From the NCBI GenBank assembly GCA_023627715.1, contig JAMAHW010000042.1, positions 1 to 64,000 of the forward strand: a stretch of DNA of 64,000 nucleotides. Reading direction: 5' to 3'. This stretch comes from Periconia sp. R9002. Its lineage: Eukaryota > Ascomycota > Dothideomycetes > Pleosporales > Periconiaceae. The translations under genes and the position numbers were made by a program. Below, in pieces: positions 1-64,000 of this stretch (positions within the stretch are counted from its first letter, which is position 1; each line of letters begins with the position of its first letter). Under the pieces are notes generated by a model. That model was given only the letters and a program-made list of their open reading frames with translations, did no database searches and was not told the origin of the DNA.

Positions 1-271
1 GGGGGGGAAGGGATGCAGATGGAGATTACACAGGTACAAGTATGGGCAGGCGCAAAAGATATATTTGGGATTTTTCTTCTTTTCTGAATTATGAAAGGGT
101 GGATTTGGTTATATATAGCATTTTAAGTTAAATTGAGCAAGTAAATACTATCAACATCGGACTGTACTTTTTGGTAACAGCTGCATGAATCATCATGCCA
201 TGTACGATTTCCGAGTGCATTGACTAGGGAGCAGGACCTATATTTATATTCTTCTCCATTGAAGATATTTT

Positions 272-2112
272 CTAAGTCTCGGTAGCAACGTGCGGAATTT
301 TTGTGAACCAGTTCTCCCAGAACCTCACACCATCTAGGCCTTGTTCGCGGCATAGAGCGCCCGCTTCTTCGGCCATCTCCAACTCCTCCGTAGCTACACC
401 AACGCTCCAACCGAACCACTCTGCAGTTTCCTGTGCGGTAACCCCCCTACCGAATTTCTGCCAGTCCCACGCAGTGTCTGGCGAGGGAGGTTCTGCATGT
501 AGCGAACCGAGCCATGAGACTAAGCTCTCAATCGTCTTCGCGTCAGTTCTATTGCGGCCTTGAACGACCAATAATCCACTCTTAAACTGCCTCAGCCGAA
601 CGGGAAGCTTGAGCTTGTCCCACATCCGAGCAGCTTTTTCGAAATCTGTTGGACTGACAAGTTCGACACCACCCCTTGCTCGGTTGAAGACGGCCCAGAG
701 ATCGACCAGAGTCATGATGCCCCCTTCCTTCTTCAAGATACCGTGAGTATCATCTGTCAGCCACTCGGCCAGATTTCGCGACAATTCGGATACGTAAAGA
801 GACTCAGATCCTGAACCGAGCATGTCTTTCGTGGTTACTAGTCCCAGCGCTGACGCCGATTGAGAGGCCAGCGCGCTAGCTTCTGAGCTGCTGTTCGTGC
901 CCAAATTAGCCTGAGATGCAAACTGCTCAGCTAATGCAATGATTTCTTTGGCGGAGGTCATTAAAGCCTCTAGATCTTCAAATGAGCTGCCGATCATAGC
1001 CTCTGTATTCTTTCGTTGTTCTAAATCTCGCCGTTCCAGACCAGCTATACCGACGACTTTATTTCTACCCAAATCAGGTGAATCTCCATTGGCAGCACCG
1101 TTAAGTCCATCACTCGTTGTTCCAGATGTTGGGCGAGGCTTTGGAATCGGTGGCGCACTCTGAAGGAGCCATTTCCGCTGCACAAGAGCGTTCTTCAGTC
1201 TCTCGTAAAAAATCTTTTCGCCACCTCCTCTAAACGAGAATTTTATACATTCTATGGCTTCGTCTTTGAGAGGGGAGTTCAGAGATGGCCCTGGCGATTC
1301 AATCCTCGTAATCCCTTGAGCCATATCCAAACGCTTATCAGCAATGGAAGCAAGTGAGCTTCCACAAATTTCACATGTGGTCAGAGAAGGATGGTTTTGA
1401 AAGGTGCATCTTGGACACGAAAGGGTGTTGGATCCAACCGCCCCTGTAGCGGATCTTGACGACGTACCTTCATTGTCATCATATTTTGGGGGCAATTCGG
1501 ATGCTTGTCGGTTGGATATCGCCGCGATCGCAGCCTTGACAACATGTACCAAAGGAGGTTTTATACCGCACGCCAGACATGGTGGTATCGGTGTACGTGC
1601 ATTTGCGATTGCGGGGTCAAAGTTGGACGGGACAGGGTTTGAAAAAGAACATATGGGACACACCCAAGTAGCGTTCACCGAGAGGACGGGCACGGGTGCG
1701 GGCGCGGGAATGGTATTTGTGGCTGGGTCATTGGAGGATACTGTAGGCGGGCCACGAGACTGGTTCTTGATAGGCTTGGGATACAAAGTGATTTTGGGCG
1801 ACGACTTCAAAAATCTTGCCTGAAATGGATTAAACCTGCCACAAGACTAGTACAGGTAGCTGCTACACCTACGGAGAATTCATGCCTCTCAACATCTCGC
1901 AAGTTGATTGCTAGGTTCTTCTGGCGTGGCTCTGCCTGGTCAACATAGCACACGCGGTGGGAGGTCAGATAGGCCTGTCCATTCTGATATTCGGGTAGCT
2001 TGAGCTTGGCCGAGTACAACCCAACCGCATCTTGTACGAACAGCAGGGTTTCTTCCGGAAGCAGCGTCGGTCGAAGGGCGGTGGTAAGATCGATCTGATA
2101 TTGGAGGAACAT
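272..2112 (-). CDS. VPS36: Vps36, ESCRT-II subunit
   Basis: ESCRT-II component that binds ubiquitinated cargo and phosphoinositide on endosomes during multivesicular-body sorting. Exons 2112-1873 and 1819-272; the 53-bp intron (GTAGGT...TTTCAG) joins in phase 0 and gives 595 residues. Residues 1-80 are the first half of the GLUE domain (VGLYSAKLKL, AYLTSHRVCYVD). Two NZF-type zinc fingers interrupt it, with Cys at about 134/137/161/164 and 215/218/229/232. The GLUE domain resumes at IKFSFRGGGEKIFYERL, and the EAP30 winged-helix region fills the C-terminal half. NZF fingers inserted in GLUE is also the yeast arrangement. The first ATG fits the family N-terminus (IDLTTALRPTLLPEE). A short upstream exon cannot be excluded. 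Identity is well supported. Confidence 0.93.
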
Positions 2113-2117
2113 TCAGT

Positions 2118-2260
2118 CATGTGTGGCACAAGAAATAGGTGCCAGCAGGGCCAGTGGGACTTGAACTGGAGCCTCACATGGCAGATACGCCCGCACCTTC
2201 TTCACTGACGTTCGTCATTAGCGCGTCTACCAACTACGCTAATCCCTTTTTGGTGAGGCT
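2118..2260 (-). pseudogene. tRNA-like element with Pol III A and B boxes, probably degenerate
   Basis: In the 353-bp gap between VPS36 and the Thp3-like gene, the minus strand carries a perfect A box (TAGCGTAGTTGG, near 2229-2240) inside a D-arm that can pair GCGT with ACGC. About 80 nt downstream is a good B box (AGTTCAAGTCC, near 2150-2160). The spacing would need an intron. I could not fold a full acceptor stem or T stem, so this may be a decayed tRNA or a tRNA-derived fragment. The rest of the gap looks like leader sequence of the two divergent genes. Confidence 0.3.
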
Positions 2261-2465
2261 TGATCTTGGCATGCCCAACCTCGAAGGCCCCTACAAGTCA
2301 GCCGCTTCACCGCACACAAGCAGACCGTCTTCCGTACCACACACCACAATCATCCGCGCTCTCTCCTCTTCTCCCAACCCCCCTCCTTCACTTGTAGACA
2401 CTCATCCATAGCCTTTTGTTCCGTTTTGCTTTAGCCATCCCTCTCGGCACTGGGTTACCCTCACC

Positions 2466-4094
2466 ATGTCGTACCCTGTTTCCGCTCCCACCGTGGCGTG
2501 GACACAGAGTTACAACGTAGTACCTGCCCGCACAAACCTTAGCAAGCCTTCGCCAGCGCTTGCTCCCGTAGGTTTACTCTATATACATGGCCGTATGAAT
2601 CCGATTCACAGTCAGTTGCAGGCAGAGTCAAGTTCCCCCGCAAAACCGGTCAAAGTCGATTGGCCCCCCGCCGTCCGCGAATACGTTGGCCGCGCCTTCG
2701 AGGGCCAGAATGCGATCAAGGGAATCACGAGAGAGGAGGTGACCAAAAAGCTCAAGGAAGTGATCGGTTTCTTCGCAGAACGATCTCAGCTCGATAGTGT
2801 GACGTGGTCGACTTATCCGTTACCCCAAGAACTCCTTCGTGACGAGCGCTTGGCCTCAGCAGATTACCCAGCAGTCAAGCCTGCTGTCGGCAGCACCACT
2901 AACACTGCACCTGACAACATCCAGTCCAAAAAGCGTAAATCGCAGGAGCGGGACGAGCTCCAGACCCATCAACCCACGACCCCTGGGCGCAAAACTAATA
3001 ACCTAGAAGACCGCATCACATTCACCGGCGGCAATGAGAAGCGTCAGAAGAAGAATGGCCTTGCTCGAGATACCCAAAGTAAGTTTGATCAAAATGATCT
3101 CGAAAAGCGCAGACAGCGCTTCAACCTTGGTAACGCCACTACCAATGGTATTGCCAATAGACCCATGCCACCCTGGGTTGCTTCCCGCAAAGACTCTGAC
3201 TCAGATATGAACACGGCACCTGTCGTCGGCACCAATCTACAGCTCGAAAAGAGTTATTTCCGCCTCACTGCTCCCCCCAAAGCCGAGACTGTGCGTCCGC
3301 AGCATGTCTTGGAGAAGACGCTCCAGATGCTTACGCGGAAGTGGAAAGAGGAGAAAAATTACGGTTACATATGCAATCAGTTCAAATCCCTGCGCCAGGA
3401 TCTCACTGTCCAACATATCAAGAATGCATTCACGGTGAAAGTATACGAACTGCATGCGCGAATCGCTCTGGAAAAGGGGGATTTGGGTGAGTATAATCAG
3501 TGCCAGACGCAACTCAAGGCACTGTATTCGCAGAGACTAGGAGGGAACCCTGCCGAGTTCACCGCATACCGCATTCTCTACTTTGTGTATACGTGCAACA
3601 AGACCGACATGAACGACTTGTTGGCAGAATTAACCCCCGCAGACAAAACCCATCCGTGGATCAAACATGCTCTTGACGTGCGTTCATCGTTAGCTCTCGG
3701 CAACTATCACAAATTCTTCCAGCTGTATCTCGATGCTCCAAACATGGGCAGCTATCTGATGGACATGTTCATCGAGCGTGAGCGACTCCATGCTCTCGCT
3801 AACATCTCCAAAGCGTATGTATCACCCATTTTCACGTTTGTTAACCAAGGCTGACTTGCAAATAGATACATGACAGTTCCATTGCGCTTTTTGACGGACG
3901 AGCTCAGCTTTGACAACGAGGACGCCTGCCGTGAATTCATTCAGTCCGCCGTTGACCCCCAGAACGTTTTTGAAACAAAGCTGGACAACCAAGGCCGCGG
4001 ACACACTCGGGTCAAAGTAAAAGAAGCTGCTAATGTATTCGAACAACTCCGAGCGGCGGCTTTCCGAAAAGTAGACATCAAAGGTCAGCTTTGA
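2466..4094 (+). CDS. SAC3/GANP-domain protein, Thp3-like
   Basis: Exons 2466-3814 and 3866-4094. The 51-bp intron (GTATGT, branch GCTGAC, acceptor AATAG) joins as K-A-Y-M, giving 525 residues. The C-terminal half, from about residue 270, is the SAC3/GANP helical fold: LTRKWKEEKNYGYICNQFKS, then LRQDLTVQHIKNAFTVKVYE, then helical repeats up to MDMFIERERLHAL. The closest named relatives are yeast Thp3 and human LENG8, which act in transcription elongation and mRNA processing. The N-terminal half is low complexity and rich in K, Q and S with basic runs (KKRKSQE, EKRQKKN), likely nuclear localisation signals. It is divergent from VPS36, with starts 353 bp apart. The family is clear; exact orthology is inferred. 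Confidence 0.85.
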
Positions 4095-6121
4095 ACGCGC
4101 ATGACGATGGACATTTTGAACTCTCTTCTCATGCGTGTTTTTCTTCTCTCGGACCTTCTGAAGTCGCATTTTCTCTCACATTTTGTTTGGATACCCCACG
4201 TCAGTTTTTCGTACGTTAGCACATATGGGCCGAGGTGGTGCAAGAAAGCACTCTGTGTCGATTCCATTGGGGGGAAAACATGAATTATCCGGTATCATAT
4301 TAACACGCGTTTCCCCGATGTCACCGACCGGGACAGTGGATATCCGATCTATGCACAGCCAGGCGCGAAAGGTTGTACGTGTAGCCCCCATACGTTGCGT
4401 GTATCAAGGCTTTATTTTCGGAAGCGGACCAGGTTAGGAAGGAGGGGTGATTTGAGCGAGCGAGGGAGCCAGCCAGGAAAAGGAAAAGATGGCTGTAGGG
4501 CTGGGAAGGCGAAGAGCCAAGATGGATCGATGTTGGGACATGGGTGGATTGGCTGGGCTGCTTTGTGGGCGCTGCTGAAACGTGGAGCTGGACGGCTCAC
4601 AAATGCCCGATGATCACACGTGGGTGGGATCTCTAATGGGTACCCTCGGGAGTGCGCCAAGGCATCAATTTCAATTCACATTGCCCAAAATGATCAATCA
4701 GCCACAATGGATGCGTAAAATTTGAAATTCATGATTTTTTTCCTCTTTTCTGCGGGTGAAGTATGGTTTCTATGGGACGGGCGTTGCTTTTTCCGTCTTG
4801 TCTTGCTTTGACGCGCTGTAACACCCTTGGTTGGGCACAGCACTGGGCACGGGCGAATTAGAATTGGACGAGGAGCGGGCGGCGGCAATGCGATGAAAAG
4901 CTTGCTCACGCGGACAGTTGATTGAAATGAATGGATGGATCTTGATTAATCTCGCTGTGGCTTCGCCTTTGTTCGATGTGATTTGTGTAGGGATGCGTGG
5001 TAGGGTAGGTGGGTACTGTTACTCGTACAGTAGGCAGGCGGCTGGGTAACAGGACCCAATCAGGGTGGAGAAGCGGGGGTTCGGGGATGTGATTTGCTGG
5101 GACTAGGCGGGCAGCAAGAAGAGAACAAACATCAGATCAACAACACACACCCACACACATACACATACCTACATACATATGCAATGAATGCAGCAGTGAC
5201 ATTTTATTATAATTGGATCGGATTGTGACGCCTTTTCCCTTTCGACGCACCCGCCTACATAAACGTCCAACAAAAAGTGAGTCGAACTGGCCGTCGCAGC
5301 TAGATGATGGAGTGTGGAACATCAAAGTCATGTCAAGTTTTTTTACACACACTCACTCTTCCCCCGCCCATGGCTTGTTTTGGGCTGGATTGGGAAGGGG
5401 TAGGCAGGCGGGTTTGATGCAACGGCGCTTTTTTTTGGCCTTGTTGCGTTTTGCGACTGACTGGTTTGTCGAGGGATGCCAGACAGCTACCCAGCCGTTT
5501 TCGTAGTAGCACGCAAACATTTTGCTTTACTTGGAGCATGTGTGGCTATGCTTGGTGCTGTGGTGTTTATGTGCCCGAGTCGACATGAGTTGTGTAGGTG
5601 ACTATGGGATTGGAGGGGAAGTGGGGTTGATATGGCACCGTGGCATACATGTGTATGCATGTGTATACCAAACGGCACTCCACCGCCATGCAATAATCGA
5701 TGGGGATAAGCGGGGGAAGGAAGGTATGAAATGAAATGCCCGCATTGGCAGAAAAAAGAAAGAGGGGTCAATTGGATACATGCACGTTACCGCCAGCGCG
5801 GGCGGCGCACGCAGGTTTTGGACACGAGGGGTAGATAAAATGCCGTCTGGTCAAACTCTGGGTCGCACACAGGCTGGCTCGCGGTTAAAAGAATCGAGGA
5901 TGCAGCTTTTGGGGTGGGGAGGAAACGTCAGAAGTGTAGAGACATGCGTGTCTTGTCTTGTCTTGTCTTGTGCTGTACGGGTACCTAGGTGGGTGGGTGT
6001 TTTAGGCGTATGCAATGCGTTGCGATGGGCCCTGGCTAGTAAAACTGGGGTATCGTTCGTTGGTTCATCATGGACAGACAGGTCCGTTTCGTTGAATAGT
6101 GTAGACAGTAGAGTAACTCGA

Positions 6122-6151
6122 CTGTTCTGTTCTGTTCTGTTCCGTTCCGTT
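6122..6151. repeat. CTGTT microsatellite
   Basis: Six pentamer copies of TGTTC/CTGTT drifting to CGTTC. It lies in the interval upstream of BEM1. Confidence 0.85.
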
Positions 6152-6371
6152 CATGCAAACTGGCGGCATAGCATTGCAAAGGTGCGGCGAGCGGCAAAAG
6201 GCTTTTCTTTTCTGGAGCTTTTGGCTCCTTTCATCATCCTGGGCAGACTATTCCCGGCGTCTTGCTGCGCCAGCACGCCGGCCTATCCATGCAGATGGGC
6301 ATGCCAGGCCCTGCCGTGCCATGCGCAACAGGGCCAAACCAAAACGCCCCGGCCGCTGACCCTGTGGACAG

Positions 6372-6403
6372 TGAGTGAATGAATGAATGAATGGATGGAT
6401 GGA
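6372..6403. repeat. GAAT/GATG tetranucleotide repeat
   Basis: Four GAAT units followed by three GGAT units. It lies in the BEM1 upstream region. Confidence 0.8.
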
Positions 6404-7441
6404 CTTGAAGCTGTTCTGGTCTGTCGTCACCCCACCTTCCACTGCCATGCCACTGCCACCACCGACGCCTTCCAGCCGCCATCCATGGCCGACGCGCAGC
6501 GCAGCGCACAAAGAAAATAAGCACACACCCTCGATCCCTCCCGTTCCATTTCCCTCCCTTGTCATTCGCCCACTCTCGCTGCTTCGAAGCCTCTTTCTTT
6601 TTTCCTCTTCTGCTACTCGCCCCTTGCTTGCTTGCTTCACTTCTATTACTCACTTTCTTGCTTGCTTGTTTGCTTGGACTTCTCTCGCACCTCTTCGGAC
6701 CACGCTTCTACGTAATTCCATACGGAAACACCCTGGCCCGTTCGTGGGCTTGGCTTGGTGCTTTGTCCGATCGCTCGCTGTGTAATCCGCAACTGGAGGT
6801 TACGCACCCTCGAACTTGTATCAGCCACGCCGTCGCGGAGGAATAAGCATCAGACGCACGCCGCCTACTCATAGTCAAGGTTGGACAGACACCATCCACC
6901 ACTCCAGCTGCAAGAGACGCCGGCACCCACAGAGACTTTGTGCACTATTGCCTATATCGTAACATTACCTATAGTCAACTGCGCACCCACGTCGGCCACA
7001 GACGCCGCCCACGCCAGACCCCGTCATCCTCCCCCTCTGTCCCCGTTGAAGCTCCCACCACCACACCTACGGCACAGCACGCCTTTGCTCTGCATCCCTT
7101 CCCTTCCAAAAACCGCCATATCGCTGCCTGCAGCCCTACGCCATCGCCAGACGGCCTTCACCTCCATTACTTTCGCTGGCGCCGTGCACGGTCCCTCCCC
7201 GAATCATTTCTCCCTTGTCCCCAGCTCGCTGGCGGCCCAAGCCAACCTGCCGGCTTCGATCCTGGTCGCCCGCACATCACAACGCAATCAAACCAAACCC
7301 CGTTCGCAACTCACCCAACACCTTGCTCCTCGCACTACCCCTTCACCACCGCATCGACCCTCTCTCTCTCTCAGTCCCCTTCCTCGTATAAAAATAATAG
7401 ACTTCCCAACCTTGTGGTAGCAGCACCACCTCTCGGCGGCC

Positions 7442-9585
7442 ATGATGAAGGTATGCGCCCCCGCCCCATAGCCACCCTTTCCACGTACTCCGGCCGCCTA
7501 CGCTTCCGAGTCATGCGCTGTTCTCTGTTTCGTTCCAACCGTGCTAACTCACATCGTAGTTTCGACGGTCGATGAAGAGCGAGAAAGACAATCGCCCTCA
7601 CCATGTCTCCATTCCGCCCAAAGATGCCATCGCCATTGTACCGCCCAAGAAGGTGAGTTGCTCCTTTGTCTCTCTCGACCGTTTTCTCTATGCGCTTTGG
7701 CCCCGCCAGCTGCTGACCATCTTATCACGTAAAACCAGGTCATAAAAGCCCTCTACGATTACACCCACACGCCCCCCGACCCCGGGTACCTCAGCTTCTC
7801 GCAGGGCGATTTCCTTCACGTTGTAGGCCGCGAAAATGATAGCGATTGGTACGAAGCCTGCAATCCGTTGCACAACACCCGCGGTCTGGTGCCCGTCTCC
7901 TATTTCGAGGGTGTAGGGAAAACAGTACGAGATAGCGCTGGCTCCGCAAGATCAGGCCCTCCGGCCGCACCTCACGATTCCGGATATCAGGAGCGCAGCA
8001 TAACAAGCCCGGCGAGCACAGATGATGGCATGAAGCCCGGTGGTCGCCAATCAAAGCAACCAAGCATGGGAGGTATGGGCGGCATGGGGGGTATGGGAGC
8101 AGGAGCCATGGCTGCAATGATGATGGGAAAGGGTTCGGGCGCAATGGTCTACGGCATCGTGATTTACGACTTCAAGGCAGAGCGACCCGACGAGCTCGAG
8201 GCAAAAGAGGGGGAAGCCATTATTGTCATTGCACAATCTAACCCCGAGTGGTTTGTCGCAAAACCCATCACACGACTTGGAGGCCCTGGCTTGATCCCCG
8301 TATCGTTTATCGAGATTCGCGACATGAGCACAGGCAAGGCTGTGCCCGACCCGCAAGAGGCTGTCCGCCGCGCAGGCGTGCCCAAGGTGGAGGAATGGAA
8401 GAAGATGGCTGCCGACTACAAAAACGGCAGTATTCCCCTCGGCAAGCTCGAGCAAAACTCGCAGCAGACGCTGCAGCAAGGTATGGAGCGCATGAGCCTG
8501 AGCAACAAGAGTCAGACGGGCGGGGCTCCCAACGGCGGTTATGGCCAACAGAACCCAGTGAGTTTTGCCTAATAAGTGAAATAGCCCGAATTTTTCCTAA
8601 TCAGTCACTGCAGGGTTCCCATTCGCGAAATGCATCCCTTGCCCAACGACAGCAATACGACTCATCCGAGGCAAACCTGCTTGCGCCCGTCAAGGCAAGC
8701 GTACCACGGTACTGCTTCGCTGACGACATATTCTGGTTCATTATCGAGTGTGAGATGTCCGATGGACGCCACTGGGAGCTGCAGCGTCTGTACCAAGACT
8801 TTTACGATCTTCAGATTCAGCTGATTGCGACATACCCCGTGGAAGCGGGTACCAGTGGAGCGGGCGAACGCACGCTACCTTTCATGCCCGGGCCAGTCAC
8901 CTACGTCACTGACAACATTTCCAATGGCCGCCGCGCGAATTTGGACGAGTACATCAAGAATTTGCTAACTCTGGGCCCACACATCACCAATGGTTACCTC
9001 GTCAAGAAGTTTTTCGATCCAAGAACCGGCGACTACGAGATTGATCCGGAGATTGCAGCGACCGAAGAATACCGTCTGTCGCAACAGTCTGCACAGTCCT
9101 CGAATCCATCACAAGGAGGCTCGAGACAGTCTTCTGCCGATCATCTGCAAGCCACGACTCCACAAACCCCATACTCGACAGGGTCCAATTATCCGAGCCA
9201 CCAACGCGGCCACTCCATCGGCAGCCAGTCCTACGGTCTCAATCCGCCCCCCATCCAGCAACAGCATTCGACCCTCTCAGCTTCATCGGTCTCGACCACG
9301 GCCACCAACACAGCCTCTGGCGGAAGTACTACCAAGATCAAGGTGTGGTTTGACGAAAACACTTGCGTCGTTATCCGCATGCAGTCCATGCGATACACGG
9401 ATCTATATGCCAAACTGAAGGAGAGAAGAGACATGGACAAACCCGAAGAAAAGAACGAGGAGCTGTTCATCGAATACCGGGATGAGACCGAAGGCCAATA
9501 CTACCCGATTGAGAATGACGAGGACCTGGAGATTGCAGTCAAACGGAATCCCAAACTGGTCATGTCCGTGACCCCTGCCCGATGA
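7442..9585 (+). CDS. BEM1: Bem1-type polarity scaffold
   Basis: Scaffold that joins Cdc42, its GEF and PAK kinase at sites of polarised growth. Exons 7442-7450, 7560-7652, 7739-8557 and 8614-9585; all junctions keep frame, giving 630 residues. The first coding exon is only nine bases (Met-Met-Lys), followed by a 109-bp intron with branch GCTAAC. Domains in order: SH3-1 at about 35-95 (ALYDY, VPVSYFE), a Met/Gly-rich linker at about 144-169 (repeated GGM), SH3-2 at about 171-227 (IYDFKAERPDELEAKEGE, GLIPVSFIEI), PX at about 335-455 (RYCFADDIFWFIIECEM, GRRANLDEYIKNLL), a Ser/Gln-rich linker, and a C-terminal PB1 domain at about 546-630 (TKIKVWFDE, IENDEDLEIAVKRNPKL) that would bind Cdc24. Domain order and length fit Bem1. 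Confidence 0.95.
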
Positions 9586-11286
9586 ATTCTTTTTCCGCAT
9601 CCCTTTCTTCTCTCTCCGCGTTGGTGTCTCGTTGTTTCTCTTAGCGTCATCTGCCACTTATTTACCACTTTCTTGGTTGTTCTGGGTTCTGGATTTGCAT
9701 TGCGTGGGTCAAGGTTCATCAATAGGGGAAGCATCGACAGCTCCCTTCCCGTCTTGGAGATTAGTCCCTCTCTTTTCCTCGTCCGTTCACATTTTCCCCC
9801 GACTTGGTGATGGGAGCATTGGTAATGGGTCAAACTGGACTATTCTCTTTCTTGTTCCTCCTTCTCTTTGTTCTCTTCTATAGTGTTTGGCGTTTCAAAA
9901 AGGAAGCGGATTGGTCGAACCTAGGATTGACTTTGCGGGTGACCGGTCATTTTTTTTGGAGATGGAGCATTTGGAGTACAGGGGGTCAATTTTGTGGGAT
10001 GCTCGCTTTTTTTCTTTTCTTGCTGCGTTTTCTTTATTCCCCGAGACTCCTCTTCTGAGTCCTTTTTTGCGGTTTTCGTGTTCCCTCCTTTCTTGCTCTT
10101 TTACTCCACTTTGAGTGTTTTGGTGTTTGGAGAGGCGGATGGCAGGGGCGGTTTTGGCTTGGTTTGGCTTGGGTCGAAGTTGTTATGTTTGGAGCTTGTT
10201 GAAGAAAGAAGCTTTCTTTGTTGTTCACCTAGACAAATGACGGGAATTACTGGGAATGAGATGAGATGAGAAAGATGTAGCTCACGCGATGAATTACGAA
10301 TTGAAAGTAGTTGGGATGAGGCTAGTAATCAACCTTTTACTTTTTTTTATTTCTTTAGACTGACTGGGGAGAAACAAAAATGATGTGCTATATTCTGAAA
10401 CCTTCTTTTTTTTGTTCATGCTCCTCTCTTTCTTGGTCGTTTATTGTTCTGTCTCCGCTGTTCGTAAAACGGGGTGGTGGAGCTTCTCCATGTTTGAGGG
10501 GGTGTTTATACATGTGTAGGGGTCCACAGATAGTGACATGACAGCACTACGGAAACAGATGAACATTGAATATATGTAAACATTTTACCTTGCACCCGAA
10601 CACTACCTCTTCCCATCCTACACCAAATCACGAACGCCATGTAATAACATACAGCTACCAACAAATTATCTCTTACAAGTAGCACCACCTACAAATACCT
10701 AACAACGAACGCGGATACCCACGGCCATCCCTCCGATCTTCGGTCCTTTTAACCCTTCTCGGCCACCATCCCCCCCGTCTGCGTCTGTGCACCCCATCCA
10801 ATGTGGGACGTTCCGCCAAAACCAACCAACCTTGCACGGTTTGTTCGTCAGCGGAGAACGGAAAAGGGACCGAGCGACCGCGGGAACTTGTGGAACGTCT
10901 TCTCTTTTTTTACGATTCTTTCTCCACACTTTTTGTTTTGAGTGTGTGGAATTGTGTGAGAGGACGCATTCAGTTTTTGTTTTCTGTTTCTTGGTTTTGG
11001 ATTTGGAGAAAACGCGCGCGCGCGCGCTGGCTTGACTCGAGCGAGCTGGGAGTAAGGAAGGTGGTTCCGACTGCACACAGGGAAAAGAAGAGGAGGAGGA
11101 AGAAGAAGAAGATAAAAAGGAGGAATCTAGATTGGTATATGCGGTGCTGCGAGAAGCGTCCGTCTTGCCATTGCCAGGAGATCGGAACGGGCGGCGGCTG
11201 GAGCTGGATTCGCGACGATAATGCGCGCGGGAGAAGAAAAGCAAACACAGACACAAGCACAACAACGTTTCATTGACGCTTCCACG
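9586..11286. other. gene-free interval between BEM1 and the next gene
   Basis: T-rich 3' flank of BEM1 (9586-10500), then mixed sequence with a CG dinucleotide run at 11013-11027 and a purine-rich tract at 11080-11120 just before the next gene. Open frames here are low complexity, and I see no supported gene. Confidence 0.55.
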
Positions 11287-12503
11287 ATGTCGACGACGAC
11301 CGCGACGAAAGATACAGCGACACCACCGACGAGTATGCGCGATATAAAAGAGGGAGAGTGGCCTACGCCCGCGTTACCAACCCCCAAACTCCCCACCGTC
11401 CCTTCTCCAAAAATCCCCTCTATACCGGCGCTATCATTACCCTCCGCTCCCACCACATCAATACCATCGACGACCTCATTGCCGTCCTCACCGTTATCGT
11501 CTACAAAAGTGCCGGATGCAACGAGGTTGGTCACGGAGAACACACAATGGAACACACACAAGCTGGGAATGCGGGTCGGCATCGACGCGGTGGCTGCGGC
11601 GAGCGCGGGCGTGCTTGTCGCGCCGCTTATCACCATGATTGATAAGGGCATTATCGAGAACGCGAGTGGGCGGTGCTCGCTGAAGGAGAGTCTGAAGACG
11701 AGCTTTTGGGAGCTTGCGCGGCGGCCGCTGGGGTTTTTGACCGGGAGGCCGTTTTGTTTGATCTTGGTAAGTGCATTCATCACGATGCTTCCGTTATGGC
11801 TTTATACGGGAGAAGCAGGAAGGTCTTTGAAAGGGCAAGGAAAAGGGGGGAAAAAAAGAAACATACAGAAATACTAACACCTCCCCCCACACAGACCCTC
11901 TACTTCGGAACCTACTTCACAGCCAACACCATCGACACGACCTCCACCACCCTCTCCCCACCCTCCCCTTCCACCTCCTACACCCAAACCACCTCCGGCA
12001 CCCCCAAATTCCTCGCAACCTCGACCTCCAACCTCGCCCTCTGCCTCTACAAAGACTCCCGCTTCACCCAACTCTTCTCCTCCACCACCTCAACCACCAA
12101 ACGCCCCGTCCCCCTCCCCACCTTCGCCCTCTTCACCATCCGCGACTGCCTCACCATCTTCGCCTCCTTCAACCTCCCTCCCCTCCTCGCCCCGCACCTC
12201 GACAAGCAAATGTCCGACAACATCCGCGCGTACGTGTCCAGCGCGAGCGTCGCGCAGTTTGTTACGCCGGCCGCTGTCCAAATATTCAGCACCCCCTTGC
12301 ATTTACTGGGTTTGGATCTGTATAACCGCCCCAACGCCGCGACGGGCAAAGTCCCCATCTGGGGCCCGGATGGTCGCGTCAAGAGAGTCGTGCGGGATTG
12401 GGGTATGAGCGCGCTTGCCCGCATGGGCAGGATTGTACCGGCTTTTGGGGTGGGAGGGGTGGTTAATGCGAAGGTCAGACGGGGGTTGATGGCGAGGGTT
12501 TGA
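11287..12503 (+). CDS. conserved-looking fungal membrane protein, unknown function
   Basis: Exons 11287-11766 and 11895-12503. The 128-bp intron (GTAAGT...CACACAG) is phase 0, giving 362 residues. I chose the ATG at 11287 (context CACGATGTC) over an in-frame ATG at 11221, which would add 22 polar residues. The first 80 residues are rich in Pro, Ser and Thr. The body has several hydrophobic stretches (VGIDAVAAASAGVLVAPLIT; LGFLTGRPFCLILTLYFGTY; FALFTIRDCLTIFASFNLPP) and ends with a basic tail (NAKVRRGLMARV). Amphipathic membrane segments separated by short loops, plus repeated RP/GP turns, suggest a multi-pass organelle membrane protein, perhaps mitochondrial. I do not recognise the family. 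Strand-opposite frames at 11127-11783 and 12047-12532 are shadows of these exons. Confidence 0.75.
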
Positions 12504-13336
12504 GTGATTCTTTTTATCGCATTTAACGTCACATGCTCCTTTTCCCCCCATCTTCCGGTTAGTTAACCTTTTTTTTCGAGGGTTCCATGTCGAGTCTACG
12601 AACTTGTTGATTTTGGGTCCGTATCTGCCTGCCCTTGTTTAAACCTTTAGATAGCATGGGGTGGTCGTCATGTTTTTCAACGTGGTATTGATGTTCCATT
12701 TTTTTTGTACCTTTTGTATACTTACTTCCTCTCTATCTCCTCCTCCTCTTCCTCTTGCTGCTGCGAAAGTCTAGATTAGATTAGATGACCTAGGTTAGAC
12801 AGATATATACGGTGGTTAGAGAAATAAGTCGTCTCGGTTCGGATACATACCTACCACAATCACCATACCTCAGTCTATTCAATGTTTCAGGCAGCGTTTT
12901 TTGCGTATGATACATAATTTTTTTATTAGTGGTGTTGTTGAGTAAGCATTTTCTACACATTGTCGTCTCCTCTCGTCCTTGTTGGATTGGAGGGGGAAAA
13001 CGGGGGGAGAGGGGTCGATTTGTTGGGTAGGTATGCGGGTGGGTGGTGGAGGTTGGGGGGGAGGGGGGGTTTGTGATGTTTGTGTGCTTCCTCTTCCTCT
13101 TGCGTAGTATGTTTGTTGTGTTGAGTTTACTGTGGGGGAGATACTACTAAACCCCTTAGGTTTCACTTTTCTATCTTTCTATCTTTTGGAGTTTCAAACT
13201 AAGTATGTGCGTGGTAGGATTTGGGTGGTTAGTTGAGGTAGGTTTCTACTGCTAGTAGTGTTGATGTTAGGTAACTTATGCTTATGCTTAGGTTTAGAGG
13301 TTTACGCTTGGTGAGGGGGTTAGGGTAGGATAGGGT

Positions 13337-13376
13337 AGAGGAGAGGAGAGGAGAGGAGAGGAGAGGAGAGGAGAGG
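13337..13376 (+). repeat. GAGAG pentanucleotide repeat
   Basis: Eight uninterrupted GAGAG units on the plus strand, within the low-complexity interval. Confidence 0.9.
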
Positions 13377-13586
13377 GAATTAGGTAGGATGGAAGGGGTG
13401 TGTTGCGTAGGTACGTACGTACGGTCAAGGGTGGGGTGGGGTATTGTGTGTATTGATAGCGGGAGAAAGTCAGGTGGAATAGAAGAAGAGGGCTTGTTTT
13501 TTTTTTTGGGGGGGGGGGGGGGTGTAGTGGGGGGGAAGGGTGATGATTAGATTTTATGGAAGTTTCTTTATTATTTTTTTTGCTGT

Positions 13587-13596
13587 NNNNNNNNNN
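13587..13596. other. assembly gap of 10 N
   Basis: Ten consecutive N. The flanks share a partial repeat: a GGGTGATGAT...TTATGGAAGTTTCTT segment appears on both sides at about 13538-13570 and 13628-13660. A GC-rich block follows the gap directly. Confidence 0.98.
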
Positions 13597-13670
13597 GCCG
13601 CGCGCCCCCCCCCGCCGCGCGCGGCACGGGTGATGATGAGATGTTATGGAAGTTTCTTTCTTCTTTTTTT

Positions 13671-13840
13671 GGCTGAGTAGGGGCGCAGTAACGGATTTTG
13701 TACGCTTGTTTTTGGTGGAGTGGGCGTGGGATGGGGTGTTGGAAGTGGATGGTTTTCTGGCTGAGTAGGGGCGCAATGACGGACTTTGTACGCTTGTTTT
13801 TGGTGGAGTGGGCGTGGGATGGGGTGTTGGAAGTGGATGG
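13671..13840. repeat. 88-bp direct tandem duplication
   Basis: Copy 1 starts at 13671 and copy 2 at 13759. Both begin GGCTGAGTAGGGGCGCA and end in GGGGTGTTGGAAGTGGATGG. They differ at a few transitions near positions 17-30 of the unit (CAGTAACGGATTTTG versus CAATGACGGACTTTG). Confidence 0.92.
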
Positions 13841-14077
13841 TGGTGGTGTGTTGAGAGAGTATTGTGACGTAGAAGAGGAGGTGGATAGGGTTGGGGTTTT
13901 GGTAGTTTGGTTATGTATCATTTTGTGTTGCAATAGTTAAATTGTGAGATTTACGTAGAATTGAGCTTGTTCATTTCTGTAGCCTATCAACAAATCTTCG
14001 TTTCATTTCTAAGAAAGGCTAACAGGCTGATTGCATGCCGCGGATGATTCAAATAGCTACGTAAGAAGAACGTTTAT

Positions 14078-15083
14078 TCAGTACGGATTCCTCGATCTGC
14101 TGAAAAAGTCTTTGAAGTCGAGGCCTGATGCTCTCCCAACGATTGACCCGTTCGTCGCTTTGACTTGGTCGATATACAAGCTGGTGTTTCTGGTTTCGGG
14201 GATGTTGAAAGATCCTACTAGGCTATCGTTGGCCGTGATGTTGGTGATGGACTCGCCTTGGTGTAGACTGTGGGCTTCCGTGCGAATTTGCCGCAGAGCT
14301 TGCCTGTATAGATCGAGACGGTCATTGGTGCGCGTGAGTTCTTCGATGTTGTCTGATTCTTCTGAAGTGGTCCTAGGACTAGGGTCGAAAAATGTTGCTT
14401 CGTTTTGGTGCACGGTTTGTCGAAGGTCGGCTAAATGGTTGTTTAGACGGAAGGTAAGCTGCGAGAATTGTTCTTTCAGCCTTTCCAGGCTTTCCTGGTT
14501 CGCGTTGCTTGTTTCTGTTGAACGAGTTGCCAAAGACCTAACAAGTGCGCTCGCTGATAAGTATTTTTCCCATGAAAAATGTAAAATGTATCGTTGCAGT
14601 GCAATGGGATTGATACTCGAGGAATCACTTTCCCATACAAGCTTCTCTAGATATATTCACTTACAGAGTAGCCAGAGTAGTAGAGGCAGTGATTGTGTTT
14701 TCGCACGCCTCCAATCTTTGCAGTAGATACTGCAGGTGCTTCTGTTTGAAAACACCTATCGATATTCGATCCGCCCAATGCAACTTGCCATTCTCGGATC
14801 GTTTTGTCAAATCACCGAGTTTTTGATGGAATGAGGAACAATCATCTCTGCAGCTTATGAAGCATTCTTCGAGTCGGGCTTGCGTAGCCGGGGCGAGTCT
14901 CTGAAGGGATGCCCAAGTGTCGGATTCCACAGAAGTAAATCGATCTTCAAGACATTGCAGTCTTTTTGCTAGTGCATTGACTTCCTCCGGGGCGTCTCTG
15001 ATAGCGGAAATATCTTCCAGTAGGATGTGGATTGTATGAAGGACTATAGCGCCGATGCTCATTATAGAAGCTGCCCCATCCAT
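14078..15083 (-). CDS. HeLo-like domain protein with two C-terminal amyloid-type repeats (putative NLR effector)
   Basis: Exons 15083-14665 and 14537-14078. The 127-bp intron (GTAAGT...GTTAG) joins as L-S-L-A, giving 292 residues. Residues 1-140 resemble the fungal HeLo-like N-terminal domain of STAND proteins: a hydrophobic first helix (IMSIGAIVLHTIHILLED), then IRDAPEEVNALAKRLQCLED, then further long helices. There is no NACHT domain, so the protein is a stand-alone N-terminal module. Residues 150-232 are polar and helical. The tail holds two repeats, ITNITANDSLVGSF (237-250) and IDQVKATNGSIVGRA (262-276). The divergent NLR carries the same motif near its N-terminus (IENVTASESNIGHF). By analogy with HET-S or HELLP it would be a membrane-active cell-death effector triggered by templated folding. 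Function is inference; exon structure and motif sharing are seen directly. Confidence 0.78.
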
Positions 15084-15597
15084 CTTCGCTAGATCCTAAC
15101 GGCTCGTGGTTATCAAGCCCCAATATTTCCGATAAAGGGTTAAGTTAGGTGTTAAAAATTGTCAGTGAAATAGCAGAGGACACTCTTGGGAGTTGAGGGA
15201 GGGAATAGGCCATGTGAGATGCGTCGAATTTGCTTTGCGTGGATTTAATACCGCGGATTCAGAGTATCGCGGGGCTTAGCTAAGACAAGGATAAAAAGAC
15301 AAGACAGATAGAGTCACTACCAATGATTGGATAACAATCTGGAATACGAAAGTCCATATGCAAGGCTGAGGCGGAGTGATTTTGCCTGCTGACTGCAACA
15401 CTCACGCCTTCCTCCTCCCCGCATTCCCTCCGTAAGAGCCGGAAAGCGCTACAACAGCTACCTGGCTTTGCGTCGATCTGTTTTTGAGAGTATCGTAGCA
15501 CTCTCTTCGCCCCGAATCATCGAAGTCGTATAGCTTCTTTCCTGCCCTTCGCAGGTCAGAATCCCTGCATGTGTCCTAAGCGAATCATTGGCAGTCA
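15084..15597. promoter_or_regulatory. shared divergent promoter of the effector/NLR pair
   Basis: 514 bp separate the start codons of the divergent HeLo-like gene (15083, minus) and NLR gene (15598, plus), so both promoters must lie here. No other gene is supported. I see no obvious core element beyond a few AT-rich patches. Confidence 0.6.
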
Positions 15598-18500
15598 ATG
15601 GAAGGCCCCAATATAAGGATTGAAAACGTCACTGCAAGCGAGTCCAACATAGGACATTTTCAATCTATTCGTAAGCACACTCATCAACTCAGTTACAGAT
15701 ATCACTAACGTGGTATACCTAGATCAGGAGAACCCCCTTAAGTCCCTGCGATGGAGCCCAAACGCTCTTTTCAACGCGTACTATGACCAGGACGAAGAGG
15801 AATGGCGAAAAGGGACCCGAAAGGAAATACTCGAGACGTTGTACAAGTGGGTCAGTGCTGACGATCCTCGGCATGTGTTTTGGCTCCAAGGGTGGGCCGG
15901 CAGTGGGAAATCGACAATTGCGAAAGAGGTTTCGCGACGATACTACAACGAGGGGAAGATATGGCTTGCTTCTTTCTTCTTCCGCAAGAATGATGTGGAG
16001 TCTATCAACAGTTTTGTAGGAACCCTAGCGAGGCAGTTGGCAGAAAGTCGCAGCAGTTTCAAGGACGATATGAGAAGTCTTGTGAAAGCCTATACGTCCG
16101 AGGTCCGACAAGCCCTCGAAGAGCAACCGTCTATACAAGATCGAATGCTGATCGATCAATGGGATGCACTCATTGTTGAGACCCTTTCAAAACTGCAAGC
16201 TATTGGATCGAATCGGCTTCTCCTTGTGATCGACGCCCTGGACGAGTGTTCGAACCCCAACGAGATTCCTCAAATTTTAAGGATCCTGGGAAAATCTGGA
16301 CACCTGGGTAAATTCACTGTCAGAGTTCTCATAACCAGTCGACCAGAGGAGCCTGTACGAAATGCCCTCCCTCAGGCGTCACTAACCGGATACTGTACGG
16401 AAAAGTTGCATGAACAACTCTCTGAGCATGTCACACGTGATATGAAATTGTTCATGCAAAATCGAATCTTGATGTCTGGGATGCGGAGCTCCGAACATAT
16501 GGAGTTGGACCAGAAATTAGATAGGCTCGTTGAAAAAGCTAGCGGGCTGTTCATCTGGATTTCAACTGCAGCAAGACAAATTCTGGCCAAGAGAACACAG
16601 GAGGCTAGAGAAAGAGAGCTCAATCGTCTACTCAACTTGAAGGCTACAAAATCTATCAGCGAGCTGTACACGAACGTCCTGCACCAATTTATCAATCCGG
16701 CAGAAGACAGCGATGATGATGACGCCGATGATCAAGATATGGATTGCAAAAAACTGCGATACATACTGGGCAGTATGGTAACCATCAAAAGTGGCTTGTC
16801 AGCGCTATCATTACAGCAACTACTAGGGGAAAGGTTATTAGGCAAGAGCAAAGTAGAGGATATGCTGAGCCAACTACATTCTATCGTGGATGTTCCGCGT
16901 AACCTATTCGTCGTCAACATACCTCGTTATGGTGTACCTGCATCTAACCCCAGTGATCAACGAGATCACTTCCTCAGTAGGTGGGGGAAAGATATGCGAC
17001 TACATCATCCCTCATTCAATGACTATCTTCTTGACAAAACACGATGTCGCGATGGCCGATTCCATGTCGATAGAAGAGAAGCTCATCGCCATCTGGCAGA
17101 GTCTTGCTTGAGACTGATGTCGGATAATCTCAAGCAAGATGTCTGTGATTTGGGACATCCCGGTTCTAGGGCAAGCGATTTGCCAATATTAAGGGCGGTG
17201 TCAAGATTGTCCCCAGCTATGCGGTATGCGAGCGCAAACTGGTATTACCACTTGGTGACTAGCGATCATGTTTTTTCAGACGACGTTGAAAAAGATACGA
17301 TGCATGCATTTCTGAAAAAACACCTACTTCATTGGTTCGAGGCTTTGGGATGGATGGGAATGTTAGTCGATGGTATTCGGGTACTCGTCGACATTGAAAG
17401 AAGAATTGATGTATGTTGGGGAAGTCAATATTTGATCTGGAACCAAGGTAGCTGACCGTAAACAGACCAAAGCCTGCCCAAATCTCCATGCCTTCGTGTA
17501 CGATGCAAAGCGTTTCGTCTTGTTTGGACGAAATATAATTGAGGAAGCGCCACTCCAGGTTTATTGCAGTTTACTCATATTCGTCCCATCACAAAGCTGT
17601 GTCAGAAAAGCATTCCAAAATTGTTTACCACCATGGGTAATATTTTCAGGCAAACGCAAAACGTCGTGGACGTCTCTCATACATACACTAGACTTAAGAC
17701 CAGACGGTTATATAACGCCAGATGTTACATGCACATTTCTCACGAACGACCACTTTGCGACTATAACGTCCAATTTATACTCCAAAGTCAAAATTTGGGA
17801 TGTGAATACCGCAACCCTACTGCAAGATATCTGTGTTGAGGTGAGAGACTGTTGTAATATTACAGTTTCCCCTTCTGGATCGCATATCGGAGCAATCTAT
17901 GGCTTTGGTAATTTGTTCTTGTTCGATTTGAACACACAATCCCGAGTTCCCACTCCAACTGCATTACCTAGAAATGGCTGGGCGAAACTATATTCTGTGA
18001 ATTCCCAATTTTTGGGGTTACATACTGAAAACAGCACCCTATGTATTTGGGATCTGGAGAATTTGGAGAAAATAATCAGTTACAAGCTCCCTGACCCACT
18101 TCAAAAGCTAACTAATACCGAGCTTCGGTATACAGTGACTGCTAGAGATGAGAAAATAGCAGTCCATATACGACACACTTCTGAATACCCTGACTTACCA
18201 GAGGTTCGAAATTATTTGTTTGTGTTCCAACGCACAGAATCCAATCCAAAGATTACGGAGATATCACTTCCTGCCGATTCCCGAGAACAATTTGCCGATC
18301 TCTTTTTACCATCCCAAGCCAATGTCATTATTGTTAGCCTGGACACAAAGGTCATAGTATACGATTGTGAAACCGGCGCCGGAGTCTCTGAGCTTGATTT
18401 CTCAAAGGCTGATGACAAAGACTGTCGATATGTCCGTAGACTAGGACCCTCGATCGAGCGGGATTGTTTCTCACTGATTTCGGAAGGGCAGAGTGGTTTT

Positions 18501-19256
18501 AAGCTGCTTTCATTCAATTTCGTTTCTGGAATGGGACACATAGATTCAGACCAGTCGTCCACAAAAAGCGGAAATGTCGAGTCCAATTTCACCTGGCTCA
18601 CAAAGCGATGGTGGCAATTCTCAGGAGAGCAATTTCAGTTTTCCCCGGATGGCTCGAGATTAGCATCAATGCTGGCTGGAACCTCGATCCGACTATGGGA
18701 CTTGAACATGAACTTTTGCGAGCCGCTTCAAAACATAACTAGGATAACCTCCCATACAATCATCTCTCAAAACGCAAAGTTTGCAACATTATATGATGCT
18801 AAGACTATGATAATATGGAACATTCGAGAAGGAACAGAAGCCTTTCGCTTCCTTTGCCCGAATGCCAAATTTTGGGGTTTCGCCACGGATGAAAAGCTTG
18901 TCGTGGAACATGGTTGGCGAAACATTACAATAGTTCACATGCATACCTGCCACAGAGAGGATCTTGTGCAATCAGATCTTCCCACTGATGTCGAAAAAGA
19001 CGTACTTGAGGTTATAGAGCATTCCAGAGGCGAATATATCAAATTTGATTTCACCTTTTTCCTTGACGGAGAAAATCCCTCCAAACAAGGCCTAGGCATT
19101 TCTGGCGGTTGGATCACATTCGATGGGCGTAAAATCCTATGGATTCCTCCTGAGTATCGACAAGGCGCAAGGAAAAATTGGAAAGATGTCAGAGTTGATA
19201 TTGTGGTTTTAATTGAAGCACCAATTTTTCTCGCTTTCGATTTCAGCAAGTTGTAA
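15598..19256 (+). CDS. NACHT NLR with short N-terminal amyloid-type motif and WD40-like C-terminus
   Basis: Exons 15598-15670, 15723-17410 and 17466-19256, giving 1183 residues. Intron 1 (GTAAGC, branch CACTAAC, CCTAG) and intron 2 (GTATGT, branch GCTGACC, ACAG) both keep frame. The 24-residue first exon carries IENVTASESNIGHF (residues 8-21), matching the repeats of the divergent neighbour. The NACHT NTPase has its P-loop GWAGSGKST at about 81-89 and Walker B LLLVIDALDEC at about 190-200, then a winged-helix region (LHHPSFNDYLLD) and a helical linker (NLHAFVYDAKRFVL, IIEEAPLQVYCSLLIF) typical of fungal NLRs. From about residue 640 the protein is a degenerate WD40-type propeller (KVKIWDVNTATLLQ, LCIWDLENLEK, SIRLWDLNMNF, MIIWNIREG). 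Unlike high-identity WD NLRs, these blades are divergent. It is a likely sensor whose oligomerisation seeds the effector. Confidence 0.88.
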
Positions 19257-19999
19257 TCCCCCATTTGTATATAGCAAACCTGTAGTTGTAACATTGATAA
19301 GCATGATGCAAATGGCTAGAAATTTAATCGAAATGTCTTCGTGATTATTGTTGAATTCAACCACCGTTCGTAGTGTTATATATCTAGTCCGACGATCTTA
19401 ATGAAATCCGGACACGAATCTCATATATCAAATCTGGTATATCGGGGCGTAGTGGAATCAAAAGAGCGGTTTAAACGCCCCAAGTCTAGATTGCTAACAA
19501 CCTGAGTGCTATCCGCGTCATTGAAAGAGGCATTCTCAGGTCAGGGGCTAATGACTTTAGATTCAGTTGTAGCGCTTCATTCGTAATGAGTTCTTGTAAA
19601 GTCTAAGGCGAGCACAATTCGCATTTCCTATGTACAACACAACTAGCACACTAGATTAGTAGGCCCACTGTAACAATTAATTCCAAGCGCGGCATTTGCT
19701 AGAATAGACATTTTAGCGTAATGGCAACAACGATCTTCATAAGAACCCTTGTTAATACATATGCGTATAAAGCGTATTCACGCGTATAAAGCGTATCATG
19801 TGCGTATAGAACGTATGCGTCGCGTACACGCATACTGTTCGCCCTGCAGAACGCGAGATATATCTGCTTAAATGAAAATCATAATGGATCCGTTCTGCTG
19901 GATACATGTTGGAAGCCTATAAGAAAGCTCGAGTTGCGGCTTGAAAGGCGTTTTCTGTTCCTCTCAATTGGCCAACATAAAGTCCTCACAAAGACAGTC
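19257..19999. other. intergenic region upstream of the peroxygenase gene
   Basis: AT-rich, with no supported gene. It contains a small inverted repeat (GGGGCG...CGCCCC near 19444-19481) and the 15-bp repeats described separately. Confidence 0.6.
19763..19816. repeat. three-copy 15-bp repeat GCGTATAAAGCGTAT
   Basis: Exact copies at 19763-19777 and 19782-19796 and a diverged copy (GCGTATAGAACGTAT) at 19802-19816, at 19-20 bp spacing. They sit about 190-240 bp upstream of the peroxygenase start codon. Each copy contains two GCGTAT half-sites. Confidence 0.8.
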
Positions 20000-20952
20000 A
20001 TGATGAAATTTATCGCTCTTTCACTTGCGCTCGCTTTCACGCCATCGTTGGCTTTTCCTAGTGCATCGCCTAATGCTGGAGAATGGAAAGCCCCCGGCGA
20101 AGGCGACGGTACGTTTTCCCGTACTTCGAAACACGAAGATTCTGATGCTTAGAAAACCAGACCGAGGCCCTTGCCCTATGCTCAACACTCTAGCCAACCA
20201 CGGCTACTTACCTCGAACGGGCAGAGGCATCAGCAAAGACATGGCTGTCAAAGTCTTGGATGAAGTCCTCAACTGGGACGCGTCGGTTGTCAACGATCTG
20301 TACGATTTCGCGCAGCCGACAAATCCGGCGCCAAACGCAACAACCATTAATCTCAAGGAACTAACCACTCACAACATCCTCGAGCATGATGCTAGTTTGA
20401 GGTACCTTTCTCCCCAACGCCCCGAACACATTTAGTTCCTTCTTCTAACGCTTCTCCCTCACTAGCCGTCAGGACAGCAACTTCGGCCCCGCCGATGTCT
20501 TCAACGCCAAAATCTGGAACGAGACCGTCGCGCACTTCACCGGAGACACAATCGACGTAGCCATGTCAGCCAAGGCCCGCACAGCCCGCACCATCACCGC
20601 TGCATCCACGAACGCCCTCTTCACGTTCCCGCAATTGGGTATGAACTTCCAGTACGGCGAGACGGCGGCGTACCAGTTTGTATTCGGGAAGTGGAACCTC
20701 GATGCCGAGGATGTGAAGAACCGCATCTTGACGCCTAAGAATTACATTGAGTATTTCTTTAGTATGTTGTCCCTGTTCTCTAGTGGTTGAGGGTTAATAG
20801 CTGATTATGCTTTTTTCTTTGTAGAGAACGAGCGTTTGCCGACTGAGCTCGGCTGGAAGAAGCCCGTTAATCGGTTGGTCATGGATACGCTGCAAGCGTT
20901 TACCATCAGCGTGATGGACCTTGCGCAGACACAGATGAACGAGGGAGCTTAA
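20000..20952 (+). CDS. secreted heme-thiolate peroxidase (chloroperoxidase / peroxygenase family)
   Basis: Exons 20000-20108, 20161-20401, 20466-20761 and 20825-20952; introns of 52, 64 and 63 bp all keep frame, giving 257 residues. An N-terminal signal peptide is visible (MMKFIALSLALAFTPSLA). The family signature PCPMLNTLANHGYLPR follows, with the Cys at about residue 41 as axial heme ligand. The conserved EHDASLSRQD block spans the second junction, which confirms the splice. The length matches short peroxygenases, which oxidise organic substrates with peroxide outside the cell. Two ATGs are adjacent at 20000 and 20003 and either could be used. Confidence 0.9.
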
Positions 20953-22046
20953 GTGCGTGGGTGGATGTTGTAAAAACGGTGACACCTGGCTTAAAGAGAA
21001 GAATCAATTGTTTACAATGTGCACAAAGTAGTTTTTTGGTGGATTGTTCCAGTTTCAAACTAAATACAACCGCATCCACTCCTTCTCACACAGCCCCATC
21101 ATACACTACGTGATTATCACCCAACTTTTCACCTCGAGAATCTGTTGCGTATATCCTGCCTTATTTCCTGTATTGTCCTCCAAAACTTACCACTTAATCC
21201 CGACTCCACGCCACCCCCCCCCTATACCTCCCCATATCAACACACTGCCCTCCAAACACGGCCACCTACCATCGAACAGCTCAGTCCACATATCTACGCC
21301 TGAAACTTCATCTCAACAATACAAAAAACGACTACAACACAGCAGTGGGATCACTCATCCAAACCTCCACAGGCCCGATGAGCAAAAATCACTACTAGGC
21401 CTTGTCTCGTCCCGTCTAGGTGGTGACACTGCATCTACCTATCTATCAAACAAAGCAAGCTGCGATCAAAATCCCCGCACCCCCGCACCAGCGCTGAGTC
21501 CGCCCCAACAAGCGACAAATTTCCATTGCGATTTTGGCGTAGCGAAGGGTAAGTTTAGTCTTCCGGTATAAAAATTCCAGCCAGTCCTTCCCTCCTCTCT
21601 TTCTTCGTTCGGGGATTGATCGTGTGCGGAATTCATGTTTTAATTGATTTTAGTCTTTGAGACACACACAAGAGAAAGAGAAACTCTTCTTTCGAGTAGA
21701 GTGCTGGACTAGCTTTTAATTGTGTGGGTAATACAAGATTAGCAGAAGTACATTGAAACATACGAGTCGGCGTACTAAATAAAGCGTAAACGACGGCGAT
21801 GTAAGGTTGTGGATTAATCAAGCGTAACATGCCGAGCAAGAAGCACAAGACACTTTTCAAAACGACCATGAGTCACAAAAATGGCTTTGCCTATAGATTC
21901 CACCATTTGAAACTCCCCATAATACTGTTTTGATTCACGCTTTGTAGGAGGCTTGAAACCGTATCGGGTGGTGGGTAAGTGTCTATAGCGTGGGATGCGG
22001 TGACGCCTAAGAGGACTGGAATGGTGTTCAAGAGCTGCTGAATTCA
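20953..22046. other. gene-free interval
   Basis: The 3' flank of the peroxygenase gene. Open frames (for example 21044-21571) are C- and A-rich without protein character. Nothing is supported. Confidence 0.5.
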
Positions 22047-22465
22047 TTAGGCGTCAAAACGCTGGACAGCTTCTGCTACCTTCTTCCCTGGGATAGGCGG
22101 AGATTGGCCTTCTGGGAGGGAGTTACCGGCGATCTTCAGAACCGCTGCACAGTGAATAGACCCTAGAACCGTACGGATACTGACATCGGTGTAGATTAGC
22201 CTTTCTTGATGCAGAGTTAAGAAAATCTAAGCTAGCACCTTATTATCGTGGTTGTGTTCTGCGCTGCTCTGCTGTTCCAATCTCACCGGTGTTCGGGTAT
22301 TGATTTCAGGATCTTGTTATCTAAACATCGTTCATGGAACATGTGGAGGCGATGCTGCGGTTTTCTGGCATCGTAAGTGTAGTTGAGGACGGACGGGTCG
22401 CTCAAAATGAAAGTCCAAAAGGAACGTAGTGCTGAGGATGGTGAAGCACTGGCTGGCTTTCTAGA
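22047..22465 (-). CDS. C-terminal part of an unrecognised multi-exon gene
   Basis: Two open segments on the minus strand read as protein and join across a plausible intron. The upstream segment (about 22465-22287) contains FWTFILSDPSVLNYTYDA and HMFHERCLDNKILKSIPEH. It is followed by an 86-bp intron at 22286-22201 (donor GTGAGA, branch CTTAAC, acceptor AAAG). The last exon, 22200-22047, is 50 codons plus stop (begins LIYTDVSIRTVLGSIHCAAV, ends KKVAEAVQRFDA). The frame is open for about 110 codons. The 5' end is unresolved; an open frame in the same phase continues at 22819-22490 and could be joined by another short intron. I do not recognise the family. It could also be a decayed gene. Confidence 0.42.
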
Positions 22466-22819
22466 TGTCGAGAATCATGCATAGTACCGCTACTGCGCGC
22501 ATACGGCTGGATTGTGGAATGTTTTGTATGAGATCAGCGCCGTGGGAGGTGCTGCAGCGAGCAGCTTTTGTAGTGGAAAGGGCGACTCGGTGGTGTTGGA
22601 CGAGGGATGTTGAGTGGAGAAATGAATGATTTGAGATTCGTTAGCGGAGAGGGGGAGAAAGAGAGCGGTGGTATATGGATAGATTTCCTTCCAGCGAGTT
22701 CCTCCGTGCAGGCAGTGAAGACTTGGCCGTGATTGAATGGAAATCAAAACCAAAATGTTAGCTGTATGGGAAAGACGCGATGATGAGGGCACTAGGTAGG
22801 GAGTAAGTTTAATGTCCAA

Positions 22820-25288
22820 ACGCTACCATTCGCATGATGGAACTGCCTCGCTCGCCCTATAGAAAGCGCGGGCTTATTCCACGCAGTAATCCATTCAGTT
22901 TGATCTAGAGCATTGTGAAATAAGATGCTATTATCAGCGTAAGAGAGTGAATGCTTACATCAATATATTAAGCCTCTACCCAATCAATAAATCTTACAAG
23001 TGGTGGACGTAAACGCCATGACCAGTCCAAAGTCTCATGTTCCGCCCAAGACAATCTGTGCATCTGGGGATAAGAAGTCATTTCTCCGCAAATATTCCTT
23101 TTGAGTCAACTTGATATCATCGTCAACCCTGGCCCAATCCAGTGAAAAAACGGCGCATCGTTTACGCTTACAGGTATAGCCCACACGTGGCCCGTTCATC
23201 AACACCGCCTCCTACGCCCTACCAAGCCCTGTCTGTCAGGGACATGTTGTCGCAATGATCTGACGCCAAGTCCGATTGCTATCAATCAACATCAAGGAGA
23301 TAAGATCAATCAGCCAGGCCTTAGGTCCACGAGTCCCAGACGGATTGTGGCTTTGAGACTAAACCTAACCCGGACCAAAACGCGACAACTGGGATAGATA
23401 TCCTAAACGCATCTCCGACGGAGAAAGAATTGCTCCGCGATACTTGGTCAATTGGCTTCCCATTATGCGACATGAGGAGAGCATACAGAGGGAGAGTGTG
23501 GACTGTGGAGTATTTTTTTGTATTGCGCTCATCCTACAGACATCGACAAGTCAGGCCCGAACTATCAATAGTTGAGCTCAGGAACAGTAGACATTCGCAA
23601 TGCACCGCTTTCTACCGCATTACAAACTTGAGTCGAAGAGTAACTGAGCCACTACTTCGTATTTCCCATAAGCAAGTATATATATCAAAACTATAAGTCG
23701 TCGTTTAGTATCACGCTATCTGATCAAGATGAATTCCGGGTACATGGTTCGTGGGTATGCGATATATTTGGTGGATTTGAACATCGGCCGACGAGGTAAT
23801 CCGACCGACCGACCGACCGGACCTGCGCCAGGCCAACAATTGGTCAAGGATACCCAAAAACAGAAAAAAACTCTCCGCAAACACTCAGCGCGACTGGACA
23901 CAGCTTATTGCAAGATGCGTTGTGATACAGACAGAAAAGGTGCTATTCCCCGAGCGATTAGTTGTATTGGGTTCTGAACTTGGCCCGTTCATCTGTACCA
24001 AATCATACCTGAGTCTCCTGGGAACGAGCCGAGATGTCAACAAGACAGGTAATGCACCATGTGGCTTACTATCCAGCTTTCTAATATATTATTTATTGCC
24101 TATAAATGATCAAAACAGGATTCTAATGCCTTTTTTGTCCCCATCGGCCGAATATCAATATTTCACCTCGAGGGACCCGACTTCGTTCAGTTCAACTGAC
24201 GCAGTCATCCCAAACGAGACAACAACACCAGAAAAAGGCCAACGTCATGCACCAATGTCAGCCTCCAACCTCCCATTCCATCATCCGTAGTACTATGAAA
24301 CGTACGAACCGCGCCTTACACACAACCCCCAATACAACGAACTACTAAAAAAATAAGCAATACGCACGGCCGTAAGCCAGCCCCGGCCGCGTCACTCCCT
24401 TTCCCCTTCTCACGTTGTGCCCTCTTGGCAAAGGGCCAACCTATTACTCCGCCTCCGTCTACCGACGGCCGATCAATCACACTCACTGCCTCGACATTCA
24501 GGATCCATCGCAAGTTTAACCCCATTTAACTCATATCAGAACGTGCAAATGGACGAATCGCATCGCACGTCCGATTAGGCAGCACGCGGGATTCGGCTTT
24601 GTTGTTGCGACCATCGCCTCTGAATCCCGTGTTAGGTACCTATATCGATTTCTGCTACGGTGTAGGGAAATGGTTCCTAGTGTATGTTCGTATTCATGTA
24701 GGTACACGACGACGTCGACGACTGTCTAAGGGACATGGTACTCGTCATCGATAAAGCTTGCCTGATTCTGTTTCGACTCATTCCTACACAATGTCCTGGC
24801 CCCTTCCCTGGCCCCACGCACTCCGCGCGCACCGCCGCGCTTGGACGTCCTGGCTACGTACGAATGATAACTCGCTATTGTAGGCTGTGTAATCCACAGC
24901 CCTAGAGAAGGGTCCAGGGATTCTACGGCCGTTACGTGTATGTACTTCTCGGATGATTTTTCTTGGTGTTGTTGTTTATTGTGGAAATTGGTGAGATATA
25001 AGGATGGAGTCGGATCTCTCTTGGATCTAGATTTCATCATCATCATCTTCCCTCTCCCCCACGACTACTTCTTACTACGCCTATCACGAACCCTTTTTTC
25101 ATATTCCTATTTCAGATTTAGATCTTTTATAGGGTTGTTTTTTCCGTTTTCCAGCGACTTTGTTTAAATAAACCCATCGACCTCAATCACAAACACTCAA
25201 CTCCCTCCTCAACCATCAACCCAGAACAACAAAAACACCACCACTAAAAGAGGTGTACCAAACACACCCCACACACACGACCCTCAAA
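22820..25288. other. gene-free interval
   Basis: About 2.5 kb without a supported gene. It contains a short CCGA repeat at 23801-23820. From 25040 on it is the pyrimidine-rich leader of the RTA1-family gene. Confidence 0.5.
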
Positions 25289-26305
25289 ATGCCCACCCCA
25301 CCCCACGTCCAAGTCTCTCCCAGCTGCGACTCGGTAACCCCGGACTGCCCCGTCGAAGGCACCATCTACGGCTACACCCCCTCCCTCGAATGGAACGCCT
25401 TCTTCGCCGCCTTCTTCGGCCTCTGCTTCGTCCTCCAAGTCGTCCTCGGCATCCGCTACAAAACCTGGACCTACATGATCGGCGTCGGTCTCGGGTGTAT
25501 CGCCGAATGCGTAGGCTACATCGGACGCCTCATGATGCACAACAACCCCTACAACGAGCTCGGCTTCCAGATCCAAATCGTGCTTCTCATTTTCGCGCCC
25601 GCGTTCCTGGCGGCGGGGATTTACCTCACGCTGAAGCATTTGGTGATTCAGTTTGGGCAGGAGTGGAGTCGTTTGAGGCCGAGGTTTTACACGTACGTGT
25701 TTATCGCGTGCGATGTGAGTAGTTTGCTGTTGCAGAGCGCGGGTGGTGCGCTTGCGGCGACGGCGGACGATGATAATGCCAAGGTGAGGGATATGGGGAC
25801 GGATATTATGATTGCGGGGATTATCTGGCAGGTTGTTGGTGAGTTGTTCCCCCTTTTCTCTTTCTTCACTTCAGAGTAGGTTCCTAACAGGGGAAAAACA
25901 GTTCTCGTAATCTTCGGCGCCATCGTAGCTGAGTACGCCATCCGCACCTGGAGGCGCAAGGACTCGCTATCGGCCTCCTCGCACGCCTTGTTGGCCGACA
26001 CAAAGTTCCGTCTCTTCCTCGGTGCCATCTTCACCGCCTACATCACCATCTTCGTGCGCTGCGTGTACCGTATCCCCGAGCTGCTCGGCGGCTGGGGTGG
26101 CGATATGATGCGCAACGAGCCCGAGTTCATTGCCCTCGAGGGCTGGATGATTCTGCTGGCCGTGCTGGCTCAGACTGCTTTCCACCCCGGCTACTGCTTC
26201 CCTCCCATGGCTGGCCGCAAGAATAGCAGTGCTGGCGACTTCAGGAAGGCGATGAGCTCTGATGGGGAGGCTAGTGATATTGAGATGATGGCGAGGCGGC
26301 AGTAG
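25289..26305 (+). CDS. RTA1-family membrane protein
   Basis: Exons 25289-25838 and 25902-26305. The 63-bp intron (GTGAGT, branch CCTAAC, ACAG) joins as W-Q-V-V-V-L-V, giving 317 residues. The start is the ATG at 25289 (context AAAATGCCC). Seven hydrophobic segments are visible, with family hallmarks: YGYTPSLEWNAFF at the first segment, YIGRLMMHNNPYNELGFQIQ after the third, LLIFAPAFLAAGIYLTL, a GG-containing segment DVSSLLLQSAGGALAA, FVRCVYRIPELLGGWGG, and the terminal HPGYCFPPM. The RTA1 fold includes yeast Rsb1 and Rta1, linked to lipid translocation and resistance to sterol-targeting compounds. Substrate here is unknown. Confidence 0.9.
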
Positions 26306-26487
26306 GTTTGGAAGGGGTCAATGAAGGGGTAGTATTGTTTTTGTTAAGATATCAAATTTCCTTTTTTTTTTATAACGACACATAAATAGATGAGAGGGAT
26401 ACGTTAGAGTTGGATTTCAATGATTCATCATATACCTACAAGATTAGCGACGCAAGATGAAAAGTCTCATATCTTAGCACCGCGCAA

Positions 26488-27813
26488 TCAGAATAAACCC
26501 TCCACCAACTTCTTCACTTTATCATGCAGTTCCCCTTCCTCGGCTCCAGTCGCCCTCTTCGTGATGATCGGAATCTGGTCCTTGCCCACCTTGTAGTTCC
26601 GCAAGTCGTAGTCGAGACCAAGGTCCTTTACCAATGCCAGGACTTTGTCACCCACCTTCTCCGCGTCTTTCTTATCGTCCCCGCTTCGAGACTCCCCGAG
26701 GAATGGCAACAACCTCGCCACCTGTTCCGCCGCCCCAGCGTCTTCCGCCTTGAGCTTGACGACGTGCCCCAAGGTTAAACAAGACGTGATGCCGTGCGGA
26801 ATTTTGTACGGCGAGCCCAATGCATATCCCAGACCATGTGACAAGCCGAGCCCACCTTTGAGATTCGTTCCGATGAATCCCAAGGAAGCAAAGGAGGCCA
26901 ACTGCAGCTTAGTAACTGTATCCTCATTCTTGGGATCTTTCTTGTACAACGGGAGATTTTCGAACAGGCTTGCGGCGGCTTGCAAGCACAGCCAACGAGC
27001 CGGCATTTCAGAGGCAGTGGGGTGATACAGAAGCTCAATGGCATGGTCCATGGCCCGCATCCCCGTGCTCAACCACAGCCGTTCAGGGGTGTAGGCCGCG
27101 AATGAAGCGTCGTAGAGGACGACATGCGGCACGAGTTCAGGGGAACGGACACCCGTCTTGACGCCTTCCGCGGACGTGAAGCCCGCCAACATGGTGCATT
27201 CGGACGCGGATAGCGTGGTCGGGATAGTGATGTGGTACAGCCATTTTCCGGACTTTTCGTGCAGGCGATAAGAAATGGCCTTTGAGGAGTCAATGGGACT
27301 GCCGCCACCGATGCTGATCACAGTGTCGACTGAGGCATCCTTTTCGACGATCTGGGTTGCTTCGTCGAGTTGGGCTATTGGAGCATGTTCGCCGATTTTG
27401 GAGAAAGTGCCTGCGTGGCGGGAGCCTAGGAGTTCTTCCACCTGCTTGACGAGTGGGGTTTTGGTGGCTAAGGATTGACCTGTGATGATGAAGGCCTTGC
27501 TTTGCTCAGTGGGGAGACTGGAGGTCAGGTGCTTGGATACGGTTCCACTTCCATAGAACAGCTTTTGCAGCTGCGTGGGCTGCCAGAGTCCGGAGAGAGG
27601 GTGGTTGGTTGCTTCGGTCATGATGTTTTCTGGGGCCTTCTGGGACGTTGTAGTGACACTGAAATTTCTTCGATATTGCAGTGGTAGATGAGTTTTCCGA
27701 TATAAGTTCAGAGATGGATAAACTCGGTACGTGGAGGTAGTCGGAAATCCAGGGATGCGGGGGTACAAACGGATCTTCAAGGCCGTGGCGGGTATCGACG
27801 TTCGCAGAGGCAT
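26488..27813 (-). CDS. iron-type alcohol dehydrogenase / maleylacetate reductase family protein
   Basis: Single exon, 441 residues from the ATG at 27813. NAD(P)-dependent oxidoreductase of the Fe-ADH superfamily: the nucleotide loop is ISIGGGSPIDSSKA, followed by IPTTLSASECT, MDHAIELLYHP, and the His-bearing LSHGLGYALGSPYKIPHG. Overall similarity looks closest to maleylacetate reductases. Upstream of the usual start sits a leader rich in Arg, Ser and Thr without acidic residues, ending YRRNFSVTTTS, which looks like a mitochondrial presequence with an R-2 cleavage site. An internal ATG at 27621 (Met65) would give a 377-residue cytosolic form. Open sequence upstream of 27813 begins at GTG and is not needed. 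Confidence 0.87.
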   Translation of the reverse strand: MPLRTSIPATALKIRLYPRIPGFPTTSTYRVYPSLNLYRKTHLPLQYRRNFSVTTTSQKAPENIMTEATNHPLSGLWQPTQLQKLFYGSGTVSKHLTSSLPTEQSKAFIITGQSLATKTPLVKQVEELLGSRHAGTFSKIGEHAPIAQLDEATQIVEKDASVDTVISIGGGSPIDSSKAISYRLHEKSGKWLYHITIPTTLSASECTMLAGFTSAEGVKTGVRSPELVPHVVLYDASFAAYTPERLWLSTGMRAMDHAIELLYHPTASEMPARWLCLQAAASLFENLPLYKKDPKNEDTVTKLQLASFASLGFIGTNLKGGLGLSHGLGYALGSPYKIPHGITSCLTLGHVVKLKAEDAGAAEQVARLLPFLGESRSGDDKKDAEKVGDKVLALVKDLGLDYDLRNYKVGKDQIPIITKRATGAEEGELHDKVKKLVEGLF

Positions 27814-28648
27814 AAACCGCAGAACCAGAGGCCACTTGGGATTTATATATACAATAAAAAAGAGGAGCTGCACGATCTATTATCAATTCATAGCTAATTG
27901 TTAGTGATCGTTGTGCATATGTAGTCGGCAAGGAGTATGAATTGCCGTGACGTAATCATTCCGATTTCCGATCTCATGCGGGGCATTTCCGAACTACAAT
28001 TCGCTAGACTTACGGCAGTTCGAATCCATAGAGTGAAGAATTGCGCTTCTTTAGCAATGGCACTTTTCCCAGAAACGGCATGAGTTCGAACTGATCCGAT
28101 GTGGGCTCAAGTACGTTCACATCGAGCAAGCAATGCATACCTTCACGTAATTCAAAAGCACTGTTGGACCTGTAAGACTGCTGCTGGAAAGGGCCGTAGC
28201 AATTATGTTGAGGACTTATTGATCATACGTAGTGCATTTATATGAGCCATCCATGTTACGATGCATTACAGTAGTAAGAATTGGTCAAGGGGACTACGCA
28301 TGCATACTTATGTAGGTATACATCCGCGCTGTCACAACGGAGAAGTGAATGGACAATTTCTTTTTTTTAACATAACATTTCTTATCTGAGTGACGTACTG
28401 CCATCTTTGTAGCAGGTTGTTGGAGGTGGACTAATCGCCAGTCATCATGCTTCGTATAATGTTTTCGTAGTGCCGTAGACCTCGTCATCTGGCATGCCAT
28501 TGATTTACAGAGATCTCTGTATCAAGCCCGTATCATTGGAATGTCCTTTTTCTCCAGCCGCCCTCGATTGTCGCCGACAATTTTATTCGGGGTAGCCTCG
28601 TAACACCAAAAACTCCAGTCCCGTCTATGCGTGACCCGCTTGGGCTGA
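27814..28648. other. gene-free interval
   Basis: Upstream flank of the dehydrogenase and downstream flank of the acetyltransferase. AT-rich, with no gene or RNA seen. Confidence 0.5.
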
Positions 28649-29852
28649 CTATAAACCGGCATCATCACTGGGCTCAGAAAACTCCATGACCATGTCAATC
28701 CAGTTACCGCCGCCATACTGGCACGCGCTGGGACCGATCTTCTTGAATCCTGCCTTTTCGTAGAATTTCACAAGGTAGTCGTGGCAGATCAGGGCGATCC
28801 GCTTCCCGAGGCCAGCGTCGCGGATGCGCTGTGTCCAGCCCTTCAGAAGGACGGAGCCGAGACCGCGCTTGTGGAAGGCCGGGTGCACGCAGAGAGAGTG
28901 CAAGCAGATTGTGTCGCCCTCCTCGTGATGCCCAGTCGGGGGATCCAGCCGGTAATTCGTGCGCCAGTCGCTGGGGAAAGCCATCGAGTCATCCGTGACC
29001 TTGTCTGACTTGGACTTGGTGGCAATGATATGGCCAAGGAGTACTCTCTTGCGATCGCTATGTGCCTTTTCACAAAGTTTCAGAAGCCTGTGCAGGGAAT
29101 GTCTGACGGTTACCCAGACACGGATGTATTGTTTTTATCTTACCGAGTCAACCGATGGAAACTTGCGTGCTCGGATTACCGAGCCAATTGGGTCGGGATG
29201 GGTCTGAAAGGCAGAGGCAAAAATGCCCGAGCAGAGCTCACCGCAGGTCACCAGGCGGTACTCAAGCTGTCATGGTTAGTTGATGATGATATGGGTTGAT
29301 TTGATTGTGGGCAAAGTAATGTACATGACGACAATGATGGGGACAGTTTCATTGCGGCGCACAAGAGAGACAAGGATGCGTGAAATGCAGGGACAAAGCA
29401 AGCTTCGACGGCTAGATGGGCCTTCGGGACGGGAGATTTACATTGGCGCTGCAGCCAGACGATAAGAAACAGGAAAACGATCAAAAAGATGCATGGCTCC
29501 AAGCACGATTGGAGGTAGCACGGGCAGGGAGAGGGCACATGTCTATGTATTAGGTGCGGAAACGAGAGGATGGTGTGGTGCGAGGGTAAAAGTTCAATGA
29601 GGAAGAGGGAAGCGGCGGGTTGATTAGGCAGGGCCTCACCTTCTCCCTGGATGCGGCTTCGTTGGGGTCAAAGGCAGCATGCTCGAGCCAGTCGCAGTCG
29701 TCGAGATCGTTCTGGTTGAGAAGCAGGCAATACGGTTTGAGTTCCTTCATCTTGGGGGGTTGGTCGTTTGCGAGGGAGAGGGGATTCTTGTCTTCTTTTG
29801 CAGCGGAGACTCTCGTGAGTGGGGTCAGCTCAGCATGCAGGTCGCGCGGCAT
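28649..29852 (-). CDS. AANAT-like GNAT acetyltransferase
   Basis: Exons 29852-29640, 29266-29144 and 29065-28649, giving 250 residues. Intron 1 is long for this genome (373 bp; GTGAGG, branch AACTAAC, GACAG). Its junction reads EAASREK-LEYRL, as expected for the family. Intron 2 (78 bp, acceptor AAAG) joins as VDS-AHSDRKRVLLGHIIATK. Motif A for acetyl-CoA is LHSLCVHPAFHKRGLGSVLL, and the C-terminal FYEKAGFKKIGPS is the usual GNAT end. Vertebrate AANAT and yeast Paa1 acetylate arylalkylamines or polyamines; the substrate here is not shown. The open frame 28649-28984 is only the last exon. Intron 2's acceptor is the weakest part of the model. Confidence 0.85.
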
Positions 29853-31721
29853 GGTCACGGTCGTTCCTTCAGGGCTTTCTGATTATTTTTCTTTTTTGTG
29901 CGGCGGCGGAGGGGAGGCGGCTGCAGGATTGTGCTGGCACTGCCTTTTACAGTTAGGTGGATGACTTGGGATGCGAAAGAAGGGATGGGCGATCTGAGGT
30001 GGGTTAAGTCCGGGGCGGGCGAGATGCGTCGCAGTCGTTGGTGGTTTGCCGGGGGATTTTACTTGTCACGCTTGTCCTGTCGTCGGTCTGTCAGGCACGA
30101 CTCACGAGTCGAGACGTGAGAGGGCGACTACAGTGCAGTACAGTAGTCTGTTTGGCTGGGGTGAGTGGGTGGGGGCTTCAAGCGCTCGCTCGGGGTCCAT
30201 GTCTTGTCGATCTATGTAGGTACTAGTTATTACAGCTATGGATTGATTGATCGAGGAGTGTACAAGTAAGTCCCCGTCTTCTCTTTCTTTGAATTGTTCG
30301 CAATTGACGACTTGGTGAATATCAATGCCAGTTGACAACGTGTCGACATCAAGAAGTAGGTGGTGAATTGCACGATAGACGGTGGTAAGCGCATCAACGG
30401 AGGCTGAAACTAGAGCGGATTGGAGACATACATGTACAAATGACTAGAGGACAGGATTCAGTTCGCGTTAAAAAGGGAAGGTCGTGAAGTTGGTCGTCGC
30501 TGGCCTTTGTGCATCAATCAATGTCCATCATGCCTGCCTGCCTGCCTATGTACGTACATATGCACGTCTCAGACGTACGCAAAAGCCACATGCTGTGAGT
30601 TACGCCTGCCCAGTGGACTGCGTGCTATGCTAGGATGCACATCCCATGTAGATTGGAGTTAGTAGCACAGGGAATAAGAATAGTTGATCGAGACAATGGC
30701 GGTGGGAGGGAGATGGATCTGGGATCATGGATGCATGCCTGCTAGGTCGTTACATAGATGGCCATCACGCACATGTGCGTTGACCACTCGTTGAAGGATA
30801 CTAGTAGATACTGATGTATAATAATATATCAAATTATACATGAACTTGCCGGAATGTACTGCTACAATACATCAATGCTTACCAACATTCATGGACGCTT
30901 TATGGTATTTTCTTTATTTTGTCCCTCGCCTCGGCCCCGTCCCGCCTCATGTTCCCCGCCTAGCACCACCTTGGATCGAGCTATGTATGTAGGTACTACT
31001 CATGTACGGCCATCATGCAGCAGAGATGCACCACTCACCGCTGCCTACAACATGTATGTACCTACAGCAAAGTACAGTGCTGTACAGTACAGTAACAATG
31101 CCCAATTGCCAGCTTGTTTGATGAAACCCCCCCACCCATACTCGCTCACGGCTGTTTGTCCCCTCCCCCTCCCCCACCATCCATACCACGGCAGCCATGA
31201 TACCGAGAACATGAATGACCTCACACGCGCACATCTCACCTCAGGCTCCGAACATACCCCCTCCACCCACACTAGGCATCGCCTCTTGCGTACCATCCGT
31301 GCTCCTTGGCAAGCTTCTCTCCTTCTGCCTGCCTGAGCGCTCTGCTTAGTTATTCTCCTCTGCCCTCTCTTCCATCGCCTTCCATTGCAAACGAAATCGG
31401 TCCACGACGGCAAATCCCGACTGAGTGCGCAAGCACAGGCACAGGCCGTCACGCAAGGCGACGAGCTTCGAGTCTGCTCTGGTAGTAGTACCTCCCGGCC
31501 TACTTAGTCCACCAAGGCAACCATCTCCACCAAAAAGTTGCGGCTCTGTACCGACATACCACCACGCCAACCTCTCCCTCCACCCATCTTCTCTTCTGCC
31601 ACCTGCACACGAGCACCGTCCGCTACCCACGTACCACCCACACACCGCGCCCTTGTTGCCTATTCGACTCCCGCCTGCATACACGCAAGGAGCTCAGGTC
31701 GCCGCAGGCTGCCATCCAAAC
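29853..31721. other. gene-free interval between acetyltransferase and DDI1
   Basis: About 1.9 kb holding the divergent promoters. It includes a CCTG repeat near 30531-30546 and, from 31100, CT- and CA-rich sequence that is probably the DDI1 5' leader. No gene is supported. Confidence 0.5.
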
Positions 31722-33189
31722 ATGTGAGCTGCCCCGAAACCGTTCCTGTGCTACAAGCCAAAAACAAAAAATAACAACCATGATCATGTCCCCAACTAAC
31801 CCTCCTTTGCTTGGACAGGCCCCGCGTCACAATATCCATCAACGCCCCCGACCAGGCCTCCGGGACCGACATCCTCTCCTTGGAGCTGCCGCCTGGTCTG
31901 ACCATCCAGGAGCTCAAGGCCCTGATTGAAGCCGACACAAATCACCCCGTCGCATCGCAGCAGCTCTTCTTGAACGGGAGCCCATTGAACACACAATCCC
32001 AGACACTCGAGGAGGCGGGAATAAAAGATGGGGAAATGCTCGCCCTGCTCGTTCGCCGCCGTGGGAACCCGCCACAGCGGCCGCAGCAGGCCCAACCGCA
32101 GCATCCCGCCGGCTCAGGAGCACCAAATGCCCAAGACAACCCCGCAGCACAAGCAGAAATGGCGCGGCAAAGGATCTTGACAGACCCAAGGGCCGCCGAG
32201 GAGGTCAGGACTCGGCGCCCCGTGTTGCACGCCGCCATCAACGACCCAAACCGCTGGCGTGAGGAATTCTTCAACATGCTTCGCGATAACGACAACAACG
32301 CACGCGAGCGGGAGCTCCAGATTCAGCGCTTGAACGAAGATCCGTTTGATGTAGAAGCCCAGCGCAAGATCGAGGACATTATCCGCCAAGAACGTGTCAT
32401 TGACAATCTTCAAGAAGCATTGGACCATAACCCTGAAGGTGAGCAAATATCCTTGTAGTGGGGACCTGTTTCTCTTGCAAAAAGCTTACGAGAGTGGTAG
32501 TTTTCGGTCGCGTGCACATGCTCTATGTCAACACGGAAGTGAATGGTGTCCCTGTCAAAGCCTTTGTAGATTCGGGTGCGCAGGCCACCATCATGTCCCC
32601 AGACTGTGCCGAGAGATGCGGTATCAAGCGTCTTATGGATACTCGATATTCCGGTATAGCCAAAGGTGTTGGTACCGCCCGCATTCTGGGACGGGTCCAC
32701 TCCGCCGAAATCCAAATTGGCGGCGTCGTCATGAAGTGCGCTTTTACCGTCATGGAGGGCAAGGATGTGGATTTACTTTTCGGATTGGATATGCTCAAGC
32801 GGTACCGAGCCAAGATCGATCTTGAAAAAGACGCTTTATGCTTTGAAGGCGTCGAGGTGCCCTTCTTACCGGAGAGTGAAATACCAAAGGGTTTTGAAGA
32901 AACAGAGCCGACCGTGGATGGACCAAACGGTACCAAGATTGGATCGATATCAGGCGCTGTAAAAGAGGCCAATGCGCCATCCAAAGTCGCTCAAGGCCCT
33001 CCTCAAGCCGCCCCGGCTCCTGCTTCAGCGAGCACACAGGCAGGAGCCTCGACCGCAAACCAACTTCCTCAAAAGGACATTGATACACTAACAGACCTAG
33101 GCTTCTCGCGACAGGACGCTGTTCAGGCATTGGAGGCTACCGGTGGTAATGTGGAGTTCGCTGCTAGTCTACTCTTTTCACGTCAGTAA
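31722..33189 (+). CDS. DDI1: Ddi1, ubiquitin-shuttle aspartic protease
   Basis: Exons 31722-31723, 31819-32438 and 32501-33189. The first intron (31724-31818; GTGAGC, branch AACTAAC, ACAG) falls inside the start codon (AT|G), so the protein begins MPRVTISIN. The total is 436 residues. Domains: ubiquitin-like fold at about 1-75 (LTIQELKALIEADTNHPVASQQLF), helical middle (WREEFFNMLRDNDNNARERE), retroviral-type aspartic protease from about 208 with the catalytic FVDSGAQATIM (Asp231), and a C-terminal UBA (DIDTLTDLGFSRQDAVQALE). Ddi1 delivers or cleaves ubiquitinated substrates at the proteasome. The second junction, E-V-F-G-R-V, restores the conserved protease start. Confidence 0.93.
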
Positions 33190-33737
33190 GAAACTGACAT
33201 GAGACCGCTAAAAGCGACGGTTCGGTTCCTCTGGGTCCTCCGCAGGATCATGATCATGCATTCGGCAGGCGCAGGTGGTCTCAAATTTGCTGCATTTAGC
33301 ATGGAAACTCTGGGGCATATCTCAATGTAGTAACTACTACGGGGATTACTGTCTTTGGCTTATTAGAAAGTGTGGGGGACTGAGTCTCTCGAAATGCCTT
33401 CTGGGAATATCCAACGGGCACTATCATGAAAATTCATGAAGTCATGACACTAGAATATATGTCTCTATCCTTTCCAAGTCTAAAGCGTATTTATTGAAAT
33501 TTGTGTTGACTACTTCAAGCCTGCCTTTGGAGAAAATGCGTCTAACAATCTCATACCTTACAGATACCTGTTCTTGATTCGCTCTTGTGGTAGCCCCACT
33601 CTAATTTGGCCTCGGCTCGCAACATTGTTTATCCGTCCCCAGCAAAAAATAATCCAACAGCTGTTGCACTGCGCCAACGGAAATCAATCGTTCGAACCGC
33701 CCATCCTCCTAGGACGATCCCGAGTACAATTGCAGCC
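33190..33737. other. intergenic region DDI1-RRP8
   Basis: 548 bp containing the DDI1 3' flank and RRP8 leader. The open frame extends upstream of the RRP8 ATG to 33606 without an ATG. Nothing else was seen. Confidence 0.5.
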
Positions 33738-35429
33738 ATGTTTTCAGTGCCCGGATGGAACCTGTCCGCCAATCTCGCTACGCAGGTCGAGAAACCGAAA
33801 GCTCAAGATCCGTCAAAAGAAGGGAAGAAAGCAAAGAGGAGGAGGCAGAAGCAGGAGGACCAGATAAACGAAGGCAATGTTGGAGATTTTTTCAATAAAT
33901 TCGCTAGTGGGCAAGATGCCACTGCTGATGGTGTTAAGGAGTCTGTGGTGAATGGTACCCAGGCTCCCGCGGGCGAGGAAACGCAAGAAAAGAGAGGGAA
34001 GAAGAGGAAGAGGAAGAGCAACAAGGAAAAAAAAGAAGGAGAAAATGGGGTGGAAAAAGTTGAAACTTCGATAGGAGACAACCCTGCCCCAGTAGACTCT
34101 TCGAAAGGTGACGACGCACCGGTGCCGAAAGAGAGCGAGTCCAAGCGCGATAAAAAGAAGCGCAAGAAAGAGCAAAAGTCTACCGACTCCAAACCTACCG
34201 AGACCTCTACCTCAAACGAGATTTCAAAAGCTCCCGCACCCTTGTCCCTTCTACCTCCGGAACCCAAAGGCCTCACACCGCTTCAAAAATCCATGCGCCT
34301 CAAGCTCGCCAGTGCGCGCTTCCGCCATCTAAACGAAGCTCTCTACACTAAGCCATCCGAAGAATCACTTTCACTATTCAAACAAGACCCCACAATGTTC
34401 GAAGATTATCATCGAGGCTTTGCGCAGCAAGTTGAAGTGTGGCCGGAAAACCCTGTAGACAGTTACGTCAACACCATACTCGCCCGCGGTAAAATTCGCA
34501 CCAAGGATCCTTGGAAAGATAAGAAGCGGAAAGAGAAGAAAGGAAAATCCAACCCCAACGAAGCCGTTGACTCGACACCCAACCCTATGGAAAAGGGTCT
34601 CAAGCCGCTTCCACGAAATCTCAAATCCCATGCCACCATAGCCGACTTGGGCTGCGGCACAGCCTCACTCTCCCATCGTCTCCAACCCCATCTCAAGTCC
34701 CTGAACATGACTCTCCACTCCTTCGATCTATCCAAACCCACAGGACCTTCTGCTCCCCTCGTCACAGTTGCCGACATATCCGCGGTTCCGCTCCCGGACA
34801 ATTCCGTCGACGTGGCCATTTTCTGCCTGGCGCTCATGGGCACCAACTGGCTAGACTTCATCGATGAAGCATGGCGCATCCTACGCTGGAAAGGTGAACT
34901 CTGGGTCGCGGAGATCAAGAGTCGATTCGGCCGCGTCGAGCGCCGGAAAGCCGGCCAAGGCCCCATCAATTCCATCGGCAGTCTGCGCAAAGCAGACAAG
35001 AAGCCGAAACCCAAAAAGAAAAAAGACAAGCCGGAGGAAGAAGGAATCCAAGGTTCCGACGACGAGAAGGAGCTCGCCGAAATCGTCGATGGTCAAGAGG
35101 GTCAGGAAGGCACTGATGTTTCATCCTTCGTGGCGGTCCTTCAGAAACACGGGTTTGTCCTAGACGCATTACCAGAGCGTCAATCCGACGCCATCGACCT
35201 CTCCAACAAGATGTTCGTCAAGCTGCAGTTCGTCAAAGGAACCTCGCCGTCTCGCGGGAAAAACGCGAAGAAGGAAACTACCACCCCCAACACGTTCAAC
35301 AAAGGAGGTCTGAAGATGGGTATCAAGGGCAAGAAATTCGCCGCCGTCACGGGAGCCGATGGCGAAGGCGAAGACGACGACGAAAAGGATGCGAAGACCT
35401 TGAAGCCGTGCTTGTACAAGATCAGATAA
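33738..35429 (+). CDS. RRP8: Rrp8, 25S rRNA m1A methyltransferase
   Basis: Single exon, 563 residues. It begins MFSVPGWNLSANLATQVEK, the usual fungal N-terminus. A long basic region follows (KKAKRRRQKQE, KRGKKRKRKSNKEKK, KRDKKKRKKEQK) that fits nucleolar targeting. The Rrp8 catalytic part starts at MRLKLASARFRHLNEALYT and continues through YHRGFAQQVEVWPENPVD, the SAM-binding loop IADLGCGTA (about 302-309), FDLSKP, VADISAVPLPDNSVDVAIFCLALMGTNW and EAWRILRWKGELWVAEIKSRF. The N-terminal insertions make it longer than yeast Rrp8 (392 residues). There is an extra Lys-rich insertion after SRFGRVE. It methylates adenine in helix 25.1 of 25S rRNA in yeast. Confidence 0.94.
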   Translation: MFSVPGWNLSANLATQVEKPKAQDPSKEGKKAKRRRQKQEDQINEGNVGDFFNKFASGQDATADGVKESVVNGTQAPAGEETQEKRGKKRKRKSNKEKKEGENGVEKVETSIGDNPAPVDSSKGDDAPVPKESESKRDKKKRKKEQKSTDSKPTETSTSNEISKAPAPLSLLPPEPKGLTPLQKSMRLKLASARFRHLNEALYTKPSEESLSLFKQDPTMFEDYHRGFAQQVEVWPENPVDSYVNTILARGKIRTKDPWKDKKRKEKKGKSNPNEAVDSTPNPMEKGLKPLPRNLKSHATIADLGCGTASLSHRLQPHLKSLNMTLHSFDLSKPTGPSAPLVTVADISAVPLPDNSVDVAIFCLALMGTNWLDFIDEAWRILRWKGELWVAEIKSRFGRVERRKAGQGPINSIGSLRKADKKPKPKKKKDKPEEEGIQGSDDEKELAEIVDGQEGQEGTDVSSFVAVLQKHGFVLDALPERQSDAIDLSNKMFVKLQFVKGTSPSRGKNAKKETTTPNTFNKGGLKMGIKGKKFAAVTGADGEGEDDDEKDAKTLKPCLYKIR

Positions 35430-36436
35430 ACTACCTACCCCCTCTCTCAGTCTCATGTAGATACAAACGTTTTTGATCGGTGTATATTATCTAGGTAACT
35501 ACTTCTTTATTACGTACTGCTTAAATGAGTGCGCAACTCGTTTAAGCATAGCATTCAAGCCTCTAACGATCTTTCTCCGTCTGATCATTCGCTTCCCTTG
35601 CTTTTAAACCCCGTGTCTCGATTGTTCCCGTAAACGTCATCCATTGCACATCCGTCCCTCTCCTTCACTCCACCCTCAATCCATTAATTTCGACATATCC
35701 ACCATCTACATACCTCCATACCTCATCCGGGGGAACGATTGATGGCAGACATCGTGCGATTGCCAGTTGGGTTTCCTTCTATCCCTCCGGAGATTCTCCC
35801 CTTTCTAAAACATCGCGACATCGCACACGTCATCGTCACAAACCTATCACCACCTTGACTATATGTAGCTACCCTCTGACCATCGGTATGGAGTCGACTA
35901 CCCTACCGTTATTATGGTAGACTATTCCGTATGTATGTATACGTGTTGATTAAGTTTTCGAGGCGCTGAGGTGGGCTGGGGTTTTATTTGGGGCGTTTTT
36001 TTGTTAAGATATATCGATTGTCAAGGTAGGATAGTATGCATTGATGGGGTTGGTTGTGGTGGTAGATAGATTTTGGGAATTGTTTAGGTGTGGAGATTGG
36101 GGATGATGTAAGGATGTCACTGGCGTTTGTAGGGTAAGGTTAGGGTTTGTGTGAGGGGATGTTGGGGGAGGTGTTTCTGAATAGCGGACTTTTCCTGATA
36201 GGTAGAGAGATTATCGTTGTGTGGTTTGGGTGGAGGATGGTTTGGGTGAGGTAGATGGTAGCACTTAGTGCTATTGATTGGACTTGTCGTGACAAGCGTA
36301 TTGGGGATATTGAGAAAACTGCGGTTGAGAAGGCGGAGTCAAGCTACTGGGAACATTTGAACCCTATTGTTTAGAATGCGACCAAGTCCCCGACATCATC
36401 TTAAACCAAATATAGGTACGTGGTTAGGACACTGCG
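35430..36436. other. gene-free interval
   Basis: The 3' flank of RRP8, then G/T-rich sequence. No supported gene. Confidence 0.5.
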
Positions 36437-36793
36437 ATGCCGATTGGTCACCCTACTTCGAACCCATTGCCAAATCTGCCAACACAGCACCTTCACACCC
36501 CGCTTAAAAGCCGCATTTCACCCCCACCAAAAACCCACACTCACACTCACACGTCCAACCCCAATAACTACATCCAATCCAATCCTTGTCGACATTCCCT
36601 AACAAAAACCCTCCTCGAAAAAATTACTTCGGAAGCTTCCAAATCGCACATCACCGGTACAGACGCAGCAGCAAAAGACGCGGGGTATCGCCATTTCAAG
36701 CACTTTCTCGAATCTTACGGTCTTCAGATTTATAAGGATGATGATGTGGAAGAGGGAAGGGCTATTTTGAGAGGTATGGGGTATGGGGTTTAG
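36437..36793 (+). CDS. small hypothetical protein with a conserved-looking C-terminus
   Basis: 118 residues from the ATG at 36437. The first 50 residues are compositionally odd, with many Pro and a His-Thr run (THTHTHT), and could be partly intronic or non-coding. The last 65 residues read like a compact helical protein (LTKTLLEKITSEASKSHITG, DAAAKDAGYRHFKHFLESYG, VEEGRAILRGMGYGV). I do not recognise a family. It stands alone between RRP8 and the LPMO gene. Confidence 0.45.
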   Translation: MPIGHPTSNPLPNLPTQHLHTPLKSRISPPPKTHTHTHTSNPNNYIQSNPCRHSLTKTLLEKITSEASKSHITGTDAAAKDAGYRHFKHFLESYGLQIYKDDDVEEGRAILRGMGYGV

Positions 36794-38452
36794 GTGGTAC
36801 AGGTAATGGGATTGTTGAGTTTAGGACGCACTTTGCTTGTTCAACGCTTATGGTGTAGCAGATAGTGCTAGCAATGCAATGGCGATAGCAATGACATATC
36901 ATTACACTCCAGACTAACATGTCAGACACATCGTTTTGTTTTGTTTTCTACGTTTCTTGCTGATGCGTCAAGGAGTCACAACTCCTACTTTGACCTTCCC
37001 GACTTCGATATAAGAGTGATGGTAGTTTTAATGCCATCCATACTGTGGAAAGATAGCCATTGTACTACCGAGTATTCAATCGACAGAGTGTCTAATATGA
37101 AGCCGGTCATGAAAGTATGACGTGGGTGTAATGGCATCGATAGCTGCGCATGATTAGAAACACTACTCTGCATCCAAAGAGCAAAGTTTGATATCACCGA
37201 ATATAGAGATACGATCCAATCAATACCGCCCACAAAACTGAAATAGTACACTTCCACTCTCGCAACGGGCAGCATTGCATATACAAACCCGAATCCCCAT
37301 ATACGCGTGCGTACTGTTGTTTCCTCGCGCATCTTTATCGGATCATCAGACTTCGGTAAGCGGCTGTCCTTTAATATATTAAATCGAGCGAACCTGGATT
37401 GTCTATACCCGTGCCGCGGTCGAGAACGTATTCACTTGCTAACCGATCTAGGGCGATCAGCGCCTGACAACGTAACTAAGCTTTTACCCCAGATTTACAT
37501 CGCTTGTAAACTGGGGAAAGAAAGTTTTCTGTGGAGAGGTATTAATGATTTCCCGTACTGTAAGAGAAGCACCTGGATGTCGATGGATCCCCCTTCCTCT
37601 CGCCACTTCCCTATCCGGTATCCGGCGTGATAGGGAGGCATGTGATCGTACTCTATCATACCTTTGCATTTCAATGGATGCCGAGCTCGTGGTATGAAGT
37701 TTTTTCTCTCTAACTATTATGCTGCCATTGGCTTTATACGCGCTTTTCACACATCGTAGCATCCTGATTTTGAGTCCCTCTTCTGGCCTTTAGTGTCAGC
37801 ACCAATCATGAATGCACGAGCTCGTTCATTCCTCTACACTATCATACATAGTCTTGCAAGCTGCTTATCGTCTCTTCAACCCCAGGATCGAGATATCACA
37901 TGGCACTTTCACCGTTACCGGTACCCCAGGATTAGGCACTCCGGCTATTTAAATCCCTGCGCGGCTTCATTTAAGCCTCGCGTTTCCGGAAACATCAACC
38001 GTCGGATCACCCAAACTCGCAATGGTAAAAACATCGTGATTGGTCTGACAACTTACTTCTTCTGCATAGTCACAAAATGCGACCAGGATGTGACCGAAGA
38101 AGATTTTGTGCTTTTGCTTGGTCCGTCGCTTGAACGAAGCGATGCTTGAGTACGCGTGTGAACTGTGGAGAACCTGGCTGTGTACGAGCTTTTTGGGGTT
38201 AGTATATATTAATAAATGGAAAGTCGGGTATATAAAAATGGTGATAATATTGAGTTTCGTCACGAGTGAGGTGGGAAAGAGGGTGTGGACGCATCTATGT
38301 AGAGATTGTTAGACCAAGATATATAAGATAGTAGCGCCAGTGCTCCAGGCGTTACTACTATATTCTTGTGTCTATCAAACCTCTACTTCATACGATAGTA
38401 ATTAATAGTTGGCTCTTGATACCAATTATCGTTGACTGGGACCCTAATCAAC
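36794..38452. other. gene-free interval upstream of the LPMO gene
   Basis: 1.66 kb with no supported gene. Short open frames overlap on both strands without protein character. The promoter of the downstream LPMO gene must be in its right part. Confidence 0.5.
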
Positions 38453-39622
38453 ATGAAGTTATCCACAGTGATCACCGCTGCTTCAGTGCTATCCTTTGCG
38501 TCCGCGCATGGAGGAGTAGGCCAATACATCGTCGGAGCCACCACTTACAAAGGGTAAGAATCTATATGAATCCCACGTGGCTGAACCATAAAAAGCTAAC
38601 ATCTAAATAGATGGGAACCATACAACTCTGCTTCTGGGCAATCATCTATTCAAAGACAATACGCCTCATTCGACCCCATCCTTACCGCAGGTCTTAGTGT
38701 ACGCTCTTCTATCTTTTGTTCCTGTCTGTTTCTACCCCTAACCCAACACTGACACTATCTCTAGACGGTCAACATCCGCTGCAATAACGCCGGCATCCTA
38801 GGAACAGGTCCCATCGGAACAGTCGCGGCAGGTGGTAGCATCAAAGCTCACTGGACGCAATGGACGCACCGACCAGCTTCAGTGCTTGTCTACATGGCGA
38901 AGTGCCCATCTTCTGGGTGTAATGGTTGGGACGGTAGCGGCAAGGTATGGTTCAAGATCGACCAACAAGGACTTGTTTCTGGAACACAAAACGCTGGAGT
39001 TTGGGCGGGAGATACGATTTTGGACACTTTGAACTGGACCTCGACAGTTCCGGCGAGCTTGCAGGCGGGCGATTATTTGGTCAGACACGAGCTAATTGCC
39101 GTACACCAAGCAAATAACCCTCAATGTGAGTCCCTTCTGCTTCCTTTTCTTAGTTTTCATCGCTGTAGTCCCTCATTGCGCAATTACATAGGCTAACAGA
39201 GGTCAAAACCATCAGTCTACCCCGAATGTGCTCAATTCACAGTAACAGGCAGCGGCACTGCCTCTCCACCAAGCTCTTACCTGGTCTCTTTTCCCGGGGC
39301 ATACTCTGCCTCCGATCCAGGAATTAACTTCAATATCGACAGCGATGCCGCCAAAGTCGCAACCACGTATCCTATCCCAGGCCCCAGCGTCTGGACTGGT
39401 GGATCTGGCGGCGGCCAAGAGCCTGCCCCGACAACGACAGCAGCCTCACCATCGACAACTCTTGTCACGAGCACCACTGCGACGTCGGCGCCGACAAGCC
39501 CTCCCGCATGTTCGGCAGCGAAGTACGCACAGTGCGGTGGAAAGGGTTTCGGTGGATGTACGACATGCGATACCGGCCTTACTTGCAAGTCAAGCGGAGA
39601 GTACTACTCCCAATGTCTGTAG
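38453..39622 (+). CDS. AA9 lytic polysaccharide monooxygenase with CBM1
   Basis: Copper enzyme that oxidatively cleaves cellulose or related glucans outside the cell. Exons 38453-38553, 38611-38698, 38765-39125 and 39216-39622; introns of 57, 66 and 90 bp keep frame, giving 318 residues. The signal peptide MKLSTVITAASVLSFASA is followed directly by His19, the N-terminal copper ligand. The second brace His lies in WTQWTHRPASVLVYMAKC. C-terminal AA9 blocks are DYLVRHELIAVH and FYPECAQFTVTGSG; the latter supplies the Gln and Tyr near copper. A Pro/Ser/Thr/Ala linker leads to a CBM1 module with Cys spacing AQCGGKGFGGCTTCDTG, ending CKSSGEYYSQCL. All hallmark residues are present. Confidence 0.94.
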
Positions 39623-40577
39623 ATGGAGGCATGACATGGTGAGGTAGGGGCAATCGGGCCATATTTCTGTTAATGCGGAGATACTTAGAAGTTTAAATAT
39701 TATAATATCATGTGATACAGTCTTGACTACCACTGCTTGTTTTTCAGAAAGTAATGCCGCAATTGAGATATGAACGGATTCCTCGGGGCGCGTTTTGCTT
39801 CTTCGGACGCTAAGTTTGACATGTGTCAACTTTGTGTTGGTATTGCGAAGGCTTACAGGGCTGAGAATCCTGTCAAAAGTGTTCCAAGCTAAGTTTTCCT
39901 CTCATGCGCAAGTTGAGTTGTACCTTCATGTCTGAACTATCGTAAGGTGATGAGCGAACGGCGCTACGAGTCATGTTAATTTATGACGGGGGTTTTTGAA
40001 ACTGACAACCATCCACCAGCATCTGGTCAGTTGCAAAAAATGTTCGAAATGAAAAATTAATTCAGTGAGCTCTCTTTATTACTGCAATATTCAAGTCTGT
40101 ATGAGAAAGAACCGCCAACATGAGACAACCAAAGTCTGGGGTCAAGAGAAGCATAGCGCTAAATTATAGGGTGGGTTTATGGCTTGCAGGATCATCCCAA
40201 GAGCAGTCACTCCCAGATTTGTCCGCATAGGGCTTCAAGCCATCTCGGCCCGACTGTAAGACAAAATCTTGGCATTCCTAAAGGCCCTATTGGGGAAGTT
40301 TAGTCTAATCCATTGAAAGGACTTTCATATATAAGAACTACCAGTAGTATCAGGAAAATCATTCCACATTCATTCTATCCATTTCGATCAACTCATTGCA
40401 TTCAACTTTCTATACGGGCAACTGGTTTGCTTTGCTTCAAGTTACAGTGGGTTTCTTCCACCATACATTACTCCCGTGATAGGCTTTCTGCGCATTAAGA
40501 CTAAATCAACTTATTTAGATTTTTAATTCAAGAAAACATTCCCGGTGGCTATCTGAAAACCAAAAACAACCAACAAG
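39623..40577. other. gene-free interval
   Basis: The 3' flank of the LPMO gene and upstream region of the next secreted protein. A TATA-like ATATATAAG lies near 40327. No gene was seen. Confidence 0.5.
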
Positions 40578-41120
40578 ATGAAATTCGACATCAACAGCAC
40601 CATCCTCACCCTCATCGCTATCTCCTCCTATACATCAGCTGCGCCGATCGGGGAGAAGCGACAAGTGGGCCAACAAAAAGGTCCAGGATTGGTAATCGAC
40701 AAGGGAATCGGGCCTGGGCTTGGAAACTTTGAGCAGAGTGGCGCGAAGGAGCGCCGGCAGATCACGAACGACCTTATTGGGACAGCCATCGGAGACGAGA
40801 TCGGAAACAGACTCGGCAAGGCACTTGGGGGCAAGGTCGGAAAGAGACAGGTTACGAACGATCTTATTGGGACTGCGCTTGGGGATGCTATTGGAAACAA
40901 ATTGGGAAACGCACTTCAGGGTAAGGTTGGGAAGAGGCAGGATGGGCAGCGAGTGGGACTTGACGTTGGAGCCGAAATCGGGAAACAGATCACTAATGGA
41001 CTGAACTTGGGTTTCGGAAAAAATGGAAAGCGACAAGTTGAGGGGATTGTGCCAGTCGATGGCCTTGAAGCCACTAAAGGTGCGCTTAGGGATAAACTAG
41101 ACAACAAGGCTCAGGGTTAA
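40578..41120 (+). CDS. secreted repeat protein with periodic Kex2-type sites
   Basis: Single exon, 180 residues. The signal peptide spans about 1-21 (ISSYTSAA-PIG). Dibasic sites occur at residues 27-28, 59-60, 89-90, 119-120 and 151-152, spaced 32, 30, 30 and 32 residues. Every one is followed by Gln, which could cyclise to pyroglutamate after cleavage. Two central 30-residue units are close copies (starting ITNDLIGTAIGDEIGNRLGK and VTNDLIGTALGDAIGNKLGN) and are Gly-zipper-like and amphipathic. The flanking units are diverged. This is the layout of Kex2-processed repeat proteins, which in fungi are precursors of pheromones, surface peptides or ribosomal peptide products. No modifying enzyme genes are adjacent. 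No cysteines are present. Function unknown. Confidence 0.82.
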   Translation: MKFDINSTILTLIAISSYTSAAPIGEKRQVGQQKGPGLVIDKGIGPGLGNFEQSGAKERRQITNDLIGTAIGDEIGNRLGKALGGKVGKRQVTNDLIGTALGDAIGNKLGNALQGKVGKRQDGQRVGLDVGAEIGKQITNGLNLGFGKNGKRQVEGIVPVDGLEATKGALRDKLDNKAQG

Positions 41121-41596
41121 GTGAAAAATTTACAACATTTCCGCGAGATAATCGTGATTGCTGTTGGCAAAAAGTTGATAAAGTGTTCGCAAGGGCAGCC
41201 TTATGAGATGACTCCTACTCGAAAGTCTACTGTCTCTATCAAAACAATCATCATATTTTCAACTTACTTATTTGCTGCTTGTGAACAGTTCAGTTGCACG
41301 GATTGCAGATATTCCATGCTGTAAACTCTCTTCCCGCTCTGCAACATGAGCACCAAGAATCGATTCAAAAAAAAATCGTCTCATGAGAAAACATGGTACG
41401 CATTTTAACTGCAGCAGATGACTGAACCTTGGGTATTTATGTTAAAAACCATCAGATGGCTGGAAAATGATCTCACGCGCGCGTTCTTGGAACAAGAGCG
41501 CTCTCAGTACCCAAAATCCTGTTGATGATTAGGACTCTATTATATATAAGCCAGAGTAAACAAAATGCTTACTATATTATATCCGTTATAACAATG
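41121..41596. other. gene-free interval
   Basis: 3' flanks of two convergent genes. AT-rich, with nothing else seen. Confidence 0.5.
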
Positions 41597-44500
41597 TTAC
41601 TTACGCAAATTGCTTTTGGATATTCTGAAGTTCCTCTGCTCGCGGATGTTCTTCCAGAGCCAACTATGAGCACTGCTCTGTTGATTAACCCATTCCACGA
41701 ACCGTCTCTTAGCAGCAGAGCTCTCAAACTTCAACTCATCTAGAGTCATAGTTTCTACCACCATCTCGATAGACTCGCAATCTCCCAGACCATATCTCTG
41801 AGCTTTCCATTCTTGTATCATGTTCGCGATAGCCCTATGCCCATTGACCCATGCTCTATATATTGTCCGGCGATAATTCACGTTGGTTCGTCCTCGAACC
41901 TCTGCACCAGCTTCCAGCAAAAATGTGACCATATCTAAACGCCCATGTTCGGCTGCACCTTCAATCGCTGTTCTACCCTCACAATCTCCGGGAGGCTCAT
42001 TGACATCGACTCCGTGTTTGAGAAGGATTGATAGGTTTTTGAAGTTACCAGAGATTGCAGCGAACTGGGTAGCTGTTGCTCCGTGGGAAACAGCCGGACT
42101 CGCAAATGGTGTAGCTCCCTTATGTAAAAGAAGCTCGAGAAGTGCATTATCTGATAACTTTGCGCTATACTGAAGAGGTGTATGATAAGTTGTATACGGT
42201 GTGGATATAGCTGGTGCGTTTGGTTCAGCTCCTAGTCTGAGGAGATTTGCCGCCAACTCCAGTCTCCCATAATTCGAAGCGGTTTGGAGCAAAGATGATT
42301 CACCAGGGTTTATCCAGTTAACGTCCAATCCTTTCTCCAGACTTGGAAGTACCGAAACATGATCAAAGCGTTGGATCATCGTCGTACTCGCTGCAAACAG
42401 TGCTCTTTTCCATTCCAATTCATCATCGACGCCTTCAGGTCTGTCGCAAGCATTGATCAGTGTATTGAAAACGTGATTCTCAGGAATGTAATTGATTTCC
42501 ATCAAAGCACAACCTATTTCGAAATCATTTCGATTTTGGTTGAGAGGCGTCTCGTATGGCTTTGCCCCGGCTTCGAGAAAAATGTCTAGCATATCGAAGT
42601 AGCTCATGCTACAGGCATATGCCAATCCTGTAGAAGCATATCTATGAGGAAGAGCCCCAAGGGTTATGCTAGCTTGTGTGAGAAATGTTCGCAAGCATCC
42701 TGAATCATGTTGGAAGATGACCGCTTCCAAGACATCAACGTCAAAGACAACCGTTGGATCAAGCGCTGGAAGCTTCCTAATAAGCTGGAAGCCGGTTTTG
42801 AAACCAAAGTTGCGTACGCAATCGGCCGGTATATCTGACGGAAAGTCCGCGGTTGATATGAAATCCCGAATGACTCTGCCAACAAGTTTTGAATTCCGTC
42901 CTTCAATTGCCGATTTCAATAGATCATAGTCTGTAAACTGTGCGATGTTTGGATTATCCTGGATCAGCTTTTCAAAAATGACGGAAGATCCTGATTCCAG
43001 CGCCAATATCAAGATTGGCTGACCAGCAAGATATTTTAGATCATATAATTCGTGGTCAACAGTCTCCTCGCTAACTATGTCCACGTGTGCGCCTGCGTCG
43101 AGAAGGTGTTGGACGATGATTTCATTTTCTCGATATACCGCAATCTGTAGAGGGGAAAGAGATCCGCAGTGTTGATTGACATCAGCCCCGTTGTTTATCA
43201 AGAAAACCACTGTGTTTACGTCACCCTTATCCGTTGCAAGGTGAAGGATGGGCATCATTTTAAAGCGCTCTGGCAGGCCCCGCATGGGAATTGGAAATGT
43301 TAAAAGATGAGATACACTATCCTTATCATTCTTGAGACTTTTCGGGACGGCAGTGAGACTTGCGCCCATGTCATGTAACGTGCTGACTCGATCCAAATCT
43401 TCCGACATATAAGCAGCGGACAAGACACCACCAAGTCTAGCCGAGTTTAACTCGTGATCATTCGAAAAAAATCTTAAGACTTCTGAGAACATTGCGTAGC
43501 TCTTTTGAAGAGCGGCAAATTCTAGTAGCATCCATGGCTCTTCATGAATTTGAACGCGAATTTCGTGGGCTTGAGTGATCAAAAATCGGAAAGACTCAAC
43601 ATCGCCGTAGATTATTGCAAATTGCAAGGCAGATATGGTAATACGAGGAACTCGGTGTCCGAATTGGGGCCTGGGAGTAAGAAGTTTTCGAGCCAAGTTG
43701 AATCTTCCATAACTGGCGGCAACCTCGAGTAAATTTTCGTATTTTTCATCTTTCCCCCAGTGATCTCTCCAAAGGATTAACTTGTGTGCACGTCCACAGC
43801 CAGCAGGATTCTGTGACCCCTGATTGGTGTCGATACCGCAAGCGACCAGATTGCCATCCGATGATATACCATTATTTTCATCGTAAATCCAGTTAATACC
43901 GGCGAATTTGGCATGGCGCTGAACTACGATGTCAGATTGGTTGCCATTTGCGCCGTGGTTGAGCAAAAATTCTAGAGCCGCTTCGCTGTCCGTTTCAATT
44001 GAAAGTTGCAATGCTGATATCGAAACAAACTGTCCGGGGATTTTTATCTTTTCGTGGATGCTCCATCCGCTAGCTAGTATCATCTTCAACAGAGGAATAT
44101 TGGAATGCCTTATTGCAGGATCCACAAGTTTTTCTAGAAGTGCCGTCGCAGCAACCAGCTTCTGATGTACCAAACTCTGAAGCAACAAACGGTTCTGGTA
44201 TTCACGAAGCAACTCAACAGTGGCGGAGCAAATGGTACCATCATGTTTGTCGAAGTTGTTGGAGATAAGATGTGTCGCGTACTTGAGGAATTCCAACTGA
44301 GAGGATCTCGTCGTAAGATCTTGAAAAGCTGTGATCTCAATTTTTGAGGCGCCATTTTGACTCGGTGGCACATAATTTGTAGGATCAAGACAAGCCGGAT
44401 GGTACGAGACACCTAACAACCCTGATGTGAGGTACAGAGAGCAAAGGATGTCGTCGTACCACTCTCTTATCTTCGAACCTCTTTTGACCCTTATGAGGTC

Positions 44501-45189
44501 ACCGTTATGGTTGTTTATTGTAGATGGTGCAACCGAATGATCATAAACGTGATTTTGTGGTAAAGTAAGGAGATCTCCGCCCCCTGCACTCATAGGCCAA
44601 ACGGTGGCAATGAATTGATGCCACGGTGTTGCTTCGGCTAACTCAAGAAGAAGATCATCTGTCCAAGCCAGACGTGTCGGCTGCTGAAGTGAATGAGAAG
44701 CATTAGGAACTTTTTTGTTCCCGTTGTCTAGAGCCACTGGTGAGCGTGGCGGGGTATATAAGTGAATCCCAGGCGGCGTCGGAAGGCTACCTCGACAGAC
44801 AAGACGGTCAAATGTTGATTCATATCCTTGTCGTGCTATCTCTTTTCTGACCTTGCGGTCTTCAATTCGCTCGCCTCGTATTTCTACTGTCGTTTGGCAT
44901 CCATCGAGTTGTCTTGCACGGTAGCGTGATGCTATAAATTTCCAGTCGTCTGATTTTGAATACTTGTTGATGCGCCACGCCTTCAGCCGTCTTTCATATT
45001 GACCTTTGCTGATGATACTCATATTAGCGACACTGTCCAAGAGATTTTTGAATAAACATACGTGCGTACAAAACCAGCAGAGGTTTGCATTGCGGTCACG
45101 ACCTCAGCGAGAGATTTCGTTCTATACAGACGGACTATTTCGGCCTTATGGTTTTCCCATTCACGATCTTCCAAAACTCGCTTTGACAT
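41597..45189 (-). CDS. Clr5-domain ankyrin-repeat protein
   Basis: Exons 45189-45062 and 45008-41597. The 53-bp intron (GTATGT, branch CGCTAATA, ATCAG) joins as R-T-K-G-Q-Y-E, giving 1179 residues. The first 55 residues form a Clr5 domain (DREWENHKAEIVRLYRTKSL, then YERRLKAWRINKYSK), a putative DNA-binding module named after fission-yeast Clr5 and common in ascomycete accessory proteins. The rest is a long alpha-helical solenoid with ankyrin repeats, clear at HLATDKGDVNTVVFLINNGA, PLQIAVYRENEIIVQHLLDA, LQTASNYGRLELAANLLRLG, TPLQYSAKLSDNALLELLLH, TQFAAISGNFKNLSILLKHG and AIEGAAEHGRLDMVTFLLEA. The splice unites two frames that would otherwise be annotated separately. Role unknown. Confidence 0.88.
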
Positions 45190-45327
45190 GATAACCACGT
45201 ATTCAGCCTTGCTGTGTAAGGGTCGACTCCCACTACAAGGTAGCACGAATGAAATCGAGTAAAAATTTGGTGAAAAGGAGATTTCGCTGGGTAGACTGAA
45301 TATTGTATGCGTGATCAAGAAGAACCA

Positions 45328-46387
45328 TTAGTGTGCGGTAGGTTTGAAGACCACGAGAAACTCGATGTTACATCTTCGATTCTTCAGCCTGATCGCCTCG
45401 TATACGGTGGCGACTTGTGCGGATGACATTGGCTCAATCCAAAACCGTTGTTTCTCTCGAGCGGGGCCAACATGCACATAAAATTGTACGTGCAGTACAT
45501 TTCTCCAGGCCACCTCTCTGCGTAATTTGTTACATAGTAGGGCTGTACATACTTGACATTATTGGTCAAAAGCCATACCGAGTCCATAACCAGCAATGCT
45601 GCAATCTTAGAGTCATTCGAGGGATGTGCTTGCCTGACAAATGGCGCAGCCTGATTTGCTGGGTCCAAAATCTCGGATTGCAGCTCCGCCTTGCTTCTCA
45701 GATTGGGCCGCAAACTTGCAAGCCACTTAAAGAACGATTGGCTGAAACCAAAATCCTCGCTTTTGACCGGTGGATGCGATAAACTGGAAGTTTTTTCGCA
45801 AGCTGACATATCATCAATTCGGAAAGCCTGAAATCGCTCTAATTGACTATGGCCAAAACCTGGACTTTCCAAGCGGCTAAGCCATAACCTCGCGCAGTGG
45901 GTGATCCACCCCCTGTCCTTCGGATCTAATAGCACTAGGCAAACGATTGGTCTAAGCCACAAACCACATTCAGTATGCTGCATCCCTATGTCGGTCAACA
46001 CGTACAGCTTGAAAGACCAGACTATGCTATATAACCTTTTTAACAGATCTTCACTGAGACGACTGTGTGAACTCATCCGGCTATCTGTCCACATTATCAA
46101 TGTACGAAAGTTCATTTGTTTTATACAAAGAATTTCACGCCCATGTCACTCAACCCTGAGAGTATTATTGCCATCGTCGCCATACTAGTGGCATGCCCAC
46201 CATCGGCATGGGTGTTGTATAAAGCACACCAACATTGTTCAAGATCCGCTAAAAACATGATAAGTTTCAATCTCCACTTTGCTTGAGACATACTGACACG
46301 TTCATAACATCCCGCTACCGCTTTACCATACACCTCAATTGAATCAACCCAGAGCGGTAGCTCTTCCATTGTGGCGATCTGTGCCAT
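45328..46387 (-). CDS. unrecognised three-exon protein
   Basis: My model is exons 46387-46150, 46084-45553 and 45517-45328, giving 319 residues. All phases match: donor GTGACA/acceptor GACAG, and donor GTATGT/acceptor CGCAG. The second intron is only 35 bp, near the lower limit, but it links two well-formed stretches (MDSVWLLTNNVK and EVAWRNVLHVQFYVHVGPAR). The protein has several aromatic-rich helical segments (KWRLKLIMFLADLEQCWCAL, LLKRLYSIVWSFKLYVLTD). There is further coding-like sequence upstream (to about 46530, ADSYSLAALKFVAYLREHM), so the true start may be more 5'. No family recognised. It lies directly upstream of the Clr5-ankyrin gene on the same strand. Confidence 0.5.
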
Positions 46388-46751
46388 GTCTCATGTGTTC
46401 TCGGAGATATGCTACAAACTTCAATGCTGCCAGTGAGTACGAATCCGCCGTTGAAACTCTTTCTGCCTCTAATACTGATGATGCATTGGAAGGGAGCGTC
46501 AGATCGTAGTCCCAAGGAGGATGGTTTTGGTAGCAAGTGGCCAGGGGTAAGATGGTAAAGAAAGCTCAGCAAGTCTGGTGAACAACGGGTGGTATACATA
46601 AATTACTGTAGTCACTCCCTATATATTGCCTACCGGGCAGGGCGATTTTCAAGTTCTGCCAGTGCAAGTGTTTTTTATCATAGAATCACGAGGAGGTGCG
46701 CGAGCATCGAAGAATTGATTATTGATCATTAATCTAAAAAAAAACATATGT

Positions 46752-49702
46752 CTATGCATTCTTCCTATAGTTCGTAAATTCCATATGATAGTTCACGCAC
46801 CAATAAATATAAGTCGACGGAATAGATTTGCCCTCGCGAGTGTTACAGGCCTTCAGCATATTGCGAATAGCATATATGCAATCATCCTTGTTCAATTTGC
46901 CATCGAAGCCACTGGCGTTTTTGATTAGTTCGGTGACCCTGTAGCTCTGATTGAGCTTTGGTAAGGAGACTTACTTGCAATAATCCATGTTTTCATATGG
47001 AGTCATGCCGTCGTTCTTGGTTTCCGCCGCCATGTACAGACGTTTTCTATAGTCAAACAGCTCGGGTTCAAACGTCCATCCTTCTTGATCATTTGGCGGG
47101 AAATCGAATCCGTTGTTGAGTCCATTGATATTGGCCCCTTCAACACAGAAAGATGCGAATGCTTGCTCCAGGTGATCGTTGTTAATCGGATCTCCGCTCC
47201 AGTACTGCGAAGTTAGGCATTTGGGGCGGTTGGGCTGCCCGTCTGTGTTACTGCCTTTGGCCTACGGTCATGTTGGTTAGAAAATGTATCATGCCTCTTC
47301 GCTGAGTATCGGTGATCGGTAGACTTACGAATTCTGGGGCAGGATATTCGGCTTCCTCCTGCCAGGGTGGATTTCTATCATCCACCATACCACCAAGATC
47401 TAGACTGTAGTCAAGACACCCAATGTTGGTTGTCCATTCAGTTGTCCATGGATCACCGACGTTACATTGGTCTACAGTGTTATACTGTGAGCCTCATATC
47501 AGAATTGCAATCGCGATTTAGCCCTCTTACCTAGTCCCTGAGTCATTGCAGCAACGCATTCATCTTTTGTCATATCTGATGAGTCTCCACATCTCAACGA
47601 AGCTCGTAGCCAAAACGAAGCTCGCTTGGATACGTTGAGCTTTGTAATATCGAATCGGTCGTAAGTATAATCGGCTGATCCTGAGCTTGTTGATACTCTT
47701 TTGTTATCGTGGCTGCTGCACCAGTCGTTGATTGCTTTGTGTACACTTGTTCCACCACTCGCATCTTTGTCTTCTTTGGGAGCTGAATCAAAAGGAAGGC
47801 TTCGACACCATACTTGAGCTTTCACGGGAGATTTTTGGATACCGAAAGAGAATTGGCCGCAGCCAACATCTGCGGCACCTCCTGTTGCCATGAAGTCTTT
47901 CGAACTACCTCTGTGGCCGCAATCGTCTTGATCGATTAGATCCCAAAAGCATCCTCGCAGGATTTCGAGCACATAGTTTCTGAATCCGTTGGTCTCCACA
48001 GGAGTGTGATATTATATCCCATATAGTCTTCTGTCTTGTATGTGGTATCTCTCTGCTTCACCCTCAAACCTGTCGCATCTACAGTCCAAGTGAGCTCTTC
48101 CATTGATGATGCAGCGTCCTGGCAGAACGGCTGGTAGGTCTTCTGCATGAGGACTGGAGGGAAATCTGTATTCTCCGGGATACAGACATTCAATGGAGCT
48201 TTCATAATATACTGATCCTTCACAGTTGGGATCTTCCACGGAACCACAGTAGCGGTTACAACTGCGTAGTTGGTTCCCTTGGGAGGCGCTTCAGATGTCG
48301 CTGTCGGGCACTTGGTGTGGCACATTTTAATCATGCCGGTCATTGTACAACTGGCAGTACAAGACTCAGTCGACTCGCTCGAGTTAGTCGTGACCGACGT
48401 GGAGGTAATTGATCCAGTGGGTGCTTTCGTCGCAGATGTGAGGTCATCTTGAGACAACGTGTTCTTCTCGCCCAAGTGTTGGTTCTTGACGTTCACAAGC
48501 CAAGCTAGATAATAGGCTGTCGCTCCTATTTGCTCGGCTACATCTGCGGTCACTTGAAGTGCAGCTGCTTGGTTGCGCGCCCATGCCATAGTCTCTCTCA
48601 ACGCCCGAACGGCACCTGCATCTCGGAAGTTGACATTGGCATGGCTGCCAGCTAAAACTGAAGCCGATCCAGCTAGGTTGATGATGATGCTATTCAACTC
48701 GTATCAGTTTCATCATCTTTCATTTGCTACAATTTGTCGTTGACTCAAAATAGTGATGTTGGAGCATAATGAGACGTAAGAATTTATAGACGTACTTTTG
48801 TGCACCGCCAATCGCTGTCACTTCTGGATTACACGCTCGTTTCCTCTTTTTGGATCACTTTCGAGCCAATCCACATCTGGACAAAAATTGCTCATTCGAA
48901 CCGTTTCTTCGATTCTGAAGGCTGTACCTTTGGGCAGCGAGATAACTACATCTCCTGCCTTGTGGCCATTTTGGGAGTCCGTAAAGGTAGTCACCTCGGG
49001 TTGTTGGTTTCTGTCATATCATCAGTACTTTCACATTTAAAATAGCTTTGCAGCATACCCGGTGACCGGAGCAGGAGGTGGGTTTTTGGTCAAGGTAAGG
49101 GTGTTTCCTGGAGCCGCAATCGCAACGGTTGGTGCTTCAGTAACGAGTGCATAGTCTGAAATTGGTTTATTAGGTATATGGTGTCCAATAGGTATGACCT
49201 CAGGTGGTTTCTTTTGGAAGGCGAGCAGAACTGGGAGGAGCGACAATCCAGCTATTAAGGGGCGTAGATACACCTGTCTTGTCTGCATGTTCTTCGGTGA
49301 AGTAGTAATGAGATTTTGTAAATTGGTCATGCATTGGTTATTGTCCGTTTTGCAGTCTGTGTCTACAATTTTCTGAATGCTGTCTCGCAAGCCTGGAGAA
49401 AAAATGACATCAACACCATCTCCAGAGGGCGCATCAGTTACAGTCAAAGACGACCCGGTCAGAGTCGGTGTGCTTTTCTGATTGGATTATTAGCCGATTG
49501 ATCCGGATATAATATAATTGAAGTACAGTACCAAAGAGAGCGAATATTGATCGAGATTGCCCAATGAAACAGTGGGAACATCGGCGGCCATAGAAGACAT
49601 GACCATCAAGGCCGCAGCGCAGCTAGCCAGAGGAAGTCTCATCATCATTGTTTGCCTCGTCGATGTTGAAGATGATATTGATGTTTTTGATGCGATTGTC
49701 AT
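46752..49702 (-). pseudogene. large secreted Cys-containing protein gene with two apparent 1-bp frameshifts
   Basis: Seven exons: 49702-49532, 49477-49059, 49010-48796, 48689-47531, 47471-47329, 47261-46975 and 46911-46752. All introns have good donors. The reading frame is broken twice at homopolymers: in the 5-T run 48848-48852 and in the 4-A run 47945-47948. Each break looks like one missing base, and total exon length becomes a multiple of three only if both are counted. The N-terminus has a signal-like segment (ASCAAALMVMSSMAADV). The middle has a predicted membrane-like helix (LIAGLSLLPVLLAF), a block SIIINLAGSASVLAGSHANV and a Cys-rich segment CTASCTMTGMIKMCHTKC. The end carries FCVEGANINGLNNGFDFPP. 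I do not recognise the family. Either a decaying gene or assembly indels. Confidence 0.6.
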
Positions 49703-50281
49703 ACGAGAACCGTTGTTTATAAGAACATGTCATTCGCGAAAACGTACATGCTATTAATAGGCCCCAACTAAATCAGTACCCTGTATATACAGTGTAAGGT
49801 GTTTTGCAATCCTATGGGCTATGCAGCCAATCTGACATGGTCAGAATATTGACCTGATCCTCTCGTGCGATGTTCTTTTACGCTACGCACTGCCACAATC
49901 TGTCATGATCCACGCGATTTGTAACTCTGTGCAGCATCTTAATGCCTGCATTATTGCAACTAGAAATTCTTCAGGGCCTACAATAAAGCTTAAATGTAAG
50001 AGAATTTGTAACTACACGGTGAAAAGTTTGGGTGGTCTGAGAGTATTGATTAGAACTTTGACCCTCAAGTCTTAGGCTTACAGAAGGGCGAATGCAGGCG
50101 TAATCATTTATCACGATGCTGCAATAGTTTCAACAGTAGGAGCACTCCACTATCAATTAATGTACGCTTGTGAAACCATGCGATTATAATTTGTCTACAA
50201 CTTGAGGGGTCGATCGCTTGGATTCGAACATGTGCAGTCTGGGTATGTGAGGACGCAAGCTATGACTGCATCCCATATTTC
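49703..50281. other. gene-free interval
   Basis: AT-rich upstream flank of the secreted-protein gene. Nothing else is supported. Confidence 0.5.
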
Positions 50282-50560
50282 TCAATCCCCCTTCAAAAGC
50301 TCGTAGATCTCTGGCCTCCCGTCAACCTTCGCTTTCTCTGCTGGTGTCTCACCGAGCAAATTCTTAATTATCCGATCCGCCCCATTCTCCAGCAACAAAG
50401 CAATGACGTCCTTCTTATTATAGCGTACTGCATGATGTAAAGGCGTACCCCATCTCCTCGTGTTGTGGTTGACATCAGCGCCATGGTCCAAAAGAATCTG
50501 TATGTTTCTAAGACGATCGCCACGAACAGATATGGCCTCAAGGATAGCCTCATGATCCAT
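50282..50560 (-). CDS. short ankyrin-repeat protein or 3' remnant of one
   Basis: 92 residues from an ATG at 50560 with two ankyrin repeats: NIQILLDHGADVNHNTRRWG and TPLHHAVRYNKKDVIALLLE, then a third partial one (GETPAEKAKVDGRPEIYELL). Reading frame continues upstream of the ATG as IEILLSHGAS, another ankyrin half-repeat, but ends at a stop a few codons further, as if a larger ankyrin gene had lost a base near 50600. The open frame at 50624-50929 could be part of that ancestor. Probably a remnant. Confidence 0.5.
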   Translation of the reverse strand: MDHEAILEAISVRGDRLRNIQILLDHGADVNHNTRRWGTPLHHAVRYNKKDVIALLLENGADRIIKNLLGETPAEKAKVDGRPEIYELLKGD

Positions 50561-50929
50561 ACTCGCACCGTGCGAGAGTAAGATTTCGATAGAAGCAGGC
50601 AGTTGCCGTGCGCAGGATCAGGCTTAAGATAATACGTCCAGTTTAGCCAATGGTTTCCAAAAGTATAGCATGCCTCTCAATATGGGCACCAGAAAGCGGT
50701 GGAAGCATGACTGCCGTTCTTGAGTAATATCGAGATGCTTCACCAGGATCTGGGCCGGAGTGTGGAGAGAGAGAACAGACTCAATTGGTACAAAGGATTC
50801 TTTAACATCCAGGAATGAACATGATGCTACAGTGCGTGGAAACGGCGTTGTGCTCAGCTTCAATTGCCGCAAAGCACAATCAGAATTCGAATTGAGGCCA
50901 AATATAGTCATTTTTGCGGTGTATGCCAT

Positions 50930-51766
50930 TGCCAGAGTCGTTGATGTCGTTAGGTTCTACTGATGGCATGTCAAAGGGCGATACGTGAATCACAAAAGGC
51001 TGGAAATATAATCTTGTGGCATTATTGATAGACACTAATGAGATTTGTTAGAAATCAGTTGTGCAGAGGATAAGTCTTACCGCAGGCGGGCACAAGGCTA
51101 GCTGAACAATCAAACGGTGGCCAAACAATTATCACAAAGTTTAGTCTACCACACGATGTCGCACTTTCCTGTTTACACAACTGAAATTCAGTTCAAGAGG
51201 TGTCTACCGATCTTTCGGATCTCATCGGTGAATTATCTTGTTGGAACTTTCATAGATCGACGATCTCTGTTCCGCACTAGCATGCGAAAGTTCTGGGAAC
51301 TCGTTGGTTTATTGCAGACTGCGGTAGCATCGGATTGTTGAAAAGGGTGGTGTGACTCCAAGTATGCCTAGTGTGTTTCAATAACCAAACTCAACAACAT
51401 GGGAATTTTTATTACATCACAAATGAAGCAGTATCTAAACCGGTGCATTATCTTTGAATTCACCAACTCTGTTATCTTCGTACAAATTTTCACCCTGTAG
51501 TCTGATCTCATTTGACACTGGATATTCTCTGATTGGCGCGACAAACCCATCCTTTTGGCTCCACAAAGTGTAGACTGTTGAAATTCCAAAAGCTTTCGTT
51601 TTATAAGTCAGATATCAAACCGCTCTTATCTCCCTCTTTCATTGTTAGCTATAAATATCACCCTGCTCTATCGTCGGATCACTTCCGGGCCCACGTTTTT
51701 TGGTACCCTGGACTCAAAAATGCTTCCATTTCCCTTTTCGACGGTTTTCGGTCTTGGGTTGCCGCC
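50930..51766. other. gene-free interval
   Basis: Upstream region of the CFEM receptor gene. No supported gene. Confidence 0.5.
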
Positions 51767-53504
51767 ATGAATCCCCTGTCCCATGGAGTTATGCTTGTTG
51801 CTATATTCTTGTTTGGGTTTTTTCCAGTTGCGCTCGCGCAACTACCACCAATGCCGCAATGCGCAGTAAGCTTCTCCATGAGCGTATTTGGCATTCAAAT
51901 GTTGCTAATTATCCGTTCAAGCAATCGTGCCTTCTAAAAGCTTTCGCAACAAACGCGTGTTCTCCGGTTGATATCACATGTACATGTACCAACCCAATTT
52001 TCCAGCGAAACATTTCATCGTGTATTGTGGCTGACTGCTCCGTCACTGACGCTCTCGGTAAGCACAAATTCCGTTCATTTCACTAATCACGAACTGAATG
52101 CTGACAATCGTGCAGTCGCCAAAAACGGCAGCGAGACTTTATGCGGAAACCCCGTACGAAATCGCGGTCAGAGATTTTCTATGCTTACCATTACCGTCTT
52201 CTTTATGTCTTTTGGTTTCATCCTTATTCGTTTTACCTATCGAACCTTATCGGGAGGATATGGTTACGACGATTGGTGTACACTTGCGGCATTTGTATCT
52301 TCTGTACCCTCGGCGGGGTTCTCTGTCTTCGGCACTGTAGCGAATGTAAGTTTCACTATGTGAATCAACATTTAATCCAATTAACGGTGGCAATCTTCAG
52401 GGACTCGGTCGAGATGTCTGGACGCTACAGCCTGATGAAGTAACCAACATGCTGAAATATTTCTACATCATAGCTTCGCTCTATTTTCTACAGGTCGCCC
52501 TTACAAAATTAAGCATACTATTTCTTTACATCCGCATATTTGCCAATGTGCATCGTCTCTTATGGGGATTGGCGGTCGCCGTGGCCATTTGGGGTTTCTT
52601 ATACACATTTCTCTTTGTCTTCCAGTGCTACCCTGTGAGCCTATTCTGGACGCGATGGGATAGAAAACACCGAAGAGGTCGGTGTCTCAATCTAAATATC
52701 ATCACCAATTCACAGGCTGGCGTCAACATCGCGCTAGATTTCTGGATCCTCGGTATTGCTCTATGGCAAGTACGGCACCTGCGCATTAGTTGGATAAAGA
52801 AGGCAGGCATATTTTTCATGTTCTGCGTTGGTGCATTTGTCACAATCATTACTATTATTCGGCTTCAAATCCTAAACGACTTTGTTGCCACCACCACGAA
52901 TCCGAGCTGGGATTTTTTCGATGCGGGCGTTTGGTCAGCGCTCGAGATAACCGTAAGCATCATGTGGTAAGTTGTGCGCTCAACAATATGTATACCTCGA
53001 AAGGTCTTTCTGCTAATCCTCGCTGCTCTACAGTGCTTCCCTTCCTGTCACGCGGCAGCTCATCGTGTGGATGTCTGAAAGGATATCTCCTGTTAAAAAG
53101 AGTAGGAGCAATTCTAGTCCTTTCGTTGCTCGTCGTCATTACGAAAATCATGAAATCATAGACAAGTTTGGAGATTTTTCCGAATGGGACGACTTCCGCA
53201 AAATCGATAACTTCCCTGATAAGTTGGAGCTTACTTACCAAGTCGACCCTCGATTAGACAATCTCCGCATAATGGTAAGTTAGCAGTTCATCTCTACCTG
53301 TCTCACGCAGAAACTAAGACACCACGCTAGCTTGCATGCATCGGCCGAGACAACTCTTACGAAGACGCTGTACCCAACCCAGTCGTCTATCAATCAGAAT
53401 GCAAGAGGAGGGGAAGAGACAGTGGCATTCTCGTTCGAGAATTCTGTCCACTGCCACGTTTGTCGGGGAGACCAGATGAGTTGAGGACGCTACACATGGT
53501 CTAA
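51767..53504 (+). CDS. CFEM-containing PTH11-type receptor
   Basis: Exons 51767-51865, 51922-52057, 52116-52345, 52401-52966, 53034-53274 and 53331-53504; all phases match, giving 481 residues. The start is in a strong context (GCCGCCATGA). A signal peptide (VMLVAIFLFGFFPVALA) precedes a CFEM domain with its Cys series (MPQCA, QSCLLKAFATNACSP, DITCTCTNP, SSCIVADCSV). Seven membrane segments follow, beginning FSMLTITVFFMSFGFILIRF, with the family motifs GYGYDDWCTLAAF, GLGRDVW, YFLQVALTKLSILFLYIRIF and NSQAGVNIALDFWILGIALW. The cytoplasmic tail is charged (FSEWDDFRKIDNFPDKLE). Pth11 senses host surfaces in Magnaporthe; the ligand here is unknown. Confidence 0.92.
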
Positions 53505-55092
53505 AAGTGAGTTTTATATGCGGTGTCTTTCAAGACTAGCCTTCAGTGTATGTATAATATTGATGAGGTAAGGTAGCAAGACTCAAGAGCAATACAAGGA
53601 TGATGACCGCGTTGTTCGTATACTATGAGACCAAAATTCCATGAACGCTTCCACCAACTCTAGAACACCCATGGTCGCATTGCAGGGCAGCCCTCAGCTC
53701 CCTCAACGAGGCTAAACTCTAATGCTACCCGCCCGTCGGGCTGTAACCATGTGGCAACTACACGCCAGCAGATGCATATCATCAACAACACTCGCCGGTT
53801 TGGAACCGGTGATTGGTAGATACTTTCCACATTTCGATGCATACGACCCGTGTCGGTGGTATTCTCAGTGGTATTCTTTACCGCCCACCCGCCTATTTCT
53901 CGTAAATTCATCTTATCTAGGTACTTTTTGACGACCTTTTTCGAATCCTTCATCGGCAAGAATGCAATAATCTAACGGCGTTCTCGCACAATCGCACACC
54001 CACAGAAGACATTACTAAATCGTATTTCGAGCAAGCAGACAGCTTGAATCCAAAAGAAAGTTCGTATAGAAAGAGGAAGTGATCAAACCTATATAAACGT
54101 GTATGTCTTTAAGTACCTTGAACCTTCCCAGCACAGACGAGATCCAAGAAAAACAACACCAAAGAAAGTACTCTTAGAGATGCAACACCAAAACAACAAT
54201 CTATGTCCTCGCTACCGGTACAACAAATACTCAAAAAGTGCACTCACCTCGCTAAGCCGGCCTGACAGCGGTGTTACCTCGCGAAAGACTTCCCAAAACC
54301 GACATGTTCGCTATCAACCCAGTCTCTCGCGTCATTAGATAGAAGAGCAGGAAAGCCAACCACCATTGTCCCCTGATCGCACGATAGAACGAATAGGACG
54401 GCTCTTTCTCCCTTCTCACTATACCCGTTGTACCCGAAACTTTGTCGATCGAAGCCTGTTTCCCCGCTCCCGCGTGTAAATGGGGATACGCCGCATGAAA
54501 CCCCCACCCGCCGAGCACCTACTACATTTGTACAAAAGTAATCCATTTGCTTATCAAAAATAACGAATACACGTTCTATCATACGTTCGTGGTGCGTGGA
54601 AGAGAGTTGTCGTGCAACGACACTGAAATGATGCAATTCGTACCCTACAGCACGCCGAATTACTCGTCCGCCGCCGCCCTCTCATTCGACATTTCCCTCT
54701 TGTATCTTCTCCAAGCGCGGAACGGAGAACGATGGGCGTCACGTGGGCGTTTGGCAGTGCCCAGGTCGGAGTTGCGTTGTCGTCTTGTCGTAGATTTGTG
54801 GCTCGATGTTGCCATTTGCCCCATTGTGTAGGTAGCTAATGTAGTATTGAAGTTTTTTGCGTTCCGGTTGCGACACGAATGAAAATGGCCACAGCAGACA
54901 GGGAAGAGCAGCCCCATTCTAGGTACGTGCTTGCGTGTGCGTGCGTCGAGACTTGCATACTTGGTAGTTAATGCATGTGGTAAGTATAAAGATAAGGGAA
55001 CCCAGTCGCACCCGAAGAATTCCAGTAACGTGCCCAATTTTGTGCTCTCTTTTCTTTATCCTTATTGGAACGAAACTTTCGAGTCCAGAACA
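53505..55092. other. gene-free interval
   Basis: 1.6 kb with short overlapping frames on both strands and no protein-like reading. The right end is the permease leader. Confidence 0.5.
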
Positions 55093-57313
55093 ATGCCCTT
55101 TCCGCGATTTCGACTCGGCGGAGGTGGGAGCGAGTCGAAAAGCGAGCACAATGGCACTGCTTCGACTGGAATTGATGCCGGCGCGGAGATTCGCGATGGG
55201 AACTTGGAGTATGTGGTGGAACAAGCCGGGAACGACAGTCCGCCTTCCTACCAGGAAGCAGCTGGAGCGCCCGTCGAGACCAAATCGCCTTTTGCCTACT
55301 CCGTGGGAGCTATCACAATCATTTTTCTCAGTTTGAGTAAGATGGTTGGGACGGGTGTTTATTCGACCCGTAAGTCTTGTTTCCGAGTGGATGAAGGGGC
55401 ATTGATCGGCATTGATCGATTGTCTTTCCATTCCTCATTATGTTTGAGATTGTGACTGATGATAAAGTACTGCAGCTTCCAGCATTCTATCTGGTACCGG
55501 ATCAGTTGGACTCAGCATGATCTATTGGTTCCTTGGCTATATTTTATCACTGTCAGGGCTGGCAGTCTATCTCGAATACGCAGCGTATTTTCCCAATCGT
55601 TCTGGTGGTGAAGTAGCCTACTTGGAACAAGCTTACCCACGCCCAAAATACCTAATGCCTATCGCGTTCGCGGTGCAGACGGTCGTCTTGTCTTTCAGCA
55701 GTGGAAACTCGATCGGTGAGTTCAGCGAGACCTCGCTCAGCCTAGACGTTGCGCAACATCATGACTGATAAACTCCATAAGTATTGGCGAGCTATCTCTT
55801 TGCATGCAATGGCCATAAACCCACTCCGTGGGAGCTCAAAGGTGTTGCCATTGCTGGGTACACAACGGCCTGCTTACGTACGTAACTTTCCAGCTGCTGT
55901 CATGCCTGTAAGTGTCACTCACTCGCTATTAGTTCTGGTGTTCCACACTCGATTTGGATACAAAATATCCAACGCCATTGGCGCCGTCAAACTGCTCACT
56001 CTCGTTTTCATTGCCATCACTGGCTTTGTAGTGTTGGGCGGCAACACCAAGGTTCCAGATCCTCAGATCAACTTTCGCAATGCTTTTGCCGGCAAGGCGA
56101 CTGCATACGGCGCTTGCAATGCAATGTACAAAATCGTGTTCTCGTACGGTGGTTTCGAAAACGCATTTAATGTGGTCAATGAAGTAAAGAACCCGGTCAA
56201 GAAGCTGAAAGTCAATGCGTTCGCTGCGTTGACGATTGTCGCCATCTTTTACGTTCTTGCAAATGTTGCATACTTCGCTGCTGTCCCCAAAGCCGAACTC
56301 CTGGCCGCGAAAGAAATATCGGCATCGCTCTTTTTCAAGCACGCACTGGGTGACGGTAGAGCTGTTAAGGGCCTCAACTTCCTCATCGCCCTTTCTTCCT
56401 TTGGCAACCTCATTGCCGTCCTCATCGGTCGCTCACGACAGATTCGCGAGTGTGCCCGCCAGGGGGTGCTCCCTTGGCCGAAATTCTGGACTAGTACAAA
56501 GCCGTTTGGAACTCCAATTGGCCCATATTTTGTTCAGTGGATCTGGACCGTGTAAGTGCCACTGTAAAAGTTATACAGCTGACTGGCACTAACGTATTTC
56601 CAGCCTGATGATCATTGCTCCACCAGCTGGCGACGCATTCAACTTCAGTAAGCAATGATCTGATCGCCCTAAAACTAAACATAGATATACTTATAAGTTG
56701 GCCTCTAGTTGTTGATCTCCAAGTTTACCCGAACAACATATTTGCCTTGATCATGGGGGTCGGGCTACTTGTTGTACGCTGGCGTCGTAGGCGACTCGGT
56801 TTGCCGCATGGGCAATTCCGTGCGTGGACCTTCGTTATTATCTTTAATATCCTGGTGAACTTCTACCTCGTGGTCATGCCTTGGTGAGCAATCTTCTACT
56901 TTGCTTTATGTTTAGACACAATTTAACATTCGAGTATAGGTATCCTCCATCCAAAGGAAAATACGGTGGCGATGTCAGCTTTTGGTATGCAACATACGTT
57001 GTTACTGGGATCGGAGTGTAAGTGCCAAAAACAGAGTCTGATTGAGGTATACTAATGATAATGAAGTCTTATCCTATGCGCCATCTACTATTTCGCGTGG
57101 ATGTCCTGGATTCCGCGTATCCGTGGGTACAAGATTCGACAAGAGGTGTCAGTATTGGAAAATGGAGCAAATACCCACGTTTTGGTCAAAGTGCCTGTCG
57201 CGGATATCGCTGCTTGGGATGCAAGCCATGATGCGCTTGGAAGGAAGGTGAATGGGGATAACTGGAGCGATACCAATGCTCAGGAGCATCAAAATGTGGT
57301 CAGTAAGGCGTAG
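55093..57313 (+). CDS. MUP1-type amino-acid permease
   Basis: Eight exons: 55093-55369, 55476-55715, 55782-55877, 55933-56551, 56604-56647, 56709-56883, 56940-57017 and 57067-57313; every junction keeps frame, giving 591 residues. It is a twelve-segment APC-superfamily transporter of the LAT-like branch. TM1 contains the unwound-helix motif SKMVGTGVYSTPSSILSGTG. Other family blocks are GLAVYLEYAAYFPNRSGGE, GGFENAFNVVNEVKNPVKKL, SSFGNLIAVLIGRSRQIREC and RQGVLPWPKFWTSTKPFGTP. The closest match I can name is the high-affinity methionine permease Mup1 of yeast. The 80-residue N-terminal tail contains a PPSY motif, a plausible Rsp5-type ubiquitin-ligase docking site that would drive endocytosis. 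Exon 5 is only 44 bp. Confidence 0.9.
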
Positions 57314-57789
57314 AACTCGGTCAGTCAGACCTACCATTCAAAGAATGCGTGTTTGTATTTTAATATAAGCAATACATGTTAAACGCAGAAACAATTCGCC
57401 TGTAGAATGAGAGTGATGTTTATACGGTGATACAATATCAAAGGTAGTAGTGACTCGGAGGTATAAACAGGTTAACACGGAACGCGTTAGCGCAGGAACA
57501 AGGGTTCCCCAAAACTCTAAGAGCTTCAGATGGCCCGAGCTCCTTGGGAGCTGGCCCTCACACCAACCACCTCGTTATCCATCCGTGCCATCTCACTTTG
57601 CCTTTAATCTCTTCAGTCTTCCCCGCTCGCTGCTCTCTCCAATTCTCCTTCTTCAATTCTGCATTCCCTTACGTCTTGGTCACTCACACCTTCTTTCCAC
57701 CACTTAATGCCATCGAACCCTGCAGAGCTTACCTACAGCTTTTACGCTTTTGCGATTGCGCAGTCGCACACACTCTTTTGTACATAACA
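57314..57789. other. intergenic region
   Basis: The permease 3' flank and CT-rich leader of the BTB gene. Nothing else was seen. Confidence 0.5.
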
Positions 57790-58711
57790 ATGGCCGATAC
57801 AGAGAACCCAACCCCCGTGGAGCAGACTCCCGTCGCTGAGGATGTGGATATGGGCGACAGCGCCGAAGCTGGCGCAGGTGCGGGCGAGGATACTGGTCTG
57901 ACAGGAATAGAGCCCGAGGTCCCCAAGCTCGTCCTGTTCTCCGAGTAAGTCCCCGCGGTCCACTACACGGGGCAATGGCAATCATACTAACCAATTGTGC
58001 TTCAGCTTGGTCAAGAGTCCCATTGTTGAGGTTATAGCCGGAAGCGGGGATGCGCGAACCACATACTCTGCTCACGAGGCGGTTTTGGTGAAGGCGCCTG
58101 TCTTCAAATCCCAGGTGGAAACCTTCGTATCCGGGCAGCCGCGCCAAATCATCATGTCCGACGTCGATACCGATGCCATGGGCTCTGTGATCGAGTACCT
58201 CTACACTGGCGAATACTTCCCTAAGAAGACCACTACTTCACGCGACGCGCCTCTCGAGAAGGACCCACGTCTTCCATCTACCGACAACGAGGGCGTTGGC
58301 CTGCTTGTACACGCGCGCATCTACACCCTTGCCAACCGTCTCCAACTCCCCAACCTCAAATCCCTCGCGCACTCCAAAATCCACCGAACCGCCTCGACCG
58401 CCAAAGGCGAGCTCGCCTACGCCCGTTACGTCTACAAGGAATCCGACCCAGAGGACGTCACGATCCGCAAGCCCGTCGCGGCCTTCTGGGCCACCCGCTC
58501 CTTCAGCCTCCGCCACGAAGCCGAGCCCGAGTTCAGGACAATGTGTCTCGAATTCCCCCAGTTCTCATACGACGTGCTACAGCTGGTGCTGGACCAGCAA
58601 GAAAAGGGCCAACGCCGTGGTGGTGCTGGCGGCGATGGCGAGCCGAGCCATCGCGGACCTACCGTGGTTCCAGGGAGCAGCAGAAAGAGGGCCAGGGTGA
58701 GCCAGGTCTGA
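57790..58711 (+). CDS. BTB/POZ-domain protein
   Basis: Exons 57790-57944 and 58006-58711. The 61-bp intron (GTAAGT, branch ACTAAC, TTCAG) joins as S-D-L-V-K-S, giving 286 residues. An acidic N-terminus (VAEDVDMGDSAEAGAGAGED) precedes a BTB fold at about 50-135 (PIVEVIAGS, YSAHEAVLVKAPVFKSQVET, AMGSVIEYLYTGEY, VHARIYTLANRLQLPNLKSL). The C-terminus ends in a basic tail (SSRKRARVSQV), a likely nuclear signal. Fungal BTB proteins of this size are mostly uncharacterised; some act as Cullin-3 adaptors. No further domain is visible. Confidence 0.88.
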
Positions 58712-58961
58712 AGCCATCCCCCTCATCCTTAAACTTAACCCTCCACCATCTCCTTTTATTTTGTCTTCATATATCCCATGATTCTCTTTTGTTGTGTAAA
58801 TCGGAGTTCTACACGGTAGGGGCGGGGGATATAAGCGGGTATCTCTTGCCATGTTTTCACAGCTAGGAAACGTGTAAAACAAGTGGGTTTCAACCCGCCA
58901 TCTTCTGCCGTTCCCACATATACAAGACGGAGGGTAGTAGTTGAGTCGATTGCTTCGCGGC

Positions 58962-59004
<43 letters not shown>

Positions 59005-59714
59005 AAGGGACGTAGGTGCGTTGTTCGAAATGGATGCTATGTAGCCAGCAATCCCGGGGAAACTGTACGTATACTAGGGTAGTTAGAAAGAAGGGGGTTA
59101 TTGTACATTAGTTCAATCAAAGAAACGAGGGAATTGCTTCTTTGTTTGATCTTGTCTGAGTAAAATAAAAGTGAATACAAATATAACATCGAGAATGAAA
59201 AAGTATATGGATTTCAGCGCAGTTCAACGCTTTCACCATTCTCAAAACGCGGCGCAAAGGACAAAGGTGTCTCAGACGACTAAATACCTCGCTCCACCCA
59301 GCCATATCAGTTGGACTTTTAGTCTACCCCAATCCCCATAGCACACCTGCACACTACCCACACGCTTATACTTATCCGAATCTTAATAAGTTGCTTGAGA
59401 GGGGTGGGGTGGGGATGAAGAGAGAGAGGGAGAGAGAAGAGAGAGGCGTGGGTAACTGTGATGGAGGGAGACAGGGAGGGAGGTATGTATAGGTATATAT
59501 AAATATATCTTGGTTGTGTCTTAGTGGGGGAGGTAGACGTGTTTGGAGGACCTCAGAAGAAATCTATTAGGTACCTACATATGTACGTACTTTGGCTAGG
59601 TATTTTACTTTTTTCCCCCAGTACAAAGTTAGCTAGCTAGGTAGCTAAGCTGTACGAGCAGTATGCACAAAACATTCATCCATCCCTACCCTCCTTCTTC
59701 CCCTAGCTAGCTAG
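58712..59714. other. gene-free interval with microsatellites
   Basis: 3' flanks of convergent genes. It contains the GT repeat, a GA-rich tract at 59398-59480 and CTAG-type runs (GCTAGCTAGGTAGCTA) near 59630-59720. Confidence 0.6.
58963..59001 (+). repeat. GT dinucleotide microsatellite
   Basis: Uninterrupted GT run of about 19 units, downstream of the BTB gene. Likely length-polymorphic. Confidence 0.95.
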
Positions 59715-62027
59715 CTACACACCAACGACCCCCAACTCCCTCAACAACCCCAGCACCTCCCCCTCAACCACATCCCTCACCCCCTTCCCTCCTCCCCCAT
59801 CCCCATCCCCACCAACAACCCGCCCACTCTCCCCAAAACTCTCCTCCACACCCTTGACCCTCCTCCTCGCCTCGCGATCCACATACCCCGCAACCCCACC
59901 CACCTCCTCCAGGTACCCCAAAAACGCCTCCCACCGCGGGAGATAATACCCCCCAACGAGCCCGCCCCAGGACTTACTCGCGTAATCATTGATCTCGCCG
60001 TCTGGGCCCCAGAGGGTGATTTGGTTGATGGCGTTGGAGGCGAGGAAGGAGGATTCGGAGGTGGAGTTTGTGGAGGTTGTTTGAGGGGGTGACCAAGAGC
60101 GCGCGGCGTCAAGCCAGGTCGAGAGGCGGTATTGGGGGAGGGTGAGGAGGAGGGCGTCGAGGGTGGAGAGGAGGATGGTTAGGGTTTTGGTTTGGGTGGG
60201 GAGGGTGGTGTTTGTGGTTGAGTTTGTGGTGTTTGAGGAGGTGAATGTGTGGATCAGAGATTGGTATGAGGTGAGGAAGGTATTGGAGAAGACTTGTCTC
60301 GTGACGTCGACGAAATCGTGTGTGAACGTGTTAGAGGTCCATAGGGAGGGTAGGAGTGTCGCGGCCGTGTACATTTCCTCCCAGGCTTGGACTACAAGTT
60401 TGGGTTGGTAGTTGACGGTCGTGGGGTGGTGGCCTGTTCGGTTGGTGAGCTTGGTGATGTTGGGCGCGAGTTCGTAGATGGCTTTGGAGACGGCGTTGCT
60501 GGTGAGGTTGGTGTTGTTGTACGCGCTGGTTCGGAGGAGTTCCCACGCTGTGTAGAGGTTCTCTGGGAGAGTCGTGTTGGCGGAACCGTAGCGTGTCTGG
60601 GTCCATGTGCGGAAGTAGGAGGTTGTGTTGAGGGGTGTGTTTTGCCAGGCTTGATCGAGGAGGAGCTTGTACATAATTTCGTTGCCTTGTTGGCCCTCGG
60701 GGGTGAGACCGAATCCGACGAGCGAGGTGGAATTGGCGAGTGCTTGAATGGGGTTCACGGTTACGTTGGAGATTTGCCCGTAGAGGCCCATGTTGCCGCC
60801 GTAGTTGTGGAGTTGGTTCCAGATCCAGTTCTTGCCGTAGTAGGAGTTTGTGCGTTGCCATTGGGGCTGGCTTTCTGAGAAGAGGTCGAGAATCAGCATG
60901 TCGTTGTCGTCTTCTACGCCGGAGAGGTAGGCTTCGATGCGCTCGTTGGTCCAGAAGTCGGCGTTGGATGTGAAGAGCCAGCCTTGCATGACCCATACTG
61001 CTGATGGGTTGGCTGTTTTGAGGGATTGCCAGGTCCCGTGCGTGACGTCGCGGAGGTACTCGGTGTCTCCTGAAAAAGGATCATTCTCGTTGTATTGATC
61101 CAACGTGTAAAACTGCGTTATGTTTCCGTAATACTCGATTTGCTTGGAGATGGTGAAGTTCTGGAGTACAGTAAAGAGAGGATCAGAGGGCTCGAGGAAC
61201 GTCGTGTTAGTGTATTCGATCGGAAAGTCCTCCCACTGACTCCCGTTGACAACAGTAGCGTTGGGGTAAACAGTCGTCAGGGCTCGAGGGACGAAACCCG
61301 TAAAGGCCGGAAGAATTGGCGTCATACCAAGATCGAGCATCCTCTTCAGGATTTTCTGCTGAAGCTCAAACTGCGCGTCGATCCAGTGCATGGGTAGCTC
61401 ACCACCCCATGAGCCCTGAATATTCCCAAAGCGATTCCATGCTTGGAATGCAGGACCCGAGAAGAAAGGGATGATCTCCGAGGTTGTCAGATTGACGGAC
61501 TGGAATACATCGAGCAAGATCTTTTCGAAGCCGACCCAGGCAAGTGGAAGGTTAACGCCATGCAAAGCTAGCCAGTCGAGCTCTAGTTCCCAATCTTCCC
61601 AGCTCCAGAATGCCGTGGTGTAAGAGAACGTGACGGTATTGAAATAATATCTCCACGGTACCAGGCTTGTTCCATTGATGGTTGTACTTGGCCGAGGGAG
61701 AGTAGGTTTCGTTTCGTTCTGAGGTCCAATAAACCAGTAAAGATCGGTTTGGGCGACGTCGGTCAGATATCTCCGCAGTCCCGTTGCCAAGGCACTGAGA
61801 CTATTTCCGGCGATGGTAATGGAACCATTAGAGCCGGTGGAAATGGAGTATTTGTCGTTGAGGGGAGCACTTCCATTCGAGGGTGCTTTCTCGTCCAAAA
61901 GAAACACGAAGTCATCGCAATGGCCAGGCAATCGGCGCTCCACGAGGTCGTAGAGGCCCTGTGTAGACGCGATAGCAGCGACTGCCGCTAGTAATGTTAG
62001 CAGGCTCGTCAACAAAGTCACACGCAT
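59715..62027 (-). CDS. alpha-N-acetylglucosaminidase, GH89 family
   Basis: Single exon, 770 residues, with a signal peptide (MRVTLLTSLLTLLAAVAAIA). It resembles human NAGLU, which removes terminal alpha-linked GlcNAc. Family blocks: GLRRYLTDVAQTDLYWFIGP, WRYYFNTVTFSYTTAFWSWE, WELELDWLALHGVNLPLAWV, AFQAWNRFGNIQGSWGGELP, MTPILPAFTGFVPRAL, an acidic-rich region near FYTLDQYNENDPFSG, LDLFSESQPQW, and ITLWGPDGEINDYASKSWGG with VGGYYLPRW. Many N-glycosylation sequons (NLT, NTT, NGS) fit secretion. The ORF is intact with the ATG at 62027. The C-terminal 40 residues are Gly-rich. Opposite-strand frames of similar length are shadows of its biased codons. Confidence 0.95.
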   Translation of the reverse strand: MRVTLLTSLLTLLAAVAAIASTQGLYDLVERRLPGHCDDFVFLLDEKAPSNGSAPLNDKYSISTGSNGSITIAGNSLSALATGLRRYLTDVAQTDLYWFIGPQNETKPTLPRPSTTINGTSLVPWRYYFNTVTFSYTTAFWSWEDWELELDWLALHGVNLPLAWVGFEKILLDVFQSVNLTTSEIIPFFSGPAFQAWNRFGNIQGSWGGELPMHWIDAQFELQQKILKRMLDLGMTPILPAFTGFVPRALTTVYPNATVVNGSQWEDFPIEYTNTTFLEPSDPLFTVLQNFTISKQIEYYGNITQFYTLDQYNENDPFSGDTEYLRDVTHGTWQSLKTANPSAVWVMQGWLFTSNADFWTNERIEAYLSGVEDDNDMLILDLFSESQPQWQRTNSYYGKNWIWNQLHNYGGNMGLYGQISNVTVNPIQALANSTSLVGFGLTPEGQQGNEIMYKLLLDQAWQNTPLNTTSYFRTWTQTRYGSANTTLPENLYTAWELLRTSAYNNTNLTSNAVSKAIYELAPNITKLTNRTGHHPTTVNYQPKLVVQAWEEMYTAATLLPSLWTSNTFTHDFVDVTRQVFSNTFLTSYQSLIHTFTSSNTTNSTTNTTLPTQTKTLTILLSTLDALLLTLPQYRLSTWLDAARSWSPPQTTSTNSTSESSFLASNAINQITLWGPDGEINDYASKSWGGLVGGYYLPRWEAFLGYLEEVGGVAGYVDREARRRVKGVEESFGESGRVVGGDGDGGGGKGVRDVVEGEVLGLLRELGVVGV

Positions 62028-64000
62028 GGCGGATTCAATGGATTGTCAGTCCATTCGAGGAATGAAGATTTTTTTGTTTAGGATTATTCTAGGAGCTACT
62101 AGTATGAGGCTGCGCATCCTACGGTTTCCTAGGTTACATTACAATGTGACGTCAAAAGGAGTGATGAGGCTTTGAGAGACGAGCAGGGCATGTGGGATGG
62201 CGATTCTCTGCTACTGGCCCGTCGGTGCCATGAACTGCCGACCTTTTCAGAGGAGGGCAGCGGATGCTGACTAACTAGCTTGCATTTTCTGGCTAGCATC
62301 CACGTGGGTTAGCGTCCATAGGTAAGCAGAGCATGAGGTGCCTCGCGAACTCGACGGGACTGAGATTGCGGCATCAAAGTTACATGTTGAGAGAAATTGT
62401 GTAGATGGAGGATTGGACATTGTTCTCGGCTGCTGGCCACACGGCATACGCTCCGCCTCGGCATAAACGAATGCAGCGGCTCCTAGCCAGTGGCCGCGTG
62501 GGAGCGACTTATGGGGTGCATGGTGCCGCCCATTCAGCCAGTGGCAAACACTATGGGCATGTCTGTGCTGTTCTGCTGCCCAGCATTGAGTCGGTTCCAC
62601 GAGGACATGTAACCGACGGGAGGGAGAGGACGACTAGGCGGTGCGGCTGTCCGGTTAGCAGAAGGGAGAGAAAGGGAATAGGATAGGTAGGTAGGAGAGA
62701 AGAGAAGAGAGGGCCATTGACATGTGCTTCTTTCCCATGCCGGGCCGACATAGCGCGCAGGAGAGACAAGATGGCAGAACAGAACAGGCAGCTGGGAAGA
62801 CGAAAAGAACAAGCCTCTGTCCAGGACAAGCGGGAAGTGGATAACTTGGCGGCGGATGATGTGCAGTCCCCTACTGTCAGGACAGCGTGTAGGAGACGAT
62901 CGGGTCGGGGCAGGGAATCGACCAAAAGTGGGCAGCGTGAAATCGTCATCAAATGCGGTGCAACAGTCGTCTCGTTGGTCCGTATTGAGTGTTGCAGATG
63001 CTGTGGCCCCTTTCAGCCAGCCCGAAAAGGGTGTGTGTGTGGTTGGTGAGTTGCTTTTTTGCTTCTCATCATTTTCTTTCAGTGCTCTCGGGGACCCTGC
63101 AGGCAGCCAACGTGTGTGTGAAGGATTTCCCCGCAGTCGACCTGGCCAGCCATCTAGGTAGGTAAGGACTAACTCACATATAAGCACCAATAAAGTAACC
63201 ATGATGCCCTCGTCACTTGCCCATTCCTTTACGAATGCCTGCCCGCGCGTGGATCCAGAACGCTACGTGTGTATAAGACGAAAGTAAAGAGCGAGGCTCT
63301 TGTACACTCAGTCCGGCCCGCCGGGCCTCGTTCTGCGCCTAACCTCTTTCTAACCTGTCGCTGGTTCACGAGACCTCTACATTCTGCTCGCTCTCCGCCA
63401 ACGCACCCTTCATCCGTTCTGTCTCGACGACCCTGCATACAAAATAAAATAACGACTCCACAACGGCCCATAAGGCGTCTACTGGTCCCTCAATCATCGA
63501 AGAAAAAAGTCCCACATGGTCCGACGTGGTTCCATCCCTGTTCCTTCCCATAATTCCATTGACCAACGCAGCTTGCGCCCGCTGCTAGCCTTGCCTCAAG
63601 CTTGATTAACTCTACTACCGCTGCCTGAAAGTACAAACACAACACAATCGCCATCAATCCATCCGTATCCATCCTACAGATTACAATCGTGTTTGTGCCA
63701 TTGCATTCATCCATTCCATCCTTTTTCCAATTCTGTTTCGGCCTCGAGAAGGACGACCTCCAACTCGCCTCATTCTTCACCTCACTGTACATAAACAACC
63801 AACCCTCTAGTCCTCACGCGTCACACCACATCATTACTCACCAACCTCTTCTGTATTTCACTCCAACAAGCGCCCACTTCTTTATACGCTTCTCCGTCTC
63901 ATCGAAGTGACTACCGCCACCGTTGACGCCTTTGTTTTCATCCAACTCGTTCTCCTCTTCTCCTGCTTTTTCCATTTCGGGCGAGCTCGGCCAAACGTTC
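62028..64000. other. gene-free right end
   Basis: The upstream region of the GH89 gene, then low-complexity sequence (GT run near 63040, pyrimidine-rich tract 63600-64000). The final pyrimidine tract could be the leader of a plus-strand gene starting beyond the window. No gene is supported inside. Confidence 0.5.

Follow-up and report, generated by a model that had tools for sequence, protein, structure and literature searches.

A divergent HeLo-like/NACHT gene pair of Periconia sp. R9002 sharing a short HET-s-like motif, probably an amyloid-signalling pair

Few signalling amyloids are understood as well as the HET-s-related amyloid motifs (HRAMs), whose described repeats are about 21 residues long. 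The effectors that carry them have a HeLo, HeLo-like or SesA domain and at most 310 aa, and end in two repeats separated by a loop of 6–18 residues, often followed by an aromatic tail. Within the repeat, positions 5, 8, 10, 16 and 18 are hydrophobic and position 19 is glycine; R or K is preferred at 15, and class residues occur at 3 (N, Q or H), 16 or 18 (Q16, Q18). The adjacent NLR has one N-terminal copy in 98 of 155 published cases, according to PMC4518210.

In HET-S/NWD2 of Podospora anserina (HRAM1), the effector has two repeats and the NLR, a NACHT–WD protein encoded by the adjoining gene, one N-terminal copy. The pair reported here is arranged in the same way, its second effector copy being a weak one, but its effector is HeLo-like instead of HeLo, R15 and about three residues are missing from its repeats, and the HET-s prion domain model, PF11558, finds no match. 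HELLF/FNT1, also of P. anserina (HRAM5), has a HeLo-like (HELL) effector of 277 aa, compared with 292 here, with C-terminal repeats and an adjoining NLR; HELLF repeats are a proven beta-solenoid prion, whereas ours are shorter (PMC7889193). HELLP/PNT1 likewise combines a HeLo-like effector, an adjoining NLR and a common terminal motif, but that motif, PP, is single-copy, has an NxGxQxGxN core and goes with an NB-ARC-TPR receptor, and is absent here. A previous sequence-only reading of this DNA described the layout as exactly that of NWD2/HET-S and PNT1/HELLP; the two effector copies, one of them weak, make it the HET-S/HELLF type, and it does not correspond exactly to single-copy PNT1/HELLP.

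Gene models and domains

The window is the 64,000-nucleotide stretch of contig JAMAHW010000042.1 (positions 1 to 64,000, forward strand) that was analysed. It contains the following features, given with their evidence.

14078..15083, minus strand: HeLo-like effector gene, two exons (15083-14665, 14537-14078), product 292 aa; spliced frame, PF17111 and Periconia macrospinosa protein P0002
14538..14664, minus strand: effector intron, 127 bases, GTAAGT...TTAG; junction backed by P0002
14336..15074, minus strand: HeLo-like domain (PF17111, PigL_N), residues 4-207, across the intron; Pfam
15084..15597, no strand: 514 bp between the start codons; gene models
15598..19256, plus strand: NACHT/WD40 NLR gene, three exons (15598-15670, 15723-17410, 17466-19256), product 1183 aa; spliced frame and relative P0004
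15815..16342, plus strand: NACHT-type NTPase (NPHP3_N, PF24883, residues 56-231, E 2.3e-24; NACHT, PF05729, E 4.7e-07); Pfam
17748..18884, plus strand: WD40 beta-propeller matches, approximately residues 682-1060; several WD40-type Pfam models

The divergent HeLo-like and NACHT NLR genes, with ATGs 514 bp apart, had been proposed from the letters of the DNA, and the spliced models and Pfam bear them out. Intron boundaries were picked among several open alternatives, with the annotated P. macrospinosa proteins as support. The effector junction reads TLATL-SLATRS here and HLATL-SVATRS in P. macrospinosa, in an alignment without gaps; by eye, the two NLR junctions correspond as well (HFQSI-HQENPL and HFQTI-NQENPL; ERRID-TKACPN and ETRTD-IKACPN). 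P0002 is 66% identical to the effector over its full length, and P0004 60% to the NLR, also across its full length. The P. macrospinosa relatives of the two genes are probably the same pair, because the contigs on which they lie are of equal size.

PF17111 PigL_N, formerly named Helo_like_N, matches the effector with an E-value of 3.3e-10 and 40.1 bits, above its curated cut-off of 27.2; with 292 aa the protein has both the domain and the size of an HRAM effector. The AlphaFold2 model of P0002 places helices inside residues 3-136 and leaves the motif-bearing region unfolded. Residues 4-22 of the effector, at the start of the HeLo-like bundle, are the bundle's most hydrophobic stretch. Foldseek returned no match at E up to 0.001, and HeLo is not named in any of the 12 weak matches (best E 0.076) from a sequence search of solved structures; Z scores against the MLKL 4HB and HET-s HeLo folds are to be read with the ease in mind with which helical bundles reach high values. 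The WD40-type models on the NLR reach E 8.8e-12 at best, each under its own curated cut-off, and where an effector domain would sit at its N-terminus there is instead a short motif, r0.

The shared motif and its relatives

Two copies of the motif, r0 and r1, and a weaker third, r2, are encoded by the pair:

15619..15660, plus strand: r0, IENVTASESNIGHF, NLR residues 8-21, exon 1; spliced frame, alignment and shuffles
14207..14248, minus strand: r1, ITNITANDSLVGSF, effector residues 237-250; spliced frame, alignment and shuffles
14123..14176, minus strand: r2, the weaker copy, YIDQVKATNGSIVGRASG, effector residues 261-278; same register, marginal by shuffles
14081..14122, minus strand: tail after r2, LDFKDFFSRSRNPY, with aromatics; spliced frame

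Seven of 14 positions are identical between r0 and r1, and the alignment confirms both this count and the four conservative pairs first noticed by inspection. That the shared peptide is real, as that inspection had it, is upheld by chance tests. When NLR residues 1-24 are compared with the last 65 residues of the effector, 14 of 20000 shuffles reach the observed score (25 of 20000 with the whole effector), and so do none of 6463 decoys, which are 65-residue windows taken from residue 26 onward in 117 NLR relatives. The second copy is less distinct: in three of 14 comparisons of an r2 copy with an r0 or r1 copy, fewer than 5% of 2000 shuffles score as well, and 144 of 2000 reach the score of r1 against r2 in register. 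The spacing between r1 and r2 is about seven residues (numbered by hand), and the effector tail contains DFKDFF; aromatic tails are common in HET-s-related effectors, as PMC4518210 has it.

The motif is retained in relatives, if weakly in one of them. Between effectors, 43 of 59 columns are conserved in the motif region and 39 of 95 in the preceding, drifted stretch; 28 of 33 columns of r2 and the tail are identical to P0002. In P. macrospinosa, S replaces V/I in r1, which escapes the strict pattern, and the pair of that species taken alone is weaker (587 of 20000 shuffles with the last 65 residues, 1911 of 20000 with the whole effector, 32 of 6463 decoys). In P. digitata, r1 is without the final F, the annotated effector (P0003) is missing the segment from r1 to the end of r2, and no NLR of this species is named among the matches listed (best 120 of 926). 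NLRs of Dendryphion (D. nanum) and Corynespora, among the same 120 matches, start with the motif, I..[IV].A..S.[IV]G.F, that r0 and r1 have in common, and none of 2000 shuffles does as well as their copies against r1 of Periconia sp. R9002. Effector relatives outside Periconia were not found by sequence search, nor with an alignment of three effectors at E up to 10, a search limited to relatives with exact shared words that scored the 7996 candidates with the most of them. The 926 NLR relatives came from the 7991 candidates with the most shared words; the strict motif scan took in 123 proteins, and a looser length scan, among the 120 NLR matches listed, the 116 that begin with M.

Comparison with HET-s-related repeats

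The adjacent NLR with its single N-terminal copy fits the HRAM plan; the repeats themselves depart from it. Counterparts of positions 5, 8, 10 (A) and 18 and of G19 are recognisable, position 16 is S, and between positions 10 and 16, where HRAMs have five residues, r0 and r1 have two and r2 three. By eye, no R or K precedes the last strand in any copy, position 3 is I, E and L, and there is no Q16 or Q18. The motif had been said to have lost the R-V-x-[IL]-G-N core; it does differ from HET-s repeats, and the difference is better put as a shortening by about three residues between positions 10 and 16.

PF11558 had no match on the whole effector at E up to 1, nor on three C-terminal fragments at E up to 10, a range in which few matches above 0.1 survive the HMMER filters; a genome search with it was empty, as was its control. 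Pfam amyloid-motif models found nothing in seven fragments. Among other amyloid motifs, by eye, the PP core (NxGxQxGxN; PMC9815663) is absent from all three copies, as is the PUASM pattern, FxGxGxQxxGxGxF, and the effector is HeLo-like, not PNP_UDP. NACHT_sigma (PF17106) gave no match on four NLR N-termini with filters that are weak for short motifs; r0 begins at residue 8, sigma motifs mostly at residues 50-99 (same paper), and r0 is unlikely to be one.

A pair of ordinary repeat length was found on another contig (C109) of the same genome, where a divergent HeLo-like gene and an NLR-type gene share a stretch with hydrophobic-G-N at its end (in a focused test, 41 of 20000 shuffles were as good). 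Its repeats are of ordinary length, with R15 and five residues between positions 10 and 16. It emerged from 29 frame pieces (13 in locus L043, 16 in L044, the C109 locus), one of which passed; the frame scan downstream covered 29 of 30 matches (one HeLo match, on C84, had no locus), and strict and loose patterns were sought in six frames at 46 loci. In gapped comparisons of the motif with the C109 copies, one of ten falls below 1% (9 of 2000 shuffles), two more below 5% (39 and 87 of 2000) and seven above. Descent of the motif from an HRAM appears likely because the plan matches; sequence alignment alone does not establish it.

What, then, does the pair represent? That a HeLo-like protein merely lies beside an unrelated NLR and resembles it by chance is very improbable: the P. 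macrospinosa pair alone and the marginal r2 speak for it, but the decoys and shuffles of the R9002 pair, the copies of two other genera and the better conservation of the motif region than of the stretch before it speak against. It is also improbable, if less so, that the peptide is a non-amyloid linear motif through which NLR and effector bind directly, by strand pairing or a third partner, with no self-propagating fibre. Sequence does not distinguish amyloid from other homotypic contacts, a core of 14 residues falls short of the 21 in a HET-s repeat and the Pfam amyloid-motif models are silent; against this, the HET-s plan recurs, with one NLR copy, one clear and one weak effector copy, a hydrophobic residue followed by glycine and a tail with aromatics, in a region that the AlphaFold2 model of P0002 leaves unfolded.

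A rival of classification, rather than of mechanism, takes the pair for an ordinary member of HRAM1-5 whose short repeat falls inside known variation. We think this unlikely, though it deserves more credit than the two preceding. In PMC4518210, a small fraction of the 155 sequences required gaps in the first repeat and Corynespora cassiicola has two HRAM2 proteins; by eye, the NLR N-termini P0010 and P0068 seem to have a shortened stretch before the glycine. Set against these are the two or three residues in place of five at 11-15, the absent class markers at 3, 15, 16 and 18, and the full-length, R15-bearing C109 pair.

A possible short-rung signalling channel

We regard an amyloid-signalling pair of HET-s-related layout, its repeat about three residues short and without the usual R or K, as the probable reading. 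The divergent HeLo-like and NACHT/WD40 genes, with one NLR copy and one clear and one weak effector copy, point to an amyloid-signalling pair, which the earlier reading had proposed; amyloid formation, templating and killing would follow by analogy. The WD40 end would sense a ligand and the NLR oligomerise; the r0 copies would stack into a cross-beta template onto which r1 and r2 would be converted, and the HeLo-like bundle would move to the membrane and kill the cell. The repeat would be a HET-s relative that kept 5, 8, 10, 18 and glycine 19 and lost about three residues near 13-15, R/K15 included, so that its rung would be shorter and its seeding channel probably a distinct one.

The kind of pair is already known; the short form of the motif lies outside the described pattern. 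Titles and abstract openings, few of them from subscription papers, made no mention of this pair or of a short HRAM class. The idea of a new subclass, raised by the earlier reading, gains from the same motif in Dendryphion and Corynespora NLRs. The wider proposal, on which we are evenly divided, is a separate Pleosporales channel: an 18-residue 'short-arch' HET-s relative (I-x-N-[VI]-x-A-x-x-S-x-[IV]-G-x-F) at NLR N-termini of at least three genera in three families, with a smaller solenoid rung and no cross-seeding with ordinary-length repeats of the same genome.

If true, a repeat that occurs in nature with about three residues fewer and without the usual positive residue would show to what size a templating rung can shrink, and also how fungi separate parallel death signals, with the ordinary-length C109 pair of the same genome as a built-in control of specificity.

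The effector and NLR genes

Two divergent genes, whose start codons lie 514 bases apart, encode the HeLo-like effector and the NACHT/WD40-type NLR:

15083-14665 + 14537-14078, - strand: effector gene, 2 exons, 292 aa, spliced frame
15598-15670 + 15723-17410 + 17466-19256, + strand: NLR gene, 3 exons, 1183 aa, spliced frame

Both have full-length relatives in Periconia macrospinosa, P0002 for the effector (66%) and P0004 for the NLR (60%). The three inferred splice junctions match these annotated proteins (NLR junctions compared by eye), and the first exon that the sequence-only reading assigned to the NLR agrees with them as far as sequence can answer. Because the P0002 and P0004 records have the same longest-contig figure, 537317, the two genes probably adjoin each other in P. 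macrospinosa as well.

The effector matches PF17111 (PigL_N) over the cut-off (E 3.3e-10) and SesA under its cut-off; the NLR has an NTPase domain (NPHP3_N, E 2.3e-24; NACHT, E 4.7e-07) and WD40-type matches under their curated cut-offs. Effector hydrophobicity, in 19-residue stretches, peaks at residues 4-22. AlphaFold2, run on P0002 with an alignment of two sequences, places helices between residues 3 and 136, extends long helices as far as 236 and leaves 237-295 as an unstructured tail (mean pLDDT 61.5; tail about 30). Foldseek gave no match at E up to 0.001. VIA-align rows for the model include the MLKL executioner domain, the plant Rx coiled-coil domain and the HET-s HeLo domain; since helical bundles easily score high, we take this likeness as compatible with a HeLo-type bundle and nothing stronger.

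Neighbouring frames at 7733-9585, 20000-20800, 25172-25879, 31784-33189 and 33594-35429 resemble by eye what we take to be, in order, Bem1 (SH3-PX-PB1), a heme-thiolate peroxidase, an RTA1-type membrane protein, Ddi1 and Rrp8, which puts the pair in the midst of ordinary genes. Near the effector's 3' side, the G- and C-rich, low-complexity stretch 13500-13930, with near-duplicate GT-rich blocks and a 10-base N gap at 13587-13596, is perhaps an assembly joint.

A short motif common to both proteins

The sequence-only reading had placed one motif copy in the NLR (residues 8-21, r0) and one in the effector (237-250, r1), and its positions and identity counts are correct. The score of the first 24 NLR residues against the last 65 of the effector is reached by 14 of 20000 shuffles and by 0 of 6463 decoy windows. 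The P. macrospinosa pair by itself is weak (587/20000 shuffles, 32/6463 decoys); its NLR copy differs little from that of the window pair (79% over 24 residues), and its effector copy has S where the motif has V/I. A better argument against chance, judging from sequence, comes from crosswise matches between NLRs and effector. The pattern also occurs at the NLR N-termini of Dendryphion nanum (residue 8) and Corynespora cassiicola (residue 7); against r1, each copy has 0 of 2000 shuffles as good, and the Corynespora copy scores higher against the window effector (41) than against the window NLR (25). The strict pattern I..[IV].A..S.[IV]G.F is present in 3 of 123 proteins scanned, the three best-scoring NLR relatives, and the effectors P0002 and P0003 (Periconia digitata) are each one position off. 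The three motif-bearing species represent three different families of Pleosporales.

By conservation and place, the effector likely has a second copy, r2:

effector residues 261-278, - strand: r2, YIDQVKATNGSIVGRASG, same register, one residue extra

By shuffling the copy is marginal: under 5% of 2000 shuffles were as good in only 3 of the 14 comparisons that set some r2 against an r0 or r1; for the window's own r2 the counts were 144/2000 against r1 and 175/2000 against r0. In the annotated P. digitata effector the beginning of r2 is absent, for which an annotated intron may be responsible. No P. digitata NLR is named among the 120 relatives listed of the 926 found. Between the window effector and P0002, r1 (13/19 columns identical) and r2 plus tail (28/33) are conserved, whereas the preceding stretch, residues 141-233, drifts (39/95); the first 140 residues have 111/141 columns identical and the loop 2/7.

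A probable short HET-s-related repeat and its proposed mechanism

As described in PMC4518210, effectors with HET-s-related amyloid motifs (HRAMs) are HeLo-type proteins of at most 310 aa with two repeats, loops of 6-18 residues (154/155) and often an aromatic tail; the adjacent NLR has one N-terminal copy in 98/155. Repeat positions 5, 8, 10, 16 and 18 are hydrophobic, position 15 prefers R or K, and 19 is glycine. With G fixed as position 19, the window motif reads I5, V/I8, A10, then S16 and V/I18. Only two residues (r0, r1) or three (r2) separate A10 from S16, so the motif lacks about three residues of the 21-residue HRAM repeat, R15 among them. The pair appears to have the HRAM plan and departs from the 21-residue pattern. 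As PMC4518210 describes it, the motif was defined gapless by MEME, second copies were then found by local alignment, and a small fraction of sequences needed gaps. A shorter repeat could therefore have escaped that survey, and, compared with the published repeats via their description, we class it as a probable HRAM variant, not a separate family.

To the gene pair, domains, common motif and motif conservation seen in the sequence, a mechanism can be added by analogy with HET-S/NWD2 and HELLF/FNT1. A ligand would be bound by the WD40 end of the NLR, the NLR would oligomerize, r0 would fold into a template that converts r1-r2 of the effector, and the HeLo-like bundle would attack the membrane, leading to cell death in defence or in self/non-self recognition. 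We think it probable that the pair acts by this chain. The main functional rival, that the common segment is a linear motif of a non-amyloid kind, strikes us as improbable. The gene pair and common motif of the sequence-only reading are real, and its view of them as a probable amyloid-signalling pair is sound.

Other HeLo-type loci and repeat length

In the genome (42.9 Mb, 267 contigs) an exon-by-exon count gives 19 matches to PF17111 and 11 to HeLo. Protein queries made from r0 with the residues that follow it, and from r1-r2, found only the window locus, in searches that scored the best candidates alone; across six frames of 46 loci, the strict motif is confined to the 8 overlapping the window pair. 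Three other HeLo-like loci were read out to about 10 kb. By eye, contigs C12 and C109 have a divergent NLR-type neighbour; at C148, where the contig end cuts one side, none was seen in the roughly 10 kb opened. The C109 pair (L044, G000:C109:47300-57200) comprises:

about 4185-5185, - strand: effector
from 5507, + strand: NLR-type frames, assigned by eye

VVNATATGDARMIVGNV in the NLR-type frame aligns without gaps to VETAVAKMRARQVIGNM at the effector end (41/20000 shuffles). This divergent pair appears to have a full-length HET-s-like motif in common, so two or more amyloid-type pairs, whose repeats differ in length, are probably at work in this genome.

At C12 (L043, G000:C12:598500-608400) the HeLo-like gene (4484-5604, -) adjoins a divergent NLR-type gene with a Walker-motif ORF (6128-8122, +). 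The effector's C-terminus is a string rich in glycine, QLVILTKGGNGIVGTMVARG, a relative of which is found at C148 (L027, L045); 13 pieces of reading frame upstream of the NLR-type ORF were compared with it and none matched. A frame upstream of an NLR NACHT exon on C81 (L007, near 168000-168300) contains PAVHIGKNANAHLGNNNYLG, similar in appearance to the ordinary HET-s-related motif of NLRs; C81 is without a listed match to HeLo or PF17111.

HeLo-like/NLR amyloid-type pairs are already well described, and the interest of this one is therefore moderate. Its novelty appears to be the short repeat, which NLRs of three genera have retained; among effectors it has so far been seen in the window and Periconia only. 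Some NLRs, P0010 and P0068 among them, have N-termini, such as IQINEKAHLGDTY and IQISGTAHLGDTY, that look like HET-s-related motifs with, by eye, a shortened stretch ahead of the glycine; the repeat length of these motifs may thus vary more widely than has been described.
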